A stretch of 64,000 bases of DNA, taken from contig LDXJ01000049.1 of assembly GCA_001029295.1 (NCBI GenBank), forward strand, positions 1-64,000, written 5' to 3'. The stretch is from Peptococcaceae bacterium CEB3. GTDB lineage: Bacteria; Bacillota; Desulfitobacteriia; Desulfitobacteriales; Desulfitobacteriaceae. The translations under genes were made by a program, and so were the position numbers. The notes beneath the pieces are model-generated. The model was not told the origin of the DNA, searched no databases, and saw only the letters and a program-made list of their open reading frames with translations. Within the stretch, counting starts at the first letter, position 1. Each line of letters opens with the position of its first letter. Of this stretch, positions 1 to 64,000 are shown piece by piece.

Positions 1-415
<415 letters not shown>

Positions 416-662
416 CTTTTATCCACTCTCTTCCCGCCCCAGTGGCTACCCGGATTGCTCCGGCTGCCTCCGTCACGGAAAAAGCAGATTCCTTTTTACG
501 AAAGCGCCTTAGCTCTCTTAAAAATTTCTCTTGACGAGTCTCATTGGCTGTCCTTGTTGTTTAGTTTTCAAAGACCACGAATCCGGACGCCTAATGCGTC
601 CAACCCTTGCAACCGCCCGCCGGCACTCACAAACCTTCGTGTTTCGCTCGTGTCTGGCGAAC
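416..662 (-). ncRNA. rRNA operon leader (pre-16S)
   Basis: About 245 nt separate the predicted transcription start from 16S. The leader contains GTCTTTGAAAACTAAACAA (complement of 554-576), a sequence type common in Firmicute rRNA leaders and spacers and associated with processing stems and antitermination. No credible gene lies here; the small open frame present overlaps leader sequence and has no ribosome-binding site. The rest, 699-920, shows no gene or clear terminator for lysS. Confidence 0.6.
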
Positions 663-669
663 AGTTGAT

Positions 670-698
670 ACTATATCATGTGTTGGTTTTTAATTCAA
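670..698 (-). promoter_or_regulatory. Putative rRNA operon promoter (sigma-A)
   Basis: On the minus strand there is a -35 TTGAAT (complement of 693-698) and a -10 TATAGT (complement of 670-675), separated by exactly 17 bp, pointing at the 16S gene. Start of transcription would be near 662. Inferred from consensus match and position; further tandem promoters upstream are possible but none is clear. Confidence 0.55.
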
Positions 699-920
699 GG
701 GGTCAGAGAGGCCTTTTCTGAGAAATATTTAGTGGTTGCGTAACTATTCTCGTTTTTTCGCCCCGTATCTACTCGGTAAGATAAATTTTTCCGTGCTAAT
801 TCCGCCTTAGCCAATTCTTGCGAACGTTGGTCAATTGGCTGTACCACGCGATCTGAACCGTTGAAAATGCCGCCTTATGGCGCACGACGATGACCGAGCC
901 TTTGACAAAGATGGGTCCAC

Positions 921-2399
921 TCAAGACTCCTCCCCCGTGTCCTCGCGTGAACGCATCGTCGGGAAGAGAATAACGTCCCGAATCGAGCCCGAGTCCGTCA
1001 GGAGCATCACCAAGCGGTCAATGCCAATTCCCAAACCTCCTGTGGGCGGAAGCCCGTATTCCAGGGCTTGGAGAAAATCTTCATCCATCATATGGGCTTC
1101 GGCATCGCCTTTGGCCCGCTCAGCCATTTGTGACTCAAAACGTCTTCTCTGGTCGATGGGATCGTTCAGTTCGGAGAAAGCGTTGCCCAATTCACGTCCG
1201 AAGGCAAAAACTTCAAACCGATCCGTATACTGCGGATTTTTAGCGTTGCGCTTGGCCAAAGGAGAGACTTCCACCGGATGCCCAATGACAAAAGTCGGCT
1301 GGATTAGTTTGGGCTCAACGAATTCTTCGAAAACCTGATTGATGATTTGCCCCCGGGTAGCATCCGGAGCCGGATTTAAACCTTTACCCCGAGCTGCTTC
1401 TCTCGCCCCGGCGTCATCCGGAACAGTTCTGAAATCGATCCCCGAATACTCCAGGATACCGTCAAGCATCTGGAGTCTGCGCCAGGGGGTTGCAAAATGC
1501 AGCACTTGCCCCTGATAGACTACATCCAGAGAGCCCTGCACTTCGCCGACAATGTAGGCGATCATGTTTTCCGTGAGCACCATGATATCTTCGTAATTGG
1601 CGTAGGCCTGATACAATTCCATCATAGTAAACTCCGGGTTATGCTTGATCGAAATGCCTTCGTTGCGGAAATTGCGTCCAATCTCGAAAACCTTTTCAAA
1701 ACCTCCGACTATCAGCCGCTTGAGATACAGTTCCAAAGCAATGCGCAAGTAGAGATCCATGTCCAACGTATTATGGTGTGTGATAAAGGGGCGAGCCGCA
1801 GCCCCTCCCGCAACCGAATGCAGGGTGGGTGTCTCCACTTCCAGAAAACCCTTGTCCTCCAGAAAATTTCGCATAGCCCGGATGATTTTGCTTCGGATGA
1901 CGAAAACGTCCCTGACCTCGGGGTTAACGATTAAATCGATATAGCGTCTCCGATACCGGATCTCCACATTCGTCAAGCCATGGAATTTCTCCGGCAGCGG
2001 TCGCAGTGCTTTGGCCAGAAGCCGGACCGTTTCGGCATGAACGGAAATCTCACCCCTTTTGGTTCGGAACACTTTACCCCCGACCCCCAAAATATCACCC
2101 ACGTCAAATTTGCTGATGAGATCAAAGTTTTCGTTCCCGACGTCGTCACGACGGATGTAGACCTGGATTCTGCCGCTGAAATCCTGGATGTGCATAAAGA
2201 TTACTTTCCCCTGATCCCGCTTCGACATTGCCCTACCCGCCACTTTTACCTCTCGACCCTCGAGGTCCGCGAAATTCTCTATAATGTCTTGGGCCATGTG
2301 GGTACGGACGTAACGATCGGCATAAGGCTCAACACCTTTTGCCCGAAACATCTCAATCTTGTCCAGCCGAACCTGCCATAATTCATTATTATTATCCAC
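921..2399 (-). CDS. lysS: Lysyl-tRNA synthetase, class II
   Basis: Charges tRNA-Lys with lysine in the cytoplasm. The 492-residue product has the usual class II layout: an N-terminal OB-fold anticodon-binding domain (about 1-145), then the catalytic domain. Motif 2 is seen as FRNEG followed by HNPEFTMMELYQAY, and motif 3 as GLGIGIDRLVML near the C-terminus. Length is normal for the family. A GTG start is chosen because TTTGGAGG lies at good spacing upstream, and the N-terminus DNNNELWQVR resembles known LysS starts. It lies downstream of greA and is followed by the rRNA operon, the same order as dus-lysS-rrn in Bacillus. Confidence 0.97.
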   Translation of the reverse strand: MDNNNELWQVRLDKIEMFRAKGVEPYADRYVRTHMAQDIIENFADLEGREVKVAGRAMSKRDQGKVIFMHIQDFSGRIQVYIRRDDVGNENFDLISKFDVGDILGVGGKVFRTKRGEISVHAETVRLLAKALRPLPEKFHGLTNVEIRYRRRYIDLIVNPEVRDVFVIRSKIIRAMRNFLEDKGFLEVETPTLHSVAGGAAARPFITHHNTLDMDLYLRIALELYLKRLIVGGFEKVFEIGRNFRNEGISIKHNPEFTMMELYQAYANYEDIMVLTENMIAYIVGEVQGSLDVVYQGQVLHFATPWRRLQMLDGILEYSGIDFRTVPDDAGAREAARGKGLNPAPDATRGQIINQVFEEFVEPKLIQPTFVIGHPVEVSPLAKRNAKNPQYTDRFEVFAFGRELGNAFSELNDPIDQRRRFESQMAERAKGDAEAHMMDEDFLQALEYGLPPTGGLGIGIDRLVMLLTDSGSIRDVILFPTMRSREDTGEES

Positions 2400-2429
2400 G
2401 CAAAAACCTCCAAACTAAAAAACCTGCTT

Positions 2430-2509
2430 CAGCACAGCTGTCGTTTATGAACGATAGTTAAAACAGACTTTTAGTCTCCTTCATGCCTCAGCACTGCTGT
2501 CGTTTATGA
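2430..2509. repeat. 21-bp direct repeat pair between lysS and the IS-like remnant
   Basis: A 21-bp sequence ending in CTGTCGTTTATGA occurs at 2430-2450 and again at 2489-2509 with one mismatch, spaced 59 bp start to start. Each copy contains a small CAGCA/TGCTG-type dyad. The second copy abuts the IS605-like remnant, so it could be part of its end. Function unknown. Confidence 0.6.
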
Positions 2510-2516
2510 CCCCCCG

Positions 2517-2746
2517 CTACGGCTGACCAGCCTTTACCGTCGAGCCGGAAAGCCAGAAGGCGGGCAAAAACCCGCCGCAACACCCATTTCTTTCATCTTC
2601 AACGACTTCATCCACTCGTGAGACTCCCACTTCTGCAAGTGGGAGTGGTTCCCCGTAGCTTCCAACCCTGACGGACGGGGTGAACACTCGAAAAGATCGA
2701 CCATCCCCCTGGCACGGCACGCCTTGGCGGGCCAACGGACTTTCAA
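2517..2746 (-). mobile_element. Possible IS200/IS605-family right-end remnant (TnpB 3' tail / omega-RNA-like)
   Basis: No transposase survives. The minus strand reads in two frames as tails resembling those after tnpB genes of Firmicute IS605 elements (VRVGSYGEPLPLAEVGVS in one frame, SGLEATGNHSH in another). It also contains a perfect 10-bp stem with a 4-nt loop (ACTCCCACTT/AAGTGGGAGT, 2623-2646), the kind of subterminal hairpin found at such right ends. A second hairpin GGCGGG/CCCGCC lies at 2559-2576. The region sits immediately after the greA stop codon. The family call rests on remembered similarity of the tail peptides plus the hairpin, so it is tentative. The alternative is an unrelated structured 3' UTR of greA. 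Confidence 0.45.
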
Positions 2747-3213
2747 CGGATATCTACGATTTGATAATGCAATACTCCCGCCGGAACCGTAACCTCCAGT
2801 GTCGTGCCTTTGCCTTGCCCCAGAACAGCCTTACCCACCGGTGACTCATTGGAAATCTTGTTTGTTCCGGGATCCGCTTCGGCTGACCCCACAATCGTAT
2901 ATTGTTCCTCATCCCCATAGTCCATGTCTTTCAAGAGAACTGTGTTCCCCAAGCCAACCGTATCCGTGCCCTCGTGGTCATCAATAACCTTGGCATTGCG
3001 CAGCATTTTCTCCAACGTAATGATTCGGCCTTCTATAAAGGCCTGCTCATTTTTAGCATCTTCATATTCGGAGTTTTCACTAATATCGCCGAACTCAATA
3101 GCCTGCTTGATGCGCTCGGCGACTTCCCGCCTCTTTTGTGTTTTCAATAGTTCCAACTCGTCCTCAAGCTTCTTGAGGCCTTCCACAGTGAGAATGACTT
3201 CCTTCTCAGGCAT
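2743..3213 (-). CDS. greA: Transcription elongation factor GreA
   Basis: Rescues backtracked RNA polymerase by stimulating transcript cleavage. The 156 residues match the normal family length. The N-terminal coiled coil (about 1-75) carries the acidic tip in [16 protein letters not shown], which inserts into the polymerase secondary channel; the C-terminal FKBP-like domain ends [10 protein letters not shown]. The ATG start has GGGAG upstream. It has its own consensus promoter and lies between dusB and lysS, as in many Clostridia. Confidence 0.96.
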
Positions 3214-3411
3214 TTTTTCTCGCTCCCTTTTCTCTTCCGACTCAGAGGTAAATTGATTCTTGCTTCGCTAGATTTTTCCCCTCTATACAAATGCTCCCTA
3301 CGGCCCGACGAAACGCACCCTAAGCAGATCCGCTCCGACATCCGGCCTCCGGCAACGGGCCTCCGCTTAACGGAGAGAGCCTCACAGACCGCCGCAATTG
3401 CATTGATCGTT

Positions 3412-3440
3412 ATTATAAGGATCCTGCAAAATATTGTCAA
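3412..3440 (-). promoter_or_regulatory. greA promoter (perfect sigma-A consensus) with ~190-nt leader
   Basis: On the minus strand TTGACA (complement of 3435-3440) and TATAAT (complement of 3412-3417) are separated by 17 bp. This is an exact consensus promoter. Predicted start near 3405 leaves about 190 nt before the greA ATG. That leader holds several GC-rich self-complementary segments, such as CTCTCCG...CGGAG and GCCGGAGGCCGG. Confidence 0.8.
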
Positions 3441-3509
3441 GGATGCTTTGCGGTTCTCATTCCCCCGAGCCGTCCGGGGACCGCGCTTTCTATTCTGCCT
3501 CATTCCGGC

Positions 3510-3615
3510 TAAACTATGCCCGCAATTTTCCCTTTTCCCTTAAACTATGCCCGCAATGCTCCCTTTTCCCTAAGCTATGCCTGGTAATCCCCTTGGTAAT
3601 CTCCTTGGTAATTAC
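3510..3615. repeat. Tandem repeats overlapping the dusB 3' end
   Basis: A ~30-bp unit beginning TAAACTATGCCCGCAAT is present twice (3510-3540, 3541-3570) with a partial third copy (3571 on). This runs into a 12-bp repeat CCTTGGTAATCT (about 3590-3612). The third unit contains the dusB stop codon. The 12-bp units encode the DusB C-terminal [11 protein letters not shown]. It looks like recent slippage or duplication. Confidence 0.8.
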
Positions 3616-4564
3616 CAAGGCCTTTTAAGATCTCCAACATCCCGTCCGGCTCTTTGACCTGCATGATCTTCTCGCGAAGTTGTGCCGCTTGCCTAAACCC
3701 TTTGACATACCAGGCCGCGTGTTTGCGCATCTCCTTAAGCCCAATCTTCTCTCCTTTGTACCTGAGCAGCCGTTCAAAATGCGCAGAGGCCACTTCACTT
3801 CGATTATGCCAAGAAGGTTCCCCCGTCAGCCGCCCCGTCCGCACAAAGTGCTGAGCACGGAAGGGCAGCCAGGGGTTTCCCAAGGCACCCCGGCCGATCA
3901 TCACCCCGTCACAGCCGGTCTCTTCCAACATCCGCCTGGCATCCTCAGGCCGGGAAATATCCCCGTTACCGATGACCGGAATTCCTACCGACTCCTTCAG
4001 CTCCTTGATCCACTGCCAGTTGGCCCGGCCCGAATAAAACTCCTCCCGCGTGCGCGCGTGGAGGGTCAGCATACTGACGCCCACGGCCTCCAAACGCCGC
4101 CCCAGTTCCTTGACAACAATCTCCGTTTCATCCCAACCCAATCTCATCTTGACTGTGACCGGCAGATCTACCGCCCGCACAACGGCTGAAGCTATCTTTT
4201 GCGCCCGTTCAATGTCCCGCAGCAAGGCGCTCCCCTCCCCGTTCTTGACTATCTTCAAGGTCGGACAACCCATATTAATGTCAATCACATCCGCACCGTA
4301 ATGCTGGCAGATTTCCGCCGCTTTAGCCATACTGTGCGCCTCGGCGCCGAAGAGCTGCACGATGCGGGGCGAAGCCTCACCCTCCGGGTCCAACATGCGG
4401 ACCGTTCGGGGATTTCGGAAAGAGAGGGCTTTGTCACTTATCATTTCGGTCCAAACATATTCGCCGCCCAAGGACCGGACGGTTTCGCGGAAGGCCTTGT
4501 CTGTGACCCCCGCCATCGGGGCCAAGAACACCGGTCTATCCATTACAAAAGATCCCAATTTCAT
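3575..4564 (-). CDS. dusB: tRNA-dihydrouridine synthase (DusB family)
   Basis: Flavoenzyme that reduces uridine to dihydrouridine in tRNA. The 329 residues show the TIM-barrel start [14 protein letters not shown], the active-site segment [20 protein letters not shown] with its catalytic cysteine, and the FMN-phosphate motif VIGNGDI...[13 protein letters not shown]. The C-terminus ends in a duplicated YQGD unit generated by DNA repeats. Its start overlaps the coaX stop by 4 nt, so the two are likely co-transcribed. The order coaX-dus-greA-lysS is conserved in Firmicutes. Confidence 0.95.
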
Positions 4565-5343
4565 TTTATCAGTACTTTGCTATTGTTCCTTTCGTAAATT
4601 AGCAGCAAACCCTCCAGGGTCAAAAAAGGATCCACCGTCTCGATCGTTTTTGCTTCCTCGGCAATCAAAGCGGCCAGCCCTCCGGTCGCCACCACTCTGG
4701 TCCCGCTTCCAAGTTCCTCTTTCATCCTGCTCACGATCCCATCCACCTGTCCCGTAAAACCGAAATAAATGCCGGATTGCATGCCCGCCACCGTGTTTTT
4801 GGCAATAACGCACTTCGGTTTCACCATTTCTATGCGGGGGAGCTTGGAAGCGCGTTGGAACAGAGCTTCGGTCGCGATTCCGATTCCCGGCGCAATGGCT
4901 CCACCCAAATATTCGCCCCTGGCCGAAATCGCGCAAAACGTCGTGGCGGTCCCGAAATCGACGATCACCAAGGGCCCTCCGTACTTGGCATAAGCCGCGA
5001 CCGCGTTGACAATCCGGTCCGCCCCCACCTCCTTCGGATTGTCGTAAATGATGGGCATCCCCGTTTTGACACCCGGGCCGATCACCAGCGGCTCAACCCC
5101 GAAATAGCGGCGAACCAAAGTCTCCAGCGTCGGCATGACCGGAGGAACGACGGAAGAAATGACGACGGCTTGCATCTCAGAAAATCTCAGTCCGCTAAAA
5201 TCAAAAAGATTCTTAATAACGACCGCGTGCTCATCTACGGTCCGTGATTTATCCGTCGAAACCCGCCAATGCTGCAGCAGCTTACGGCCCTCGTAGACAC
5301 CTAGGACAATGTTTGTATTCCCGACATCAAAAACCAAAATCAT
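4561..5343 (-). CDS. coaX: Type III pantothenate kinase
   Basis: Catalyses the first step of coenzyme A synthesis, phosphorylating pantothenate, and works with panC elsewhere in the window. About 260 residues. ASKHA-fold signatures are visible: N-terminal DVGNTN (phosphate loop), [25 protein letters not shown] and GGAIAPGIG. The ATG at 5343 is preferred over an upstream TTG because AAGGAGA lies 7 nt before it. It overlaps dusB by 4 nt. Confidence 0.95.
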
Positions 5344-5399
5344 GTTCAACTCTCCTTGCGGCGCAGCACCACTTCATTTGAACGAGTTCACTTCCCACC

Positions 5400-5579
5400 C
5401 TAGCCGCCGAACGGAGCCCCCGCAAATACGGACAGGCCAAAAAGCCCCAAAACGACGTACGCTAACATGGCCGGGGCGCCGTAATCCGCACCCAGCACGA
5501 GACCCGACGAGTAGACCATAACCGGTGAGAGGCTGAACGGTACCAAAGCGGTTAATGCCGTCATAGCCGCGGCTGCAGG
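5400..5579 (-). pseudogene. bioY fragment (biotin ECF transporter S component), degraded
   Basis: The minus strand encodes about 60 residues reading AALTAL-like, then PFSLSPV, LVLGADYGAPAMLAYVVLG and LFGLSVFAGAPFGG before a TAG stop. This resembles the N-terminal third of BioY: an ALTA helix, PF..PV, LG..LG..AML.Y..LGL.GL.VFAG. The frame has no upstream start (a TGA and the birA stop precede it) and the remaining ~120 residues of BioY are absent. It is therefore an internal remnant. It sits next to birA, the biotin ligase/repressor gene, which supports the identification. Confidence 0.6.
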
Positions 5580-5585
5580 TCACAC

Positions 5586-6575
5586 TTAATCGGACCCGCT
5601 ATACTCCCCGGCAGGGGCGCGCAGTTGTACCTCCCCGGCCGAAAAACTCATCACTCCGCCTAACGATTGCAGGAGCAGCTCTCCCTCCGCCGAGATTCCC
5701 TGAAAGCGGCCGGCAAAAACCTCGGCTCCCCGCCGGACCAGCACTTCGTCTCCCACACCCCAAGCGTTGGCGAGCCAACGTTCCCGGGCAGAAGCAAATC
5801 CTTCCCGTTCCAAGGTTTCAACCTCGTATTCCAAGCTCTCCAGGACCCTGGCCGCCAAAATATTGAGATTCAATCTCGTTCCCGTAAGATCCAGCAGAGT
5901 CTCGGCCGGAATGTCTTGAGGAAATTGGTCCTTGCGTAAATTGCAGTTAATCCCTATCCCCAGAACAATTGATTGCAAAGTCGTCCATTCCCCGCTGACT
6001 TCACCCAGAATACCGGCAAGTTTGCGGCCTCGATAGACGATGTCGTTTGGCCATTTAATTCTTGCTGCCACCCCGCAGGCCGCCCGGATTCCGTCCACTA
6101 CCGCCAGGCTCGCGCTTAGGGTCAGTTTGGCCGCGTCGGCCAGGGAAAGTTTGGGTTTCAGCACGACCGAAAACCACAGCCCGCCCGCGGGGGATTCAAA
6201 ATACCGTCCCAGTCGGCCTCTTCCCTTAACCTGCCGGCGGGCCATAACCGTTAAGCCATGGTCCGCCCCTTGCTTGACGGCATCGTGCGCCCAATCGTTG
6301 GTGGAGGAAAGTTCGTCAAACAAATAAAGCGGATGCCCCAGGGTTTTTGAGCGAAGTTCATGGGCAATGGCCCACTCATCCGGGTCCAAGGGTGTACTGA
6401 GCAAACGATAGCCGCTTTTCGTCACTCCTTCTATTTCGTAGCCCGAGGCTTTCAAGGCTTGGATCTGCTTCCAAACCGCTGCCCGAGTCGCATGCAGACT
6501 CTTGCTGATTCTCTCTCCCGATACGAACTCACCGGGCCATTCTGCCAAAATATCCAGGATTTCCTTACGCCCCAT
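5586..6575 (-). CDS. birA: Bifunctional biotin-[acetyl-CoA carboxylase] ligase / biotin operon repressor
   Basis: Activates biotin with ATP, transfers it to carboxylase carrier proteins, and can repress biotin genes. About 329 residues. An N-terminal winged helix (about 5-65, ISKSLHATRAAVWKQIQALKASGYEIEG) is followed by the ligase domain with STNDWAH, GRGRLGRYFESPAGGLWFS and KWPNDI, and a C-terminal SH3-like domain. The start is the ATG at 6575, with GAAGG upstream; it overlaps the nadC end by 11 nt. Because the HTH is present, it may also be a regulator; the adjacent bioY fragment fits that idea. Confidence 0.95.
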   Translation of the reverse strand: MGRKEILDILAEWPGEFVSGERISKSLHATRAAVWKQIQALKASGYEIEGVTKSGYRLLSTPLDPDEWAIAHELRSKTLGHPLYLFDELSSTNDWAHDAVKQGADHGLTVMARRQVKGRGRLGRYFESPAGGLWFSVVLKPKLSLADAAKLTLSASLAVVDGIRAACGVAARIKWPNDIVYRGRKLAGILGEVSGEWTTLQSIVLGIGINCNLRKDQFPQDIPAETLLDLTGTRLNLNILAARVLESLEYEVETLEREGFASARERWLANAWGVGDEVLVRRGAEVFAGRFQGISAEGELLLQSLGGVMSFSAGEVQLRAPAGEYSGSD

Positions 6576-7464
6576 GGCCCTCATCCTTCTTTTCCCCCTG
6601 CCAGCGCCGCAGGGCGGAGGGCTTAATATCCCCCACATCCAGACTGAAATCCAACACTTGCACCGAATGGGTTAAAGATCCCAGAGAAATCAAGTCTACA
6701 CCCGTTTCAGCCACCTCGCGCAGGTTTCCCTCGTGGATCCCCCCGGAAGCTTCCACCAAGGCGCGATGTCCGACGAGGGAAACCGCCTGACGCATGGCCC
6801 GCAACGGCATATTGTCCAGCATGATCACATCCGCGCCGCAGGCCGCCGCCTCCTCAACCTGCTCAAGGCTTTCGCATTCTACCTCGATTTTGACCATCTG
6901 CCCAATGCGCGCACGCGCCCGCTCGACCGCCGGGCGTACCCCACCGGCGGCCGCCAAGTGATTGTCTTTCAGCATGACGGCATCATAGAGACCAAACCGG
7001 TGATTCCGCCCGCCGCCCATCGTCACGGCATACTTCTGCAGCATGCGCAGTCCGGGCAAGGTTTTACGGGTGTCGGTGATGGCCGCGGGCCAACCCTTGA
7101 CCAACTCCACCGCCCGCCGCGTCGCCGTGGCAATGCCCGACAGGTGCTGGAGAAAGTTCAGGGCCGTCCGTTCCCCTTGCAGAATGCCACGCAAAGGCCC
7201 TTCAAGCTCCATGACCGTATTCCCGGGCTTGACCTCAACCCCGTCTTGCCAAAAAACCCTGCATTCAATCAAGGGATCGACCCGAAGGAAGACTTCCTCC
7301 ACGACCGCCAGGCCGGCCACAATCCCTTGGGCCTTCGCGTAGATCTTCGCCTGTCCGGTTAGGTCCGGGGCCAGGATCTGGGCACTCAAATCACCGGTAC
7401 CCACATCCTCCCGCAGCGCCCGGTCAACAATCTCCCCCAGTTGGAACGTAGCGAACAAATTCAT
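6565..7464 (-). CDS. nadC: Nicotinate-nucleotide pyrophosphorylase (quinolinate phosphoribosyltransferase)
   Basis: Converts quinolinate and PRPP to nicotinate mononucleotide, the last enzyme of the nadABC route. About 299 residues, the standard length. Motifs seen: REDVGTGDLSAQ, GERTALNFLQHLSGIAT, DTRKTLPGLRMLQKYAV, GGGRNHRFGLYDAVMLKDNH and EVECESLEQ. The start overlaps the nadB 3' end by 41 nt, indicating translational coupling. GGAGGG directly abuts the ATG, so a TTG 6 nt downstream (7458) is an alternative start. Confidence 0.96.
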   Translation of the reverse strand: MNLFATFQLGEIVDRALREDVGTGDLSAQILAPDLTGQAKIYAKAQGIVAGLAVVEEVFLRVDPLIECRVFWQDGVEVKPGNTVMELEGPLRGILQGERTALNFLQHLSGIATATRRAVELVKGWPAAITDTRKTLPGLRMLQKYAVTMGGGRNHRFGLYDAVMLKDNHLAAAGGVRPAVERARARIGQMVKIEVECESLEQVEEAAACGADVIMLDNMPLRAMRQAVSLVGHRALVEASGGIHEGNLREVAETGVDLISLGSLTHSVQVLDFSLDVGDIKPSALRRWQGEKKDEGHGA

Positions 7465-9103
7465 CCCTCCTGCTCAACAGTGAATGTTTCCCCCATTCGG
7501 GGTCCGACCTTTGGGGATAATCGGCACGGTAGTGGGCGCCGCGACTTTCACGCCTGGCCAGAGCAGATTTGGCGATCAACCACCCGACAGTCAACATATT
7601 GACCAGCTCCAGGTCCTTCTCCTCCGCGCTGGGACTGAAGCCCTCCGCCCAGGCTTCCAGGGTCGCCACGGCTTCGGCTAAATCTTCCCCCCGGCGTTGG
7701 ATACCGACTTTATCCCACATAAGCCTCTGCAGCGCCGAGCGCATCGACTCCTCTTCGGCCCTGCCATGCTCGGGCAGATCGTTACGCCGGGCCGGCGTCC
7801 GGCCAAAACCGGCTTCTCCGAACGACGCTTCACCCCGCGCACCTGTCCGGTCCGCCTCTCGCCACTGAGGCACAGGCCGAAGAGCCTCCGCCTCCGCCAT
7901 AATCCTGTCCACGATTCGGGCCCCGAATACCAGTCCGTCCAAAAGGGAATTACTGGCCAGGCGGGTTGCCCCATGCACCCCGTTACAAGCACACTCTCCG
8001 CTGGCGTAAAGGTTGGCCAGCGTTGTCCGGCCGTATTTGTCCGCCCGCACGCCCCCCATCATATAATGAGCCGCCGGTGCCACCGGAATCGGCGCCTCCA
8101 AGACATCCAGCCCGTAATTCCGGCAGGTGTCGCGAATACTGGGGAAGCGCTCCAAAATCTTATCCCGTCCGATGGGCCGAAAATCCAGATAGACTTCGCC
8201 ATGATTCATCTCTTCCCAGATAGCGCGGGCAACCACATCCCGCGGCGCCAGCTCCCGACCGGGAATCCCGTCCATAAAACGTTTCCCGGCCCGGTTGATC
8301 AGCTGACCCCCTTCTCCGCGCACCGCCTCCGAAATCAGAAATCTGGGAGCGCCTGCCAGATGAAGGGCCGTAGGGTGAAATTGGAGAAACTCCATGTCCA
8401 TGAGAGTCGCTCCCGCCCGCCAGGCGGCCGCCATGCCATCCGCAGTCGCCACCTCGGGATTGGTCGTATGACCAAAGACCTGCCCCACCCCCCCGGTGGC
8501 GAGCACCACGACTTTAGCCAAATAAGCCTCCGCCCGCCGTTTTTCCGTATTAAAGACCAGGGCCCCCAACACCGCCCCCTCCCGGTTCCGGAGCAGGTCC
8601 ACGACAAAGCGGTTTTCTCTCACCTGAATCCGGGTGCAAAGCCGCGCAGCCTGCACCAACGTCCGTTCAATCTCCCCGCCGGTAGCGTCGCCATTGGCAT
8701 GCAGCACCCGACGACGGCTATGGGCTCCTTCCCGCGTGAAAGCCAGGGAGGCACCCTCATAATCAAATTGGGCGCCCATAGCGATCAGTTCTTCTACCCT
8801 CAGCGGGCCCTCTTCCACCAAGATTTTCACCGTTTCCGGATCGCAGAGACCCGCTCCCGCCAAAAGGGTATCCTCGTAGTGAAAGGCCGGAGAATCCTCC
8901 TCATCCATAGCCGCCGCGATTCCGCCTTGAGCGTGTTCCGTGTTGCTGTCCTTGATCTTCTTTTTTGTCACCACCGTTACCTGAAAAGAGTCACTGGCCT
9001 TAATAGCCGTGTATAACCCGGCAATCCCGCTCCCCAAGACCAAGACTTCCGTCTGGAAAACTTCCGGGCTCTCCGCGGCCCAGGCGAGCAAATATCGGTC
9101 CAC
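7424..9103 (-). CDS. nadB: L-aspartate oxidase
   Basis: FAD enzyme oxidising aspartate to iminoaspartate for NAD synthesis. 559 residues. The N-terminal dinucleotide-binding motif LVLGSGIAGLYTA, HAQGGIAAA, REGAHSRRRVLHANGDATGGEI and the substrate/FAD segment HYMMGGVRAD identify the family; ASGECACNGVHGATRLASNSLLDGLVFG is the usual C-terminal FAD contact. A helical C-terminal domain follows. A low-complexity insert (about 430-460, GARGEASFGEAGFG) interrupts it and looks like a short internal duplication. Middle gene of nadA-nadB-nadC. Confidence 0.96.
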   Translation of the reverse strand: MDRYLLAWAAESPEVFQTEVLVLGSGIAGLYTAIKASDSFQVTVVTKKKIKDSNTEHAQGGIAAAMDEEDSPAFHYEDTLLAGAGLCDPETVKILVEEGPLRVEELIAMGAQFDYEGASLAFTREGAHSRRRVLHANGDATGGEIERTLVQAARLCTRIQVRENRFVVDLLRNREGAVLGALVFNTEKRRAEAYLAKVVVLATGGVGQVFGHTTNPEVATADGMAAAWRAGATLMDMEFLQFHPTALHLAGAPRFLISEAVRGEGGQLINRAGKRFMDGIPGRELAPRDVVARAIWEEMNHGEVYLDFRPIGRDKILERFPSIRDTCRNYGLDVLEAPIPVAPAAHYMMGGVRADKYGRTTLANLYASGECACNGVHGATRLASNSLLDGLVFGARIVDRIMAEAEALRPVPQWREADRTGARGEASFGEAGFGRTPARRNDLPEHGRAEEESMRSALQRLMWDKVGIQRRGEDLAEAVATLEAWAEGFSPSAEEKDLELVNMLTVGWLIAKSALARRESRGAHYRADYPQRSDPEWGKHSLLSRRDEFVRYVPTGGDC

Positions 9104-9152
9104 ACTCGTCCACTCCCGTTACATATTCCGCCCGGTACCGATCCGGGATAGT

Positions 9153-10085
9153 CTAGCCCAACTCCAGCATCCGGTCCAAGGCCTCTTTGGCCTTTAACCG
9201 GGTCTCCTCGGCCACCGTGATCCTGGGAGAGAGATTGCGCAAAGCATCCCGGACTTTGACCAGCGTCGTCGCCTTCATATTCTGACAGACTAGTTTTTCC
9301 GAAGCCAAATAGAACTTCTTACCCGGACATGTGGTTTGTAATTGATGCAGGATACCGGACTCCGTGCCAACAATGAACTCCTCGGCCTCTGTCGTTTGCG
9401 CATAACGGATCAGTCCCGCAGTCGATCCCACGAAGTCGGCCAAGCGCCACACCTCTTCCCGGCATTCCGGGTGAACGATCACCTTGGCCCGGGGATGTGC
9501 CCTGCGCGCCTCCGTAATGTCGGAGCTCGCGAGCCTGTCATGGGTTCGGCAGAACCCCGGCCACAGGTCCATGGGCTTGCCTAACTTTTCCGACACATAC
9601 AAGCCCAGGTTTTTGTCGGGAACAAACAGCACGGGGCTTGTCCCCAAAGATTCCACAATTTTGGCCGCGTTCGAGGAAGTGCAGCAGACATCACATTCCG
9701 CCTTGACTTCCGCGGACGAATTGACATAACAAACAACTTTGCTTCCGGGCAGACTCCGTTTGCGCAGACGCAGCGACTCCGCATCCACCATTTCCGCCAT
9801 CGGACAACCGGCCTCTGCCTCGGGCAGCAGAACTGTCTTTTCAGGCGAAAGAATCGCGGCACTCTCGGCCATAAAATGCACGCCGCAAAAAACAACGACC
9901 TCGGCATCTGTTCCCGCAGCCTGTCGGCTGAGTTGAAGAGAATCTCCCACAAAATCGGCCACATCCTGAACTTCGGGGCGTTGGTAATAATGCGCCAAAA
10001 TGATCGCTTTTCTCTCCCGTTTAAGGTCGGCAATTTCGCGGGCCAATGTTTCAAATGTCTCACTGTCGATCGTATAATCCACCAC
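9153..10085 (-). CDS. nadA: Quinolinate synthase A
   Basis: [4Fe-4S] enzyme condensing iminoaspartate with dihydroxyacetone phosphate to quinolinate. About 310 residues. Seen: ILAHYYQRPEVQDVADFVGDSL at the N-terminus, the cluster-ligand context ECDVCCTSSNA, FCRTHDRL, and a late KLVCQNMK cysteine. The start is the GTG at 10085, with AAAGGCGG seven bases upstream; a second GTG follows immediately. First gene of the nad cluster, about 50 bp before nadB. Confidence 0.95.
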   Translation of the reverse strand: MVDYTIDSETFETLAREIADLKRERKAIILAHYYQRPEVQDVADFVGDSLQLSRQAAGTDAEVVVFCGVHFMAESAAILSPEKTVLLPEAEAGCPMAEMVDAESLRLRKRSLPGSKVVCYVNSSAEVKAECDVCCTSSNAAKIVESLGTSPVLFVPDKNLGLYVSEKLGKPMDLWPGFCRTHDRLASSDITEARRAHPRAKVIVHPECREEVWRLADFVGSTAGLIRYAQTTEAEEFIVGTESGILHQLQTTCPGKKFYLASEKLVCQNMKATTLVKVRDALRNLSPRITVAEETRLKAKEALDRMLELG

Positions 10086-10130
10086 CTGTAAGCCGCCTTT
10101 CTCCCGAAAACATGTCATTTGTGCTAAATT

Positions 10131-10994
10131 CTATGCCTCAGCCGCAGGTGTGTCAAGATCGATAACCCGATTGTCGATCAGGCGGGTGGAGCCGAAATAA
10201 ACAGCAAGGGCGATCACGACTTTTCCCTCAATCACCTCTACCTCCGCTAACGTAGACGCATCCCGTACTTCCACGTAATCAAGCCTGCCGTGTGTTTGCT
10301 CAAGCCTGCGCCGGATCCCCTCCTCGACCTTCCGCGCCTGCCTCAGCCCTTGCCTGATTTCTTCCTCCGCCTCGGCCAAGCTCACATTAAGGAGCGCCGC
10401 TTCCGCCCGCTCTTGAGGCGTAAGAAACACATTGCGTGAACTCTTCGCCAAGCCGTCGTCTTCCCGGACGATCGGAACCCCGATGACCCGGACCGGAAAA
10501 TTCAGATCGTGCGCCATCTGCCGGATAATCAAGTACTGTTGGTAATCCTTCAAACCAAAGTAAGCATCATCCGGACCCACGATATTGAAGAGCTTGCCCA
10601 CCACCGTGGCCGCCCCGCGAAAGTGCCCCGGGCGCGAGGCCCCGCACAAGATCTTGTCTAATTTCCCCACCTCTATCTGAGTCAAATTAGGCTCCGGGTA
10701 CATTTCTTCCACCGAAGGATGAAACAAGAGAGCCACGCCCGCTTCCGCCGCCAAAGCCGCGTCTCCGGCCAAATCACGGGGATAGCGCGCATAATCCTCC
10801 GTGGGTCCGAATTGCAGGGGATTAACAAAAACGCTCAACACCACAAACGAACCTGCTTTCCGGGCTTCCCGCACCAGGGCCAAATGCCCTTCATGCAAAG
10901 AGCCCATGGTCGGCACCAGAGCTACCGAAAAACCGTCCCGTCTCGCTTTCTCCACCCTTTGCCGCACTTCCGCCACGCGCTCGCACCTCTCCAC
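10131..10994 (-). CDS. panC: Pantothenate synthetase (pantoate-beta-alanine ligase)
   Basis: Joins pantoate and beta-alanine with ATP, feeding coaX. 287 residues with the nucleotidyltransferase signature PTMGSLHEGHLALVREAR, the pantoate-binding FVNPLQFGPTEDYARYPR, FRGAATVVGKLFNIVGPDDAYFG, and LAKSSRNVFL in place of KMSKS. GTG start with AAGGAG about 10 nt upstream. panB and panD are not in the window. A DUF2520 gene precedes it by about 80 bp on the same strand. Confidence 0.95.
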   Translation of the reverse strand: MERCERVAEVRQRVEKARRDGFSVALVPTMGSLHEGHLALVREARKAGSFVVLSVFVNPLQFGPTEDYARYPRDLAGDAALAAEAGVALLFHPSVEEMYPEPNLTQIEVGKLDKILCGASRPGHFRGAATVVGKLFNIVGPDDAYFGLKDYQQYLIIRQMAHDLNFPVRVIGVPIVREDDGLAKSSRNVFLTPQERAEAALLNVSLAEAEEEIRQGLRQARKVEEGIRRRLEQTHGRLDYVEVRDASTLAEVEVIEGKVVIALAVYFGSTRLIDNRVIDLDTPAAEA

Positions 10995-11076
10995 GCTCTA
11001 TCCGCTCCTTTTCCTTTTGACATAATGCTCCGATTCTCACCATTCTACATCCATCTTTCTGTGGCCTCCCCAGTGT

Positions 11077-11934
11077 TCACCCATTCAGCAAAACCTTCAG
11101 CCCGCGTTCGGTCTCCGCCGGATAGACCGTACCTGCAGCCCGCCATTTTTCTTGGGCCGTCTCCAAGGCTCTCATCCCTAGGACCTTGTACACCTCTGCG
11201 ATGGGCCCCGGCATCCTGCTCAGATGCCGGCTCACAACTTCAATATCCCCCCGGGCCAACGGTCCGGTCAGAGCGGCTGGCAGCCCGGAAACCTCCAGAT
11301 TCCTCAATGTTCCGGCCATTAGGGGCAGCAGGGCCGATAAAGCCTCCCGCGAATTAATTCCGGCCAAATTGAATAATTCCACGGCCTGGGAAGCCAAGGC
11401 CACCAGATAATTGGATGCCATGACCGCCCCGGCGTGATAGAGAACCTTATCCTCGGACTTGAGACGGTGTGCTATACCGCCGAGATCCCCGACGATTTTC
11501 TCTCCCAGTTCCGGATTGTCACCCTCCACCGCAAAGTGCGACCCTCGCAACAGTTGCAAGGCTGCCTCCACCCCCGCAAAAGACTGCAACGGGTGGATTG
11601 ACAACCGATGAACCGGCGCGCCTTGCGGCCCCAGCACAGCCGCCGGGAGCGCCCCGGAACAGTGGAGCCAGGTTTGTCCCGCCCGGAAAAGCCCCTCCCG
11701 CCAAAGTTCTTCGGCCACTGTTTGGATATTATCATCTTGAGTGGTTACAAAAAGCAGGTCCACCCGCGGCACAAGTTCGCGCACACTGAGGCCGGGAGCA
11801 TGGACATATTGGCGAAACCTTTGATAAGAGGTTCCCGTCCGGGTATGCACCCCCACACACTCATATCCCGCTCCGGTCAAGCAGGCCGCCAAGGCCGTCC
11901 CCACCGCCCCCGCACCGATCATGCCAAAGTTCAT
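11077..11934 (-). CDS. Rossmann-fold / DUF2520 domain oxidoreductase-like protein
   Basis: About 285 residues. The N-terminus MNFGMIGAGAVGTALAACL is a dinucleotide-binding GxGxxG fold with LLFVTTQDDNIQTVAEEL and the HCSGALPA and SIHPLQSFAG segments typical of DUF2520 (C-terminal helical domain, about 125-260). Such proteins resemble 6-phosphogluconate/ketopantoate reductase-type dehydrogenases. In many Firmicutes they sit beside panB/panC, which hints at a role in pantothenate metabolism, but the reaction is not established here. ATG at 11934 with GGAG upstream. An intrinsic terminator separates it from the folate genes. Confidence 0.8.
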   Translation of the reverse strand: MNFGMIGAGAVGTALAACLTGAGYECVGVHTRTGTSYQRFRQYVHAPGLSVRELVPRVDLLFVTTQDDNIQTVAEELWREGLFRAGQTWLHCSGALPAAVLGPQGAPVHRLSIHPLQSFAGVEAALQLLRGSHFAVEGDNPELGEKIVGDLGGIAHRLKSEDKVLYHAGAVMASNYLVALASQAVELFNLAGINSREALSALLPLMAGTLRNLEVSGLPAALTGPLARGDIEVVSRHLSRMPGPIAEVYKVLGMRALETAQEKWRAAGTVYPAETERGLKVLLNG

Positions 11935-12046
11935 CCTGTCGCCACTCCTTCCGCCCACTTATTGCCTTCCCCCCTCCCGGCACCTCCGGTCACGAGGATC
12001 GTTCGTCGTCCGGGCGGGCCGAAACGGTTGACGAAACGCTAAAGCA

Positions 12047-12074
12047 CAAAAAACCTTCACGACAACGTGAAGGT
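12047..12074 (-). terminator. Intrinsic terminator after the folate operon
   Basis: On the minus strand ACCTTCACG / CGTGAAGGT (9 bp, loop TTGT) is followed by a run of T (complement of AAAAAA at 12048-12053). It ends the folP-folB-folK transcript about 175 bp past folK. Nothing else is seen in 12075-12249. Confidence 0.85.
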
Positions 12075-12249
12075 GCAACATGGGCATCTCTCCGTCTCGG
12101 TCTTCTCCGATCCAAGCGGCCAGGTCCTGTCCCTTTATTTGTTACTCCTAGTCTTCGCCCTGTGTTACCTTCTTATGCCCGGCCGCTCCGGCAATACAGC
12201 GCGCCTCCGCTGCCGTTTGCCGAAACTGACTTTCCGGACCACATATCGT

Positions 12250-12720
12250 TCAGGCTCCATCTCTGGGCCAGACCTCACCTTGCCCCCGAACCTCCCGCAG
12301 CGGACGCCCGGAGGGCAAAATAAGTTCAGGTGCGATCTCCCGCAAAGGCGCCAGGACGAATGCTCTCTCCTCCAGATACGGATGAGGCAGGATAAGTTCC
12401 GGCCCCGCACTGACAATATTATCGCAGATTAGAATATCAATGTCTATCGTGCGCGGGCCCCAGTGTATGCGGCGTTCACGTCCCAGCCCGAGCTCGACGT
12501 TCTGGCATACCCGCAAAAGCTCCAACGGTTCGAGGGAAGTTCGAACCCGCAACACCATATTCCAGAAATCGGGTTGATCTATCCCTCCCCAGGGTTTGCT
12601 CACGTAAATCCCCGAGGCCGTGACGATTTGGACACCCGAACACGCCAGACGCTCCTGCGCCTCTCTTAAGAAGAACCCGCGGTCGCCCAAATTCCCGCCC
12701 AGTCCCAAGAAAACATTCAT
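12250..12720 (-). CDS. folK: 2-amino-4-hydroxy-6-hydroxymethyldihydropteridine pyrophosphokinase
   Basis: Transfers pyrophosphate from ATP to hydroxymethyl-dihydropterin in folate synthesis. 156 residues with the HPPK signatures FLGLGGNLGDR at the N-terminus, the WGGIDQPDFWN segment, RRIHWGPRTIDIDILI (metal-binding aspartates) and LPHPYLEERAFVLAPL. Its start overlaps the folB stop by 4 nt, so the two are translationally coupled. Confidence 0.95.
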   Translation of the reverse strand: MNVFLGLGGNLGDRGFFLREAQERLACSGVQIVTASGIYVSKPWGGIDQPDFWNMVLRVRTSLEPLELLRVCQNVELGLGRERRIHWGPRTIDIDILICDNIVSAGPELILPHPYLEERAFVLAPLREIAPELILPSGRPLREVRGQGEVWPRDGA

Positions 12721-13130
12721 TGCTCCTTTTTCCTCCGGATCTCGTCTTTCCCGCTTCGGATCTCGTCATTTCCCCTTCGGATCTCCACCGCGATATCCCG
12801 AAAAATTCCCGGCACCGGCGCTTGTGCTTTATGCACCTCCACGCGCACCTCCGAGCAGGCAAAACGCTCCAGGACAGTTTGGGCAATCCGTTCGGCCAAA
12901 CGCTCGAGCAGATTGACTGGGTCGCCCTCCGCGCATTCTTTTACGGTCAGATAGACATCCCCGTAATTGACGGTATCCTTCACTTCATCGGAACTGCCGG
13001 CCTTGCGCAAGTCCAAATACAGGTCCAAGTCGACGATAAATCTTTGCCCGAGCTTATGTTCCTCCGGCAGAACCCCGTGAAAGGCATAGAAGTCCAAACC
13101 CCTCAGGTGAATAATATCAGGCCCCGCCAT
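12717..13130 (-). CDS. folB: Dihydroneopterin aldolase
   Basis: Cleaves dihydroneopterin to hydroxymethyl-dihydropterin and glycolaldehyde. About 137 residues: DFYAFHGVLPEEHKLGQRFIVDLDL (family signature with active-site glutamate), VNYGDVY, NLLERLAERIA and the active-site lysine context EVHKAQAPVPG. The C-terminal tail (EIRRGNDEIRSGKDEIRRK) extends beyond the usual ~120 residues and is built from 21-bp DNA repeats. The ATG at 13130 overlaps the folP end by 14 nt. Confidence 0.94.
   Translation of the reverse strand: MAGPDIIHLRGLDFYAFHGVLPEEHKLGQRFIVDLDLYLDLRKAGSSDEVKDTVNYGDVYLTVKECAEGDPVNLLERLAERIAQTVLERFACSEVRVEVHKAQAPVPGIFRDIAVEIRRGNDEIRSGKDEIRRKKEQ
12736..12786. repeat. 21-bp tandem repeat in the folB 3' end
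   Basis: CGGATCTCGTC recurs at 12736, 12757 and (partly) 12778, a 21-bp period with about 2.4 copies. It encodes the repeated DEIR(R/S)GK tail of FolB. Confidence 0.8.
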
Positions 13131-14331
13131 AATGCACACCCCTTTGCCCCCTGTAAACGGCATCCGCCAGCGTGATTGCCCTGCGGTTGGCTAGGACATC
13201 GTGAACCCTGATGATGTCCACCCCCGCCGCGACCCCCATGACGCTGGCCGCCAACGTCCCTTCCAACCGTTCGTCCACCGGCACTTTCAGGGTATTCCCA
13301 ATCATAGACTTGCGCGAAGCCCCCAAGAGAACGGGGTGTCCCAGCGCTTTCAGTTCTCCCAGCCTGGCCATCACCTCCAAATTTTGCTCGGTCGTTTTGC
13401 CGAAACCTATGCCCGGATCGACAATGACTTGGTCTTCCGTCAGGCCCTGTTCAGCCGCCAGGGCGCAACTCCGGCGCAAAAACTCCAGGATATCCCCCAT
13501 CATATGCCGATAGTCCGTCCCCGTCCGGTTGTGCATGACGACCACCGGAGCTTGATACCGGCCCGCGACCCGTGCCATCTCCGGGTCTCTTTGCAGCCCC
13601 CACTGGTCGTTGATAATGTGAGCGCCGGCTTCCATGGCCCGGGCTGCGACCTCCGCCTTCCACGTATCCACGGAAAGCGGTACAGACATCTCGCGGACTA
13701 AAACTTTGAGGATCGGTTCCAGCCTGGCCCACTCTTCCTCCGGGCTCACCTCCCGGTGACCGGGTCGGGTCGACTCTCCGCCGATGTCCAGGATATCCGC
13801 ACCCTCATCGGCAAGACGCCCGGCTTGCCTGACGGCCGCCTCCAGTCCGGCGAACTTACCCCCGTCTGAGAAAGAATCCGGTGTCACATTCAAAATCCCC
13901 ATGACCAACGTCCTTTTCCCAAGGGGCAAACTCAAGCCGCGGCAGTCCAAACTCCTCTCTTGCGGCGGTTCCGAAAGCGCAAGAAGCCGTTTCAAACCTG
14001 TTGCCACGTCCTTAAGGCCGAAAGGCTGGGCGGCAAGTTTTCGCGCCACATGCCCCAATTGTCGGAATGTCCCCAGAAGGAGCACGTCCGTTTCTTCAAC
14101 GTTATTCACAATCACGTCGCGGTGAACCGCCGCATCCCCGCCCGCCGCCAACATTTCCTGCTTGAGAATGTGCGCCGCCCGCAACGGGACCTTTTCCAGT
14201 TTGATCGCGCGGGCCAACGGCTTGCCTGCCATGACCGCGATGCCCCTCTCGTCCGAGCCGATCCAACTTAAAGCGTTCTTGGCCTCGGCGAGATTCTCCA
14301 TCTCCACCCAACGCATGCCATAATCCTTCAT
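13117..14331 (-). CDS. folP: Dihydropteroate synthase with N-terminal extension
   Basis: Condenses p-aminobenzoate with the pterin pyrophosphate. The TIM barrel (about 140-395) shows VMGILNVTPDSFSDGG, DILDIGGESTRPGH, VSVDTWK-like LSVDTWKAEVA, VDPGIGFGKTTEQN and LLGASRKSMIG. The first ~135 residues are an extra domain with no motif I can name; similar extensions occur in DHPS of some Clostridia. Total 404 residues against ~280 for the core enzyme. Start ATG with GGAGGG nine bases upstream. Precedes folB and folK. Confidence 0.94.
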   Translation of the reverse strand: MKDYGMRWVEMENLAEAKNALSWIGSDERGIAVMAGKPLARAIKLEKVPLRAAHILKQEMLAAGGDAAVHRDVIVNNVEETDVLLLGTFRQLGHVARKLAAQPFGLKDVATGLKRLLALSEPPQERSLDCRGLSLPLGKRTLVMGILNVTPDSFSDGGKFAGLEAAVRQAGRLADEGADILDIGGESTRPGHREVSPEEEWARLEPILKVLVREMSVPLSVDTWKAEVAARAMEAGAHIINDQWGLQRDPEMARVAGRYQAPVVVMHNRTGTDYRHMMGDILEFLRRSCALAAEQGLTEDQVIVDPGIGFGKTTEQNLEVMARLGELKALGHPVLLGASRKSMIGNTLKVPVDERLEGTLAASVMGVAAGVDIIRVHDVLANRRAITLADAVYRGQRGVHYGGA

Positions 14332-14346
14332 ATCAGTAGACCCTCC

Positions 14347-14829
14347 TCAATACCAAAGCCCAAGCATCGTCGGAGAAAATTTGTGACAAGCATTCTGCGC
14401 CCCACAGTCCCGGCATTCCCTGGACCAATCGTCCGCCAGCGCCAAGGCTTCTCCGAGAGGGCTGAGGTCTTTTTCCCCTTTCCGGCGATGCTCTTTGATC
14501 GCAGTCAAGATCAGGGCGGATTCCCGCGCGTCGAACCCGCTGGCCTTCAGCAGGGGTTCCGCCAGCCGCGCGCCGGCTGACGCATGATCCTCCCCAGTCT
14601 GATATTCCACCCAGCGCCCCAAATCATGCAAGAGAGCCGCGGCATAAACAATTTCCCGAGAATAATCCGTTTCTTTTCGCTCCAAGAGGTAGGCATAGGC
14701 AATCCTGGCCACAGCGAGCAGGTGATCAAACCCGTGTTTGCAATAGACGCGCTCCTTTTCCCTTGCGGCCGTTTTCGCCAGAGACGCTTGATAGGCCGGG
14801 CTTTGGATAAGTTCGTTCAGCCGTCTCAT
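14347..14829 (-). CDS. HD-domain phosphohydrolase-like protein
   Basis: About 160 residues with an HD fold: HGFDHLLAVARIA, the metal-binding pair in ALLHDLGRWVEY, DHASAGARLAEPLL, and ILTAIKEHRR followed by ALADDWSR. Such proteins hydrolyse phosphate esters of nucleotides or related metabolites; the substrate is unknown. The C-terminus has a cysteine cluster CRDCGAQNAC that could bind metal. It lies 15 bp upstream of folP in the same direction, so a role in pterin or folate precursor dephosphorylation is possible but is only inferred from position. ATG at 14829 has GGGGGG seven bases upstream. Confidence 0.75.
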   Translation of the reverse strand: MRRLNELIQSPAYQASLAKTAAREKERVYCKHGFDHLLAVARIAYAYLLERKETDYSREIVYAAALLHDLGRWVEYQTGEDHASAGARLAEPLLKASGFDARESALILTAIKEHRRKGEKDLSPLGEALALADDWSRECRDCGAQNACHKFSPTMLGLWY

Positions 14830-14834
14830 CCCAA

Positions 14835-14953
14835 TACCCCCCCTACAGTCATTCACAGCCGGAAGTCGAGCCGAACACCTCTTTCGGACGGAAACATCTT
14901 CCGGTGCCCTATCCCCCTACAGTCATTCGAAGCCAGCCGGGCTGAACACCCGG
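14835..14953. repeat. Imperfect ~43-bp direct repeat duplicating the HD-gene ribosome-binding region
   Basis: CCCCCTACAGTCATTC followed by a GCC...GAACACC segment occurs at 14835-14881 and again at 14910-14953 with several changes. The proximal copy contains the purine-rich ribosome-binding site of the HD gene (minus strand); the distal copy repeats it about 75 bp upstream. Confidence 0.65.
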
Positions 14954-15007
14954 GACCCCGACGGTTATATCTGGCGAGCCAGGGCCCAGGAAGAATCATT
15001 TGCCTCT

Positions 15008-15045
15008 GAAAAAGCGGAAAGAATCCGTTGCCAGACTCTTTCCGC
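15008..15045 (-). terminator. Intrinsic terminator of fhs
   Basis: Minus strand GCGGAAAGA / TCTTTCCGC (9 bp perfect stem, 14-nt loop) followed by TTTTTC. It lies about 65 bp past the fhs stop. Confidence 0.88.
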
Positions 15046-15110
15046 CTCCGTCCGGACCGCCTCTCGCGCGGGGACGGTCTCCAAGCGTATTTCCTTTTGG
15101 AAAAGCCCTT

Positions 15111-16871
15111 TTAGAAAAGCCCTTTCACTTTTCCGGTCTGCACATCAACGTCAATGCGCCGGTACGCCGGGTCTGAACTGGTACCCGGCATCAGGCTGAT
15201 CGTCCCGGCCATCGGGCAGAGGAACTTGGCCCCGCCGTAGACCAGCACATCACGAATCGGCAATCTCCAGCCCTTGGGAACGCCTTTCAGCGTCGGATCA
15301 TGCGTCAGACTCAAATGTGTCTTAACCATCATTGTCGCGAAATCCGCGTAAGCGGGATCCGCCTCAAAGCGCTTGGCTTTCGCTTCCGCTTCCGGAGCCC
15401 AGTCCACACCATCGGCTCCGTACACTTCCCGGGCCACCAAATCCACCCGCTGGCGCAGGGGCATTTCTAGCGGATAAAGCGGCTTAAAGTCCGCTTTTTC
15501 TTCACAGGCTTCGATCACGGCGTCCGCCAGCTCCAGGGCGCCTTCGCCCCCTTTGAGCCAGTGCTCGGACAAGACACAGCGCCCGCCCGCTTCCGAAACG
15601 ATTTTCTTGACCAGTTTGACTTCGGCCTCGGTATCGGTATAGAAGCCGTTGATGCAGACCACCGGTTTAATCCCCGATTTCTGAATGGTCTTCAAGTGGT
15701 GTAAGAGGTTTGCGCACCCTTTTTCCACCAGTCCCAAATTCTCGTTGACATACTCCTCGGGAAGGGGACGGCCGGGAACAACGGCCGGGCCGCCGCCGTG
15801 CATCTTGAGGGCGCGAATCGTGGCCACCAGGACGGAAACATTGGGCTTCAAGCCACTCAAACGGCTCTTGACATTCCAGAACTTCTCAAAACCGATATCC
15901 GCGGCGAAGCCGCTCTCCGTGACATGATAATCAAACACTTTCAGGCCAACTCGGTCGGCAATGATTGAAGACTGACCAATGGCGATATTGGCAAACGGAC
16001 CGGCATGAACAAAGACCGGCTGCCCTTCCGCCGTGTAACAGACGGTGGGGTTGATCGTGTTGCGCATCCAAGCCGCCATGGCGCCGTCAACTTCCAGGTC
16101 ATGAGTGGTGATGGGTTTACCCGTCTTATCATAAGCGACGACGATTTTCCCGATCCGTTCTCTCAAGTCCGGCAAATCCTTGGCAATGGCCAAAATAGCC
16201 ATCAGTTCGGAGCTTACGGCAATTCCGAATTTAGATTGCATGAGGAAGCCGTCTTTTTTGCCGCCCAAGCCAATCATGATATTGCGCAGCCCTTGGGCCG
16301 CGAAATCGATGATCCAGCCCATTTCCACATTCTTCGGATCCACGTCCAGGCGGCGCAGGTTACGTTTGGCCAACTCCTCGTCCGTATAGTTGGCTTCATG
16401 CTGCATGCGCGCGTTGAGGGCAACCATGGCCAAATTGTGGGCGTTCATGATATCGTTAATGTCCCCGGTCAGGCCCAGAGAAAATTCGGTCATAGGAATC
16501 AGAAGGGCATTTCCGCCACCGGCGGCGGTTCCTTTGATGTTCATGGTCGGCCCGCCCGAAGGCTGGCGGATAGCGCCGCCCACATTTTTGCCCCTCACTG
16601 CCAAACCCTCGATTAAACCAAGAGTCGTGGTGGTCTTTCCCTCACCGAGCGGAGTCGGGGTGATAGCCGTCACTTCAATGTACTTGCCGTCCGGCCTGTC
16701 CTTCAGACGTTCCATGACTTTGAGAAAGTCCACTTTCGGCGTCCGGCCATAAGGAATCAATTCGTCTTTCTGCAACGCGAGCATTTCCACCAACTGTTCC
16801 GGCCTCGGTATGTTCTTGTCCGCCAGTTCCGCAATCTGCCAGTCTTTCAGTTCCGTGGCATCATAAGGCAT
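15111..16871 (-). CDS. fhs: Formate-tetrahydrofolate ligase (formyl-THF synthetase)
   Basis: ATP-dependent ligation of formate to THF, first THF-dependent step of the Wood-Ljungdahl methyl branch and a general one-carbon entry. 586 residues, somewhat longer than the ~556 of Moorella-type enzymes. The P-loop [18 protein letters not shown], the segment [19 protein letters not shown] and [13 protein letters not shown] are clear. Stands alone between its terminator and the DUF881 genes. The C1 theme recurs at 48.4-50 kb (MetF fusion). Presence does not by itself prove acetogenesis. Confidence 0.95.
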
Positions 16872-17058
16872 TTTTCTTTTCCTCTCCCTTCAGTTCATCC
16901 CACCCCCTGCCTAACCCCGGGCAAGGAGCCAACTTGGTAAAATGTTTTGACTAAAGTACAATTATTTGTTACCTTGTTTTTGATTCGCTGTTCATCTCAA
17001 TTCTCCTGCCGATCGCTGACAAAATCATGCCCAAAAAATCGAAAAAAATACTTCGCGG

Positions 17059-17763
17059 TCAATCCGGCTGGGCATAGTGAAATGTCCAAGCCCCTTTATA
17101 GGCAGGAACCTCAACGGTCTTGCGCATAACACTGAAGGTTATCCCGTTGGCTTTGAGCATGCTCCCTTCCAGGTTGGTGAAGAAATCTACCAAGGTATTT
17201 TGATTCCCAATCGCGTCAATTTCGTAAGGGATACCCTCCAGCCGGGTGATTGGGACCTGGTTGACCAAAATCGTGGAACTGCCGCTGTAGACAATCGCCG
17301 TTGAATCCACGATGCGCTGGCCGTTGACACTGATCGCCTCCGCCCCCGCGAATTTCAAGGTATTGATAATTTCCAGCAAATTGTCGGGGCTCAGAGGTAA
17401 AGTCAGCTTATGGTCCTGTTTCCGGTCGTCGATGAAAATCTGTACCCCCGGTCCTTGGACCTTGCTTGTTCCCGCCTGGATTTCCACCTGAGCCAACTGA
17501 GCCAGCACTTTCGGGTCGGTACCGCCCAAGCGGCGGTCCTGGTCGAGCTGGGCCGTCAGCTCTTTATTTGTTTTCTTCAATTGGGCATTCTGGCTCTGGA
17601 CATTGGAGAGGACAGCGTGGGCGGCCGCCATGCGCCGGGCGTTGATCTCTTCCGCCGCCGAGACATTCTTTTGCGTTTGCATAGCCAAGGAGATCAAAAA
17701 GCCCAAAGCGATAGCCACCAGACTGACGGGCAGGGCAAGTCGTCTTTTCCAGCGTTTCATCAC
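17059..17763 (-). CDS. DUF881 membrane-anchored protein (1)
   Basis: 234 residues. One N-terminal transmembrane helix (about 9-28, LALPVSLVAIALGFLISLAM), a coiled-coil segment (about 35-75, NVQSQNAQLKKTNKELTAQLDQ), then the DUF881 domain with VQGPGVQIFIDDR, INTLKFAGAEAISVNGQRIV and YEIDAIGN. Family function is unknown. In other Firmicutes DUF881 genes are usually near division genes such as ftsQ/ftsZ; here a pair sits between ndk and fhs. Its start overlaps the upstream DUF881 gene by 4 nt. Confidence 0.85.
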   Translation of the reverse strand: MMKRWKRRLALPVSLVAIALGFLISLAMQTQKNVSAAEEINARRMAAAHAVLSNVQSQNAQLKKTNKELTAQLDQDRRLGGTDPKVLAQLAQVEIQAGTSKVQGPGVQIFIDDRKQDHKLTLPLSPDNLLEIINTLKFAGAEAISVNGQRIVDSTAIVYSGSSTILVNQVPITRLEGIPYEIDAIGNQNTLVDFFTNLEGSMLKANGITFSVMRKTVEVPAYKGAWTFHYAQPD

Positions 17764-18467
17764 GAGCCCTCCTTAACCGGCACGGTATACCGAAATTCCG
17801 TCAAGGACCCGGCCGGCAGGTGCAAATCTTTCACCGCTTCTATTTTTCGGGTAATGCCGTACTGCTGCTGAAAATCGCCCAGGCGGTCCCAGGTGTAGGC
17901 GAACTGCAAGACAGACTGCAAGTTGTGAGCATCCCCGATGGCCTCAATCACGTACGGAGGCACTTGGCGCGTACCTCCGATTTGGATATAAGCCCCGCTG
18001 CAGAAAACTTCCGTCGTGCTCATGATCCTCTGTCCATTCACGGCAATCGCTTCCGCTCCGCCGTTCCAGAGAATATTGACCAGCATGCGGATGTAAGCCT
18101 CGTGAATAACGTAGTTCTCAGGGCTTGACTGGGTGCCCCTGGCTTTGGCATCGTCCAAAGTTATCCGCACACCGGGACCGTGGACGGCAACCAACCCCGC
18201 ATCCATTTCCGCGTCCCGAAGCTGCTGCTTCGCCAGAGCGGAGGCACTCTCCCCCTGGGCATATTTGTCCAGCTCCTGACGCAATTTATCATTATCGGCT
18301 GCCAATTGCTGGTTTTCTTGCTCCGTCTGGATCAGGCTGGGCAGGGTGCCTTCTTGGGCGGAAGGGTTTCCGGCCAGACCGTGCGCTTTCAAGAGCATAA
18401 TGAAGAGAAAGCCCACCATAAGCGCCGCCACAGCGATCAGATAACGTTTCTCTTTGAACCAGACCAT
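17760..18467 (-). CDS. DUF881 membrane-anchored protein (2)
   Basis: About 235 residues with the same plan as its downstream neighbour: an N-terminal transmembrane helix (YLIAVAALMVGFLFIMLL), a coiled coil (QTEQENQQLAADNDKLRQEL) and DUF881 (VHGPGVRITLDD, LVNILWNGGAEAIAVNGQRIM, YVIEAIGD). The two proteins likely form a coupled pair and arose by duplication. The start is the ATG at 18467, with GGAAGG further upstream; spacing is long, so the start is uncertain. Confidence 0.82.
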   Translation of the reverse strand: MVWFKEKRYLIAVAALMVGFLFIMLLKAHGLAGNPSAQEGTLPSLIQTEQENQQLAADNDKLRQELDKYAQGESASALAKQQLRDAEMDAGLVAVHGPGVRITLDDAKARGTQSSPENYVIHEAYIRMLVNILWNGGAEAIAVNGQRIMSTTEVFCSGAYIQIGGTRQVPPYVIEAIGDAHNLQSVLQFAYTWDRLGDFQQQYGITRKIEAVKDLHLPAGSLTEFRYTVPVKEGS

Positions 18468-18488
18468 GCCCGCACCCCAATTCCTTCC

Positions 18489-18518
18489 GAACAACAACGG
18501 GACACCCCCAGTGTCCCG
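18489..18518 (-). terminator. Intrinsic terminator of ndk
   Basis: Minus strand CGGGACAC / GTGTCCCG (8 bp, loop TGGGG) followed by TTGTTGTT. It lies just past the ndk stop and upstream of the DUF881 pair. Confidence 0.7.
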
Positions 18519-18528
18519 TCTCAGTTCG

Positions 18529-18981
18529 CTATTCGCTCAGCCAATCCTCCCCGGCTTTGGTGTAGGACAGAAGCTCTTCCGGCCTAAAATACAAGCCTAT
18601 TTCGCGTTCGGCACTCGCCGGGGAGTCAGAACCGTGGACGACATTACGGCTGATATCCATCCCGTAGCTGCCGCGGATAGAACCCGGGGCGGCCGCCGCC
18701 GGATTGGTGGCCCCCATCAGTTCGCGGGCCGCCGTCACCGCGTTTTTGCCCTCCCAAACCATGGCCACAACCGGGGAGGACATTATATAGTTTACCGTAG
18801 GCTCAAAAAAACCTTTCCCCCGGTGTTCGGCGTAATGCGCCTCGGCTAAAGCCCGCTCGACTCGCCGGAGCTTCATCCCGACCAGCTTCAGCCCTTTGGC
18901 CTCAAAACGGGCGATGATCTGACCAATCAAGCCTCTCTGTACTGCATCCGGCTTGAGCATAATGAATGTCCGTTCCACCAA
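18529..18981 (-). CDS. ndk: Nucleoside diphosphate kinase
   Basis: Equilibrates nucleoside di- and triphosphates. 150 residues, full length: [25 protein letters not shown]-like [14 protein letters not shown], and the active-site histidine in [20 protein letters not shown]. Only about 11 bp after ftsH, so probably transcribed with it. Confidence 0.97.
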
Positions 18982-18992
18982 CCATATCCCCC

Positions 18993-21011
18993 TTATTCTG
19001 TTCTGGGTCCTTGCCGGGTCAATTTGTCAAATTCCCTGCCCAAAGACGAATTCCCCGGCTTCGCCTCGGAATCATCCGGCGACCGAACTTCCTCTCTTTT
19101 TGGGCTGGAGTCACCCCCCAGCTGAACTTCCTCTGTTTTGGCGCCGGAATCGCTCCCCGGCCGAACTTCCTCCGCGGTCGGAGGAGTTGCGGCCTCCTCC
19201 GTCTGCCCTTTGTCGAACTGAGCCATGAGATCAGCGAATTCCTTCGCCTGCAGGGTTTCCTTCTCCATCAAGGCCTGGGCAATAACGTGGAGTTTATCGA
19301 GATTCTGCCGAATTACGCTCTCCGCTTTCTGGTAGCAATCGTCGATAATCCTGCGCGCTTCTTTGTCGATGGCATAAGCGACCGCCTCGCTGTAGTTGCG
19401 ATCACGGGCAATATCCCGGCCGAGGAAAACCTGTTCTTCTTTATGTCCGAAAGTCAGGGGGCCGAGTTCCTCCGACATGCCCAACTCTGTAATCATCTTA
19501 CGCGTCAGACCCGTGGCCCTTTCCAAGTCATTGGAGGCACCGGTGCTTATTTCGTGCAGGACGACCGCCTCAGCCACCCGCCCCCCCAAAAGCATGGTCA
19601 CCTGGTCGAGCAGTTGGGACCTCGTCATATAATTGCGATCCTCTTTCGGCAAGAGCAAGGTATAGCCGCCCGCACGCCCCCTGGGAATAATGGAAACCTT
19701 ATGCAGCGGATCCGTATGGGTCAACAGCTCTCCCACTAAAGCATGTCCCGCTTCATGATAAGAAACGAGCTTCTTTTCGAAAGGGCTGATCACGCGGCTC
19801 TTCTTTTCGGGGCCGGCGATGACCCTCTCAATCGAATCTTCCAAAGCCTGCATGCCCACTTCTTTTTCACTGCGCCGGGCCGAAAGCAGGGCCGCCTCAT
19901 TGACCAGATTTGCCAGATCCGCCCCCGTGAAGCCGGGCGTGCGCCTGGCCAGCACATCCAAATCGACATCCGAACTCAAAGGTTTGTTCTTGACATGAAC
20001 CCCGAGAATGGCTGCCCGACCCCGGACATCCGGCACATCAACCACGACCTGGCGGTCAAAGCGGCCGGGACGCAACAAAGCCGGGTCGAGAATATCCGGG
20101 CGATTCGTCGCGGCAATGATGATGATCCCTTCATTCCCGGAAAACCCGTCCATTTCCACCAGGAGTTGATTAAGCGTCTGCTCTCTCTCATCATGGCCGC
20201 CGCCCAGACCCGCTCCTCTTTGCCGGCCCACCGCGTCAATCTCGTCAATGAAGACAATACAAGGAGAATTTTTCTTAGCCTGTTCGAACAGGTCGCGCAC
20301 ACGGGAGGCACCCACTCCCACAAACATCTCCACAAAATCCGAGCCGCTGATGCTGAAAAAGGGTACCCCAGCTTCTCCGGCCACAGCCCGGGCCAACAAT
20401 GTTTTCCCGGTTCCGGGGGGACCGAAAAGCAAAACCCCTTTGGGGATCTTGGCCCCCAAGTCATTGAATTTCTTAGGATATTTCAAGAACTCGACGATTT
20501 CCTCAAGCTCTTCTTTGACTTCCTCAACTCCAGCCACATCGGCGAAAGTGATCCTTTTCTTATCCTCGCTGACCAAGCGCGCCCGGCTCTTGCCGAACTG
20601 CATCACCCGGTTTCCTCCGCCCTGGGTCTGCTGCATCATAAAGAAAAACAACCCGACGAGGAGCAATGGGAAGAGCAATGTCGAAAGAAGGCCGGTCCAC
20701 CAAGGCGGCTCCGCGGGCTGACTAAAATTGAGTGGAACATTTTGCTTGTACAGATCGCTGAGAAGCGTCGGATCAATGGCAGGGCCCACCAGGTCGTATT
20801 TTTTTCCGTCCTTCATGGTCACTGTGTATTGATTGACTGTCTTATCCGTAATCGCCTGGACATCTGCCACCTGACCGGAGACAACGGCTTTTTTGAAGCC
20901 GTTATAATCAAGGCTCAGGTCCTTCTTGGCGGGGGGACTTTGCCATTTAATCAGCATAACCGCCAAAAGGATGATCAATAAATAAATAGCGATGTTCTTG
21001 AAGAATTTCAA
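18993..21011 (-). CDS. ftsH: ATP-dependent zinc metalloprotease FtsH
   Basis: Membrane AAA+ protease for quality control and regulator turnover. About 672 residues: two transmembrane helices ([12 protein letters not shown] near the start; [19 protein letters not shown] about 95-115), AAA domain with [35 protein letters not shown] and [19 protein letters not shown], and the zinc site HEAGHA. The start is the TTG at 21011 with GAGGAGG nine bases upstream; an upstream ATG lacks this. The C-terminal tail carries three 13-residue repeats of EEV(R/Q)-type sequence. B. subtilis hprT, normally between tilS and ftsH, is absent here. Confidence 0.96.
19063..19180. repeat. 39-bp tandem repeat (x3) in the ftsH 3' end
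   Basis: GAACTTCCTC recurs at 19085, 19124 and 19163, a 39-bp period with three diverged copies. The repeats encode three in-frame 13-residue units ([13 protein letters not shown] / [13 protein letters not shown] / [12 protein letters not shown]) in the disordered FtsH tail. Confidence 0.8.
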
Positions 21012-21066
21012 GTCAAGGGTCCTCCTCTCTAGTGGAAAACCGCCTCGTTTCGAAGCAATATTACAT

Positions 21067-21095
21067 ATTATACCACGCACAATTTCATTATACAA
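21067..21095 (-). promoter_or_regulatory. ftsH promoter (sigma-A)
   Basis: Minus strand TTGTAT (complement of 21090-21095), 17-bp spacer, TATAAT (complement of 21067-21072). It lies about 55 bp before the ftsH TTG start and just after the tilS stop. Confidence 0.65.
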
Positions 21096-21104
21096 CGAAT
21101 GCGC

Positions 21105-22598
21105 TCAGGGGATTTTCGGACTCGTATCCTTGGTTGGGCGCCAGATACAGCAGACTGTTCGGTTGCCTTCCCTCGGTGCGAAAAGATCGCTTTTTCGCAG
21201 CGGAGGAAGCCAGATCACCTCGTTGCCGGAAGCGAGAAGAAGCATTTTCTCCCGCCGCCCGGCCGGAATTCCTTCCTCTTGGCAAATCTTCTTGAGAGAC
21301 TTATGCCCGACTCCCCTAAACCACATTTTATCGCCCGGCCGGCGTGTCCGCACTACCAACGGTTCCCCTGCCCCCCTGAGGGAATCGGAATCTAAAGCCA
21401 AGGTTTCCACCCCTTTACCCTGCTCCTTATTTCCGGTTCCAGCCGGGTATTGACCTCCCGCGCCGCTATCCTCGAAATTCGCAAACAGCCCTACCTCTAT
21501 CCCGGTCTTCCCGCAGACTGTGAATCTGCCCCAGGGCACCTGCCGGGATATCCCCGTTTCCCCGGTCTCCCCGGTTTCCCCCGGGTATTCATCCTCTCCC
21601 GCCATCTCCGGCTTGTTCTTAACCGCCGCCCTGGGTAACAGCCAAATTCCCTCCTCATCTATTCTAACCACAATTCCGGGTAAATGTTGCTGCCAACCGG
21701 CAATACCCCGGCTTTGACGAATCTGTTCAACGTAGACATACCCCAGCCCCCTGGGATCTCCGCCCACGCCGGCCGCCGCCCGGCGCAACAGGCGGGAAAA
21801 GAGAGCCGGGGCCAGCCCGAAAACCTCAGGACTGAGGCACACTCCGTCCGAGCTTTCTTCCCGCACGTATTTTTCCCATTCCGCAGCCGCCACAGAGGCC
21901 AGATACTCCTCATCCCAACGCATGAGATCCCCCGTCCGCCCCAACCCCTCCAACAAGCGCGGATTGTAGCGCTCCAGCAAAAGGGGAATAAGTTCCAGGC
22001 GAATCCGGTTGCGCGCATAGACCGGCTCCTCATTGGAGCGGTCCAAGGCATAGGGTAAATTCTCTTCCCGGCAATAAGCCAGGATTTCGTCTTTACTCAC
22101 CGAAAGCAGAGGCCGGATGACCCCGTTCCTCTGCGGATAAATACCTGCCAAGCCGGCGCTGCCGCTGCCTCGCAAAAACCGGTAGAGGATAGTCTCCGCC
22201 TGATCATTGAGGTGATGGGCAGTCGCCAGGAGCTGGCACCCCTCCCGCCGCATATCTTCCTGCCAGCGGGCATAACGCCAGTTTCTGGCCGCTTCCTGAA
22301 AGGAAAGCCCGATCTCCTTGGCGTAGTCCTTCGCGTTAAACGCGTGAACCAAACAGGGAATACCCCATTCTTGCCCTAATCTGACGACCATCCTCACTTC
22401 ATCTTCAGCTTCCGGTCGGGCTCGGTGGTTGACATGAGTCAGCACCAAAGTGATCTGCCGTTCTTTCGCATCCCGGGAATAGCGCCACAAAATATGGCTC
22501 AAAGCCACGGAATCCGGACCACCCGAGAGGGCAACCAGAATCCTGCTCTGAGCCGGAATAAGCTCCGGCAGCACCTTGGCACGGAGCTTGCGGTACAT
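21105..22598 (-). CDS. tilS: tRNA(Ile)-lysidine synthetase
   Basis: Modifies the wobble C of tRNA-Ile(CAU) to lysidine. About 497 residues. The PP-loop SGGPDSVALSHIL, HVNHRARPEAEDE, ATAHHLNDQAETILYRFLRGSG and RPLLSVSK are canonical. The C-terminal half holds a low-complexity insert with GETGETGETG (9-bp DNA repeats near 21550-21590), then the usual TilS C-terminal domain (RRPGDKMWFRGVGHKSLKKICQ). The ATG at 22598 is preferred over the GTG two codons upstream because of the AAAGGA spacing. Follows spoIIE, as in B. subtilis. Confidence 0.94.
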   Translation of the reverse strand: MYRKLRAKVLPELIPAQSRILVALSGGPDSVALSHILWRYSRDAKERQITLVLTHVNHRARPEAEDEVRMVVRLGQEWGIPCLVHAFNAKDYAKEIGLSFQEAARNWRYARWQEDMRREGCQLLATAHHLNDQAETILYRFLRGSGSAGLAGIYPQRNGVIRPLLSVSKDEILAYCREENLPYALDRSNEEPVYARNRIRLELIPLLLERYNPRLLEGLGRTGDLMRWDEEYLASVAAAEWEKYVREESSDGVCLSPEVFGLAPALFSRLLRRAAAGVGGDPRGLGYVYVEQIRQSRGIAGWQQHLPGIVVRIDEEGIWLLPRAAVKNKPEMAGEDEYPGETGETGETGISRQVPWGRFTVCGKTGIEVGLFANFEDSGAGGQYPAGTGNKEQGKGVETLALDSDSLRGAGEPLVVRTRRPGDKMWFRGVGHKSLKKICQEEGIPAGRREKMLLLASGNEVIWLPPLRKSDLFAPREGNRTVCCIWRPTKDTSPKIP

Positions 22599-22613
22599 TG
22601 ACACGTCCTTTTT

Positions 22614-24704
22614 TCACCCTTCATTCCAAAAGTTCTTGCGCACAACTAAAACTACGCCGTCATCCTGCATTTCGCCTCCGCTCAGCCGGCGGACCTCCCG
22701 GACAATTTTGTCGGCCAGTTCCTGAGAACCGGCGGCCTGCTCCCGCCCCAAAAAATCTTTGAGCCAGTCTCCCCCGTCACGCACCGCGTCCGGAATGCCG
22801 TCGCTCACCATGACCAAAACTTGGCTCGGTTTAAAGACCGTCTCAAGCACCGGCACTTCGATTTGGTCCAGGATTCCGGCCGGAAGACCGCCGGCGCTCA
22901 ACGCCTCCGCGCCTTCCGGACCCGCGATATAGCTGGCAACAGCCCCCGCTTTGATAAGCGTCAGCTCATCCGTTTCCAAAGCCAGGATGGCCATGTCGAC
23001 TGTCACAAAGCTCTCTTCCGGGGAACGCAGGACCAACATTGAATTCAGAGCCTGAACTGCCTCCACCGGGTCAAAACCCGTGTTCATCAACTGTTCCAGA
23101 AGTGTCAGGGCCATGGCACTCATCTTGGCGGCGTTTTCCCCCACTCCCATACCGTCGCAGATGACAAAGGCATGGCGGTTGGGAGAAAAAGCGAGAGAAG
23201 CGTAGTTATCACCGTTAATCCCGCTGCCGCTTTTGCTGAAAGAAGCCACTCCCACATCCAGAAAATGCCGGCGGCGCCGAGCCAAGTTTGACGGTTTCAC
23301 ATCCTGCCGGTTATGGCGGGCATTTAACTCCTTGGCGAGGTTTCCGATCACATGAGACACGCTTTGAAACTGCCGGGCAATGGCCTCTTGATTCGCTCCC
23401 AGTCTCCGCCGCCATGCCTCCTGGCTTTTCTCCTGCTCCATAATAAATTGTATACCCAAAAGCATTTCTTTTAAACGCCCGCATTGCCTTTTCCATTCCA
23501 CGGGCAAATCCTGAACCCGCACCTTGCCGTGGGTTTCCACCAATGAGAAAAGGTCAAACAGGTAACGGTACGTCTTGTAAAACTCCCGCTCCCAACAGGT
23601 CGCAATGGTCGGACAGCTTTGACAGACCCTTTCGACCAGGACATTCATCAGTTCGGGAATCTCCGGGCGCAGGTTCGCCGTTTCGGCCTCCGCCGCCTGA
23701 TAGCTTAAAGCGATTTGGTCAAAAATCTCGGCCAGCACTTTCACTTTACTGACGGTTGCTTCCACTTCCGGAATGGGCTTAGGCTTAAGGAAATCCTTAC
23801 GGGGGGTCGCTCCCGGCCACAGCAGGAAAAGCAGGAGCCCCAAACCCGACGAAACCAGCTGAGAATAAACGGCCTCCTGCCGCAAAAAAACGGTCAGAGA
23901 CAGCGTCACCGCCGAAAAAGCCAGTCCGATCCCCAGTTTGCCGAAGCGCTGGAAGGCTCCGGTACAGAAGCCGGCCAGCCCGAAGATCCCGGCATCCATA
24001 AGGTTCTGAGCATTAAAATTCAACTCGGGCAGAAAACCCAACAACGCCCCCACTCCGGACGCCGTTCCCGGCCCAAAGCGCTCGGCGGCAAAGAGGACAA
24101 AGAAGCTGAGGACCACCACCGGGACATCCACGGCCGCGATTTTAAGTCCTTGCAAGCCGCTGATGGCACCAATCAGAAGGAGAAGCCAGGCCATCCCCTG
24201 TTCCCGGTTAAACTCGCCCCGCCAAAGGGCCTCCTCCTGATTTAAGGCGTAGCCGTAAATGATGCTGAACCCCCCGGCCAAAACCCCCTGTACCCCAACG
24301 GAAAAAAACGTCGTGGGGTCCGCGCCGTTCCTAAGTAAAGCTAAAGCAAACACCAGGCACGTCAGGGCAGTCACCATCAAGCTCTGGAACACGGGCGCAT
24401 GCCTGCTGCGGCGAATCAGCGGCCCTGCAAGACCCAGCAGCACCAGAACAATCGTACTTTCGAGAGCCAGCGGCAGGTCGTGCAGGGTCAAAGTTCCGGC
24501 GACAATGCCGAGAAGTCCCAGGGCTGCTCCTTTTCCGCCCTTCAGGATCAGGGCTGCGCCCAGAGCCAGCCCGAAAGGATAAATGTTCAGTACCGCCCCC
24601 CTGGCCAGAACTACGCCCAAGAAAAGGGATAGCGCCATCGTTTGAAAGGATACTCTCCGCTTACGAACGCTTTGTTCAATCTTAAGTGTCGCCCAATCAG
24701 CCAT
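22614..24704 (-). CDS. spoIIE: Stage II sporulation protein E (PP2C phosphatase)
   Basis: Dephosphorylates SpoIIAA to release sigma-F in the forespore and works at the asymmetric septum. About 696 residues, shorter than the 827 of B. subtilis. The N-terminal ~300 residues are a run of hydrophobic helices, followed by a regulatory region with a CQSCPTIATCW segment, then the phosphatase domain (about 490-690): SGINGDNYAS and FVICDGMGVGENAAKMSAMAL with metal-binding aspartates, and VLVMVSDGIPDAV. The ATG at 24704 has AGAGGTG upstream. Flanked by tilS and yabR, conserved context. Confidence 0.95.
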   Translation of the reverse strand: MADWATLKIEQSVRKRRVSFQTMALSLFLGVVLARGAVLNIYPFGLALGAALILKGGKGAALGLLGIVAGTLTLHDLPLALESTIVLVLLGLAGPLIRRSRHAPVFQSLMVTALTCLVFALALLRNGADPTTFFSVGVQGVLAGGFSIIYGYALNQEEALWRGEFNREQGMAWLLLLIGAISGLQGLKIAAVDVPVVVLSFFVLFAAERFGPGTASGVGALLGFLPELNFNAQNLMDAGIFGLAGFCTGAFQRFGKLGIGLAFSAVTLSLTVFLRQEAVYSQLVSSGLGLLLFLLWPGATPRKDFLKPKPIPEVEATVSKVKVLAEIFDQIALSYQAAEAETANLRPEIPELMNVLVERVCQSCPTIATCWEREFYKTYRYLFDLFSLVETHGKVRVQDLPVEWKRQCGRLKEMLLGIQFIMEQEKSQEAWRRRLGANQEAIARQFQSVSHVIGNLAKELNARHNRQDVKPSNLARRRRHFLDVGVASFSKSGSGINGDNYASLAFSPNRHAFVICDGMGVGENAAKMSAMALTLLEQLMNTGFDPVEAVQALNSMLVLRSPEESFVTVDMAILALETDELTLIKAGAVASYIAGPEGAEALSAGGLPAGILDQIEVPVLETVFKPSQVLVMVSDGIPDAVRDGGDWLKDFLGREQAAGSQELADKIVREVRRLSGGEMQDDGVVLVVRKNFWNEG

Positions 24705-24733
24705 AATGTCACCTCTTACCATTTAATGGTAAC

Positions 24734-24798
24734 ATTATAGCCCCTGAGCCCGTCAAAGCCTGTCTACTGGTGTCAGGAAATCAGAACATCTTTCGACT
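24734..24798 (-). promoter_or_regulatory. Candidate Spo0A-dependent spoIIE promoter
   Basis: A -10 TATAAT (complement of 24734-24739) lies 30 bp before the spoIIE start. The best -35 options are TAGACA (complement of 24761-24766, 21-bp spacing, as at Spo0A-activated sigma-A promoters) or a too-close TTGACG. A 0A-box-like AGTCGAA is at 24792-24798. Weak but consistent with known spoIIE control. Confidence 0.35.
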
Positions 24799-24829
24799 CA
24801 ATTTCCTAAAATTGAGGGGCGGTAGGACC

Positions 24830-24857
24830 AAAAAGGCCGCCCCCGGGCGACCTTTTA
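24830..24857 (-). terminator. Intrinsic terminator of yabR
   Basis: Minus strand AAAGGTCGCC / GGCGGCCTTT (10 bp with one G-U pair, loop CGGG) followed by TT. It lies immediately past the yabR stop codon. Confidence 0.8.
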
Positions 24858-24861
24858 CATT

Positions 24862-25245
24862 CTAATAACGACCTGAACCCCTGCCTCCACGCTTGGATTC
24901 TGTAGCCCGTCGATATTCCAGCTGGCGTTCATCACTGTCCTTAATGAATTTGGCCAATTTGTCCTCGAATGATACGGTTGGCAGGCGGCGCTCACGGTTC
25001 GGCCTGGAACTGGGATTCGCTTGCTTGATCGATAGACCTATTTTTCCCTTGTCATCCACGTGAATCACTTTAACTTTGACATGATCCTGTTCTTTTAGAT
25101 AGTCTCTTACATCTTTCACATAGGCATCGGCAACTTCCGAAATGTGAACCAGTCCGGTCACTTTATCGGGCAATTCGACAAAAGCCCCAAAATTAGTAAT
25201 CCCAGTGACCACTCCATCAACAATTGTGCCAACCGCTATGGCCAT
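24862..25245 (-). CDS. yabR: S1 RNA-binding domain protein YabR
   Basis: About 127 residues. One S1 domain fills the first ~75 residues (VGTIVDGVVTGITNFGAFVEL, GLVHISEVADAYVKDVRDYL, GKIGLSIKQA), followed by a basic, low-complexity tail ending RGGRGSGRY. Closely resembles B. subtilis YabR, a general-stress-type RNA-binding protein of unclear role. Preferred start is the ATG at 25245 by homology; AAGGAGG is 12 nt upstream, and a TTG three codons earlier is too close to it. Own consensus promoter and terminator make it monocistronic. Confidence 0.92.
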   Translation of the reverse strand: MAIAVGTIVDGVVTGITNFGAFVELPDKVTGLVHISEVADAYVKDVRDYLKEQDHVKVKVIHVDDKGKIGLSIKQANPSSRPNRERRLPTVSFEDKLAKFIKDSDERQLEYRRATESKRGGRGSGRY

Positions 25246-25291
25246 ACGAAGCAAATTCCTCCTTGTGATGAATCTAGCTAGAATCGCTTAT

Positions 25292-25321
25292 ATTATATCC
25301 AACGTTCAAGAGAAGTGTCAA
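25292..25321 (-). promoter_or_regulatory. yabR promoter (sigma-A consensus)
   Basis: Minus strand TTGACA (complement of 25316-25321), 18-bp spacer, TATAAT (complement of 25292-25297), about 45 bp before the yabR start. Confidence 0.8.
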
Positions 25322-25362
25322 GTGACCGGCACGAGAACGGCGGCTATTTTCTCCATTCTTTT

Positions 25363-25428
25363 GCAACTATTCGGGGATAGATTCCCATGCCGCAAAAAGT
25401 GCAACCTACAGAGCCGAAAATAGTTGCC
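25363..25428 (-). other. Long hairpin downstream of divIC
   Basis: Minus strand GCAACTATT...CGG pairs with CCGAATAGTTGC across 66 nt, enclosing a second small hairpin GGGA/TCCC. It starts 8 bp after the divIC stop. It lacks a T-tract, so it may be a weak terminator, an mRNA 3'-end stabiliser or a structured RNA. Confidence 0.5.
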
Positions 25429-25435
25429 AGGTGCT

Positions 25436-25801
25436 TCATTTTTTGGGCGAAATCGGAATCTCCCCGCGGCGGACCAAACCCAACTGCGTCCGGGCCAACT
25501 GCTCGACATAGGCCGGATCATTGAGCCAACGGATCTCCTGCTGCAACCGGCTCTGCTTGTGCACCAGCGCTGCCTTCTCAGCTTCAAGATACGAGAGACG
25601 CCCCTCGACCTGCCTCTGCAGCTGCCACAAATTCCAGAGGGAAGTGCCGACCACCCCCAGAGCCAGAAGCAGCGCCGCCAGGGAAACCGGCTTGATGCTA
25701 AACCTTTTTCTCCGGCCGGGCTTGCTGTTGTGTGCGTTCTTAAGGTGTGCGTTCTTCTTTTGTGCCGACCCGTGCGCCCCTTTACTCGGGATCCTGTTCA
25801 C
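25436..25801 (-). CDS. divIC: Septum formation initiator DivIC/FtsB family
   Basis: Bitopic divisome protein that forms a complex with FtsL and DivIB at the septum. About 121 residues: a basic, repeat-containing cytoplasmic N-terminus (KKNAHLKNAH from a 15-bp DNA duplication near 25731-25755), one transmembrane helix (VSLAALLLALGVVGTSLW), a periplasmic-side coiled coil (QLQRQVEGRLSYLEAEKAALVHKQSRL) and the family's end motif DPAYVEQLARTQLGLVRRGEI. The GTG at 25801 is chosen because GGAGGGG is 8 nt upstream; the ATG at 25810 is too close to it. Overlaps the upstream HTH gene, so the two are coupled. Confidence 0.93.
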   Translation of the reverse strand: MNRIPSKGAHGSAQKKNAHLKNAHNSKPGRRKRFSIKPVSLAALLLALGVVGTSLWNLWQLQRQVEGRLSYLEAEKAALVHKQSRLQQEIRWLNDPAYVEQLARTQLGLVRRGEIPISPKK

Positions 25802-26027
25802 CCCATTCATCCCCTCCTAAGCCCAATTCTTGGCCGGGAATAATGCAGACGATCTCATATCCTTTATTTTTCGCCCTGGCCAGTAGTGTCGCTATAGAAC
25901 TGGGACTCATGCCAAGTCTCTTGCCCATCTGTTCCTGGGTTTGTCCACTCTCTTTTAAAATTACCACCTGACGCTCGCGGAAACTGAGCTTTTCCAACCC
26001 TCTGATCTCCAGATGCACCGTGCTCAC
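25782..26027 (-). CDS. Small helix-turn-helix protein upstream of divIC
   Basis: Up to 81 residues; a sigma-70 region 4 / LuxR-like HTH covers most of it (LSFRERQVVILKESGQTQEQMGKRLGMSPSSIATLLARAKN written here in two halves: LSFRERQVVILKESGQ and TQEQMGKRLGMSPSSIATLL). A short hydrophobic-acidic tail follows. No receiver, membrane or dimerisation domain. It is not part of the B. subtilis yabQ-divIC order. It overlaps divIC by about 20 nt, and its promoter region is packed with DnaA-box-like sites. It may be a regulator of its own operon. The start is uncertain: GTG at 26027 or GTG at 26018 (better spacing from AAGG). Confidence 0.75.
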   Translation of the reverse strand: MSTVHLEIRGLEKLSFRERQVVILKESGQTQEQMGKRLGMSPSSIATLLARAKNKGYEIVCIIPGQELGLGGDEWGEQDPE

Positions 26028-26036
26028 CCTTACCGT

Positions 26037-26102
26037 TTATCCACATTATCCACAGGTCCCTGTGGACAAATCGTGGACAAACTGTCTACGTTCTGTGGAC
26101 AA
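26037..26102. promoter_or_regulatory. DnaA-box cluster (five 9-mers) upstream of the HTH-divIC operon
   Basis: Perfect TTATCCACA boxes abut at 26037-26045 and 26046-26054. In the opposite orientation are TGTGGACAA at 26061-26069 and 26094-26102 (one mismatch from consensus) and CGTGGACAA at 26072-26080 (two mismatches). Boxes 2 and 3 face each other across a short gap. An AT-rich stretch follows (26107-26120). The cluster occupies about +6 to +71 relative to the predicted transcription start of the HTH gene. Confidence 0.75.
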
Positions 26103-26114
26103 AGTCGTAAATTT

Positions 26115-26143
26115 ATTATAACGGCAAAAGGGGCCGGAATCAA
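26115..26143 (-). promoter_or_regulatory. Promoter of the HTH-divIC operon (sigma-A)
   Basis: Minus strand TTGATT (complement of 26138-26143), 17-bp spacer, TATAAT (complement of 26115-26120). Predicted start near 26108, immediately ahead of the DnaA-box cluster, with the first gene starting about 80-90 nt later. Confidence 0.7.
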
Positions 26144-26160
26144 TCCCTTTCTGGAAATAT

Positions 26161-26637
26161 TTACCCATCCCTGTGCGGTGGAAAGTGTTCTTCCCACCAG
26201 GCTGCCGCTTTACGCCGGCCCGATTTGGCCGATTCAAGAAAAACCGCTTCCCCGAACCGGTATAGAAGAATACTCAGCCAACTCAGGACTCCGTAGAAGG
26301 GACGCATCAACCACGCCACCGCTCCGATCATCCCTCGAATTCCGCTGCCAGCCAGGCGGCCCATCCAGTCGAATACCCCGTAGGAGCGCAAGGCGAAATA
26401 CGTGACCTTGCTGCTCAGGATCCTGAGATACAACAAAAGCCCCACAACCACCCCAATGAAGGCATAAAGGCGGAAAGCCAAGAAATTGGCTCTTTGCAAG
26501 AAGAAGGCCAGGAGCAGCAATGCCAGCAAAGAAAAAAGGATATCACCGGCAAAAGTCAGAGCCGGACCCCAGCCCCGCCAGCGGCGCAGGGTGCGATACC
26601 AATCGAAAACGAATCCCACGAACATACCCGAGAGCAA
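26161..26637 (-). CDS. yabQ: Spore cortex biosynthesis protein YabQ
   Basis: Polytopic membrane protein of the mother cell required for cortex formation in B. subtilis. 158 residues from the first conventional start (a TTG). The opening LSGMFVGFVFDWYR and the following hydrophobic helices match YabQ; the C-terminus is basic and cytoplasmic. Family members begin about 10 residues earlier. Here the in-frame upstream residues (ISDFSALAWV) are present but no ATG, GTG or TTG precedes them. AGAGGGG lies about 9 nt before an ATT codon at 26667, so a non-canonical ATT start is possible. Follows yabP. Confidence 0.85.
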   Translation of the reverse strand: MLSGMFVGFVFDWYRTLRRWRGWGPALTFAGDILFSLLALLLLAFFLQRANFLAFRLYAFIGVVVGLLLYLRILSSKVTYFALRSYGVFDWMGRLAGSGIRGMIGAVAWLMRPFYGVLSWLSILLYRFGEAVFLESAKSGRRKAAAWWEEHFPPHRDG

Positions 26638-26686
26638 AACCCAAGCAAGTGCTGAAAAATCGGAAATCGCGCTTACCCCCTCTGGC

Positions 26687-26959
26687 TCATTTGAATATCC
26701 TGCCCAAGAAGCCCTCCCGCCCTCCCGCGCCGGTTTGGCGGGGATAGATCAAGGCATCGATGTGGCCGTTGATTTCCACAACACCATTGGGCAGATCGAG
26801 TTGCTTAATATCGAGTTTCTCTCCCTTGACGTGCAGCAACCCCTGCTCGGTCTCGAGCACGATCTCTTTCGGATCAAAGGTCTGAACCTTATAGATGCCC
26901 GTAAGCGTCATATTGCCGCGATCCTGCAGAACCAGACGGTGTCCTTTCTGTTTTTCCAC
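26687..26959 (-). CDS. yabP: Sporulation protein YabP
   Basis: About 90 residues, small soluble sporulation protein required with YabQ for cortex assembly. Conserved stretch: NMTLTGIYKVQTFDPKEIVLETEQGLLHVKGEKLDIKQLDL in pieces such as VQTFDPKEIVLET and LHVKGEKLDIKQLDL, ending FLGRIFK. The GTG at 26959 is preferred: GGAGGG lies 9 nt upstream and the length fits the family. ATG codons at 27034 and 27022 are in frame but lack a ribosome-binding site, and the first lies within the terminator hairpin. Confidence 0.88.
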   Translation of the reverse strand: MEKQKGHRLVLQDRGNMTLTGIYKVQTFDPKEIVLETEQGLLHVKGEKLDIKQLDLPNGVVEINGHIDALIYPRQTGAGGREGFLGRIFK

Positions 26960-27032
26960 TTCGCCCATCCCTCCAACACATTCCTGCTTAATCCATATTC
27001 TCCGCTCCCGGGGTTTAGACATCGCCAAAAGC

Positions 27033-27085
27033 AAAAGGGGCTGTCACATCACGGGCAATTAAGCCCGTTTTGCGACAGCCCCTTT
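27033..27085 (-). terminator. Y-shaped terminator overlapping the rqcP 3' end
   Basis: Minus strand outer stem AAAGGGGCTGTC / GACAGCCCCTTT (12 bp perfect) encloses an inner hairpin ACGGGC / GCCCGT, followed by TTTTGCTTTT. The last ~12 codons and the stop of rqcP lie inside the hairpin. yabP-yabQ downstream must therefore have a separate promoter, as expected for sporulation genes. Confidence 0.85.
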
Positions 27086-27333
27086 CTCTCGTCTCTAAGA
27101 ACTTCGTAGAGCAAATGTGCCTCGTCGGCACGAACCGTAGAGGGAACTCCCTTGACCCTGGCTTCCAGAACACGGTTTCCGACTTCAACCAAGAGGGTAT
27201 CTCCTATTTTTACTTCGCTCGACGGCTTGGCCACCCGCCCATTAATCTGGATCTTGTGGCCCTCACAGATATCCTTGGCCACGGATCTCCTTTTAATCAG
27301 ACGGGACACCTTTAAAAACTTGTCAACACGCAT
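27049..27333 (-). CDS. rqcP: RqcP (YabO), S4-domain ribosome quality-control factor
   Basis: Binds stalled 50S subunits and helps RqcH add alanine tails in Firmicutes. 94 residues with an S4 RNA-binding fold: MRVDKFLKVSRLIKRRSVAKD, GHKIQINGRVAKPSSEVKIGD and LVEVGNRVLEARV. The extreme C-terminus (GLSQNGLNCP) is encoded by the terminator hairpin rather than conserved sequence. Sits between hup and yabP, as in B. subtilis. Confidence 0.92.
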   Translation of the reverse strand: MRVDKFLKVSRLIKRRSVAKDICEGHKIQINGRVAKPSSEVKIGDTLLVEVGNRVLEARVKGVPSTVRADEAHLLYEVLRDERKGLSQNGLNCP

Positions 27334-27358
27334 GCCGGCCTCAACACCCGCGGCAGCC

Positions 27359-27634
27359 TTACGGCTGAACTGCGTCTTTCAGAGCTTTTCCCGCCTTAAA
27401 ACCCGGGACCTTGGAGGCAGGAATGGTAATCTTCTCTTTGGTTTGCGGGTTCAATCCCGTCCTTTCCGAGCGTTCTTTCACTTCGAAAGTTCCGAAGCCC
27501 ACCAGTTGTACCCTTTCCAGTTTTGCCAGCGTCTCTTCAATGACCGTAAAAACAGCATTAACCGCTTTTTCGGCATCCTTTTTGGACATGTCCGTTTTCT
27601 CAGCCACCGCGGCCACTAATTCAGCCTTGTTCAA
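27359..27634 (-). CDS. hup: DNA-binding protein HU
   Basis: Histone-like nucleoid protein. 91 residues from the TTG at 27634 ([17 protein letters not shown], the canonical HU start), with GGAGG seven bases upstream. [15 protein letters not shown], the beta-arm segment [28 protein letters not shown] and length match HU. Located between mazG and rqcP, a common arrangement. Confidence 0.96.
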
Positions 27635-27702
27635 AATGCTCCCTCCCAAAGATTATTCGCCTTATATTTCGCGATAAATAAGCAAACTCCTGCAATGAAG
27701 CG

Positions 27703-29166
27703 CTAAACGACTGCAATTTTACCACTTTTTTCTTGGCTTTTTGCCTTTTCCCAATAAACATCCATCTCCGGCAACGACAGCCGAGTCCAATCGCGGCCGT
27801 CTTTCTCCGCCAAATCCAGCATGCGGACAAATCTGTCCTTAAATTTGGCCACTGCCGCCCGCAGAACCTCTTCGGCTTCCAACCCCAACAGCCGGGACAA
27901 GTTCACCAGCGCAAAAATCAGGTCGCCAAGTTCCTCCCGAATCCCATCCCCCCGCTCAAGCGCACTCTTTAGCTCGGCCAGCTCTTCTTGAACTTTACGC
28001 CAGGGTCCTTGCCAATCCTGCCAGTCGAAACCCGCCTTGGCTGCCCGGCGCTGTACTTCCGCCGCCTGCATCAAGGCCGGCAGGCTTTCCCTGGCTTTGA
28101 AATACCCGGCCCCCCCACCGTTCGCGGCTTTTTCCGTCTCTTTAACTCGCTCCCAAACCCGAACCACTTCTTCGGCGGTTTTGACCTTGTCGGAACCAAA
28201 GACGTGAGGATGACGCCGAAACAACTTTTCAATGAGCATACGCATGACATCGTGCAGGTTGAACCCATCCGACTCCGCGGCAATCTGCGCGTGAAAAACC
28301 ACTTGTAATAATAAGTCTCCCAATTCTTCACATAAATTATACGTGTCCCCGGCCTGAATAGCGTCCAAAACCTCGTAACTTTCCTCGATCAGGCAAGATT
28401 GCAGGGATTCGTGGGTCTGCTCCCTATCCCAGGGACAGCCATCCTCAGCCCGTAAGCGCTTCATAATCTCCTCGAGCCGCGGCAAGGAAGCTACGTTCTC
28501 CTGGGGAGGCACCGCCACGGCCGTAAGGTGATCAAAGACCTGGCGGTCCAATTCATAAAGCGGAATCCGAACCTTTTGGGGAGTGGCGCCTCCCAACCCC
28601 CTCAGGACGTACACCGGCGCTTCATCCGGGTAGCTCTCCATCAAGTCCAGCTTCAGATCGGAAGCGACTAAAGCGCTGTGAACCTGCGGCACGACCAACC
28701 ATTCCCTGCCCGTCAGAGCGGCACTCTTTAAACCGCCGCACTCCCGGACCAGGAGCCCTTCGGCCGGGTCCAAGGACAGCGCCGTATAGGCCTCATCCAG
28801 GAAACTCAACGCCGGGTAGACAATAACTTCGACGACCTGCCCCAATTCTTCTTGCAGGAGGCTGACCGTCTTTTCCGCCACCTTGGGATGCCCCGGAACC
28901 GCATACACTACCTCGGCCCTTTGGGACAATTCCTCCCGTAAACGCGCGACAATGCGCTCGTACACCCCTTCGAACGTCTCTTCTTCCCCATAAATATAGT
29001 CAAAGGGAACGAAAGTCACTCCTTCTCCTCTGAGTTCCTCAACACAGGGATGCCGCTCTGTCCGGACAAAGACCCGATCCGCCTGCTTCAACTTCCGGTA
29101 GCTCTCCAAGGTCAGCTTGTCCGCCCCGGCCGGGCCGAGACCGATAATATGCAACCTGGCTTTCAC
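27703..29166 (-). CDS. mazG: YabN-type fusion: tetrapyrrole methylase-like domain + MazG pyrophosphohydrolase
   Basis: About 487 residues. The N-terminal ~210 residues are a SAM-dependent methylase-like fold (IIGLGPAGADKLTLESYRKLKQ, VVYAVPGHPKVAEKTV); the C-terminal part is MazG (EDGCPWDREQTHESLQSCLIEE, EELGDLLLQVVFHAQIA) with EExxE-type metal sites, hydrolysing non-canonical NTPs. Same architecture as B. subtilis YabN. The GTG at 29166 has GGAGGTG upstream. TTGCTT and TAAAAT with 16-bp spacing (29187-29214) could be its promoter. Confidence 0.93.
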   Translation of the reverse strand: MKARLHIIGLGPAGADKLTLESYRKLKQADRVFVRTERHPCVEELRGEGVTFVPFDYIYGEEETFEGVYERIVARLREELSQRAEVVYAVPGHPKVAEKTVSLLQEELGQVVEVIVYPALSFLDEAYTALSLDPAEGLLVRECGGLKSAALTGREWLVVPQVHSALVASDLKLDLMESYPDEAPVYVLRGLGGATPQKVRIPLYELDRQVFDHLTAVAVPPQENVASLPRLEEIMKRLRAEDGCPWDREQTHESLQSCLIEESYEVLDAIQAGDTYNLCEELGDLLLQVVFHAQIAAESDGFNLHDVMRMLIEKLFRRHPHVFGSDKVKTAEEVVRVWERVKETEKAANGGGAGYFKARESLPALMQAAEVQRRAAKAGFDWQDWQGPWRKVQEELAELKSALERGDGIREELGDLIFALVNLSRLLGLEAEEVLRAAVAKFKDRFVRMLDLAEKDGRDWTRLSLPEMDVYWEKAKSQEKSGKIAVV

Positions 29167-29203
29167 TTGCCCCACCTCCACCTGTTATTTTAGCGGGCCG
29201 GGA

Positions 29204-29241
29204 CGAAAAAGCAAACAGACTACGATATAGAACCGTAGTCT
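29204..29241 (-). terminator. Intrinsic terminator of spoVT
   Basis: Minus strand AGACTACG / CGTAGTCT (8 bp, 9-nt loop), then a T-rich tail containing CTTTTTC. It lies 25 bp past the spoVT stop. Confidence 0.75.
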
Positions 29242-29265
29242 TGCTCAAGCGCTCACTGGGAATTT

Positions 29266-29829
29266 CTATTGTTCCATTTGCTTGGCCAAGAAACCCGCCG
29301 CTGTTTCCACCAGCTTAGCCTCCAGTTCCCCCATTTTGACGGCCGGATCTTTGGACATGAGGATCACGGCCCCAATGGGGTCGCCCTCGGCAATGATCGG
29401 GGCAATTATTTCGCAGCTGAGCTTGCACTTTTCGTCCTCATCATTTTCGGGGCAGGTCTTGCACTGGGCGTGCTCACCCGCCTTCTCAATGTGAATCAGT
29501 TTCCGATCTTCCATAGCCTTTTCTGTTGCCGGTCCCAGAGGTTTGTTTAAGTACTCTTTCTTCGAAGCGCCCGCAACCGCGATAATCATATCCCGATCCG
29601 CGATACAGGCAATATGTCCGGTTGCTTCATAGAGAGAATCCGCATACTCTCTGGCAAATTCCCCCAGCTCGCCGATCGGCGAGTACTTCTTAAGGATAAC
29701 CTCCCCCTCACGGTCGACAAAGATCTCCAGCGGGTCACCTTCTCTTATGCGAAGCGTCCGACGAATTTCTTTAGGAATAACGACCCGGCCCAGATCGTCA
29801 ATCCGCCTCACGATGCCTGTTGCTTTCAT
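29266..29829 (-). CDS. spoVT: Stage V sporulation protein T, with extra cysteine cluster
   Basis: Forespore transcription regulator acting on sigma-G genes. 187 residues. The N-terminal AbrB-type swapped-hairpin DNA-binding domain (MKATGIVRRIDDLGRVVIPK, about 1-50) precedes a GAF-like domain. The GAF part contains QCKTCPENDEDEKCKLSCE (about 122-141), four cysteines in a C-x2-C...C-x3-C array that B. subtilis SpoVT lacks. This could bind zinc or an Fe-S cluster. The end ETAAGFLAKQMEQ is conserved. ATG start with a GGAGGG-type site. A sigma-G-like promoter lies upstream. Confidence 0.95.
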   Translation of the reverse strand: MKATGIVRRIDDLGRVVIPKEIRRTLRIREGDPLEIFVDREGEVILKKYSPIGELGEFAREYADSLYEATGHIACIADRDMIIAVAGASKKEYLNKPLGPATEKAMEDRKLIHIEKAGEHAQCKTCPENDEDEKCKLSCEIIAPIIAEGDPIGAVILMSKDPAVKMGELEAKLVETAAGFLAKQMEQ

Positions 29830-29948
29830 GGATGCCCTTCCCTCCTTTTGTCGTCCCAGTCCGCCGGCCTTGGCGGCGATAAATCTCTGACCGATCCGGC
29901 CCGCGTGGCAACTTTAAATCCGCCGGCCAATGGCTTTAATTTCATAAA

Positions 29949-29979
29949 TAGTATATATCCCGCCCTCAGAGATTATTCA
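29949..29979 (-). promoter_or_regulatory. Sigma-G-like promoter of spoVT
   Basis: Minus strand TGAATA (complement of 29974-29979) and TATACTA (complement of 29949-29955) with 18-bp spacing match the sigma-G pattern (GNATR / CATNNTA) apart from the first base of the -10. spoVT is sigma-G-dependent in B. subtilis. Confidence 0.6.
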
Positions 29980-30026
29980 TTTTTTTCCAAGCCGTTGAAA
30001 ACTTAGTTGAACTGGGGTTTAAACGC

Positions 30027-30059
30027 AGAAAAGGAAAGCGCTCCATAAAAACGCTTTCC
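30027..30059 (-). terminator. Intrinsic terminator of prsA
   Basis: Minus strand GGAAAGCG / CGCTTTCC (8 bp) followed by TTTTCT. It lies about 140 bp past the prsA stop, with a dispersed repeat between. Confidence 0.7.
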
Positions 30060-30093
30060 CTCTCATAGACTCCTTTTTTTTCCAAACGCATGA

Positions 30094-30180
30094 CACCGAA
30101 GTCATCCTCACCGCACAAGCATTCTTTGAAAGCTTGCGGTTCAGCGATAGTGTCCACAGGACACTATCGTGATGTTCAGC
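30094..30180 (-). repeat. 87-bp dispersed repeat, copy 1
   Basis: 93% identical (6 substitutions, no gaps) to 52450-52536. Contains a 10-bp perfect hairpin GATAGTGTCC/GGACACTATC and an ACCGC...GCTTGCGGT stem. The minus strand has an open frame starting GTG and reading DTIAEPQA...LCGEDDF; the other copy uses ATG. Homology stops sharply at both ends. Located 15 bp after the prsA stop. Confidence 0.85.
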
Positions 30181-30195
30181 TTAAGCTGAACGAGT

Positions 30196-31173
30196 TCACT
30201 TTGCCGGGGCGGGTGTGGGGGCGGCCGGAGTGGGCGCGGGCGCAAAGCCGTGGGCGTAATCGACTGTTGCCTTTTTCATCAGGGCATTCATGTAGGTCTG
30301 AAACTTGGCGTCTTTAGCGCCGGTTAGGGCGTCCTGCTCGACCTGAGTCTTTTCCGCGTTAAAATCGGGGGTCACGGCCGGCTTATGTGCCTCCACCAAG
30401 ATGACATGATAACCATACGAAGACTTAACCGGCGTCTGCGACCATGTCCCGACTTTCTGGGAGAAGGCCGCCTTGGCGAAGCCGGGATCCATCTGGCTCT
30501 GGGTGAAAAAGCCAAGCTCCCCGCCTTTGTCTTTGCTGCCCGGATCGATCGACTTCTCCTTAGCCAGTTGGGCAAAATTCGCGCCTTTGTCTTTGTTCAA
30601 TTCCGAGATGATTTGTTCGGCTTCCGCCTTTGTCTTGACCAGGATGTGCCTGGCCTCCACCTCTTCCGGATGGCCGTACTGGGATTTATGGGCGTTAAAA
30701 TAATTTTGCACGTCGCTGGCACTGACTTTTACCCCGGTACTGACCTTCTGGTACAGGGCCAGGAAATCCAAAAGCTCCGGTTCCGTCATCCCCTGCTGTT
30801 TCAGCGCATCCTGAAATTTCGCTTCCGTCCCGAAATTCTTTTTCAGCCCCGCTTCCTGCTGCTTGACCTGGCTGTCATTCGTGCTGAGACCCAGTTTTCT
30901 TACCTCCTGAGAGATGACATCCCCTTCCACCATGCGCTGCAGAATATTGTTCTTCAGTTGGGCCTCCGCCTGTTTCCCCTGGGCGGAGGTAAAATCCATC
31001 CCCTGGGTCTTGTATAAAGCTTCGGATGCCGCAACCCGTTGGTCAAAATCAGTTTGGGATATGGCCTGCCCATTTACCCTGGCCACCCATTTCCCGCCTG
31101 TCAATGAGCACCCCGCCGTCGCCAAAAGAACCACCAAGGCTCCGGCCACTATTCCCAACCGGGCTCTTTTCAA
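30196..31173 (-). CDS. prsA: PrsA/SurA-type peptidyl-prolyl isomerase lipoprotein
   Basis: Extracytoplasmic foldase anchored by a lipid. 325 residues: signal peptide with lipobox LLATAGC (cysteine near 22), an N-terminal SurA-like helical region, a parvulin domain (about 165-260: EVEARHILVKTKAEAEQII, NFAQLAKEKSIDPGSKDKGGELGFF, YGYHVILVEAHKP), and an Ala/Pro-rich tail (APTPAAPTPAPAK). TTG start preceded by AGGAAAGG. Own sigma-A promoter overlaps the mfd 3' end. B. subtilis has no prsA at this position. Confidence 0.93.
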   Translation of the reverse strand: MKRARLGIVAGALVVLLATAGCSLTGGKWVARVNGQAISQTDFDQRVAASEALYKTQGMDFTSAQGKQAEAQLKNNILQRMVEGDVISQEVRKLGLSTNDSQVKQQEAGLKKNFGTEAKFQDALKQQGMTEPELLDFLALYQKVSTGVKVSASDVQNYFNAHKSQYGHPEEVEARHILVKTKAEAEQIISELNKDKGANFAQLAKEKSIDPGSKDKGGELGFFTQSQMDPGFAKAAFSQKVGTWSQTPVKSSYGYHVILVEAHKPAVTPDFNAEKTQVEQDALTGAKDAKFQTYMNALMKKATVDYAHGFAPAPTPAAPTPAPAK

Positions 31174-31207
31174 TCAATCCACGACCTTTCCTAAATCCAA
31201 TGCCACC

Positions 31208-31236
31208 ATTATATCAAGCAGATGGACGCTCTGCAA
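31208..31236 (-). promoter_or_regulatory. prsA promoter (sigma-A)
   Basis: Minus strand TTGCAG (complement of 31231-31236), 17-bp spacer, TATAAT (complement of 31208-31213). The -35 lies inside the end of mfd. Confidence 0.65.
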
Positions 31237-34200
31237 TGTCGAAAAAAGTCGTAAGCGTCTCCCGCACTGCCTTTAACAATTGCGTCTGGTCCAGAATCCT
31301 TACCCTGACCTTGCATTCCAACCGTCCGTCCGCGGAGGTACCGAAAGCCAGGGGATACCGGCAATTGGAAGCCACCTGCATCAGCTTTTCTCCGCTCAGC
31401 CCCGGGTCGGCCGCAAAACGTAAAGTTACCTGCTGTTTGTTCTGCTGGATCTGTTCGATCTTCAACTCGCCGGCCAGCCACTTGAGCCGGACGATGTGCA
31501 ACAAGTTTTCCACTTCCCGGGGTGGTGTACCGAAGCGATCTATGAGTTCATCCAGCATCTCGGCCAGAGCGTTCTCATCTTGAATCTGCGCCATCCGTTG
31601 ATAAAGGGAGGCTTTTAAGCCCGCGTCCCCAATGTAATCGTCAGGTAAAAAAGCGTCAACCCGGAGTTCAATACTCGGTTCCACCCGGGCCTCAACCGTT
31701 TCCCCCCGGATTTCGGCCACAGCCTCGCGCAGCATCTGAACATAGAGGTCGAACCCAACCGCCGCCACATGACCGTGCTGCTGCGCGCCGATGATATTTC
31801 CGGCTCCCCGGATCTCCAGATCCCGCATAGCGATCTTGAAACCCGAGCCGAACTCCGTAAATTCCCGAATGGCGGCCAGCCTTTTTTCCGCGACTTCCGA
31901 GAGCACCTTTTGCGGTTTATACAAAAAGTAAGCGAACGCCTTGCGATTGGAGCGGCCCACGCGCCCCCTGATCTGGTAAAGTTGGGCCAAACCCAAGCGA
32001 TCCGATTCATCCACAATGAGCGTGTTCACATTGGGCATGTCAAGACCGCTTTCAATAATTGTCGTGGCAATGAGCACATCGGTCTCTCCCTCCAGAAAAG
32101 CGAGCATTTCCCGTTCCAGGGCAACCTCGTTCATCTGTCCGTGAGCAATTCCGTAACGGGCCTCCGGCACCAGTTCCCGTAAAAAATAAGAGACTTGATC
32201 CATATCCTCCACCCGGTTGTGCACATAAAAGACCTGGCCGCCCCGCTGGATCTCCCGCCGCATCGCCTCGCGGACCAGTTCCGGACGGAACTCCGCGACA
32301 TAGGTCTGAACCGGATAGCGGTCTTCCGGAGGGGTCTCGATCACACTCATATCGCGGACTCCAATCATGGACATGTGCAGCGTCCGGGGAATCGGGGTCG
32401 CCGAGAGGGTCAGTACGTCCACGTTGGCCTTGAGAGATTTGAGCTTTTCCTTATGGGCCACGCCAAACCTCTGTTCCTCATCTATGATCAGAAGGCCCAA
32501 ATCTTTAAATTTCACTTGGTCCGAAATCAAGCGGTGCGTTCCGACAACTACGTCGATGGAACCAGTCTTCAGTCCCCCCATGATCGCTTTCTGCTCTTTG
32601 GCGCTCCGGAAACGGCTCAGCATCTCGATGGTCACCGGATAACCCATGAAGCGTTCCCGGAAAGTATTGAAGTGCTGTTGGGCCAAGATCGTAGTCGGGA
32701 CGAGAACGGCCACCTGTTTACTGTCCATCACCGCTTTAAATACGGCTCTCAAAGCCACCTCCGTCTTGCCGTAGCCCACATCCCCGCAGAGCAGGCGGTC
32801 CATGGGCCGGCTGCGCATCATGTCTTCTTTGACCTCCACAATGCACTGCAATTGATCCGGGGTCTCCTGGTAAGGAAATTTTTCCTCGAATTCCCGCTGC
32901 CAGACATTATCCGGCCCGAAACCGAAACCTTTGGTCGCTTCCCGTTGAGCGTAAAGCTTGACCAGGTCAAAAGCCAGTTCCTTAACGGCGCTGCGCGCTT
33001 TTGACTTCACCTTATGCCATTCATTGCCGCCCAATTTGTAAAGTTTCGGCACACTGTCTCCCTCGCTGCCCAAATACTTCTGCAAAAGATGCAATTGGTC
33101 AAGAGGAATATAAAGACGGTCCTCCCCGGCATAGCGCACTGTAAAATAGTCTTTCTCCACTCCTCCGATGGTCAGGCGCTCAATGCCCACAAACTGCCCG
33201 ATACCGTGCTGGACGTGCACCACATAGTCTCCCGGCTTAAGGTCCGCCAGAAGAACCTTTGGGGCGCTCTTTTTCGGGGCGGCCGGTTTCGGAGCGGTCC
33301 CCGGCCCTTTACGTTCCCGTTTATAGATCTCCAATTCCGTCAAAATCACCAGTTTACCCAGAGGCAACTCGAACCCGTGATCGATCGAAAATGGGTAAAC
33401 GTAGACATTCCCTCCTTCCACCGGGTCGGAGAGACCGCGGCGGTAGGCTGTTACCCCCAGATCCTTGAGACCTTGAAGCAAACGGCTGCCGTGTTCCTGA
33501 TCCCCGGCGAACAAAGCGATGACATTTCCCTGGCTTTTCCAGCGCCCTATCTCATCCACCAACATACGGGTCTTTCCCATGAATCCGGTCAAGGGCCGGG
33601 CCGACAAATTGAAAACCCTTTTCGGCGTAAGCCCCGGCGCCTCTCTCAAAAGCGTTGATAGGCCCACGATCGGCCGATCCGAGCCCAAACGCATAATATC
33701 TTCATAGTCCAGGAATTGCTTCTCGGGGTTAAAAAACGCGTCCCCATGTTCCAACTGGCGGGTGAACTCCTCCATCCTCTCCCTCTCCTGGAAATCGAGC
33801 TGCTCTTTAATCCGCAGGGGCTCGTCAAGAACCACCAAACGATCGGAGGAAAGGTAGGAAAAGAAAGTTACCAGTTCTTCTTGCCCCATACCGAGAAAAG
33901 GATAGACGTTTTCATCGACAAACCCCTGCTCCAGCCGCGTTTCAATATGGGCGGCTTTTTCCAGTATGCGGTCGGCAGCGTCCGGTTTGCCCAACCTCTG
34001 CAAACGCCCCGAGGCCCGGCGGGCCTGTGCCTTCACTTCCCATCGCAGGTGCTCTGTTTCTTCTTTGGTCAGAATGTACTCCAGAACCGGCGGAACCCTC
34101 ACCTCTGCCTGGGCGGCTATTGACTTCTGCGACTCTATATCGAAGGTGCGGAGGGAATCCACCTCATCATCGAAAAATTCCAGGCGCACGGCATCTCCGC

Positions 34201-34762
34201 TCAGAGGGGCAATATCCAGAATCCCGCCCCGCAAAGCAAACTGCCCTCTTCCTTCCACGACCTCCACACGTTCATACCCGCCGGCAACCAGTTGAGCGAG
34301 AACCCCCGGCAAAGCATAGTGCCCCCCGGATTTAAACTCAAGAATATGCCCGCGCCATTTCTCGGGCGGAAACAGGCGCCTTTCCACTGCCAACACCGGA
34401 GCCACCACCGTGAGGGTGTTATCCTCGGCCAGTCTGTCCAAGACTCTGATCCGTTCTGCCGTAATCTCCCGGCTGCGGCCCAGAACCTCAAAAGGCAGCC
34501 ACTCGGTCGGCGGAAAAAGCAAGATTTCCTCATAGGGCAGCCAAGTCCTCAGGTCCCGTTGCCACTTGCGTGCCTGTTCCTCCGAGTAGGTCAAAATGAG
34601 GGCAGAGCGGGAGCGCAGGATCTCACCCACGAAAGCCGCTTTTTGGCTCCCCGTCAAATTATAAACCATCTGGGGATATTCTAACTGTTTTAGGGCCCAG
34701 TCCGCTTCCTCGATATCCAAACCTTGGCGCAAATAATCATGAATTGTCTTCAACGCAGCCAT
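31214..34762 (-). CDS. mfd: Transcription-repair coupling factor Mfd
   Basis: Removes RNA polymerase stalled at lesions and recruits UvrA. About 1182 residues: UvrB-like N-terminal domains, an RNA-polymerase-interacting CarD-like module (about 485-560, [23 protein letters not shown]), SF2 translocase with [39 protein letters not shown], and [22 protein letters not shown], then the TRCF C-terminal domain. Start: the ATG at 34762, although a TTG 15 nt downstream has better ribosome-binding spacing. Between pth and spoVT as in B. subtilis. Confidence 0.96.
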   Translation of the reverse strand: [1182 protein letters not shown]

Positions 34763-34843
34763 CCTTTCAAGAGTGCAACACAAAAAGATGAACGTCCCGA
34801 AGTGGACCCCCACAGATAAAAATAGGTTTGTGCCACAATTCCC

Positions 34844-34872
34844 AATTTAACGCAAAGCACTTCCTTTGTCAA
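34844..34872 (-). promoter_or_regulatory. mfd promoter (sigma-A)
   Basis: Minus strand TTGACA (complement of 34867-34872), 17-bp spacer, TAAATT (complement of 34844-34849), about 80 bp before mfd. Confidence 0.65.
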
Positions 34873-34987
34873 TGATGGGAAAACCGAATGCCGGAAACTC
34901 GCCCCGGACCTTCGCCCCGACAGGTCCGCCGAGAAATTTCGCCCGAAAACCTCCCTCTTGAACTAGGTTTACCTAAGCCCGGGTTTG

Positions 34988-35548
34988 TTATGCGCGGTTA
35001 TAGCGGTTCATCGCTGCGGCCGTATCCCCGGTCAGCCAGACTCCGGCCGCCTGCCCCGCCTTGTCCAGCACTCCTTCCAAAGGTTCGATTTCCTCCGGCA
35101 AAAACCTGCCCAAAACGTAAGCGGCCGCTTCCCAGCCGGCAGGCGGGCGCCCAATCCCGATTCTCAGGCGCCAAAAGTCCTCTGTCCCCAGTTCAGCCAA
35201 GAGTGAGAGAACTCCCCTGTGCCCGCCGGCACCCCCAAGCCGGCGCAGGCGCATCCTGCCCAAGCCCAGGTCCAGGTCGTCATGAACCACGAGGATTTCC
35301 GAAGCCGGGATCTTGTAGAAGCCGGCCAATTCCCTGACGGCCCGCCCGCTCAGATTCATATAAGTCTGGGGTTTAAACAGCACAACCCGTTCCCCGGAAA
35401 CCTCCCCCATCGCCATCAGACCATGATATTTCGGCCTGAAATCCCATCTCCAAAGTTCCGCCAAATTATCGACCAGCACAAATCCCACATTGTGCCTGGT
35501 TTCGGCATATTCGGGGCCGGGATTTCCCAACCCGGCTATGACTTTCAT
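34988..35548 (-). CDS. pth: Peptidyl-tRNA hydrolase
   Basis: Releases tRNA from drop-off peptidyl-tRNAs. 186 residues from the ATG at 35548 (AAGGAGA upstream). [21 protein letters not shown] includes the catalytic His; [39 protein letters not shown] and RIGIGRP are standard. B. subtilis spoVC ortholog next to mfd. The ctc gene that separates prs and pth in Bacillus is replaced by a plus-strand PRC-barrel gene. Confidence 0.96.
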
Positions 35549-35656
35549 AAGGATCTCCTTCCTTGGCATATTTGCCATCCGCCCCGCATAACAGTGATGA
35601 GGGAATAAATAAAATACTAAATCTTACTCTCTCAAAGGACAAAAGGCGGTGAAAAC

Positions 35657-36427
35657 ATGAAACCCAGCCGTAAATTCCTTTCCTTGCCGATTATTACCCT
35701 CAAGGAAGGGCAGCAAATCGGCTATGTCAAAGGTCTGGTCCTTGATGCCCGGGAGAAAGCCGTGGCCGCCTTGGTGGTCGATCCCAAAGGGTTTTTCAAG
35801 GACCAACGCATCATTCCGTACAGCAAAGTGGTCAGCGTCGGGGATGACGCCATCACGATCGACAAAGAAAGCCATGTGGAAAAGTCCGCCGGCATTCCGG
35901 AACTTCTGGAGCTGCTTAAAGAAAAGCTCGGGATTATCGGCACCAAAGTCGTCACCGAATCCGGCAAAATCCTCGGCATAGCCGCGGAATACTATGTCGA
36001 CACCGTGACCGGAAAAGTCACAAAGTTGGAGGTTTCCGGAAGCAAAATCGGCAGTCTCCTCAACGGCAGGGCCTTGTTGAGTGCGGAGCAACTGGTCACC
36101 ATCGGCCCGGACGTCATTGTCGCGCAAAAAGGGAGTGAACTCAGCCTGGATATGGCAGACAAAGGACTCAACGACACCTTTAAATCCTTCCTGCACAGCA
36201 CCTCCCATTTGGCTTCGGAAAAAACCCAAACCTTGAGCCAGTACTTCCGCAAAGGCAGACCCTCTGACGATAGCGAGCTCCCCGAACAGGCAGCCGCCGT
36301 CACCCCTCCCGCGGAACCGGACCCCTTCGATCATGAAATCGCCGTGCCGGAAACGGACACCGCGGAACATCCCGAGCCCCTCACCCTGGCCGGTAACCGG
36401 GACACACCCAAAGAACCTTTGGGTTAA
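35657..36427 (+). CDS. PRC-barrel domain protein
   Basis: 256 residues, plus strand against its neighbours. Two PRC-barrel repeats: residues ~8-75 (SLPIITLKEGQQIGYVKGLVLD, VVDPKGFFKDQRIIPYSKV) and ~85-155 (LGIIGTKVVTESGKILGIAAEYYVDTVTG, KIGSLLNGRALLSAEQLVTIGPDVI). The rest is an acidic, disordered tail. No signal peptide. PRC-barrels are small beta-barrels found in photosynthetic reaction centres and RimM-like RNA-processing proteins; the role here is unknown. AGGCGGTG precedes the ATG. Convergent with prs, 26 bp apart, without an evident terminator. Confidence 0.85.
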   Translation: MKPSRKFLSLPIITLKEGQQIGYVKGLVLDAREKAVAALVVDPKGFFKDQRIIPYSKVVSVGDDAITIDKESHVEKSAGIPELLELLKEKLGIIGTKVVTESGKILGIAAEYYVDTVTGKVTKLEVSGSKIGSLLNGRALLSAEQLVTIGPDVIVAQKGSELSLDMADKGLNDTFKSFLHSTSHLASEKTQTLSQYFRKGRPSDDSELPEQAAAVTPPAEPDPFDHEIAVPETDTAEHPEPLTLAGNRDTPKEPLG

Positions 36428-36453
36428 AGTTTTTCGAGGATGAAGCTTTTCGC

Positions 36454-37395
36454 TCAGCTGAACAGCTTACTGACCGACAGGTCCTCATGAATGCTGACGA
36501 TAGCCTCACCGAGCAGTGGCGCAACAGAGAGGACCTTGATTTTGTCAATCCGCTTGTTTTCGCTTAAGGGAATCGTATTCGTCACGACGATCTCACTGAT
36601 GACGGAATCGGCCAGCCTCTCGATAGCCCGGCCCGAAAGCACGGCATGGGTACAACAAGCATAAACTTCCTTAGCTCCTCTTTCTCTCAGAGCCAGGGCT
36701 CCTTGGGCAATCGTTCCCGCTGTGTCAATGATATCGTCGATCATGATGGCATTTTTTCCCTCCAGCTCACCGATGACGTGCATAATTTCGGAGACGTTGG
36801 GCTCGGGGCGGCGTTTATCAATAATGGCAATAGAAGCCCCGATTCGCTCGGCCAAACTGCGAGCCCTGGTCACTCCGCCCAAATCCGGCGAAACAACCAC
36901 CAGATCCGCCAGTTCCTTCTCCCGGAAATATTCCGCCAAAATAGGAACACAGGGAAGATGATCCACCGGAATGTCAAAAAAACCCTGGATAGCCGGAGCG
37001 TGGAGATCCATGGTAACAACCCTGTCCGCCCCCGCGGTCGTAATGATATTAGCCATCAGCTTGGCTGTGATCGGATCGCGGGCTCTTGCTTTGCGTTCTT
37101 GCCGGGCATACCCGTAATAAGGCATCACCGCCGTAATTCGACGAGCGGAGGCACGCTTGAGGGCATCAATCATGATCAGAAGTTCCATGACATTATCATT
37201 TGTGGGCGCACAAGTGGGCTGGACCACGAAAATATCCGCACCTCGCACGCTCTCGTTGATAGCAATGGAAATTTCCCCGTCCTGAAAACGCAACACTTTG
37301 GACTCCCCCAGCGGCACGGAAAGATACTCGCAAATTTCTCCGGCCAGATCCCGATTGGCATTTCCACAAAAGATTTTCAACTCTTTCGACGACAT
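36454..37395 (-). CDS. prs: Ribose-phosphate pyrophosphokinase
   Basis: Makes PRPP, needed by nadC, purine and pyrimidine synthesis. About 313 residues from ATG at 37395. [54 protein letters not shown] and the PRPP loop [16 protein letters not shown] identify a class I enzyme. Immediately downstream of glmU, the conserved glmU-prs pair. Confidence 0.97.
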
Positions 37396-37412
37396 GGCTC
37401 TCCGCTTTCCCC

Positions 37413-38774
37413 CTAATCGCACGATTCGCGCTGCCAATTTTCTTTGATCGTTTGCCGCGCCCGTTCAACAGCCAAGGCGTTGGCAGGGACATCCTTGGTT
37501 ATAGTCGATCCCGCTCCGACAAAGGCCCCTTCCCCCACTGTCACCGGTGCCACCAGGTTGGTGTTGCTCCCGATAAAGGCGCGGTCTCCAACCACTGTCG
37601 GATGCTTTTTGACCCCGTCGTAGTTACAAGTAATGGTCCCCGCCCCGATATTAACGCCGGCGCCTATCTCCGCGTCTCCCACATAACTCAAGTGGGGTAC
37701 TTTTGACCCCTTGCCGATCCGGCTGTTTTTTATTTCGACAAAGTCGCCCACTTTGACCCCCGGTCCCAACCGGGTCCCCGGCCGCAGATAAGCGAAAGGT
37801 CCGACCGTGCTGTCCTCTCCGATCAAGACATCTTTGGCTACGGTGTGGGCCACCTGGCAGCCGCGGGCACAGATACAGGATTCCAAAAATACCTGCGGAC
37901 CCAACACTGCGTCTTCCGCAACTTTGGTGTTTCCTTTCAGCACAGTAAAGGGCAGAAGGGTCACATCCTGAGCCAATTCGACCCCCGCGTCGACAAAAGT
38001 TGAAGCCGGGTCCACGATGGTAACTCCCTGCTCCAACCAATGGGCCAGTATCCTTTGCCTATACATTCCTTCGGCCTCCGCCAGCTGGGCCCTGCTGTTA
38101 ATCCCCAGGGCCTCATTGGAATCCGCTGCCCGCTGAATGAACACTGCCCCATTTTCGCGTCGGAAAGCCGCGAAAACTCCCGGCAAATAGTATTCGCCCT
38201 GCGCGTTTTCCGGCCGCAGGCCGGCCAAAGCGGTACGCAGAGGTTTAACCTTGAAGCAATAGGTACCGGTGTTGATTTCCCTGATCTTGCGTTGCGCCGG
38301 CGACGCGTCTTTTTCTTCGACAATATCCTGCAAGATCTGCCCGTCCCGAATAATTCTGCCATATCCATAAGGGTCCGCCGGCTCGGCCGTCAAAACCGTC
38401 GCCACCGCCCCCTGACCCTGATGGAACCGGATCAGATCCGCCAGAGTCTGTGACCGGAAAAGCGGTTGATCCCCGCTCAAAACCAGAACATCCTCCGCTC
38501 CCTCTAAAAAGGGCAACGCCTGTTTCAAAGCGTGTCCGGTCCCCAGTTGCTCTTCCTGAACTACGCAAACCGCGCGCCCCGCCAAATGCGGTACCAAAGT
38601 CTCCTTGCCGTGACCCACAATCACCAGAGGTTCCTTGATTCCCAAAGGTTCCAGGGCAGCCAAAACATGATCAATCAGGGGTTTACCCGCCAGTGGATGC
38701 ATGACTTTGGGAAGCTTTGACTTCATCCGCGTGCCTTTTCCCGCAGCCAAGACCACGGCCGCCAAACTGGGCAT
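37413..38774 (-). CDS. glmU: Bifunctional UDP-N-acetylglucosamine pyrophosphorylase / glucosamine-1-P acetyltransferase
   Basis: Supplies UDP-GlcNAc for peptidoglycan. About 453 residues. The N-terminal uridyltransferase has [27 protein letters not shown] and LSGDQPLF; the C-terminal left-handed beta-helix has repeated hexapeptides ([62 protein letters not shown]). The ATG at 38774 has GGAGG upstream. A TATAAT is present 40 bp upstream (38814-38819) but no good -35. The 38826-39051 stretch before it shows no gene. Confidence 0.97.
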
Positions 38775-39051
38775 TCTTTCAACCTCCAGTTTTAGTTTAA
38801 CCTCAACTAAAATATTATACCCCAAATTTCGCCGACAAGAAATCTAATTCTACACAAATAGCAAAATCCCTGCTTGATCCGCAGAGTACGAGCGACTGTT
38901 TATAAGCCGACAAACGGTGAAAAATGGGAGCACGCTGAAAATGGGCGCGCCGATACGGCGCCAAGCGCGATAATCTGCAATGGAGACTATCTGACGAAGG
39001 TTTCGGCGGAGGCAGACCGACTGGTTTCAGGCAGGCTGGTTTTGCGCAGGC

Positions 39052-39078
39052 AAAAAAGAGGCCTTAACGCAAGGCCTC
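39052..39078 (-). terminator. Intrinsic terminator of spoVG
   Basis: Minus strand GAGGCCTT / AAGGCCTC (8 bp, loop GCGTT) followed by TTTTTT. It lies just past the spoVG stop. Confidence 0.92.
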
Positions 39079-39086
39079 CGCTCCAA

Positions 39087-39341
39087 TCACATCACTTCCT
39101 GATAGGCTTTGAGGACCGCGGACTGTATGACCTCACGCGCCGCCGCCGAAATGGGATGAGCAATATCACGGAACTCCCCTTCCGGAGTTTTGCGGCTTGG
39201 CATGGCAACAAACAGCCCATTCGTACCTTCCACGACTTTGACGTCGTGGACCACAAAGGCATTGTCAAAAGTGACCGAAACGACAGCCTTCATTTTGCCT
39301 TCAACGTTGACTTTCCGAACCCGCACATCAGTGATGTTCAT
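39087..39341 (-). CDS. spoVG: SpoVG, RNA/DNA-binding regulator
   Basis: Site-specific nucleic-acid-binding regulator of septation and sporulation. 84 residues from the ATG at 39341: [71 protein letters not shown] lies upstream. It has its own sigma-H-like promoter and a strong terminator, hence monocistronic, between purR and glmU as in B. subtilis (yabJ missing). Confidence 0.97.
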
Positions 39342-39392
39342 TATGCATTCACCACCCTCCCATTTTCGGACATCCATCTTGTATATTCAATA

Positions 39393-39421
39393 TAATTCTC
39401 CGCTTGGTAAAAAAATCCTTC
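39393..39421 (-). promoter_or_regulatory. Sigma-H-like promoter of spoVG
   Basis: Minus strand GAAGGATTT (complement of 39413-39421), 11-nt spacer, GGAGAATTA (complement of 39393-39401). This matches the sigma-H pattern RNAGGAWWW / RNNGAATWW and closely resembles the B. subtilis spoVG promoter, about 52 bp before the start codon. Confidence 0.7.
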
Positions 39422-39499
39422 CTGAAAAACGCAAAAATTTTTCAGATTCTGTTTCTTCCTGTAAGGGGAAGGAAGCCTGCCGGACGACATCCCCCCAAC

Positions 39500-40303
39500 C
39501 TAACAAGTCACTGGCACAACCGTCACCCGCCCCGGAAGTTCCAGCTCCGTGAGCCGCAAAAGTGCCCTGTAATCCCGGACAAGCTTGGGCCCGTCACCCA
39601 AGGCCGATTCCACCAACATCCCAATCCCGACAACACTCGCCCCAAACTCACCCATTAAGTCCATCATTCCTTTGGTCGTACCGCCCGCCTTGATAAAATC
39701 GTCGATAATGAGAACGCGTTTGCCGGGCTCGAGCGCCCTGCGGGACAAAGACATCGTCTGAATACGCTGGGATGAACCCGAAACAAAATTGATATTCACG
39801 GATGAACCTTCCGTCACTTTGTTGCCGTGCCGGACGATCACCATCGGCACCCCCAAGGCTCCCGCACACGCCAAAGCTAAGGGGATCCCTTTGGTTTCGA
39901 TGGTCACGACGGCGTCCGGCCGCTCAGGCCGGAAAACCCGCGCGAACATAAGCCCCAAAGGATGCGCGACGGCCGGATCAAACAAGAGATCCGTCATGTA
40001 TAGGTAACCCCCGGCGAGAATCCTTTCCTTGACGCTCAGACGCTTGGCGAGCCCCGCCAAAAAACTGTCCGCCTCCTCGGGAGCGATCTCCGGGATATAG
40101 CGCACTCCACCGGCCGCGCCCGGCAAGGTTTCGATATGCCCCTGCTTCGATATGGTAAAGCCTTCCCTCACCGTGAGCAAATCCTCGCTGATCGTCGATT
40201 TGGCCGCGCCAAAACACTCCGCTAAAGAAGACAGGGAGAGCAGCTGATTCGGTTTGGCCATGAGTATTTGGGTCATCGCCACCAGGCGTTCGGCCCTTTT
40301 CAT
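39500..40303 (-). CDS. purR: Purine operon repressor PurR (phosphoribosyltransferase fold)
   Basis: Represses purine genes and senses PRPP. About 267 residues. The N-terminal winged helix (MKRAERLVAMTQILMAKPNQ, AKSTISEDL) is followed by the PRT domain with GVRYIPE, VTIETKGIPLALACAGALGVP, VSGSSQRIQTMSLSRR and the PRPP loop LIIDDFIKAGGTTKGM. The ATG at 40303 (or a TTG two codons upstream) fits the family's start. In an ispE-gntR-purR transcript. Confidence 0.95.
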   Translation of the reverse strand: MKRAERLVAMTQILMAKPNQLLSLSSLAECFGAAKSTISEDLLTVREGFTISKQGHIETLPGAAGGVRYIPEIAPEEADSFLAGLAKRLSVKERILAGGYLYMTDLLFDPAVAHPLGLMFARVFRPERPDAVVTIETKGIPLALACAGALGVPMVIVRHGNKVTEGSSVNINFVSGSSQRIQTMSLSRRALEPGKRVLIIDDFIKAGGTTKGMMDLMGEFGASVVGIGMLVESALGDGPKLVRDYRALLRLTELELPGRVTVVPVTC

Positions 40304-40328
40304 CTTCAAATCATCCCCCACGAACCCT

Positions 40329-41018
40329 TCACTCCTGATCCTGGCTGTCGGTCTGGGTACGCAGCGCTTCAAACAAGACGTTTTCCGCGGTGACAATATG
40401 CTGGGTGGCGAGTTCCTGCGCTTCGGCAACATCGTGCTGCACCAAAGCCTCGACTATGGCCCGGTGTTCCTCGACCGCGACTTTCACCCGGCCGGGAACC
40501 GCCAGCGATGTGGAACGGAAACGTTGAAAGTGTTCGCGCAGATTACCCAGGATTTGAACCAAACGGGCATTACGGCTGGCCCCGTAAACCAAAGCGTGAA
40601 AATCCGTATCCGATTCCACGACCTTTTCCAAGGTTGTTTCCTGCCCCTCATGGAACAGCAAAATCCGTTCCATCTGCTCCAGTTCCTCATCAGTAACCCG
40701 TTCCGCGGCCAACCCCGCCGCCAGGCCCTCGAGAGCGGCGCGAATCTCAAAAACATCCGCCACATCTTTGAGCGAAACTCCTGCCACATAAGCCCCTTTT
40801 CTGGGGATCATTACGACAAACCCTTCCAATTCCAACTTGCGAATCGCTTCACGGACCGGAGTCCTGCTGACTCCCATCTCCTCCGCCAGCTGAATTTCCA
40901 TCAGCCGCTCGCCGGGTTTCAACACCCCGCTGATGATAGCCTCACGCATTGAATCAAAAACGATTTCCCGCAAAGGTTTATAGCTGTCAAGTTTTACCGG
41001 AACCAAACGTCTTTCCAT
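40329..41018 (-). CDS. GntR family transcription regulator (FCD/FadR subfamily)
   Basis: 229 residues. The winged-helix HTH (about 12-78: PLREIVFDSMREAIISGVLKPGERL, EEMGVSRTPVREAIRKLELEGFVVMIPRKGAYV) precedes an all-helical FCD ligand domain (EIRAALEGLAAGLAAER, DTDFHALVYGASRN, HRAIVEALVQHD) with metal/acid-binding residues. The effector is unknown. It lies 23 bp after ispE, position typical of Clostridia but not Bacillus; GGAG precedes the ATG. Confidence 0.92.
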   Translation of the reverse strand: MERRLVPVKLDSYKPLREIVFDSMREAIISGVLKPGERLMEIQLAEEMGVSRTPVREAIRKLELEGFVVMIPRKGAYVAGVSLKDVADVFEIRAALEGLAAGLAAERVTDEELEQMERILLFHEGQETTLEKVVESDTDFHALVYGASRNARLVQILGNLREHFQRFRSTSLAVPGRVKVAVEEHRAIVEALVQHDVAEAQELATQHIVTAENVLFEALRTQTDSQDQE

Positions 41019-41041
41019 GCGGACTCTCCTTTCATGCCATT

Positions 41042-41923
41042 TTACCGGAGGTCAACTTCCCCGGAATTTTCCCCTTGAAACCGGGTGACCCAAATTTGCC
41101 ATGATTGATCCTGCCCCAGGTTCTTCGCAATCTCCTGTGCCCGGCTATCGCTTTCGGCCAGACCGAAAACCGCCGAACCGCTTCCGGACATCAAGGCACC
41201 CAAACACCCCGCGCGCAACAACTTCGCTTTAATCTCGGCGATGGCCGGAACCAATTCAATGGCTGCCGGTTCCAAGGCGTTACTCAAAAGAGCGGCTACC
41301 TTTGCGGCCGCGGGTCGGCGCAAAACTGCCTGCCAATCCTCCCGTTTTAAGCGGCTGCGGGGTCCCGACCAGTCCCAGCGCCGGTAAACTTCCTCGGTAT
41401 TTACCCCGGGGCGCGGTTTCACCAAAACCAGAGGAAGGGCCGGCGCCGCGGGCAAAGCCTCCAGCACCTCTCCCCTGCCGGTTGCCCACATGGTTCCTCC
41501 CGCCAGACAGAACGGCACATCCGCCCCTAAGGCGGCAGCCATCTCTCTCAATATGTCCGGGGTATACGGAAAACCAAACAGCCGGTTGAGGGCCCGCAGC
41601 ACCGCCGCCGCGTCACTGCTTCCCCCCGCCAGGCCAGCCTCCACCGGAATATGTTTCGTGATCTCGATCTCTATTCCTTCTTGCCTGCCCCAGCGTTGGA
41701 GAAATAGGTTGGCAGCCTGATAAGCCAAGTTCTGCGGACCGCTTAAACTTCCGCAGTGACAGACCAAGCCTGAACCTCGTCGGCCCACCCGCACCACATC
41801 GTGCAATTCGACCGACTGCATGACGGATTCCAGCTCATGGTATTGATCTTCCCTCAGGCCGGAAATGGCCAAGGCCAGATTAACTTTGGCATAAGCGAAC
41901 ATTGTTATCATCGAACCGCTCAT
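41042..41923 (-). CDS. ispE: 4-diphosphocytidyl-2-C-methyl-D-erythritol kinase
   Basis: GHMP kinase of the MEP isoprenoid pathway. 293 residues: AYAKVNLALAISGLREDQYHE at the N-terminus, the ATP motif PVEAGLAGGSSDAAAVLRALN, and GALMSGSGSAVFGL near the C-terminus. The start is not certain; no strong ribosome-binding site, ATG at 41923 used. A TATAAT lies upstream (41965-41970) with only a weak -35. Confidence 0.94.
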   Translation of the reverse strand: MSGSMITMFAYAKVNLALAISGLREDQYHELESVMQSVELHDVVRVGRRGSGLVCHCGSLSGPQNLAYQAANLFLQRWGRQEGIEIEITKHIPVEAGLAGGSSDAAAVLRALNRLFGFPYTPDILREMAAALGADVPFCLAGGTMWATGRGEVLEALPAAPALPLVLVKPRPGVNTEEVYRRWDWSGPRSRLKREDWQAVLRRPAAAKVAALLSNALEPAAIELVPAIAEIKAKLLRAGCLGALMSGSGSAVFGLAESDSRAQEIAKNLGQDQSWQIWVTRFQGENSGEVDLR

Positions 41924-42046
41924 AATCAGACATTGCTCCGAACATTAAAGTTTAACTTTCCCTTATTATAGCGACTAAACCCGCAAAACTCCAGCCGTCC
42001 CTGCACGGATTCACGCATTCCCCTAAAGGGCCCGGCTAATATGACA

Positions 42047-42078
42047 AACCCCGCACCACTTACGTGTGATGCGGAGTT
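42047..42078 (-). terminator. Hairpin terminator after cphA
   Basis: Minus strand 13-bp stem AACTCCGCATCAC / GTGGTGCGGGGTT with two G-U pairs and a 6-nt loop, 14 bp past the cphA stop; the T-tract is weak. Confidence 0.65.
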
Positions 42079-42091
42079 CCACCCTCCTTGG

Positions 42092-44737
42092 CTATTTCCC
42101 TGCCTCCCCGACCGCTCTTCCGGACGAGCCCTCCTCTAGCCTGAGCCGGCGTCGAATCTCCTCTTCGATCGGGTCCAAGTGTTCATAAAACATGACGAAC
42201 ACCTCTCCCGGTAAACAACTGTCCAAGCCGTAAGAGAAAGCCTCCCGCTCGTTCAGGACCGTGGTCAGGCGATTCGCCGGCATTCCGGCCCGGATCGCCT
42301 CAGCCCGGATGATGGCGGCAATCTCCCCGGGCTGTCTCCCCCTGAGATCTTCGTCTTCCTTGATGATCAGGCGCTGGAATCCCTGGGCCGCCACTCGCGC
42401 CAGTTCCTTGATTTCGGCGTCCGTCCGGTCACCGGGAACCGTGACACAGCCTACGAAAGAAGACCCTGCCTTGCACTTTTTTAAAGTTTGAATTATTTCC
42501 CGGACGCCGGCGGCATTATGCCCATAATCGACCCAGACATTCACCCCGCCAATCTCGTAAAAATTGAGCCTGCCCCGGCTGTTTTGTCCATCGGGAAGGA
42601 AATTCCCCAGAGATTGCCGGATGGATTCCGCGCTCAAACCCAGGGCCCAAGCGGCAGCCACCGCCGCCAAAGCATTTTCCGCGTTGTGTCGGGCCCGTCC
42701 GCCCAGAGTTATAGGCAGTTGCCTGACGCCGCAGATCCTGTAGCTCTGCGAACCCTGGCAGTACAAGATTACCCCGCGCCGGACAAAAACCGCGCCTCCG
42801 CCCCGGCCCAGATGTTTGCGTACGTGAATATTGTCTTTGTGCTGACTGAAAAGGATCACTTTGCCGTTTGTCCGGCCCGCCATCTTCAGGACATAAGGAT
42901 CATCTGCATTCAGCACGACATAACTGTGAGGTTTGACCACCTCCGCAACCAGGCTTTTGACCCGAGTCAAATCATCTAAGTCTTCAATGCCATACTGCCC
43001 CAAATGATCGGCCGAAATATTCGTAATCACAGCCACGTCGGCATAATCATAGGCCAAGCCCGCCCGCAGTATTCCTCCCCGCGCCGTCTCCAAGACCGCA
43101 ACCTGAACCTCCGGGTGGCTTAAGACCGTCCGAGCGCTTTCCGGCCCGGTCGTATCCCCTTCAACCAAGAGCTTGCCTTGAACATAAATGCCGTCCGTCG
43201 TGGCCATACCGACACTGAGTTTCTGATCGAGAAGCATTTTACCGATCATTCGGGTCGTGGTCGTTTTGCCGTTTGTTCCGGTAACCGCGACGATCGGAAT
43301 CCTGCCGTTCCCCGTGGGCAGAACAAGGTTAACGATCGCTTTGCCCACATCTTTGGCCTGCCCCACCGAAGGATAATGATGCATCCGGATCCCGGGGGCG
43401 GCATTGATCTCAATGACTCGTCCGTTGGCCTTGCGATAGGATGCCGCAATGTCCGAACTCACGATATCCACCCCGGCAATATCCAGGCCCACGACCTTGG
43501 CGGCATAAACCGCCAAATCCACATTGTCCGGATGGACCGAGTCCGTGACGTCCAGAGCGATTCCGCCGGTGCTCAAATTAGCCCCGTCCCTCAAGTAGAC
43601 AATTTCCCCGGCCGCCGGTACGGTATCCATGGTCAGCTTTTTCTGGGCCAAAGTTAGAATGACCACCGGATCGATCCGGATTTTCGTCAGAGCTTTTTCG
43701 TGATCTTCTCCCCGCAAAGGATTGGCATTTGTCTGTTCGACGAGTTCGGCAATCGTTGCCCTGCCGTTACCGACGACGTGGGCCGGGATGCGCTCCGAAG
43801 CGGCCGCCAACTGTCCGCCGACCACCAGCAACCGGTAGTGATGCCCCTCGATAAACTCCTCCACAATGACATCCGAGCCGTAAATCTGGGCCACCCGGAA
43901 AGCCGTCCGAACTTCCCCTTCGCTCGTCAGCTTCAGGCTGACCCCCTTGCCTTGATTCCCGTTATAAGGCTTCACGACAACCGGCCCGCCGATGACTTGA
44001 AGGGCCGCGGCCGCCTCACTCTCTTCCTTGGCCACCAGCCCGAAAGGCACCGGAATGCCTGCCGCTTTCAATAATCGTTTCGTCAAACCTTTATCCCCGG
44101 CTATATCAACCCCGATGCAACCGGTGCGATCCGTCATGGCCGCCTGAAGGCGCCGTTGATTCCGGCCATAACCCAACTGGAGCAGGCTGTATTCGTTCAG
44201 ACGCCGAAACGGAATCCCTCTCTCTTGACAGGCCTTGATGATCATCTTGGTCGACAGGCCGAGATCGTTTTCCGCAATGACTTTGCGCAGTTTATTGACG
44301 ATTTCCCTCGTGTTAAACTCCTTTCCCGACAGTAAGGAATCCACCAAAACCACCGCCTGCCTGAAAGCTTCTATGCCCCCCTCTTTGGACTGATAATTGA
44401 AGATTATCTCATAAACGCCCGGCCTCTCCGGCAGGGACATCGTCTTGCCGTATGAAATGTCCTGCCCGGCCCGAGTCAACAGCTCGATGGTCACGTGTTC
44501 CGTGACATGTCCTATCAGTGTACCTTCCGCCAGCCTTTCAAGAAACCCCCCCGGTTTGCCGCGGGAACAGTGATGTTCCGACAAACCCGGCAAATAGGCA
44601 ACCAAGCGGTCATTGAAATCCCCCAGTCGGTCACTTGTCTTGTCCGCCCATTCCCGGAGATCCAGAATCGCACGAATGACGGGCCGGTGACTGTAAACAT
44701 TGGCCCCTTCGATGGCCTGGATTTGCTTGATCTCCAT
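42092..44737 (-). CDS. cphA: Cyanophycin synthetase
   Basis: Non-ribosomally builds multi-L-arginyl-poly-L-aspartate, a nitrogen/carbon store. 881 residues, full length. N-terminal domain (1-~160), ATP-grasp (about 210-470: VVVKPYNGNQGKGVSL, VIVEEFIEGHHYRLLVVGG, DIVSSDIAASYR, VIEINAAPGIRMHHYPS) and Mur-ligase-like C-terminal domain (VAVTGTNGKTTTTRMIG near 490, NISADHLGQYGIEDL, RHNAENALAAVAAAWALG, VWVDYGHNAAGVREI). Followed upstream in the operon by cphB (82-bp gap). Inserted between ispE and the yabG region relative to B. subtilis. Confidence 0.96.
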   Translation of the reverse strand: MEIKQIQAIEGANVYSHRPVIRAILDLREWADKTSDRLGDFNDRLVAYLPGLSEHHCSRGKPGGFLERLAEGTLIGHVTEHVTIELLTRAGQDISYGKTMSLPERPGVYEIIFNYQSKEGGIEAFRQAVVLVDSLLSGKEFNTREIVNKLRKVIAENDLGLSTKMIIKACQERGIPFRRLNEYSLLQLGYGRNQRRLQAAMTDRTGCIGVDIAGDKGLTKRLLKAAGIPVPFGLVAKEESEAAAALQVIGGPVVVKPYNGNQGKGVSLKLTSEGEVRTAFRVAQIYGSDVIVEEFIEGHHYRLLVVGGQLAAASERIPAHVVGNGRATIAELVEQTNANPLRGEDHEKALTKIRIDPVVILTLAQKKLTMDTVPAAGEIVYLRDGANLSTGGIALDVTDSVHPDNVDLAVYAAKVVGLDIAGVDIVSSDIAASYRKANGRVIEINAAPGIRMHHYPSVGQAKDVGKAIVNLVLPTGNGRIPIVAVTGTNGKTTTTRMIGKMLLDQKLSVGMATTDGIYVQGKLLVEGDTTGPESARTVLSHPEVQVAVLETARGGILRAGLAYDYADVAVITNISADHLGQYGIEDLDDLTRVKSLVAEVVKPHSYVVLNADDPYVLKMAGRTNGKVILFSQHKDNIHVRKHLGRGGGAVFVRRGVILYCQGSQSYRICGVRQLPITLGGRARHNAENALAAVAAAWALGLSAESIRQSLGNFLPDGQNSRGRLNFYEIGGVNVWVDYGHNAAGVREIIQTLKKCKAGSSFVGCVTVPGDRTDAEIKELARVAAQGFQRLIIKEDEDLRGRQPGEIAAIIRAEAIRAGMPANRLTTVLNEREAFSYGLDSCLPGEVFVMFYEHLDPIEEEIRRRLRLEEGSSGRAVGEAGK

Positions 44738-44818
44738 TCGCTTGCTAGTCCTCCTTTAGTCACGGGAAATCCACCTTTATAGTTTTAACGTTTTTTTAAA
44801 TATGTATTCTCCGCCTCT

Positions 44819-45619
44819 TTAGCCCGCGGGAAGGAAGACCCGCCGGCGCAAATCAAACTCGTATCCCTCCGGCAAGACATGCATGCGGACCGGTGATAAA
44901 ACGAGCGGCTGCCCGGGCTTGGATTCGGACACATTGCTCGCCACTGATTCCGAGGCGTCGATCACGGTCACGGTTTGACTGCCCACCACCGTGAACCTCC
45001 CGTCCGGATGCACGAGGATAGCCGTGTCCTCATCGATGCCGATTCCCAGCACATACGGGTTATGGGCCACGGCTTCGAGAAGCCTGCCGATCCTCCCTCT
45101 CTGAGCAAAATGTTGATCCACCACAATAGAGCGCAAGAGCCCCAGACCGGGAGCCATGGTCAAAGTGTTTTTCCGCGGTGTCCCCGCTTCCCCCCCGACA
45201 ATCATCGTGTCAGACATCACGGAAGCCCCCGCGCTCGTGCCGGCTATAATCACCCCGTTCTCATACAGGTTGTGCAGAGAGCGTCCTAAGAGAGTCCCTC
45301 CTAACAATCCCGTAATGCGCAATTGATCTCCCCCTGTGAAAAAAACTCCGCTGACCGAGGTTAGAAGATGAGGGACGTCCTCCGAATTCGCCTGACCGCG
45401 GTCAGCGACATCCAAAACCCTAACATCTTGAACCCCCAGGCCCCGCAGCACCTCTGTATACTCGGCCCCGACCCGCCGCGGATACTCTGTGGCCGCCGTG
45501 AGCACCACCACCGCTTTCTTCTCGGCTTCTTCGACAAAACGCTTGAGAATTTTCTTTTCCCCGCTCTTGTCTTCCGCTCCGCCGATGATCAGAAGCTTGC
45601 CCTGCACATGCTCGCTCAT
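44819..45619 (-). CDS. cphB: Cyanophycinase
   Basis: Serine peptidase (family S51) degrading cyanophycin to beta-Asp-Arg. About 266 residues: GKLLIIGGAEDKSGEKKIL, VVVLTAATEYPRRVGAEY, FFTGGDQLRITGLLGGT, the nucleophile serine in IIAGTSAGASVMSDTMI, and HFAQRGRIGRLLEAVAHN with GIGIDEDTAI. No signal peptide, so intracellular. The ATG at 45619 is chosen (CGGGGGG 7 nt upstream). Lies before cphA, giving coupled synthesis and breakdown. Confidence 0.95.
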   Translation of the reverse strand: MSEHVQGKLLIIGGAEDKSGEKKILKRFVEEAEKKAVVVLTAATEYPRRVGAEYTEVLRGLGVQDVRVLDVADRGQANSEDVPHLLTSVSGVFFTGGDQLRITGLLGGTLLGRSLHNLYENGVIIAGTSAGASVMSDTMIVGGEAGTPRKNTLTMAPGLGLLRSIVVDQHFAQRGRIGRLLEAVAHNPYVLGIGIDEDTAILVHPDGRFTVVGSQTVTVIDASESVASNVSESKPGQPLVLSPVRMHVLPEGYEFDLRRRVFLPAG

Positions 45620-45687
45620 CAACATTCCCCCCGATTCTTTATTGTGAGCGTAAGAGGCCACAAATTATACAAAGAACCGGGCCGAGA

Positions 45688-45760
45688 GGAAAGCATATGA
45701 TAGATCGGAATCTGGGATCCCGTAAACTGAGAAAGGAAGAGAGCATATGATCGAGCGCTA
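45688..45760. repeat. Duplicated initiation region ahead of the L,D-transpeptidase
   Basis: GAGGAAAGCATATGATAGATCG (in two parts, near 45689-45711) recurs as GAAGAGAGCATATGATCGAGCG near 45737-45759. The first copy opens a 17-codon frame (MIDRNLGSRKLRKEESI) whose TGA overlaps the ATG of the real gene, so translation may be coupled. Confidence 0.6.
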
Positions 45761-46085
45761 CATCATCATCCGCAAAGGCCCGCGCACCCTGGAACTCCAT
45801 GAAGGAACCCAGGTCCTGGGCCACTACCCTGTCGCCATCGGCAAACCCTCAACACCCACACCCGAAGGCATCTTTGCCGTGGCCGTCAAACGAGTCCACC
45901 CCGGCGGTGTGTTCGGATCCCGTTGGCTGGGACTTTCCGCTCCCGGCTATGGCATCCATGGCACAAACAACCCGGCCAGCATCGGGCAGACCGTCTCCAT
46001 GGGCTGCATACGAATGCATAACCGGGATGTCGAGAGAGTGTTCGACTTAGTCCAAGTCGGAACGAGAGTCGTTATTTACCGCTGA
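45747..46085 (+). CDS. Minimal L,D-transpeptidase (YkuD domain)
   Basis: 112 residues consisting of little more than a YkuD catalytic domain: an N-terminal strand (YIIIRKGPRTLELHEG), YPVAIGKPSTPTPEGIF, and the active site HGTNNPASIGQTVSMGCIRM with His and Cys. Such enzymes make 3-3 cross-links in peptidoglycan, often in spores or stationary cells. No signal peptide or LysM is seen, so export is unexplained; secretion through the mother-cell-forespore interface or an unrecognised route is possible. AAGGAAGAGAG precedes the ATG. Divergent from cphB, convergent with yabG. Confidence 0.9.
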   Translation: MIERYIIIRKGPRTLELHEGTQVLGHYPVAIGKPSTPTPEGIFAVAVKRVHPGGVFGSRWLGLSAPGYGIHGTNNPASIGQTVSMGCIRMHNRDVERVFDLVQVGTRVVIYR

Positions 46086-46091
46086 ACGCGA

Positions 46092-46121
46092 GGAAGACAT
46101 GGGATACTCCCCATGTCTTCC
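46092..46121. terminator. 12-bp perfect hairpin between convergent genes
   Basis: GGAAGACATGGG / CCCATGTCTTCC with a 6-nt loop, 7 bp after the L,D-transpeptidase stop. No T-tract on either strand; probably serves the plus-strand gene. Confidence 0.6.
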
Positions 46122-46226
46122 GATATCTCCTGCCTCCTTTGTACTCCGTCCCGGGCCTTCCGGTCAACTCTCGCCTTCCGTCTCCAGACTTTTCAGGGGT
46201 GCCTGCCTCCCGTCCCCCGTTCCGCC

Positions 46227-46294
46227 TTCTGACCTCTGGCTTCTGACCTCCGACCTCTGGTTTGGCCTCTGGCTTCTGACTTCTGACCTCCGAT
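46227..46294. repeat. Heptamer repeat array (GTCAGAA/GCCAGAG type)
   Basis: Seven-base units (minus strand GTCAGAA, GCCAGAG, GTCGGAG, GACAGAG-like variants) repeat about nine times from 46227 to 46294, with one 5-nt interruption, ending at the yabG stop codon. Similar GTCAGA heptamer tracts occur between genes in various anaerobes; no function is known. Confidence 0.85.
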
Positions 46295-47128
46295 TCAGTA
46301 CGGGCTGCGCGGGTACCCCCGGCGCAGCTGCCCGCGTGTCTCAATGCCCCCGACGCCGTCCATTCCGGTAATCGTATGGGTGAGCACCTCTTTCACGGAA
46401 ATCATCTGATCGATCGGGGTAAAGGCGATCCTCTCCACGATGAAAACAGGGTCAAAAGCGTGAATTAACATGCGTTTGGGTGAAGAGGCAAAGTTCGCGC
46501 CGGCTGCCAGAATCGCCTCATAATTCGACTGGCAGGCTCCGGCAAAAATCACGAGGGCATCCTTGTTGGGTTGAAAACGCCGCGCTGCCCGCACAGACTC
46601 CACGAAATAGCGAGAACTCCGGTAGCTGTCCAGACTGCGAAAATCCTTTTTGCTGCTCAAAAACCCGTCATGCCCCGTTAAGACCAAAATCTCCGCCGGA
46701 TTTTCTCTCAAGACCTCTGAAATCACGCCGGGCTGTTCCGTTTCCGACCGGCAGATCCCGGTTGCCGTCAGGCCCAGTTGCCTGTACGTTTTCAGGCATT
46801 GGTCCAGGTATTCCTGGTCCCCGTCCAAATGCAAAACCCTAGCCGGGATCTCAAAAAATTCGTCCCGGGGTTCCGCCGGACCCTTGCGCTGCTCCAAAAC
46901 AACGTGAAGTTTCCGATAGAGGGTTCTGGCATCTTCACGACGATAATAGGCCACTTCCGCCGGATTCTTCCCGACCAAATCATTTAAGGGTGCATCGGCC
47001 AGCAGGCGCAGGTTCAATCCTTTGAGCAAGGCAGTCTCCCCTTCTTGTCCCGGATAGATCCGGATCAGGCGAAAATAGAGATCCTGTTTGTGAGAACGCC
47101 TGGCCACTATGTCCCCCGGCTTAAACAC
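46295..47128 (-). CDS. yabG: Sporulation-specific protease YabG
   Basis: Cysteine-type protease (family U57) processing spore coat and cortex proteins. About 277 residues from the GTG at 47128 (GGGGGG upstream; N-terminus FKPGDIVARRSHKQDLYFR as in the family). ARVLHLDGDQEYLDQCLKTY, ILVLTGHDGFLSSKKDFRSLDSYRSS, IFAGACQSNYEAILAAGANFASSP and GVGGIETRGQLRRGYP are conserved. Upstream CATAGGATA (complement of 47151-47159) fits the sigma-K -10 pattern CATANNNTA but no convincing -35 was seen. Confidence 0.93.
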   Translation of the reverse strand: MFKPGDIVARRSHKQDLYFRLIRIYPGQEGETALLKGLNLRLLADAPLNDLVGKNPAEVAYYRREDARTLYRKLHVVLEQRKGPAEPRDEFFEIPARVLHLDGDQEYLDQCLKTYRQLGLTATGICRSETEQPGVISEVLRENPAEILVLTGHDGFLSSKKDFRSLDSYRSSRYFVESVRAARRFQPNKDALVIFAGACQSNYEAILAAGANFASSPKRMLIHAFDPVFIVERIAFTPIDQMISVKEVLTHTITGMDGVGGIETRGQLRRGYPRSPY

Positions 47129-47227
47129 AGGCCTTCCCCCCTTTCTCCTATATCCTATGGCGTCGGGGGGAAATGGGCATATATTAAACAAATTATAATT
47201 TAGTTCCAAGGTTAGGGGGATCTGAGA

Positions 47228-48061
47228 TTGTTCGACGCCGTGATTCCCGCCAAAGATGAGGAAAAGAGCATTTTGGCAAGCATGACGACCGTCCTGCGCC
47301 TGCCGTTAGCCCATATTATCCTGGTCGTCAACGGCAGCACGGACAGGACACTGGAGTTGGCAAACTCCATACCCGATTCCCGCCTCCGCATTCTTCACTT
47401 CCGCGAAGCTCTGGGCCTCGATGTTCCCCGGGCCGTAGGAGCGGTGTACGCCCGCCGTCTCAACAGCAAGGGAGTGTTATTCGTCGACGGCGACATGTCG
47501 GGAGATATCTTTGCCAACCTTGATGAGCTTTTGACAGCCCTTGCTAAAGGAGTAGATGTCGCTTTGACCAACTGTTACCCCTACATTACCCACCGCGCCC
47601 AACTGGTCAATCTCGTCCTCAAGATCCGCGGCCGCCTCAACCGCGAACTGGACTTCTATCAGACCCTCGGCCTCGCCACACCCACGCATGGACCCCACGC
47701 CCTATCAGCCAGGGCCCTTGCCGCTCTCTCCCCGGATACGCTGGCCGTCCCCCCGTTAATCCTGGTCGAAGCTAAAAGGGCCGGCCTCCAAACCCGGGTG
47801 GCGACCTCCATCCCCCATGAAGCCCTGCACTCTCCCCGCAAACATCGGCGTCATGGCCGCCTCCTGGCCGAAACCATTATGGGCGACTGCCTGATGGCCA
47901 TTGACACCTATCAAAACAGGGTCCCTTCCCGCCGCCTGGGCAGACATGAGCTTGCCGGCTACCACCCGGAACGCCGTTTTGACCTTCTCCGCACTTGGGC
48001 GGAGGCCTGCGCCAACGCCGACGACTCCTTCCGAGCGCATCTTTTTCCAAGATTTCCTTAA
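47228..48061 (+). CDS. Family 2 glycosyltransferase-like protein
   Basis: 277 residues, plus strand. GT-A fold: VIPAKDEEKSILASMTTVL, ILVVNGSTDRTLELANSI, VGAVYARRLNSKGVLFVDGDMSGD with a DxD motif for nucleotide-sugar binding. The C-terminal part is Arg/His-rich with no membrane helices. Acceptor and sugar unknown; could act in envelope or spore polysaccharide. TTG start with GGGGG eight or nine bases upstream. Divergent from yabG. Confidence 0.8.
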   Translation: MFDAVIPAKDEEKSILASMTTVLRLPLAHIILVVNGSTDRTLELANSIPDSRLRILHFREALGLDVPRAVGAVYARRLNSKGVLFVDGDMSGDIFANLDELLTALAKGVDVALTNCYPYITHRAQLVNLVLKIRGRLNRELDFYQTLGLATPTHGPHALSARALAALSPDTLAVPPLILVEAKRAGLQTRVATSIPHEALHSPRKHRRHGRLLAETIMGDCLMAIDTYQNRVPSRRLGRHELAGYHPERRFDLLRTWAEACANADDSFRAHLFPRFP

Positions 48062-48154
48062 GCCTCGCACTTCCGGAACCGCCGCTGCGGGGTTTATGCC
48101 CTCCCCGGCTCCCCCTGGGCACCACGGCCTCCCGGCCCGCCCGGGCTTGCCAAA

Positions 48155-48191
48155 AGGAGCGGCGGGGGTTTCAACTTTCCCCGCCGCTCCT
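48155..48191. terminator. Strong GC-rich hairpin between convergent glycosyltransferase and metF genes
   Basis: GGAGCGGCGGGG / CCCCGCCGCTCC (12 bp) with a ~10-nt loop; TTTT follows on the minus strand, so it could terminate either gene. No gene is seen in the rest of 48062-48396. Confidence 0.65.
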
Positions 48192-48396
48192 CCGAGACCG
48201 GTCCAAGTATACCTTCCGCCCACAATCCGGTCCGATCAACGATCCCTCGCTCTTTTGGCCTTCTGCTCCGAGCCAACTTTCCGCCCGCAACCCGGCCCCG
48301 GCAATCCGCCGCGAGAACTCCTTGGCGTTGCCCAGCCCTCAGGGTCCCGCGTCGTTGGCACCGCTCGACGGCTTGAGCAAGCCATCGCTGGCCCGC

Positions 48397-49950
48397 CTAA
48401 GCGCGCGTTTCTTTCTTCTCCACTTTCGGAATCCCCAAGAGTGCCGCGGAATGATCCAGCCCCGTATAGAAATTATACCAGGAAGAGGTCTGATACAGAT
48501 CCCAGTTAGCCGGCGGCAAATGATTCTTGTCGATTTGGGTCTCTTGTCCATATTTTTTCAAACGGGCATAGGCACGAACCCAGACGCACTTTTTCTCGTT
48601 GGGATAAACTTCACACCAACCGTTATAGCTTCCGCCGCAAGCACCGTTACGCTGATTCTTAGGGCATTGGGACATCGGACAGAGGTAGGCCATGTCGAGC
48701 AAGGCGCAGTCCCCGCAGTCTTTACAATCATTGGTGATGACCTTCGTGACATGCTCAATAAAATGATGGCGCGGATTGGACTTGCCGGCATAAATCTTAC
48801 GCATCACCGGAAAGAAGGCTTTGCCCGGAGTGAAGATCATGGCGTGCAGCAGGCGCATCATCGAATAAGCCGCCCCGGCCGGGGCATCCAAAGGCAGTCC
48901 TTGACGGTTAACCGGACGGTCCGTATTCAGTCCGGTCTTCTCGTCTTTCTCAAAGTAATAGAACCCATTGGGCATGGGATAATCAAACTCATGCACTAAG
49001 TCTTGCCAGTTCCGGCTCAACTCTTCCCCCTGCTCGATAACGTACTCCACCTGGGCATATTTTATGTTGTGCCCGCCGATATGCACTCCCGCGAAACCCA
49101 TCCCTTTCATGATGGCGTACATTTTGGCGGCCCGCAGGAGTCTGGCTCCCACTCCCTTATCCTCCGCCGCCTTCTCCCGCTCAAGCTCAGCCAACAATTT
49201 GTCCGTGACCACGCAGCCCGGCAGCTGGTTTTGATTCATGATTCTGGCCGCCCCAAAAGGAAGGATGTAAATATTGCCCACAAGGGGTATCTCAAGATTG
49301 TTAACTTTCAGGAACTGCAAAACCTCATGGAATTTGCGGGCGTCATAACCCAATTGTGTGACAATGAACTGGGCCCCGGAAGCTATTTTCTTTTTCAGTT
49401 TATAATACTGGACCATCAGCTCCGCTTCTGTCGCCTTAAACGGAGACACCGCCGCCCCGGCAAAAAAGTCACTGGCCTGATGATAACTCGGACCTTTGGG
49501 GCCCGGTATTTCCAAGCCTTTGTTCATATCGGTGATCAATTCCAAAGCGTGCGTAGGATCCAGGTCAAACACCGGCTTCGGCCGGCCTTGGAAACCCGAG
49601 ACGGTGTAATCTCCCGTCATAACCAACAAGTTGCGCACCCCGGCGCGATCCAAAGCATAGAGCTGGCTCTCCATTTGATTGCGGTTTTTATCCTTGCAAG
49701 TAAAATGGACCAAGGGCTCTATCCCCTGCTTGAGAATCTCCATACCCAGATAATCCGCGGAAATCGCCGGATTCCCCCCGGGATTGTCGGTGATCGTCAA
49801 GGCATCGACCTTGCCTCCTTTGGCCGCCTGCTCGGCCGCCGCCAAGGCGGATTCCTGGGCCTTCTCCCGCGCTCCCCTGCCCGGAACAAGTTCCCACGTA
49901 ACCGAAAGCCTGTTCTTGTCCAACAGCGATGCTTTAAAACGGTTTTCCAT
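48397..49950 (-). CDS. metF: Methylenetetrahydrofolate reductase fused to MetV-like C-terminal domain
   Basis: 517 residues. The N-terminal ~300 residues are a MetF TIM barrel (SVTWELVPGRG, DALTITDNPGG, VHFTCKDKNRNQMESQLYAL, LLVMTGDY, FIVTQLGYDARKF, PLVGNIYILPFGAARIMN). The C-terminus has the zinc/Fe-S type domain of acetogen MetV (DCKDCGDCALLDMAYLCPMS, then CPKNQRNGACGGSYNGWCEV and CVWVRA). MetV and MetF are separate proteins in Moorella-type acetogens; here they are one chain. Reduces methylene-THF to methyl-THF. Own consensus promoter. Links functionally with fhs. Confidence 0.92.
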   Translation of the reverse strand: MENRFKASLLDKNRLSVTWELVPGRGAREKAQESALAAAEQAAKGGKVDALTITDNPGGNPAISADYLGMEILKQGIEPLVHFTCKDKNRNQMESQLYALDRAGVRNLLVMTGDYTVSGFQGRPKPVFDLDPTHALELITDMNKGLEIPGPKGPSYHQASDFFAGAAVSPFKATEAELMVQYYKLKKKIASGAQFIVTQLGYDARKFHEVLQFLKVNNLEIPLVGNIYILPFGAARIMNQNQLPGCVVTDKLLAELEREKAAEDKGVGARLLRAAKMYAIMKGMGFAGVHIGGHNIKYAQVEYVIEQGEELSRNWQDLVHEFDYPMPNGFYYFEKDEKTGLNTDRPVNRQGLPLDAPAGAAYSMMRLLHAMIFTPGKAFFPVMRKIYAGKSNPRHHFIEHVTKVITNDCKDCGDCALLDMAYLCPMSQCPKNQRNGACGGSYNGWCEVYPNEKKCVWVRAYARLKKYGQETQIDKNHLPPANWDLYQTSSWYNFYTGLDHSAALLGIPKVEKKETRA

Positions 49951-50061
49951 ACCCTTCTCCCCCTAATCCTCTACTTGAATTAAAAACAAGTGAGACGCTC
50001 GAGCCTCCTCATTTTAAAACACTCCCCAAACTATTTGCATGAATTTTGACTTTCTTCTTAA

Positions 50062-50091
50062 ATTATACGTTTGTCTTCTTCGCCCTGTCAA
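50062..50091 (-). promoter_or_regulatory. metF promoter (sigma-A consensus)
   Basis: Minus strand TTGACA (complement of 50086-50091), 18-bp spacer, TATAAT (complement of 50062-50067). The -35 overlaps the terC stop codon. Confidence 0.75.
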
Positions 50092-50792
50092 TCCCGTGGG
50101 TCAACTTTAGTTGGATTCCCGGGGCGCGTACAGGCTGCCGCCTTCTTGCGCTTAGCCAGGGCCGTGCCCAGCGCAACGACCCCAAGAGCCAGAACTCCGG
50201 GCACCAAATATTCCCATGGGGTTCCCGCTTTCAAAAAGCTCAAATACGGCTCCTTCAAGATCATTTCGCCGGCGGTCCAACCCAGAAGGCCGGCCCCGAT
50301 AGCCACCAGCCAGGGCCAACGCTGCATCAGATCAGCAAGAAAAGTGCTGCCCCAAATCACCAGAGGAATACTCAAAAGCAGGCCGGTGACCAAGAGAAAG
50401 AGATTGCCGCCGGACGCTCCGGCCACGGCCAGCACGTTGTCAAGGCTCATCAGGAGATCGGCGGCAATAATGGTGCGAATAGCGGCCCCCAGGCTCTCCG
50501 GAGCTGCCTTTTCCCCACCCTCTTCATCTTCCGCCAGCAACTTGACAGCGATCCAGGTCAGCAAGAGCCCCCCGACCGCTTGAATGTAGGGCACGCTCAA
50601 CAATACGGCAGCTACTACGGTTAAGATGACGCGCAGGAAAACGGCGCCGAACGTTCCCCAAAAAATTGCCTTTTTGCGCTGTTCCGACTCCAACCTCAAC
50701 GTCGCTAAGGCAATGACGACGGCGTTATCGCCGCTTAAAACCAGATTGATGACTATAATACTAATCAGAGAACCCAACAGATTAAGCTTCAT
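50088..50792 (-). CDS. TerC family integral membrane protein
   Basis: 234 residues with about seven hydrophobic helices. Two internal motifs define the family: SGDNAVVIALATLR in the first helix and SLDNVLAVAGA in the middle, with membrane aspartates that bind Mn2+ in MeeF/MeeY-type metalation exporters. Likely exports manganese to metallate secreted proteins; this is inference. The ATG at 50792 has GAGGAAGG upstream and overlaps the ksgA end by 11 nt. An operon with ksgA and rnmV. Confidence 0.9.
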   Translation of the reverse strand: MKLNLLGSLISIIVINLVLSGDNAVVIALATLRLESEQRKKAIFWGTFGAVFLRVILTVVAAVLLSVPYIQAVGGLLLTWIAVKLLAEDEEGGEKAAPESLGAAIRTIIAADLLMSLDNVLAVAGASGGNLFLLVTGLLLSIPLVIWGSTFLADLMQRWPWLVAIGAGLLGWTAGEMILKEPYLSFLKAGTPWEYLVPGVLALGVVALGTALAKRKKAAACTRPGNPTKVDPRD

Positions 50793-51693
50793 CCTTGCCT
50801 TCCTCACGAAATCCCGCGCAGGTCTTGGCCGGAGTGCCTTCTGTAACTTCTCGCGGGAGTGCTCCGCTCTGACGTTGCACAAGATCGGTCAAAGTTTGAA
50901 ATTCCTCAATCCCCAGCGTCTCCGCCCGGCAGCGGCTGTCTATCCCGGCCGCCTTCAAGATCTCGACCGTCTCTTCTTTGGCCAAGCCGAGTCCGGCCGC
51001 CAAAGAGTTGGCCACATTTTTGCGCCGCTGCCCAAAAGCGGCTTTCACGACCCGGAAAAAAGGCGTCCGTTCCGCGCGGAAACCGGGGTATGGCCGAGGA
51101 ATCAGCCTGACCACGGCGGATCTGACCTTGGGCGGAGGCCAAAAAGCGGCGGGGGGCACTTCCATCAGCGGCTCCGCCTCCGCGGCTAAGCGCACCGCTA
51201 TGGAAAGGATCCCGTAAGCCTTGCCTCCCGGTGAAGCCAATAGGCGGTCTGCCACCTCTTTCTGCACCATGACCGTCATTTCCGTCAAAAGAGCAGCCTG
51301 GGCCAGGAAATGATTGAGCAGGGGACTCGTTATATAATAAGGCAAATTTCCGATGACGCATCCTTTGCGCCCCGGCCATAGCCTCGCCAGGTCGAGTTTC
51401 AAGGCGTCCCCCAGTAAAATTTCCACCGGAAACCCTCGCAACTCACGCCGGAGCAGGGCCACCTTTTGCGCGTCCACTTCCACAGCCCACATCTCGGCGG
51501 TTTCCCGCGCCAATACCCGGGTCAGCGCACCCAAACCCGGACCTATTTCCAAAAGCGGAATGGCCCCCAGGCAACTGTTCTCGACAATCCCTTGAATGAC
51601 TGAATCATCGACTAAGAAATTCTGTCCCAGTGAATGGTGAGCCCGCGCCCCTTCCCGCAAGAGCCGTTTCGTGTACTGCAGCGCATTTTCCAA
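50782..51693 (-). CDS. ksgA: 16S rRNA dimethyltransferase KsgA
   Basis: Dimethylates two adenosines near the 16S 3' end. About 303 residues: SLGQNFLVDDSVIQGIVE, LLEIGPGLGALTRVL (SAM site), GDALKLDL, VIGNLPYYITSPLLNHFL (catalytic NLPY), AFGQRRKNVANSL. The TTG at 51693 has AAGGAGG nine bases upstream and lies inside the rnmV frame (89-nt overlap). Next to rnmV as in B. subtilis. Confidence 0.95.
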   Translation of the reverse strand: MENALQYTKRLLREGARAHHSLGQNFLVDDSVIQGIVENSCLGAIPLLEIGPGLGALTRVLARETAEMWAVEVDAQKVALLRRELRGFPVEILLGDALKLDLARLWPGRKGCVIGNLPYYITSPLLNHFLAQAALLTEMTVMVQKEVADRLLASPGGKAYGILSIAVRLAAEAEPLMEVPPAAFWPPPKVRSAVVRLIPRPYPGFRAERTPFFRVVKAAFGQRRKNVANSLAAGLGLAKEETVEILKAAGIDSRCRAETLGIEEFQTLTDLVQRQSGALPREVTEGTPAKTCAGFREEGKDEA

Positions 51694-52255
51694 CCGCTTC
51701 AACCTCCTTGACAACCTGCCGGAACTCAGTCCGGGAAACGCCAAACCGGTTCAAGCGGTGCAAAAACTGTTTGGCGTTGGCCTCACCAATGCCCAAGAGG
51801 TGCCCCGCCTCCCTGCGCTTATCTCCGGAGGAAACTTTCCCCGCCAACCCAGCCTCGATTAAGTCATTCATGCCAAAGACCTCTTCTGTGGCTCCGGAAG
51901 CGGGGCACACCCTTTGAACACGGGCAAAAGCCTTGCGGATTTCCTCCCCCGAGGCATTTTCCACCCCAATCTCTCCCCGCCGGCGGGCCGCCCGCTGCGG
52001 CAGAAAAACATGCCGGGCTTCCGGTACCCGGCGGCGAATCCGCTCCCGAATGCGCTCACCCACGGAGTCCGGATCCGTGAAAATGATCACCCCGCGTTTT
52101 TCGGCCATCCCCGCGATATAATCCAACTTCTCGCGGCTGAGGCCATAACCTTCGGTCCAGAGGATATCCACCGGCCCCAAGGCTCGCCTCACCGCCTCGG
52201 CGTCGTTTTTCCCTTCCACGACGATAAGCTGTTCAATTACTTCTGTCCCTTTCAC
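51605..52255 (-). CDS. rnmV: Ribonuclease M5
   Basis: Matures the ends of 5S rRNA precursor. About 216 residues from the GTG at 52255. Toprim domain: QLIVVEGKNDAEAVRRALG, and IIFTDPDSVGERIRERI; C-terminal part LGIGEANAKQFLHRLNRFGVSRTEF. AAAGGA is six nt upstream; a second GTG 21 nt earlier lies in a duplicate of this region. Overlaps ksgA. Confidence 0.93.
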   Translation of the reverse strand: MKGTEVIEQLIVVEGKNDAEAVRRALGPVDILWTEGYGLSREKLDYIAGMAEKRGVIIFTDPDSVGERIRERIRRRVPEARHVFLPQRAARRRGEIGVENASGEEIRKAFARVQRVCPASGATEEVFGMNDLIEAGLAGKVSSGDKRREAGHLLGIGEANAKQFLHRLNRFGVSRTEFRQVVKEVEAVGKCAAVHETALAGRGAGSPFTGTEFLSR

Positions 52256-52292
52256 CCTTATTCCTTTCCCTTTCACCCTTATCCCTTTGTCC
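52243..52292. repeat. ~22-bp duplicated initiation region of rnmV
   Basis: Minus strand ATAAGGGTGAAAGGGA occurs twice in tandem, each with a GTG start in frame preceded by a purine-rich site. The duplication adds seven codons if the upstream start is used. Confidence 0.7.
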
Positions 52293-52381
52293 GGCCCCTT
52301 TTATCGCACGGCCGAGCCGCTTTATACGCCAATCAGATCTTAACAGAAAATGAACGGATTGCCAAGGCGAGCCGAAGCGGG

Positions 52382-52417
52382 AAAAACAAACGGACAGGGC
52401 TGAATTTCCTGTCCGTT
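52382..52417 (-). terminator. Intrinsic terminator of the GH18 lipoprotein gene
   Basis: Minus strand ACGGACAGG / CCTGTCCGT with an 8-nt loop, then TTGTTTTT. It lies just beyond the dispersed repeat copy 2. Confidence 0.85.
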
Positions 52418-52449
52418 CCCGAAACTCCCGGTATGCTTTATCCAATCGT

Positions 52450-52536
52450 CACTGAAGTCATCCTCACCGCACAAGTATTCTTTCAAAGCTTGCGGTTCGG
52501 CGATAGTGTCCATAGGACACTGTCGTGATGTTCAGC
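52450..52536 (-). repeat. 87-bp dispersed repeat, copy 2
   Basis: Six differences and no gaps against 30094-30180. Same hairpins; its minus-strand frame starts ATG and reads MDTIAEPQA...LCGEDDF. Located 8 bp after the GH18 stop and before that gene's terminator, the same setting as copy 1 after prsA. Confidence 0.85.
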
Positions 52537-52544
52537 CTTAGAGT

Positions 52545-53693
52545 CTACTTTCCGGGCTTGGCAGTGCCGAAAACTTTAGCCACGTCATTCCAGATCGAGG
52601 GATCCTCCATACCGAGACGCCATATGGCAACCCCGTGCAACTGGTGTTTTTCGGCGTATTGCATTTTCACATTTAAACTCTCGGCGTTCTCCAGGTAAAC
52701 TTCATGCCGCACTCCCTTAGCCGTATATTGGTAATGCGGAACCTGGTTGTGAGCATCATAGAGAAGCGGCGCCCCGTATTTTTTGGCGTTGGCCATAGCC
52801 TGGGCATAGGACTGATACACCGGCTGGGTGGGTTTGTTAGAACCCCAGTCATAAGAGTAAACCGGGAGACCCATGACAATCTTGTCCTTAGGTATTTTGC
52901 CCAGGGCGTAGGTAATCACCCTATTGACCCAACCGTTGGCCGCGATCGGTCCCTGAGTGGTCCCTGTTCCGTGTTCGTCATAGGTCATTAAGACCACCTG
53001 GTCTGCCGCTTTGCCAATGGCGGCATAGTCGTAGGCTCCCGACCACAAATCCTTGGGATCGTCCACGTACTTGGCCGGTATCGAGATATTGAGCACTTTG
53101 TCCTTGGCTTTCAAAGCCGTATGCAGAGCGCTGACAAAAGCGGAGAAATCGTTCCGGTCCGCGGGCGGGGTCTTCTCTATATCTATGGAAATCCCGTCCC
53201 AGCCGTCTTTCGTGGTCAAGTTGACGAGGTTGGAGACAAACCTGGCCCGGGTCGCCGGATTGGACAAGACTCTCTGCACCAGATTGGCATCAAACCCACC
53301 GCCGGCCATATTGTCCACCAGGGCATACGCTTTGGCCCCATGCTTCTGGACCAAGGTCTTCAGGCTCAGGTTCACCTTGCCGCTCGGCTTTACATTCCCG
53401 TTACCGTCGAAAGTGTACCAGAAAAAAGCGACTTCATCCAAAACATTGAGGTGTTGGATCATTGATGCCTTAGAACCCGCCACCGGACCTTCGCTGTCTG
53501 TGTAGAAACCCATCACCACGCGCTTGTTCGCGCCTAAAACATCCTGCCGCGTCGCCTCCGCCTGAGGGGGTTGCCCGGCGTCCGTCATTTTCTGCGGTTG
53601 CTGCGGCTGCGGACTTTGAGGCACACTGCCGCAACCCGCCATCGAAACCAACATGAGGCTGCTTATGACGATCAAAGTCAGAAACCTCTTCAT
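52545..53693 (-). CDS. GH18-family lipoprotein (chitinase-like, spore-peptidoglycan type)
   Basis: 382 residues. Signal peptide with lipobox (LVSMAGC, cysteine near 21), then a Pro/Gln-rich linker and the GH18 TIM barrel. The catalytic DxxDxDxE site is seen as DGWDGISIDIE; QVVLMTYDEHGTG, MGLPVYSYDWG and GVAIWRLGMEDPSIW match the YaaH/YdhD-type GH18 domains that act on muramic-lactam peptidoglycan in spores. No LysM repeats. Alternatively a cell-surface glucosaminidase. Starts with AAGGAG-type site before ATG. Confidence 0.88.
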   Translation of the reverse strand: MKRFLTLIVISSLMLVSMAGCGSVPQSPQPQQPQKMTDAGQPPQAEATRQDVLGANKRVVMGFYTDSEGPVAGSKASMIQHLNVLDEVAFFWYTFDGNGNVKPSGKVNLSLKTLVQKHGAKAYALVDNMAGGGFDANLVQRVLSNPATRARFVSNLVNLTTKDGWDGISIDIEKTPPADRNDFSAFVSALHTALKAKDKVLNISIPAKYVDDPKDLWSGAYDYAAIGKAADQVVLMTYDEHGTGTTQGPIAANGWVNRVITYALGKIPKDKIVMGLPVYSYDWGSNKPTQPVYQSYAQAMANAKKYGAPLLYDAHNQVPHYQYTAKGVRHEVYLENAESLNVKMQYAEKHQLHGVAIWRLGMEDPSIWNDVAKVFGTAKPGK

Positions 53694-53780
53694 CTTCAGT
53701 TCAACTCCTTATGTTAGGTTCGTTCCTGACTTTAATCTTGCCCCATTCATAAGCGGTTATGTGTTAAAGAAATTTCCAGA

Positions 53781-53810
53781 GAAAAACCGACCGCAATTTT
53801 TCTCGGCCGG
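53781..53810 (-). terminator. Intrinsic terminator of cwlD
   Basis: Minus strand CCGGCCG / CGGTCGG (7 bp, one G-U) followed by TTTTTCTC, ~50 bp past the cwlD stop. Confidence 0.65.
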
Positions 53811-53856
53811 AAAGTAACCTTGTCGGAAGGTAGTCTTGCGCCGGTCCGCCTCACCC

Positions 53857-54570
53857 TTAGGGAAGCCCGAAATACCCGCCGATCCCCTTGGCTATGGCGT
53901 GAGCCAAATATTCCAGATACCAGGGTTGTTGAAGCTTTTTCAACTCGGCCGGATTGTTCAAATACCCTACTTCGACGATGACGGCCGGCATACCGCAATT
54001 CTTGAGCAAATAAAAATCCCCCGGCTTGGCGATTCGCCGGTTCATCCCGGGTACTTTGATCAACTCCCGCTGAATCGCTTCCGCCAGCCGAGTGCTCTCA
54101 ACGGAATCCGGGTTATAGAAGGTCTCCGCCCCGGATTTTAAGCCACCTTTAGTCGCGTTGACGTGGATACTGACCAAGACATCCGCTTTGGCACTGTTGG
54201 CTAAATTGATCCGGTAATTAAGGTCCGTTTGCTTCTTGGAAGTCCTCCCTCTGACACCCTCCGCAACATAGTCCTCATCCTCATCCCGGGTCAGGATCGC
54301 CTTCATTCCACTCGGCTTGAGCTGTTCGGCCACCCGGGCCGCGATCTCGAGATTAATCTCCTTTTCATAGATCCCCAGCTTGCTCACGGCACCCGGATCA
54401 TACCCGCCGTGCCCCGGATCGATAACCACCGTATGAGCTCCGCTCATTTGACTGCTCACTGCGGCGGAGCCTTGCCGTACCACGGAAAAAACCAAGGAAA
54501 TCATGACGGCCAGGACAACAGCCATCGCCAGGTTACGAGTCCTCCCCGGAATGAGCGCAAGCCGTCTCAT
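53857..54570 (-). CDS. cwlD: N-acetylmuramoyl-L-alanine amidase CwlD
   Basis: Removes the peptide from muramic acid to allow muramic-delta-lactam formation in the spore cortex. 237 residues: N-terminal membrane anchor (AMAVVLAVMISLVFSVV), zinc amidase_3 domain with VIDPGHGGYDPGAV, YEKEINLEIAARVAEQL, LTRDEDEDY, VSIHVNA and PAVIVEVGYLNNPAE. Length fits the family. Between a GH18 gene and yabE here; in B. subtilis it lies elsewhere. Might instead be a vegetative amidase. Confidence 0.88.
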   Translation of the reverse strand: MRRLALIPGRTRNLAMAVVLAVMISLVFSVVRQGSAAVSSQMSGAHTVVIDPGHGGYDPGAVSKLGIYEKEINLEIAARVAEQLKPSGMKAILTRDEDEDYVAEGVRGRTSKKQTDLNYRINLANSAKADVLVSIHVNATKGGLKSGAETFYNPDSVESTRLAEAIQRELIKVPGMNRRIAKPGDFYLLKNCGMPAVIVEVGYLNNPAELKKLQQPWYLEYLAHAIAKGIGGYFGLP

Positions 54571-54640
54571 AATCCCCCTCCTCCTCTCCCCTTATACGTA
54601 AGGATATGTTCAGGCCCAAGGCATCATTCGCGCTCACGCC

Positions 54641-54672
54641 AAAAAGGCCTGAGTCCTGAGACTCAAGCCTTT
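54641..54672 (-). terminator. Intrinsic terminator of yabE
   Basis: Minus strand AAAGGCTTGAGTC / GACTCAGGCCTTT (13 bp, one G-U, loop TCAG) followed by TT. About 48 bp past the yabE stop. Confidence 0.88.
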
Positions 54673-54719
54673 CCGCTCCGGTTTCCCGGCACCTGTCTTA
54701 CCGTTTGTGTCTGCCCGCC

Positions 54720-55892
54720 TCACTTCACGTAGACAACCACACTCCGTACTCCCCAGGCTTCGGCCGCCTGCGGGGTATCCATATAAAGATCGATGCGATT
54801 GCCCTTAATATCCGCTCCCGTGTCAAGTGCCTGCGCATCCCCGTAACCCTCAACATAGAGCCGGGTCCCCAAAGGAATGACCCCCGGGTCTACGGCCACC
54901 ACCCCCCATCGCGCGGGAGCACCGGTCGCCGTGTCCGGATTGAGTTGGGAATAAGCGGTCGCCCGCATGATGTAGGCCTTGCGGAAATTAATAACTCGGC
55001 CGCCCCGGGAAACCGAAGTTTCCGCCCCGCGAGAAATGACTTCGTTGACAGGCGGTCGAATGACCCTTTGCGCTAAGACCTTACTGCTCACTTCTTTGCC
55101 GTCTGCCAGAGTCACTTGAACGGTTTGTTCTTCCAAACCGTTGGCACCGCTCGTCACCAGGCGGTCCGGAAACCCTACCGGGAAATTCGCCGGTTGGGTC
55201 ACGACCTGATAAGGAACAGCGGTGCGAATCGTCTCTTTCTTCTGAGTAACCCGCACTAGCGTAAGATGATCTCCCGCCCGGATGATGTGGTTCAGAGGCA
55301 GGGACACTTTGTCCAGGGGTCCCAGGGTGAGGCCCAGTTTCTTCAAAGCGGCGGCCACCGTACGCGGAGCCAGGTTCGCGACCCACTGCCGGCCGTCCGC
55401 CGTCACGTCCAGAGCCACAGCCCGGCGCACATCGATCTCCATCCCCGGAGACAAAGCCCGGCTGCGCGCCACGTTGACCTCGTCCGTCGGCTTCAGACTC
55501 AAGCCAAACCTCCGGGAAAGGCTGTTGAGAGCATCCCCCACATTGTCCCCGGCCGACCGGGTGAAAATGATCTGCCCGTCAACATTGAGCTTAATCGGAA
55601 CGCTGCGTTGGACCTCAATCTCCAGTCCCGGGTGGATGGGCGTATCCCGCGCCGGAAACACCCGGTCCTCGGGGTAAATGTGCAGGCCGGCATGGGCCAG
55701 CGCCCCGCCGACCGTACCGCTGAAGGTCGTGATATGAACCGTCTTGTTGTCAATTTTCACTTCAATGGATTGAACCCGCCAGAGTATGAGGGGAACGGCT
55801 AAGACACAAACGAGGATCAGCGACAGGATAATCTGGGTTAACCTTGAGGTTCGAACTTTGGTGAGAACCTTGGCTCGAAGATCCAAAACCAT
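54720..55892 (-). CDS. yabE: YabE-like cell-wall protein (DUF348-G5-3D)
   Basis: About 390 residues. An N-terminal membrane anchor (IILSLILVCVLAVPLIL), three ubiquitin-like DUF348 domains (SIEVKIDNKTVHITT, IKLNVDGQIIFTRS, VALDVTADGRQWV), a G5 domain (TIRTAVPYQVVTQPANFPVG) and a C-terminal 3D domain with three conserved aspartates (AVDPGVIPLGTRLYVEGYGDAQALDTGADIKGNRIDLY in parts). Rpf-like lytic transglycosylase candidate acting on peptidoglycan. The ATG at 55892 has GGAGG 11 nt upstream. Paralogue of the neighbouring 3D protein. Confidence 0.92.
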   Translation of the reverse strand: MVLDLRAKVLTKVRTSRLTQIILSLILVCVLAVPLILWRVQSIEVKIDNKTVHITTFSGTVGGALAHAGLHIYPEDRVFPARDTPIHPGLEIEVQRSVPIKLNVDGQIIFTRSAGDNVGDALNSLSRRFGLSLKPTDEVNVARSRALSPGMEIDVRRAVALDVTADGRQWVANLAPRTVAAALKKLGLTLGPLDKVSLPLNHIIRAGDHLTLVRVTQKKETIRTAVPYQVVTQPANFPVGFPDRLVTSGANGLEEQTVQVTLADGKEVSSKVLAQRVIRPPVNEVISRGAETSVSRGGRVINFRKAYIMRATAYSQLNPDTATGAPARWGVVAVDPGVIPLGTRLYVEGYGDAQALDTGADIKGNRIDLYMDTPQAAEAWGVRSVVVYVK

Positions 55893-55964
55893 TAAACAAT
55901 ATCCCTCCAATATCCAATCTCACCTGCAACCTCATTGTAAAGCATAAGTGGTTAGTTGTCAAAA

Positions 55965-56777
55965 TTACCCTGCTTTAAGGAGATAGATCTTGATGGGACG
56001 CCTGCCCCAATCAATACACTCCCGCTCACTGGGGAAAAAAAGGTCGATCCTCTTGCCCAGGATAGCTCCCCCGGTGTCCGCCGCCACAGCGTAGCCGTAG
56101 CCCTCGACATAGACCCGGCTGCCCATGGGAATAACCCTCGGATCGACCGCGATCAATCCCCGGTGCGGATAGACACCACTGGCCGTAGGATTGCCGGTGT
56201 AAGTATACGCCGTGGCCTCTACCGTAAAGGCCCTGGTCACTCGGAGCCGGGCCACGTCGGCCGGTTCCCCGGGGACCGTTTTGCTGTTTTGCAGGATCAC
56301 CCGTTTCTGGGGCTGAGCCAGCACGGATTCCTCAACCACGGTCTGCCTCACACGTCCCGCTGTCCGCACCACCTTGAAGACCCGGCGTTCCGTGCCTTGG
56401 CTTCCTTCCGCCAAGATCTCCTTCATGCCGGGAGGCAAGGCCCTTGTTTCCCGATATTCAACCGGAACGGGCAATGGTATCTCTTGAGTCCGGTACGCGA
56501 CGAAGGTAGGGGCGGCCTTGGGCTGGGCCGGGGGAGCCGCCCTCTGCAAAGTCAGCCGGTTGAAGCGGCCGGATCCCGGTTCCGCCTCGGTGACACTCCC
56601 CGAACTCTTACCCACAGGCTGAACCTGATGTGCCGGCGCCGCCGGAACCCCGGCTTTACTCAACGTCCCGAGAAAACTCGTTCCCGCTACCAGGGCTATG
56701 GCGGTGCCGAAATAAGTACTCCAAAGCTTGGTCGTTCGCCAGTAATCCGTGTAGGTGCTGATAGGCAGAGAATACAT
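55965..56777 (-). CDS. 3D-domain cell-wall protein with G5-like region
   Basis: About 270 residues. N-terminal membrane segment (about 22-40, FGTAIALVAGTSFLGTL), Ala/Pro-rich linker, a G5-like segment (YRTQEIPLPVPVEYRETRALPPGMKEI) and a C-terminal 3D domain (ATAYTYTGNPTASG, LIAVDPRVIPMGSRVYVEG, AADTGGAILGKRIDLFF). Likely a muralytic enzyme like the adjacent YabE; they may be products of a duplication with domain loss. ATG at 56777, AAAGGAGGGG upstream. Separated from tatD by a terminator. Confidence 0.9.
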   Translation of the reverse strand: MYSLPISTYTDYWRTTKLWSTYFGTAIALVAGTSFLGTLSKAGVPAAPAHQVQPVGKSSGSVTEAEPGSGRFNRLTLQRAAPPAQPKAAPTFVAYRTQEIPLPVPVEYRETRALPPGMKEILAEGSQGTERRVFKVVRTAGRVRQTVVEESVLAQPQKRVILQNSKTVPGEPADVARLRVTRAFTVEATAYTYTGNPTASGVYPHRGLIAVDPRVIPMGSRVYVEGYGYAVAADTGGAILGKRIDLFFPSERECIDWGRRPIKIYLLKAG

Positions 56778-56858
56778 AATTGCCCCTCCTTTCTTCAGTC
56801 GGCAAAGCAAAGAATTGTCGCCTCTCCCCAAAGATTTCTATGCGCTGAGGACAAAAAA

Positions 56859-56882
56859 AAGAACCCCGGCACCGGGGTTTTA
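56859..56882 (-). terminator. Intrinsic terminator of tatD
   Basis: Minus strand AACCCCGG / CCGGGGTT followed by CTTTTTTTT; the stem begins within the tatD stop codon. Confidence 0.88.
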
Positions 56883-57656
56883 ACCCTCAGCGTCGGGAAT
56901 TCCGAACAGCCTGCCCGCATTCTTGGCCGCCTGGGAACCGATTTCCTCCGGAGACTGTCCCCTTACCTCAGCCAAACGCTCCACCACTTGGCGCACGTAG
57001 GCCGGTTCATTGCGCTTTCCCCTGTAGGGTTCAGGCGTAAGATAAGGCGAGTCCGTCTCGACCATGAAGCGGTCGGAAGGGACATTTTTCGCCACTTCCA
57101 GCACCTGCCTGGCGTTTTTATAAGTCAAGGGGCCTCCGAAAGAAAGATAGAAGCCCAAAGAGAGCAACTCCTTGGCCATTTCCCAAGAGCCGGAATAGAC
57201 GTGAAAGACTCCGCCCTTCTCCGGCGGGTATTCCTTGACCGTAGTCAGGACATCCCGGTGGGCATCCCGGTTGTGAACAATAATCGGCAAGCCTAAGCCG
57301 TTAGCCAGTTCTATCTGCCGTATAAAGACCTCCTTTTGTACCCCTCGGGGAGAAAGGTCTCGGTAATAATCCAAACCGATCTCACCCCAGGCCACCACTT
57401 TCGGTCGCTTAGCCAGCTTGATCAGCTCATCCCAGACCTCCGGGTCCGCGCCTTCGGCATCATGAGGGTGAATTCCCACCGCTGCCCAGATAAACGGGGT
57501 TTTGGCCGCTAATTCTACGGCGGCTCGGGATGAGGGCAAATCATAGCCCGGATTGAGAATACGGTAGACTCCGGCCGCCTGAGCCCGCGCCACCGTCTCG
57601 CGGAAATCCCCCCGGAAACGCGGATCATCCAAATGGGCATGCGTATCCCAAATCAT
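56880..57656 (-). CDS. tatD: TatD family metal-dependent hydrolase
   Basis: DNase / hydrolase with a metal-binding TIM barrel. 258 residues, normal length. DTHAHLDDPRF, AAVGIHPHDAE, VVAWGEIGLDYYRD, PIIVHNRDAHRDVL, FHVYSGSWEMA and VETDSPYLTPEPYRGKRNEP carry the His, Glu and Asp ligands. Overlaps metG by 4 nt (same order as metG-tatD in B. subtilis). Confidence 0.95.
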   Translation of the reverse strand: MIWDTHAHLDDPRFRGDFRETVARAQAAGVYRILNPGYDLPSSRAAVELAAKTPFIWAAVGIHPHDAEGADPEVWDELIKLAKRPKVVAWGEIGLDYYRDLSPRGVQKEVFIRQIELANGLGLPIIVHNRDAHRDVLTTVKEYPPEKGGVFHVYSGSWEMAKELLSLGFYLSFGGPLTYKNARQVLEVAKNVPSDRFMVETDSPYLTPEPYRGKRNEPAYVRQVVERLAEVRGQSPEEIGSQAAKNAGRLFGIPDAEG

Positions 57657-59713
57657 TTCACCCGCGCACCTCCCGGAATTTTCGAGCTGACCGTTAAAAC
57701 CTCGAGCTCCCCTGCGTGGGAAGCAGCCAGGATCATGCCCTGTGACACAATCCCCCTCAATTTGGCGGGTTTGAGATTGGCAACCACGATCACGTGTTTC
57801 CCCACCAGTTCCTCGGGCCGGTAATAGCCCGCGATTCCAGAAACGATCGTCCGTACCTCCCCGGCTATTTCTATCTCCAGTTTGAGCAATTTGTCGGTCT
57901 TTTCGACTTTTTCGGCTGTCAGCACTCTGGCCACCCGGAAATCCAGGCGGGAAAACTCGTCAATGGTAATTTCCTCTTTAATGGCTTCGAAAGCGGGTGC
58001 GGACACGGCCGTCTCCTCCCCCGCGGAATTAGCCGCAATTTTAATCTCTTCCACCGATCTTCCTCCTAAAGTCAAATCTTTCCCGGGCGCATCCCCGCCC
58101 GAACGGCTTGGCGCGTCCCCGCCCGTACGGCTCCCGCCAACAGACCGGGACTGCTCCTCCACCTCTTCCCGACTCACCCAATCGGACATATCCACCCGGG
58201 GGAAAAGCGGCTCACCTTTCTCAACCTTCGTTCCGGGTTTTAAAGCCTGCCAGCGGGAAAGCCCTTCCCAATCAACCAACTCCGCCTCGGAACTTCCGAG
58301 CAGGACCGCAATCCTGGGCGGCAAGCCGGGCATAAATGGGGCGGTAAAAATGGCAAGCAACCGCACACACTGCGCAAACGTGTTGAGAACATGATCCAGA
58401 CGCCCCTGTGCTTCCGCCTTTCTGGCCAAGACCCAGGGAGCGGTCTCGTCGACATACTTGTTGCAGCGGGCCACAAAACGCCAAATCTGTTCGAGCGCAC
58501 CCGCCGGATTAAACTCTGCCAGGTCTTCTTCGACCGCCAAGCGGACCTCCGCAACCAAATTCTTTAATTCAACCTCCGGAGGACCGTCTTCACCCGGGGC
58601 GGGAACCACCCCGTTCCGGTATTTTACGAGCATCGCCAGACTCCGGGAAACGAAATTGCCCAAGTCATTGGCCAGATCACTGTTAATCCTTTCCACCAGC
58701 TTATCCTCGGCATAGATCCCATCCGTGCCCACCTGCATCTCGCGCAGGAGAAAATAACGGATGGCGTCCGAGCCGTAGCGCCGGATAAGCTCAAAGGAAT
58801 CCTGAACGTTTCCGCGGGACTTGGAAATCTTTCCGCCCTCTTTGCCCAGAAACCAGCCGTGCCCGTAAACCGCCTTGGGCAGCGGAAGTCCCAAGGCCAA
58901 CAGGATGATGGGCCAAATCACCGCGTGAAAGCGCACGATATCTTTGCCCATCAGGTGTAGGTCAGCCGGCCAGTAGTGCCGGTATCTTTCGCCTTCCGGG
59001 TACCCTAAAGCGGAAATGTAGTTGATTAAGGCATCCAGCCACACATAGACCACGTGCTCCCGATCAAACGGAACCTGTATTCCCCAGGGGAAGGTGGTAC
59101 GGGAAACGCAGAGATCGTCCAAGCCGCCCTCGACAAAACGAATCATTTCATTGCGCCTGGATAAGGGTTGGATAAACTCCGGGTGCTCCCGGATGTGTTT
59201 TAAGAGGGTCTCCTGGTACTTTGACATGCGAAAGAAGTAGCTCTCCTCTTGCAAAAGCTCCACCTCTCGCCCGCAGTCCGGATTCGGGCAGCGCCCGTTA
59301 ACCAGCTTGCTTTCCGTCCAGAATGTCTCGCAGGGGGTGCAATACCAACCTTCATATTGCGACTTGTAAATATCCCCCTGCTCAAAAAGCTGGGTGAAAA
59401 TCCGCTGCACCACCCGGTGGTGCCTTTCCTCCGTGGTCCGGATGAAATCATCGTAGGAAATGTCCAACTGCTGCCAAAGCCTTTGAAAATTCTTCACCAC
59501 CCCATCCACATAATCCTTGGGATCCGTATGACGTTCCTGGGCGGTACGTACGATCTTTTGGGCATTTTCATCCGTTCCGGTCAGGAAAAAAACATCATCT
59601 CCCCGCAACCGATGATAACGGGCCAGGGCATCCGCCGCGATGGTAGTGTAGGCCGTCCCGATATGCGGGTTAGAGTTCGGGTAAAAGATCGGTGTGGTAA
59701 GATAAAATTTCAT
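57653..59713 (-). CDS. metG: Methionyl-tRNA synthetase with C-terminal tRNA-binding domain
   Basis: Charges tRNA-Met. About 686 residues. HIG-type signature in YPNSNPHIGTAYTT, zinc finger with CTPCETFW and CPNPDCGREVE, KMSKS as GGKISKSRGNV. A linker near 550-580 contains a GGDAPSR(S) duplication (24-bp DNA repeat, ~58083-58135), followed by an OB-fold EMAP-like tRNA-binding domain (FSRLDFRVARVLTAEKVE). The start is MKFYLTTPIFYPN at 59713; no clear ribosome-binding site precedes it. No T-box was seen upstream. Confidence 0.96.
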   Translation of the reverse strand: MKFYLTTPIFYPNSNPHIGTAYTTIAADALARYHRLRGDDVFFLTGTDENAQKIVRTAQERHTDPKDYVDGVVKNFQRLWQQLDISYDDFIRTTEERHHRVVQRIFTQLFEQGDIYKSQYEGWYCTPCETFWTESKLVNGRCPNPDCGREVELLQEESYFFRMSKYQETLLKHIREHPEFIQPLSRRNEMIRFVEGGLDDLCVSRTTFPWGIQVPFDREHVVYVWLDALINYISALGYPEGERYRHYWPADLHLMGKDIVRFHAVIWPIILLALGLPLPKAVYGHGWFLGKEGGKISKSRGNVQDSFELIRRYGSDAIRYFLLREMQVGTDGIYAEDKLVERINSDLANDLGNFVSRSLAMLVKYRNGVVPAPGEDGPPEVELKNLVAEVRLAVEEDLAEFNPAGALEQIWRFVARCNKYVDETAPWVLARKAEAQGRLDHVLNTFAQCVRLLAIFTAPFMPGLPPRIAVLLGSSEAELVDWEGLSRWQALKPGTKVEKGEPLFPRVDMSDWVSREEVEEQSRSVGGSRTGGDAPSRSGGDAPGKDLTLGGRSVEEIKIAANSAGEETAVSAPAFEAIKEEITIDEFSRLDFRVARVLTAEKVEKTDKLLKLEIEIAGEVRTIVSGIAGYYRPEELVGKHVIVVANLKPAKLRGIVSQGMILAASHAGELEVLTVSSKIPGGARVK

Positions 59714-59848
59714 AAAATATCGGGCGACTTTCGGCAGGAAAAACGCCCACACCTCCTCCGCGTGATTATGCTTGCCTGGGTTGATCTGTGCCAGTATACC
59801 CAGCATTACCCAGTCGCTATACAAAAAACCGTAGTCTGGAAAAACATG

Positions 59849-59877
59849 TTGACTTTTAATGGAACCGTTGGTATCAT
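59849..59877 (+). promoter_or_regulatory. abrB promoter (sigma-A)
   Basis: TTGACT at 59849-59854, 17-bp spacer, TATCAT at 59872-59877; transcription start about 59884. Confidence 0.75.
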
Positions 59878-59892
59878 AAGGTTGTAGGTTCG

Positions 59893-59899
59893 TGTCGAA
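59893..59899 (+). promoter_or_regulatory. Spo0A box downstream of the abrB promoter
   Basis: A perfect TGTCGAA at 59893-59899, roughly +10 from the predicted start. In B. subtilis Spo0A~P represses abrB through 0A boxes in this same downstream position. Confidence 0.7.
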
Positions 59900-59927
59900 A
59901 GTTGTTGATGAGGAGTGTTGTTGCGTG

Positions 59928-60209
59928 ATGAAATCAACCGGAATCGTGAGAAAGGTCGATGAGTTAGGCAGGGTCGTACTTCCAATCGAATTGAGAAGGA
60001 CCCTGGGTATCGACGAAAAAGACGCGCTTGAAATCTATGTCGATCAGGAAAAAATCATCCTCAAAAAATATGAGCCGGCTTGTGTTTTTTGTGGTAATGC
60101 CAGCGACGTCCAAGTTTTCCACGGGAAAAACGTTTGCCGCGAATGCGCCATTGCCATGGGCGAATCCATTCGCTTCAACGCGGATACGGAGGACACCGAG
60201 GTCATCTAA
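59928..60209 (+). CDS. abrB: Transition-state regulator AbrB, with C-terminal zinc-finger-like cysteines
   Basis: Represses post-exponential genes. 93 residues from ATG at 59928 (GAGGAG upstream). The N-terminal half MKSTGIVRKVDELGRVVLPI, LRRTLGIDEKDALEIYVD, KIILKKYEP is nearly identical to AbrB. The C-terminal part differs from B. subtilis: CVFCGNASDVQVFHGKNVCRECA has two CxxC pairs, a clostridial form that probably binds zinc. Plus strand, divergent from metG, with a promoter and 0A box. Confidence 0.95.
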   Translation: MKSTGIVRKVDELGRVVLPIELRRTLGIDEKDALEIYVDQEKIILKKYEPACVFCGNASDVQVFHGKNVCRECAIAMGESIRFNADTEDTEVI

Positions 60210-60296
60210 CCTACATAAGCTTATCATCAGGCTCCTCCGGCCGGGAGAATCGGACTGTGTGACAGCTGAAGACTGGGCGATTGGGCAATGCTTGCG

Positions 60297-60324
60297 GGAA
60301 GGTTGCAATAACCTTCCTTTCTTC
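60297..60324 (+). terminator. Intrinsic terminator of abrB
   Basis: GGAAGGTT / AACCTTCC (8 bp, loop GCAAT) followed by TTTCTTC on the plus strand, ~90 bp past abrB and just before the convergent rsmI end. Confidence 0.8.
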
Positions 60325-60344
60325 ATGTCTCCCGGCTCGGCTCC

Positions 60345-61181
60345 TCACCTCTTCCCTGCCAAAACCGCCTGATAGACCTCCCGCTTGGTAATGCCGTAGT
60401 CTTTGGCCACTTCCTTCATAGCCTCTTGCGGAGATAATCCCAGAGCCATCCTGGCCTCAGCTTCCTGCCGCCACTCCGCAGGACCCCCCTGCCGGGCTTC
60501 CTGTACATATGGCTCGACAAAAACACAACACTCCCCTCTGGGCGGATTTTCGGAAAAATCCCCGGCCAAGCTCTTGAGACTTCCCCTGTGCACGGTCTGG
60601 TGCACTTTCGTCAGTTCTCGGACCACGGCCGCTTTCCGTTCTCCCAAGGCAGCCAGCATATCCTTCAGACTCTCCGCCAGACGATGGGGCGCTTCATAAA
60701 AGACGAGGGTCACAGGAAAGCGGACGTACTTCTCCAACTCGCGCCTGCGCTCCGCTGCGGCGGAAGGCAAAAAGCCCACAAAAGCGAAGCGCTCCGCGGG
60801 GAGCCCGCTCAGGACGAGACCTGTCAAAGCGGCATTGGCTCCCGGCAAAACATCCACCGCGATTTGTTCCTCATAGCAGAGAGAGATAATTTCCGCGCCC
60901 GGGTCGGATATTCCGGGCATACCCGCGTCGGAGATCAGCGCGATCTGCTGTCCTGCCCTCAGGTGATCCAGCAAGCTCCGGGCTTTGCCTTTTTCGTTAT
61001 GTTCGTGGTAACTTGTGAGCGGCGTCTTGATTCCGTAATGTTCAAGCAACTTGCGGGAGTGGCGGGTGTCCTCTGCCGCTATCAAATCCACCGCCCGCAA
61101 AGTATCGAGTACCCGCAGGGTGATGTCCCCCAAATTCCCAATGGGCGTTGCACAGACAAGAAGCTTCCCTTTCTCCGGCAT
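60345..61181 (-). CDS. rsmI: 16S rRNA 2'-O-ribose C1402 methyltransferase RsmI
   Basis: Methylates 16S rRNA C1402. 278 residues: LLVCATPIGNLGDITLR, AAEDTRHSRKLLEHYGI, LISDAGMPGISDPGAEI, VLPGANAALTGLVLSGLP, RFAFVGFLP and VVRELTKVHQTVHRG. GAGGAG precedes the ATG. Transcribed after yabA from the minus strand; a 10-bp tandem repeat lies between. Confidence 0.95.
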   Translation of the reverse strand: MPEKGKLLVCATPIGNLGDITLRVLDTLRAVDLIAAEDTRHSRKLLEHYGIKTPLTSYHEHNEKGKARSLLDHLRAGQQIALISDAGMPGISDPGAEIISLCYEEQIAVDVLPGANAALTGLVLSGLPAERFAFVGFLPSAAAERRRELEKYVRFPVTLVFYEAPHRLAESLKDMLAALGERKAAVVRELTKVHQTVHRGSLKSLAGDFSENPPRGECCVFVEPYVQEARQGGPAEWRQEAEARMALGLSPQEAMKEVAKDYGITKREVYQAVLAGKR

Positions 61182-61200
61182 TGGCCACTCTCCTCAGGCC

Positions 61201-61240
61201 GTTCTAATTCGTTCTAATTCGTTTTAATTCGCCTTAATTC
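61201..61240. repeat. 10-bp tandem repeat (x4) between yabA and rsmI
   Basis: GTTCTAATTC, GTTCTAATTC, GTTTTAATTC, GCCTTAATTC in tandem; the period equals one DNA helical turn, so the AT tracts are phased. Confidence 0.9.
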
Positions 61241-61247
61241 ATTCATT

Positions 61248-61559
61248 TTAGTCTCTCCGCAAAAAAGCTCTGCAAAACAGGCAATCACCGTCCTCCAAGG
61301 GCTGTCCGAAATGCAGGTGGCAGACGTGAAATCCTTCTTTGTACAATTTCATCAGGTTTTCGTGTCCGACACCCTGCAGCCGCTCGGCATTGGCTATCAC
61401 CCGGTTGGTTTCCTGTTCGGGAACGGCGCATAATTCCCGCTTCAGACGGATGTTCTCCTCCTCCAGCGCCTCAACATAGCGCTTCAGGCGTTCGATTTCA
61501 TCTTGTAAAGAGCCAAGCCGCTCCTGGACCTCGCTGATGGCCTGAGTCAATTGGCTCAT
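61248..61559 (-). CDS. yabA: DNA replication initiation control protein YabA
   Basis: Binds DnaA and DnaN to limit re-initiation. 103 residues: an N-terminal leucine-zipper coiled coil (about 5-50, ISEVQERLGSLQDEIERLKRYVEALEEENIRLK in parts) and a C-terminal zinc domain with CHLHFGQP and CLFC cysteines. Small size and context (yaaT-yabA-rsmI) agree. Overlaps the yaaT 3' end by 4 nt. Confidence 0.93.
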   Translation of the reverse strand: MSQLTQAISEVQERLGSLQDEIERLKRYVEALEEENIRLKRELCAVPEQETNRVIANAERLQGVGHENLMKLYKEGFHVCHLHFGQPLEDGDCLFCRAFLRRD

Positions 61560-62560
61560 ACCCGCTCACTCTTTCCTTTCGCCTTTTCCCCTTTCCGGTG
61601 AGGGGACTGAGGAGCGGAGACCTGCACGGCGGCAGGGACGGGTGTTTGGGCATCCGGCTTAAGCTCATGTCTGTCAGTGTGCTTGTCGCCGCGTTTATCC
61701 TCCTGCCTGTCGTTGCGCTTATCTTCGCGCTTGTCCTCTCGCTTATCATTGTGCCTTTCACCATGTTTGTCATTAGCCCGCGTCCTCGGCCCGAAACCGG
61801 CCCCGTGGGGAGCCCGCTCCGGCTTCGCCAGGGCGGGACGAACCTCATCCCCTTCTTCCTCCGCACTGAAATAAGCATCCTGATTGGGAAAATCGCGGGC
61901 TGGTTCCTTGTTCCCACAACACCCATAGCACTCGTTTTCGTATTTGAGGCAACACATCAGGCGGCCGCAAATGCCGGAAATCTTAGTCGGATTGAGCGAA
62001 AGTTTTTGGTCTTTGGCCATCCGGATGGAAACAGGCTCAAAATCCCCCAGGAACGAGGCACAGCAAAGTACCCTGCCGCAGGAACCCACCCCGCCCAGCA
62101 TCTTGGCCTCATCACGTACCCCAATCTGGCGCAGTTCAATCCGGGTGCGAAAAACGGCCGCCAGATCCTTGACCAGCTCGCGGAAATCCACCCTGCCTTC
62201 CGCCGTAAAAGAAAAAATAATTTTATTTCCGTCAAAAGTATACTCGACATCTATCAACTTCATGGGCAGACCGTGGTCCGCAATCTTGCGCAAACAGATT
62301 TGGAAGGCATCTTTCTCTTTGGTCCGATTTGCTTCCAGAATCCGTTCGTCCTCGGCGGTAGCTTTACGGATCACCTGTTTAAGGGGGAGAACCAACTCCT
62401 CATCCTCGACCTCGCGCGGGGAGATGACGATTTCCCCGAACTCGACGCCCCTGGCCGTCTCGACAATCACTTTGTCGGAGGTCGAAAGTTCCAATTCCCC
62501 CGGGGAAAAATAATATATCTTGCCCGCGGCTTTGAAACGGACACCCACCACCTCAACCAC
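61556..62560 (-). CDS. ricT: RicT/YaaT, PSP1 domain protein
   Basis: Fe-S protein of the RicAFT complex that affects RNase Y specificity, sporulation and competence. 334 residues; core PSP1 domain (1-~230: VVGVRFKAAGKIYYFSPGE, VETARGVEFGEIV, RVLCCASFLGDFEPVSI, SGICGRLMCCLKYENECYGCCG) with a cysteine-rich region. The C-terminal ~110 residues are a charged tail with KREDKREDKRND-type 4-residue units (12-bp DNA repeats, 61680-61752), and are absent from B. subtilis YaaT. Start overlaps the holB stop. Confidence 0.94.
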   Translation of the reverse strand: MVEVVGVRFKAAGKIYYFSPGELELSTSDKVIVETARGVEFGEIVISPREVEDEELVLPLKQVIRKATAEDERILEANRTKEKDAFQICLRKIADHGLPMKLIDVEYTFDGNKIIFSFTAEGRVDFRELVKDLAAVFRTRIELRQIGVRDEAKMLGGVGSCGRVLCCASFLGDFEPVSIRMAKDQKLSLNPTKISGICGRLMCCLKYENECYGCCGNKEPARDFPNQDAYFSAEEEGDEVRPALAKPERAPHGAGFGPRTRANDKHGERHNDKREDKREDKRNDRQEDKRGDKHTDRHELKPDAQTPVPAAVQVSAPQSPHRKGEKAKGKSERV

Positions 62561-63431
62561 CCTGAATTCCTCCTTCCCGGAACAGTTCTAAGGCTAAAAC
62601 TTCCAAAACCAGGCGGGGACTCACCTGCCGCCGGATGTTGTCCAAAGCCCGCCGAATGGGGGCTAAGCTTGCGGCCAGGGGCCGGCCCTCCCGCAACCCG
62701 GCCGTTATCTGGGCGGCCATGACCTGCAAATAGACCACGGCCTGCTCTTTCTCAAGCGGGAAGAGAGGAAAAAGCTGCAAAAAATCACCTGCCGTAACGG
62801 CTTGGCGATAGCGCCCAAGCCAGGACCGGACATTGTCCACCCCCAAGGCCAGAATTCGCTCCGCCAAATCAGCCGTGCCGCCACTGAGTCGAAAGGCTTC
62901 GGCAGCCTCCTCCTCACTTCCCTCTCCCCGCGACCCGGCCCACTCCGCCAAACCCGGCGGCGGGAAATAGATGCTTTGGGCCCGGCTGCGGACCGTCGGC
63001 AAAAGCCCTTCCTGATTTTGCGCGCTGAGCACAATAACGGTGACCGGCGGCGGCTCCTCAATGACTTTCAACAAGGCATTGGCGGCCGGAACGGTCAGCA
63101 AATCCGCCTCTTCCAGCACAAAGACCTTGAACTTCCCCTCATAGGGTTTGCGGTAAATTTTCTCCTGCCAAGCCAAAACCTGTTCGATTCCCAGGGATGC
63201 CTTCTGTGGCCCCAGGACCGTTACGTCGGGATGATGACCCGAAAGAATCCTGCGGCAAGCTGAACAGACCTCACAGGGCCTTTCAGCCCGCGGCCCCAAG
63301 CAATTCAAAATGCGAGCCACGCGCAAAGCCGCCCTCCGCCTCGTCCCGGCGCTTCCCCCGTGGAATAACAACAGATGGCTCAACCGGCCTTCATAAACCG
63401 CCTTTTCCCAAAAAGCAGCCAGAGGTTCCAT
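62553..63431 (-). CDS. holB: DNA polymerase III subunit delta'
   Basis: Clamp-loader subunit. About 292 residues from ATG at 63431. HLLLFHGGSAGTRRRAAL is a degenerate P-loop (lacks the GKT lysine, as in delta'), a zinc-type CEVCSACRR, FVLEEADLLTVPAANALLKVIEEPP and LSAQNQEGLLPTVRSRAQSI. Short C-terminal helical domain. Just 3 bp after the decarboxylase gene; overlaps yaaT by 8 nt. tmk, yaaQ and yaaR that intervene in B. subtilis are not present. Confidence 0.93.
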   Translation of the reverse strand: MEPLAAFWEKAVYEGRLSHLLLFHGGSAGTRRRAALRVARILNCLGPRAERPCEVCSACRRILSGHHPDVTVLGPQKASLGIEQVLAWQEKIYRKPYEGKFKVFVLEEADLLTVPAANALLKVIEEPPPVTVIVLSAQNQEGLLPTVRSRAQSIYFPPPGLAEWAGSRGEGSEEEAAEAFRLSGGTADLAERILALGVDNVRSWLGRYRQAVTAGDFLQLFPLFPLEKEQAVVYLQVMAAQITAGLREGRPLAASLAPIRRALDNIRRQVSPRLVLEVLALELFREGGIQGG

Positions 63432-63433
63432 CT

Positions 63434-64000
63434 TTACACCCCGTCCAAAACCCAAATCTTTTTCTCAGAACAATCGTCCCAGCCTTGCCAGTGAATATCC
63501 GGCCGCTTCAGGACCTCCAGAACCGGCGGCGTAATTTCTTCCCCCATAACGATAAGAGGAATTCCCGGTGGATAAGGAGAAATGCTCTCGGCGGAAATTC
63601 GTCCCAAGGCGTCCCTCAAATCGATTGGCTGTTTGGGAGCCAAAAACGCTTCCCGGGGAGAACAGCGCTGGGGGGGATAGGGCGGCAGAAAAATCGAAGG
63701 ATCGGTAAACCCGACTCTCGCGGCCGCTTTGAACCCACCCGGGGCCGCTCTTCGGACCAATACTTGCAAGCCCGTACTCAGGGCCCTGACTTCGTCGGGG
63801 CTGTTTCCGATCCCCAAAACGAAGAGAATATTCTCTTCATCCCACAATTCCGGTTCAATATGAAACTCCTGACGCAGGATCTCGACGCATTCCGGGGCCT
63901 TCAACCCTATGGGCCTCGTATTCACCAGGATCTTGGACCAGTCCACCTCTTCTATGCCATAGCTCCCGGCATCGGCGCCTGTCAGCAGGCGCAGTCCGCA
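63434..64000 (-). CDS. Orn/Lys/Arg decarboxylase, C-terminal part (gene continues beyond window)
   Basis: 189 codons in frame from the window edge to the stop at 63434; the N-terminal PLP domain lies outside. Seen are the C-terminal decarboxylase segments ECVEILRQEFHIEPELWDEENILFVLGIGNSPDEV, PSPREAFLAPKQPIDL-like and GRISAESISPYPPGIPLIVMGEEI (each written in part). Matches the YaaO group, the B. subtilis neighbour of tmk-holB. The substrate amino acid cannot be told from this fragment. Confidence 0.9.
   Translation of the reverse strand, partial: CGLRLLTGADAGSYGIEEVDWSKILVNTRPIGLKAPECVEILRQEFHIEPELWDEENILFVLGIGNSPDEVRALSTGLQVLVRRAAPGGFKAAARVGFTDPSIFLPPYPPQRCSPREAFLAPKQPIDLRDALGRISAESISPYPPGIPLIVMGEEITPPVLEVLKRPDIHWQGWDDCSEKKIWVLDGV

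Follow-up and report, generated by a model that had tools for sequence, protein, structure and literature searches.

A phased 11-bp array with DnaA boxes is inherited with a small helix-turn-helix gene and may form its operator

The leader of a small helix-turn-helix (HTH) gene next to divIC carries an array of 11-bp units together with DnaA boxes, and across the phylum both are inherited together with the HTH gene and are dispensable for divIC. We give an even chance to the reading, drawn from sequence comparison, that this leader serves the HTH gene as an operator to which the gene's own product binds cooperatively, with the DnaA boxes embedded in it. The element is conserved over dozens of families, essentially only upstream of this one small uncharacterised HTH gene, and suggests a circuit for cell-cycle control in sporulating anaerobes, outside the models B. 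subtilis and E. coli. A vague remark on DnaA near divIC in an earlier note on this DNA thereby becomes a testable claim on one specific protein, with the served gene identified.

In the window (the whole stretch of DNA that was analysed, 64,000 nt), the gene order on the minus strand is yabP, yabQ, promoter, leader, small HTH gene, divIC and an S1-domain gene. The features of this locus, each with the support for it, are as follows.

26115..26143, minus strand: sigma-A-type promoter TTGATT-17-TATAAT of the HTH-divIC operon (sequence and relatives)
26093..26103, minus strand: array unit 1, TTTGTCCACAG, with the DnaA-box-like TTGTCCACA at 26094-26102 (11-bp register from relatives)
26082..26092, minus strand: array unit 2, AACGTAGACAG, degenerate, TGT to CGT (intact in a relative)
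26071..26081, minus strand: array unit 3, TTTGTCCACGA (register in relatives)
26060..26070, minus strand: array unit 4, TTTGTCCACAG, with TTGTCCACA at 26061-26069 (register in relatives)
26046..26054, plus strand: perfect DnaA box TTATCCACA, in the orientation opposite to the array units (equivalent box in relatives obeys TTATNCACA)
26037..26045, plus strand: perfect DnaA box TTATCCACA, abutting the box at 26046..26054 (also in the sister species)
25782..26018, minus strand: small HTH gene, sigma-70 region-4-like, about 78-81 aa (Pfam, conserved N-terminus)
25436..25810, minus strand: divIC, which overlaps the HTH gene at the latter's 3' end (Pfam PF04977, DivIC, E 9e-11)

The leader, about 90 nt long, thus has the order TTTGTCCACAG-AACGTAGACAG-TTTGTCCACGA-TTTGTCCACAG-GGACC-TGTGGATAA-TGTGGATAA: four same-direction 11-bp units, one of them damaged, followed by two reverse DnaA boxes placed end to end. 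The count of five 9-mers within 66 bp in the earlier note is correct, four of them with at most one mismatch (the two TTATCCACA boxes and, with one mismatch each, the two minus-strand TTGTCCACA sites) and the fifth, TTGTCCACG at 26072-26080 on the minus strand, with two. In Acididesulfobacillus acetoxydans, the closest relative (G001/L169; HTH protein 96% identical), unit 2 is undamaged and reads GATGTAGGCAG (L003), and the abutting TTATCCACA pair is likewise found in the sister species (G001:590869-590886). One match to TTGATT-17-TATAAT is expected by chance within the 64,000-nt window, and the support for the promoter therefore comes from its conservation, an equivalent promoter standing at the equivalent place in nearly all host-family relatives. 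From the distance to the -10 element, the transcription start is predicted near 26108. Translation of the HTH gene probably starts at the GTG at 26018 and not at the GTG at 26027 of the mechanical ORF call, because the N-terminus [M/V]-[HQK]-[LI]-EIRG is conserved and reads MHLEIRG from 26018. The GTG at 26018 is preceded by AAGGGTGAG.

The box cluster, several TTATNCACA-type sites close together, exceeds chance. The window has 45 sites with no more than one mismatch versus 23.8 expected, and the densest 66 bp holds four of them, a density seen in 0 of 400 dinucleotide shuffles of the window (maximum three, reached once). When the whole genome was scanned, a TTGTNCACA pair with a gap of up to 30 occurred only in this leader, and perfect TTATNCACA pairs with a gap of up to 25 occurred at five loci, oriC among them. 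Elsewhere in the same genome, four boxes in one direction (TTATGCACA, TTATCCACA, TTATCCACA and TTATCCACT; L201 1648-1687, G000:C62:325647-325686) are flanked by argH-like and nicotinate phosphoribosyltransferase-like genes and are kept in A. acetoxydans at 1,022,541. Three perfect TTATCCACA sites and one near box, 14-20 bp apart, lie at L202 1743-1805 (G000:C62:333742-333804) and also in A. acetoxydans near 1,029,227, and similar perfect-box pairs are found roughly 600-740 kb into several complete host-family genomes.

The HTH protein matches Pfam Sigma70_r4_2 (PF08281) with 34.3 bits at a cut-off of 25.7. It has neither region 2 nor full sigma length, sigma models stay far below their cut-offs, and a sigma factor identity was rejected, the region 4 HTH alone being present. 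The structure model (pLDDT 87) folds as strand-three helices-strand, with sigma region 4 and NarL-type domains as its best structural matches (Z 7.6-6.5). A Foldseek search with this model gave no match at E <= 0.001, so that the fold assignment depends on the Pfam match and on Z values of about 7. At a distance, the ORF at 61248-61559 (minus strand, 103 aa), with a coiled coil and a zinc-like CHLHF...CLFC end, reads like YabA, in agreement with the earlier note.

At E <= 0.001, 178 of 398 genomes of the phylum have the HTH gene, and loci were compared from the host family (41 leaders) and from about 50 further families, each represented at least once. A perfect box is found no more than 150 bp before the HTH start in 40 of 41 host-family genomes and in 38 of 57 others across the phylum; the boxes are thus conserved in relatives, which was the check named beforehand. 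Directly after the promoter run head-to-tail 11-bp units in which TGT is invariant, in chains of at least three in 39 of 41 host-family leaders and of three to eight in 92 of 113 HTH loci; the other 21 have fewer than three, the array being divergent or missing. When TGT-TGT distances were pooled from 75 leaders, sampled mostly at one per family, 199 pairs were spaced at 11 bp versus 5.9 in shuffles (maximum 14), followed by 145 at 22 bp, 87 at 33 bp and 37 at 44 bp versus about 5 in shuffles. Leader L116 comprises eight units, every step being 11 bp. In relatives the order is regular: TNTGTA (TGTAnnnnn) units come first, TTTGTMCACA follows, and a reverse DnaA box (TGTGGATAA; TNTGTGGATAA) comes last; in the host genus, unit 2 is degenerate and neither of the two perfect boxes keeps to the 11-bp register. 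Among the f2/f3 loci, 11 of 15 have a chain of at least three units and 1 of 15 a perfect box, the f3 genomes keeping the TGTA array without DnaA boxes. In four f3 genomes (L204-L207; G058, G056, G048 and G049) a box module adjoins a Nif3-like gene; it reads TTATCCACA-N2-TTATNCACA-N3-TGTGNATA in three of the four, with a TTGTCCACA variant in L204.

In place of the sigma-A-type promoter, many leaders outside the host family have a second type, AGGAWW-N14-GAA[T/A], which is present in 22 of the 75 leaders versus 1.2 in shuffles. It resembles the sigma-H consensus, and such sigma-H-like promoters would suggest sporulation-phase control of a division gene. AGGAATT-N-GTAGAAT of this kind lies upstream of HTH-divIC in many families (leaders L112-L168), and a similar sequence precedes divIC in two HTH-less genomes (L095, L097).

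Which of the two genes the element goes with was read from loci that lack one of them. In 13 HTH-less genomes of the same class that possess yabQ, divIC follows yabQ in all 13, and in no case does the yabQ-divIC gap contain a TGT pair at 11-bp spacing or a perfect DnaA box. Compared with 92 of 113 HTH loci with an array, this gives a Fisher p of 5e-9, although the count of 13 overstates independence, the genomes coming from only a few lineages. Conversely, in 108 of 113 loci the HTH gene has a DivIC-like neighbour; the five with none within the kilobases fetched, one of which has a bifunctional nuclease as the next gene, all retain the array, at 3-5 units, together with a perfect box. As the array is absent without the HTH gene and kept without a nearby divIC, the element goes with the HTH gene; it is co-inherited with a putative regulator gene and adjoins its promoter, as expected of an autoregulated operator. 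Since the two genes stand together in about 95% of loci, divIC may be co-regulated with the HTH gene.

Boxes and units follow different rules. In 30 distinct host-family leaders, the reverse box varies essentially at position 5 alone, plus one other change, with T, G, C and A on the transcript strand in 19, 6, 3 and 1 cases. The consensus boxes are hence conserved with a free position 5, as DnaA boxes should be, and vary as the TTATNCACA rule predicts. The TGTA units conserve little besides TNTGTA and are missing the CACA half of the DnaA box. The TTGT form, TTGTNCACA, with the G at position 3 that the TTGTMCACA units use, accounts for 44 forward leader units versus 15 of TTATNCACA, and for 2 of about 212 oriC sites of the host family. 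Position 5 of the forward unit is A or C in 41 of 43 leader modules versus 9 of 23 modules elsewhere (hand count). The leader thus has same-direction 9-mers with 2-bp gaps in the manner of an oriC-like low-affinity array, but its units do not resemble the DnaA sites of the genome's own oriC. The simplest reading of these patterns is that two signals are superposed, an HTH operator with built-in DnaA boxes, some units fitting both rules.

The two signals also differ in where else they occur. In 69 whole genomes, TWTGTM-N5-TWTGTM-N5-TWTGTM has 47 matches, 45 of them in the HTH leader, with 7 in the reversed control; the window's own leader fails this strict pattern because one unit is damaged. 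The two stray matches (G000:C56 and G019:C28), fewer than the reversed-control rate, were discarded; a TetR-like gene lies near one of them. The TGTNCACA-N3-TGTGNATAA module has 66 matches in 398 genomes, 43 in the HTH leader (hand count) and none in controls, and among the 19 non-leader matches fetched at least 10 adjoin dnaA. In the window's genome, array profile R1 matches only the leader (E 1.4e-6) and the oriC/dnaA upstream region (E 0.006); because R1 was built from leaders, the second match mainly shows that the sites look alike. The three-unit array is therefore essentially confined to the HTH leader, and the DnaA-box end recurs mainly at oriC.

In the mechanism that we propose, the HTH protein would bind the TGT units side by side, nearly on one helix face and over its own transcript start, and, bound cooperatively, would repress its own gene. 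DnaA would bind the consensus boxes embedded at the 3' end and, more weakly, the TTGTMCACA units, and could block or compete on the leader, so that the HTH level would be tied to DnaA availability. Usually divIC would be carried along, because it shares the operon with the HTH gene, and more speculatively the HTH protein might in turn act on replication or division. Binding of both proteins at the leader is a prediction from sequence patterns, and the putative autoregulation by the HTH protein is argued from co-inheritance and position. The leader hints at an unstudied link to the start of DNA replication. A bolder version, which we hold to be improbable, makes the HTH protein an unrecognised phylum-wide regulator of replication initiation that recognizes a DnaA-like site, competes at oriC and forms with DnaA a feedback loop that usually includes divIC. 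In this version the oriC-like array at the promoter would be the means by which the HTH protein sets its own level.

The strongest rival has DnaA acting alone: the consensus boxes would anchor it, ATP-DnaA would extend from there in the direction of the promoter over weak sites separated by 2 bp, and the HTH gene would merely be DnaA-repressed. Its strength derives from E. coli oriC, where arrays of 9-bp sites with 2-bp gaps are filled from strong anchors (PMC6070618); since the TGT spacing equals this 9+2 bp geometry, DnaA alone could explain the 11-bp phase. Convergent box modules are also present at oriC, and in most families the anchor boxes stand at one end of the array. We nevertheless judge this reading unlikely, if well worth keeping in play, because it leaves several observations unexplained: units without the CACA half, a TTGT form almost unused at oriC of the host family, f3 genomes that retain the array without anchor boxes, a three-unit array essentially confined to the HTH leader and, although DnaA is universal, arrays that are missing where the HTH gene is missing.

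Still less probable is a site near the origin for DnaA titration or timing, with incidental effects on transcription. The position fits, the locus lying about 65-110 kb from dnaA in complete host-family genomes and hence doubling early; the B. subtilis clusters jointly restrain initiation (PMC5295017, PMC11019786), and further perfect-box pairs exist in the window's genome. Titration, however, requires neither promoter proximity nor a TGT register of 11 bp nor attachment to a single gene, and all three are present here.

The earlier note proposed that DnaA may repress or roadblock the operon, so that initiation would be coupled to septation via DivIC. DnaA is described as binding division-gene promoters such as ftsL in B. 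subtilis (PMC11019786), and divIC is the usual neighbour of the HTH gene (108 of 113 loci). The link nevertheless fails where the genes are separated, boxes being absent in 13/13 loci with divIC and no HTH gene and kept in 5/5 with the HTH gene and no divIC, and we consider such coupling very unlikely. An effect of DnaA on septation through divIC would be at most indirect, and possible in that form because divIC is co-transcribed. The DnaA reading as first put forward is thus supported in part, by the conserved boxes, their place after the promoter and the variation at position 5; its link to divIC is not supported, and the 11-bp array had been missed.

That the convergent boxes pair into a leader RNA hairpin regulating the operon is scarcely credible: the fold of the window's leader is stable (-35.1 kcal/mol, z -3.35, equalled by none of 200 shuffles), but the arms form 7.79 of 9 pairs versus 7.93 after re-dealing arms among genomes, so that compensatory changes and co-variation are missing, pairing at position 5 occurs in only 8 of 24, an Rfam search gave no match, and no terminator-like site was seen at the hairpin. 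DnaA-trio repeats were rejected, the array being spaced at 11 bp and not built of tandem trinucleotides.

A literature search, with most subscription journals outside its scope, found no account of a phased operator of this kind, no paper joining DnaA, divIC and DnaA box, and none joining divIC, helix-turn-helix and Desulfitobacterium. The main text of a paper on in vitro genome-wide DnaA binding in B. subtilis makes no mention of yabQ or divIC.

Among known systems, the HTH protein is closest to the DNA-binding domains of sigma-70 region 4 and of the NarL type, by the Sigma70_r4_2 cut-off and by Z of 7.6-6.5; unlike sigma factors it is without region 2, and a short strand flanks the HTH on both sides. 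The pho box has an 11-bp repeat unit with TGTCA, and the putative operator in the leader is likewise made of head-to-tail direct repeats. OmpR/PhoB regulators bind head to tail on such repeats (PMC3348028), but with a winged helix, whereas the protein described here is a free-standing sigma-region-4/NarL-like HTH. B. subtilis has six DnaA-box clusters that jointly restrain initiation (PMC5295017). Like these clusters and the DnaA-regulated promoters of B. subtilis, the leader has TTATNCACA-type sites outside oriC and is origin-proximal; it differs from the clusters in its phased TGT array and dedicated HTH gene. The closest geometry is that of the low-affinity arrays R5M-tau2-I1-I2 and C3-C2-I3-C1 of E. 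coli oriC, in which 9-bp sites with 2-bp gaps adjoin strong boxes (PMC6070618). The leader shares the one-direction 9-bp sites, the 2-bp gaps and the consensus boxes alongside. In contrast to these arrays it is not an origin, and most of its units conserve TNTGTA and not the DnaA box; its array follows a promoter and is attached to a single gene.
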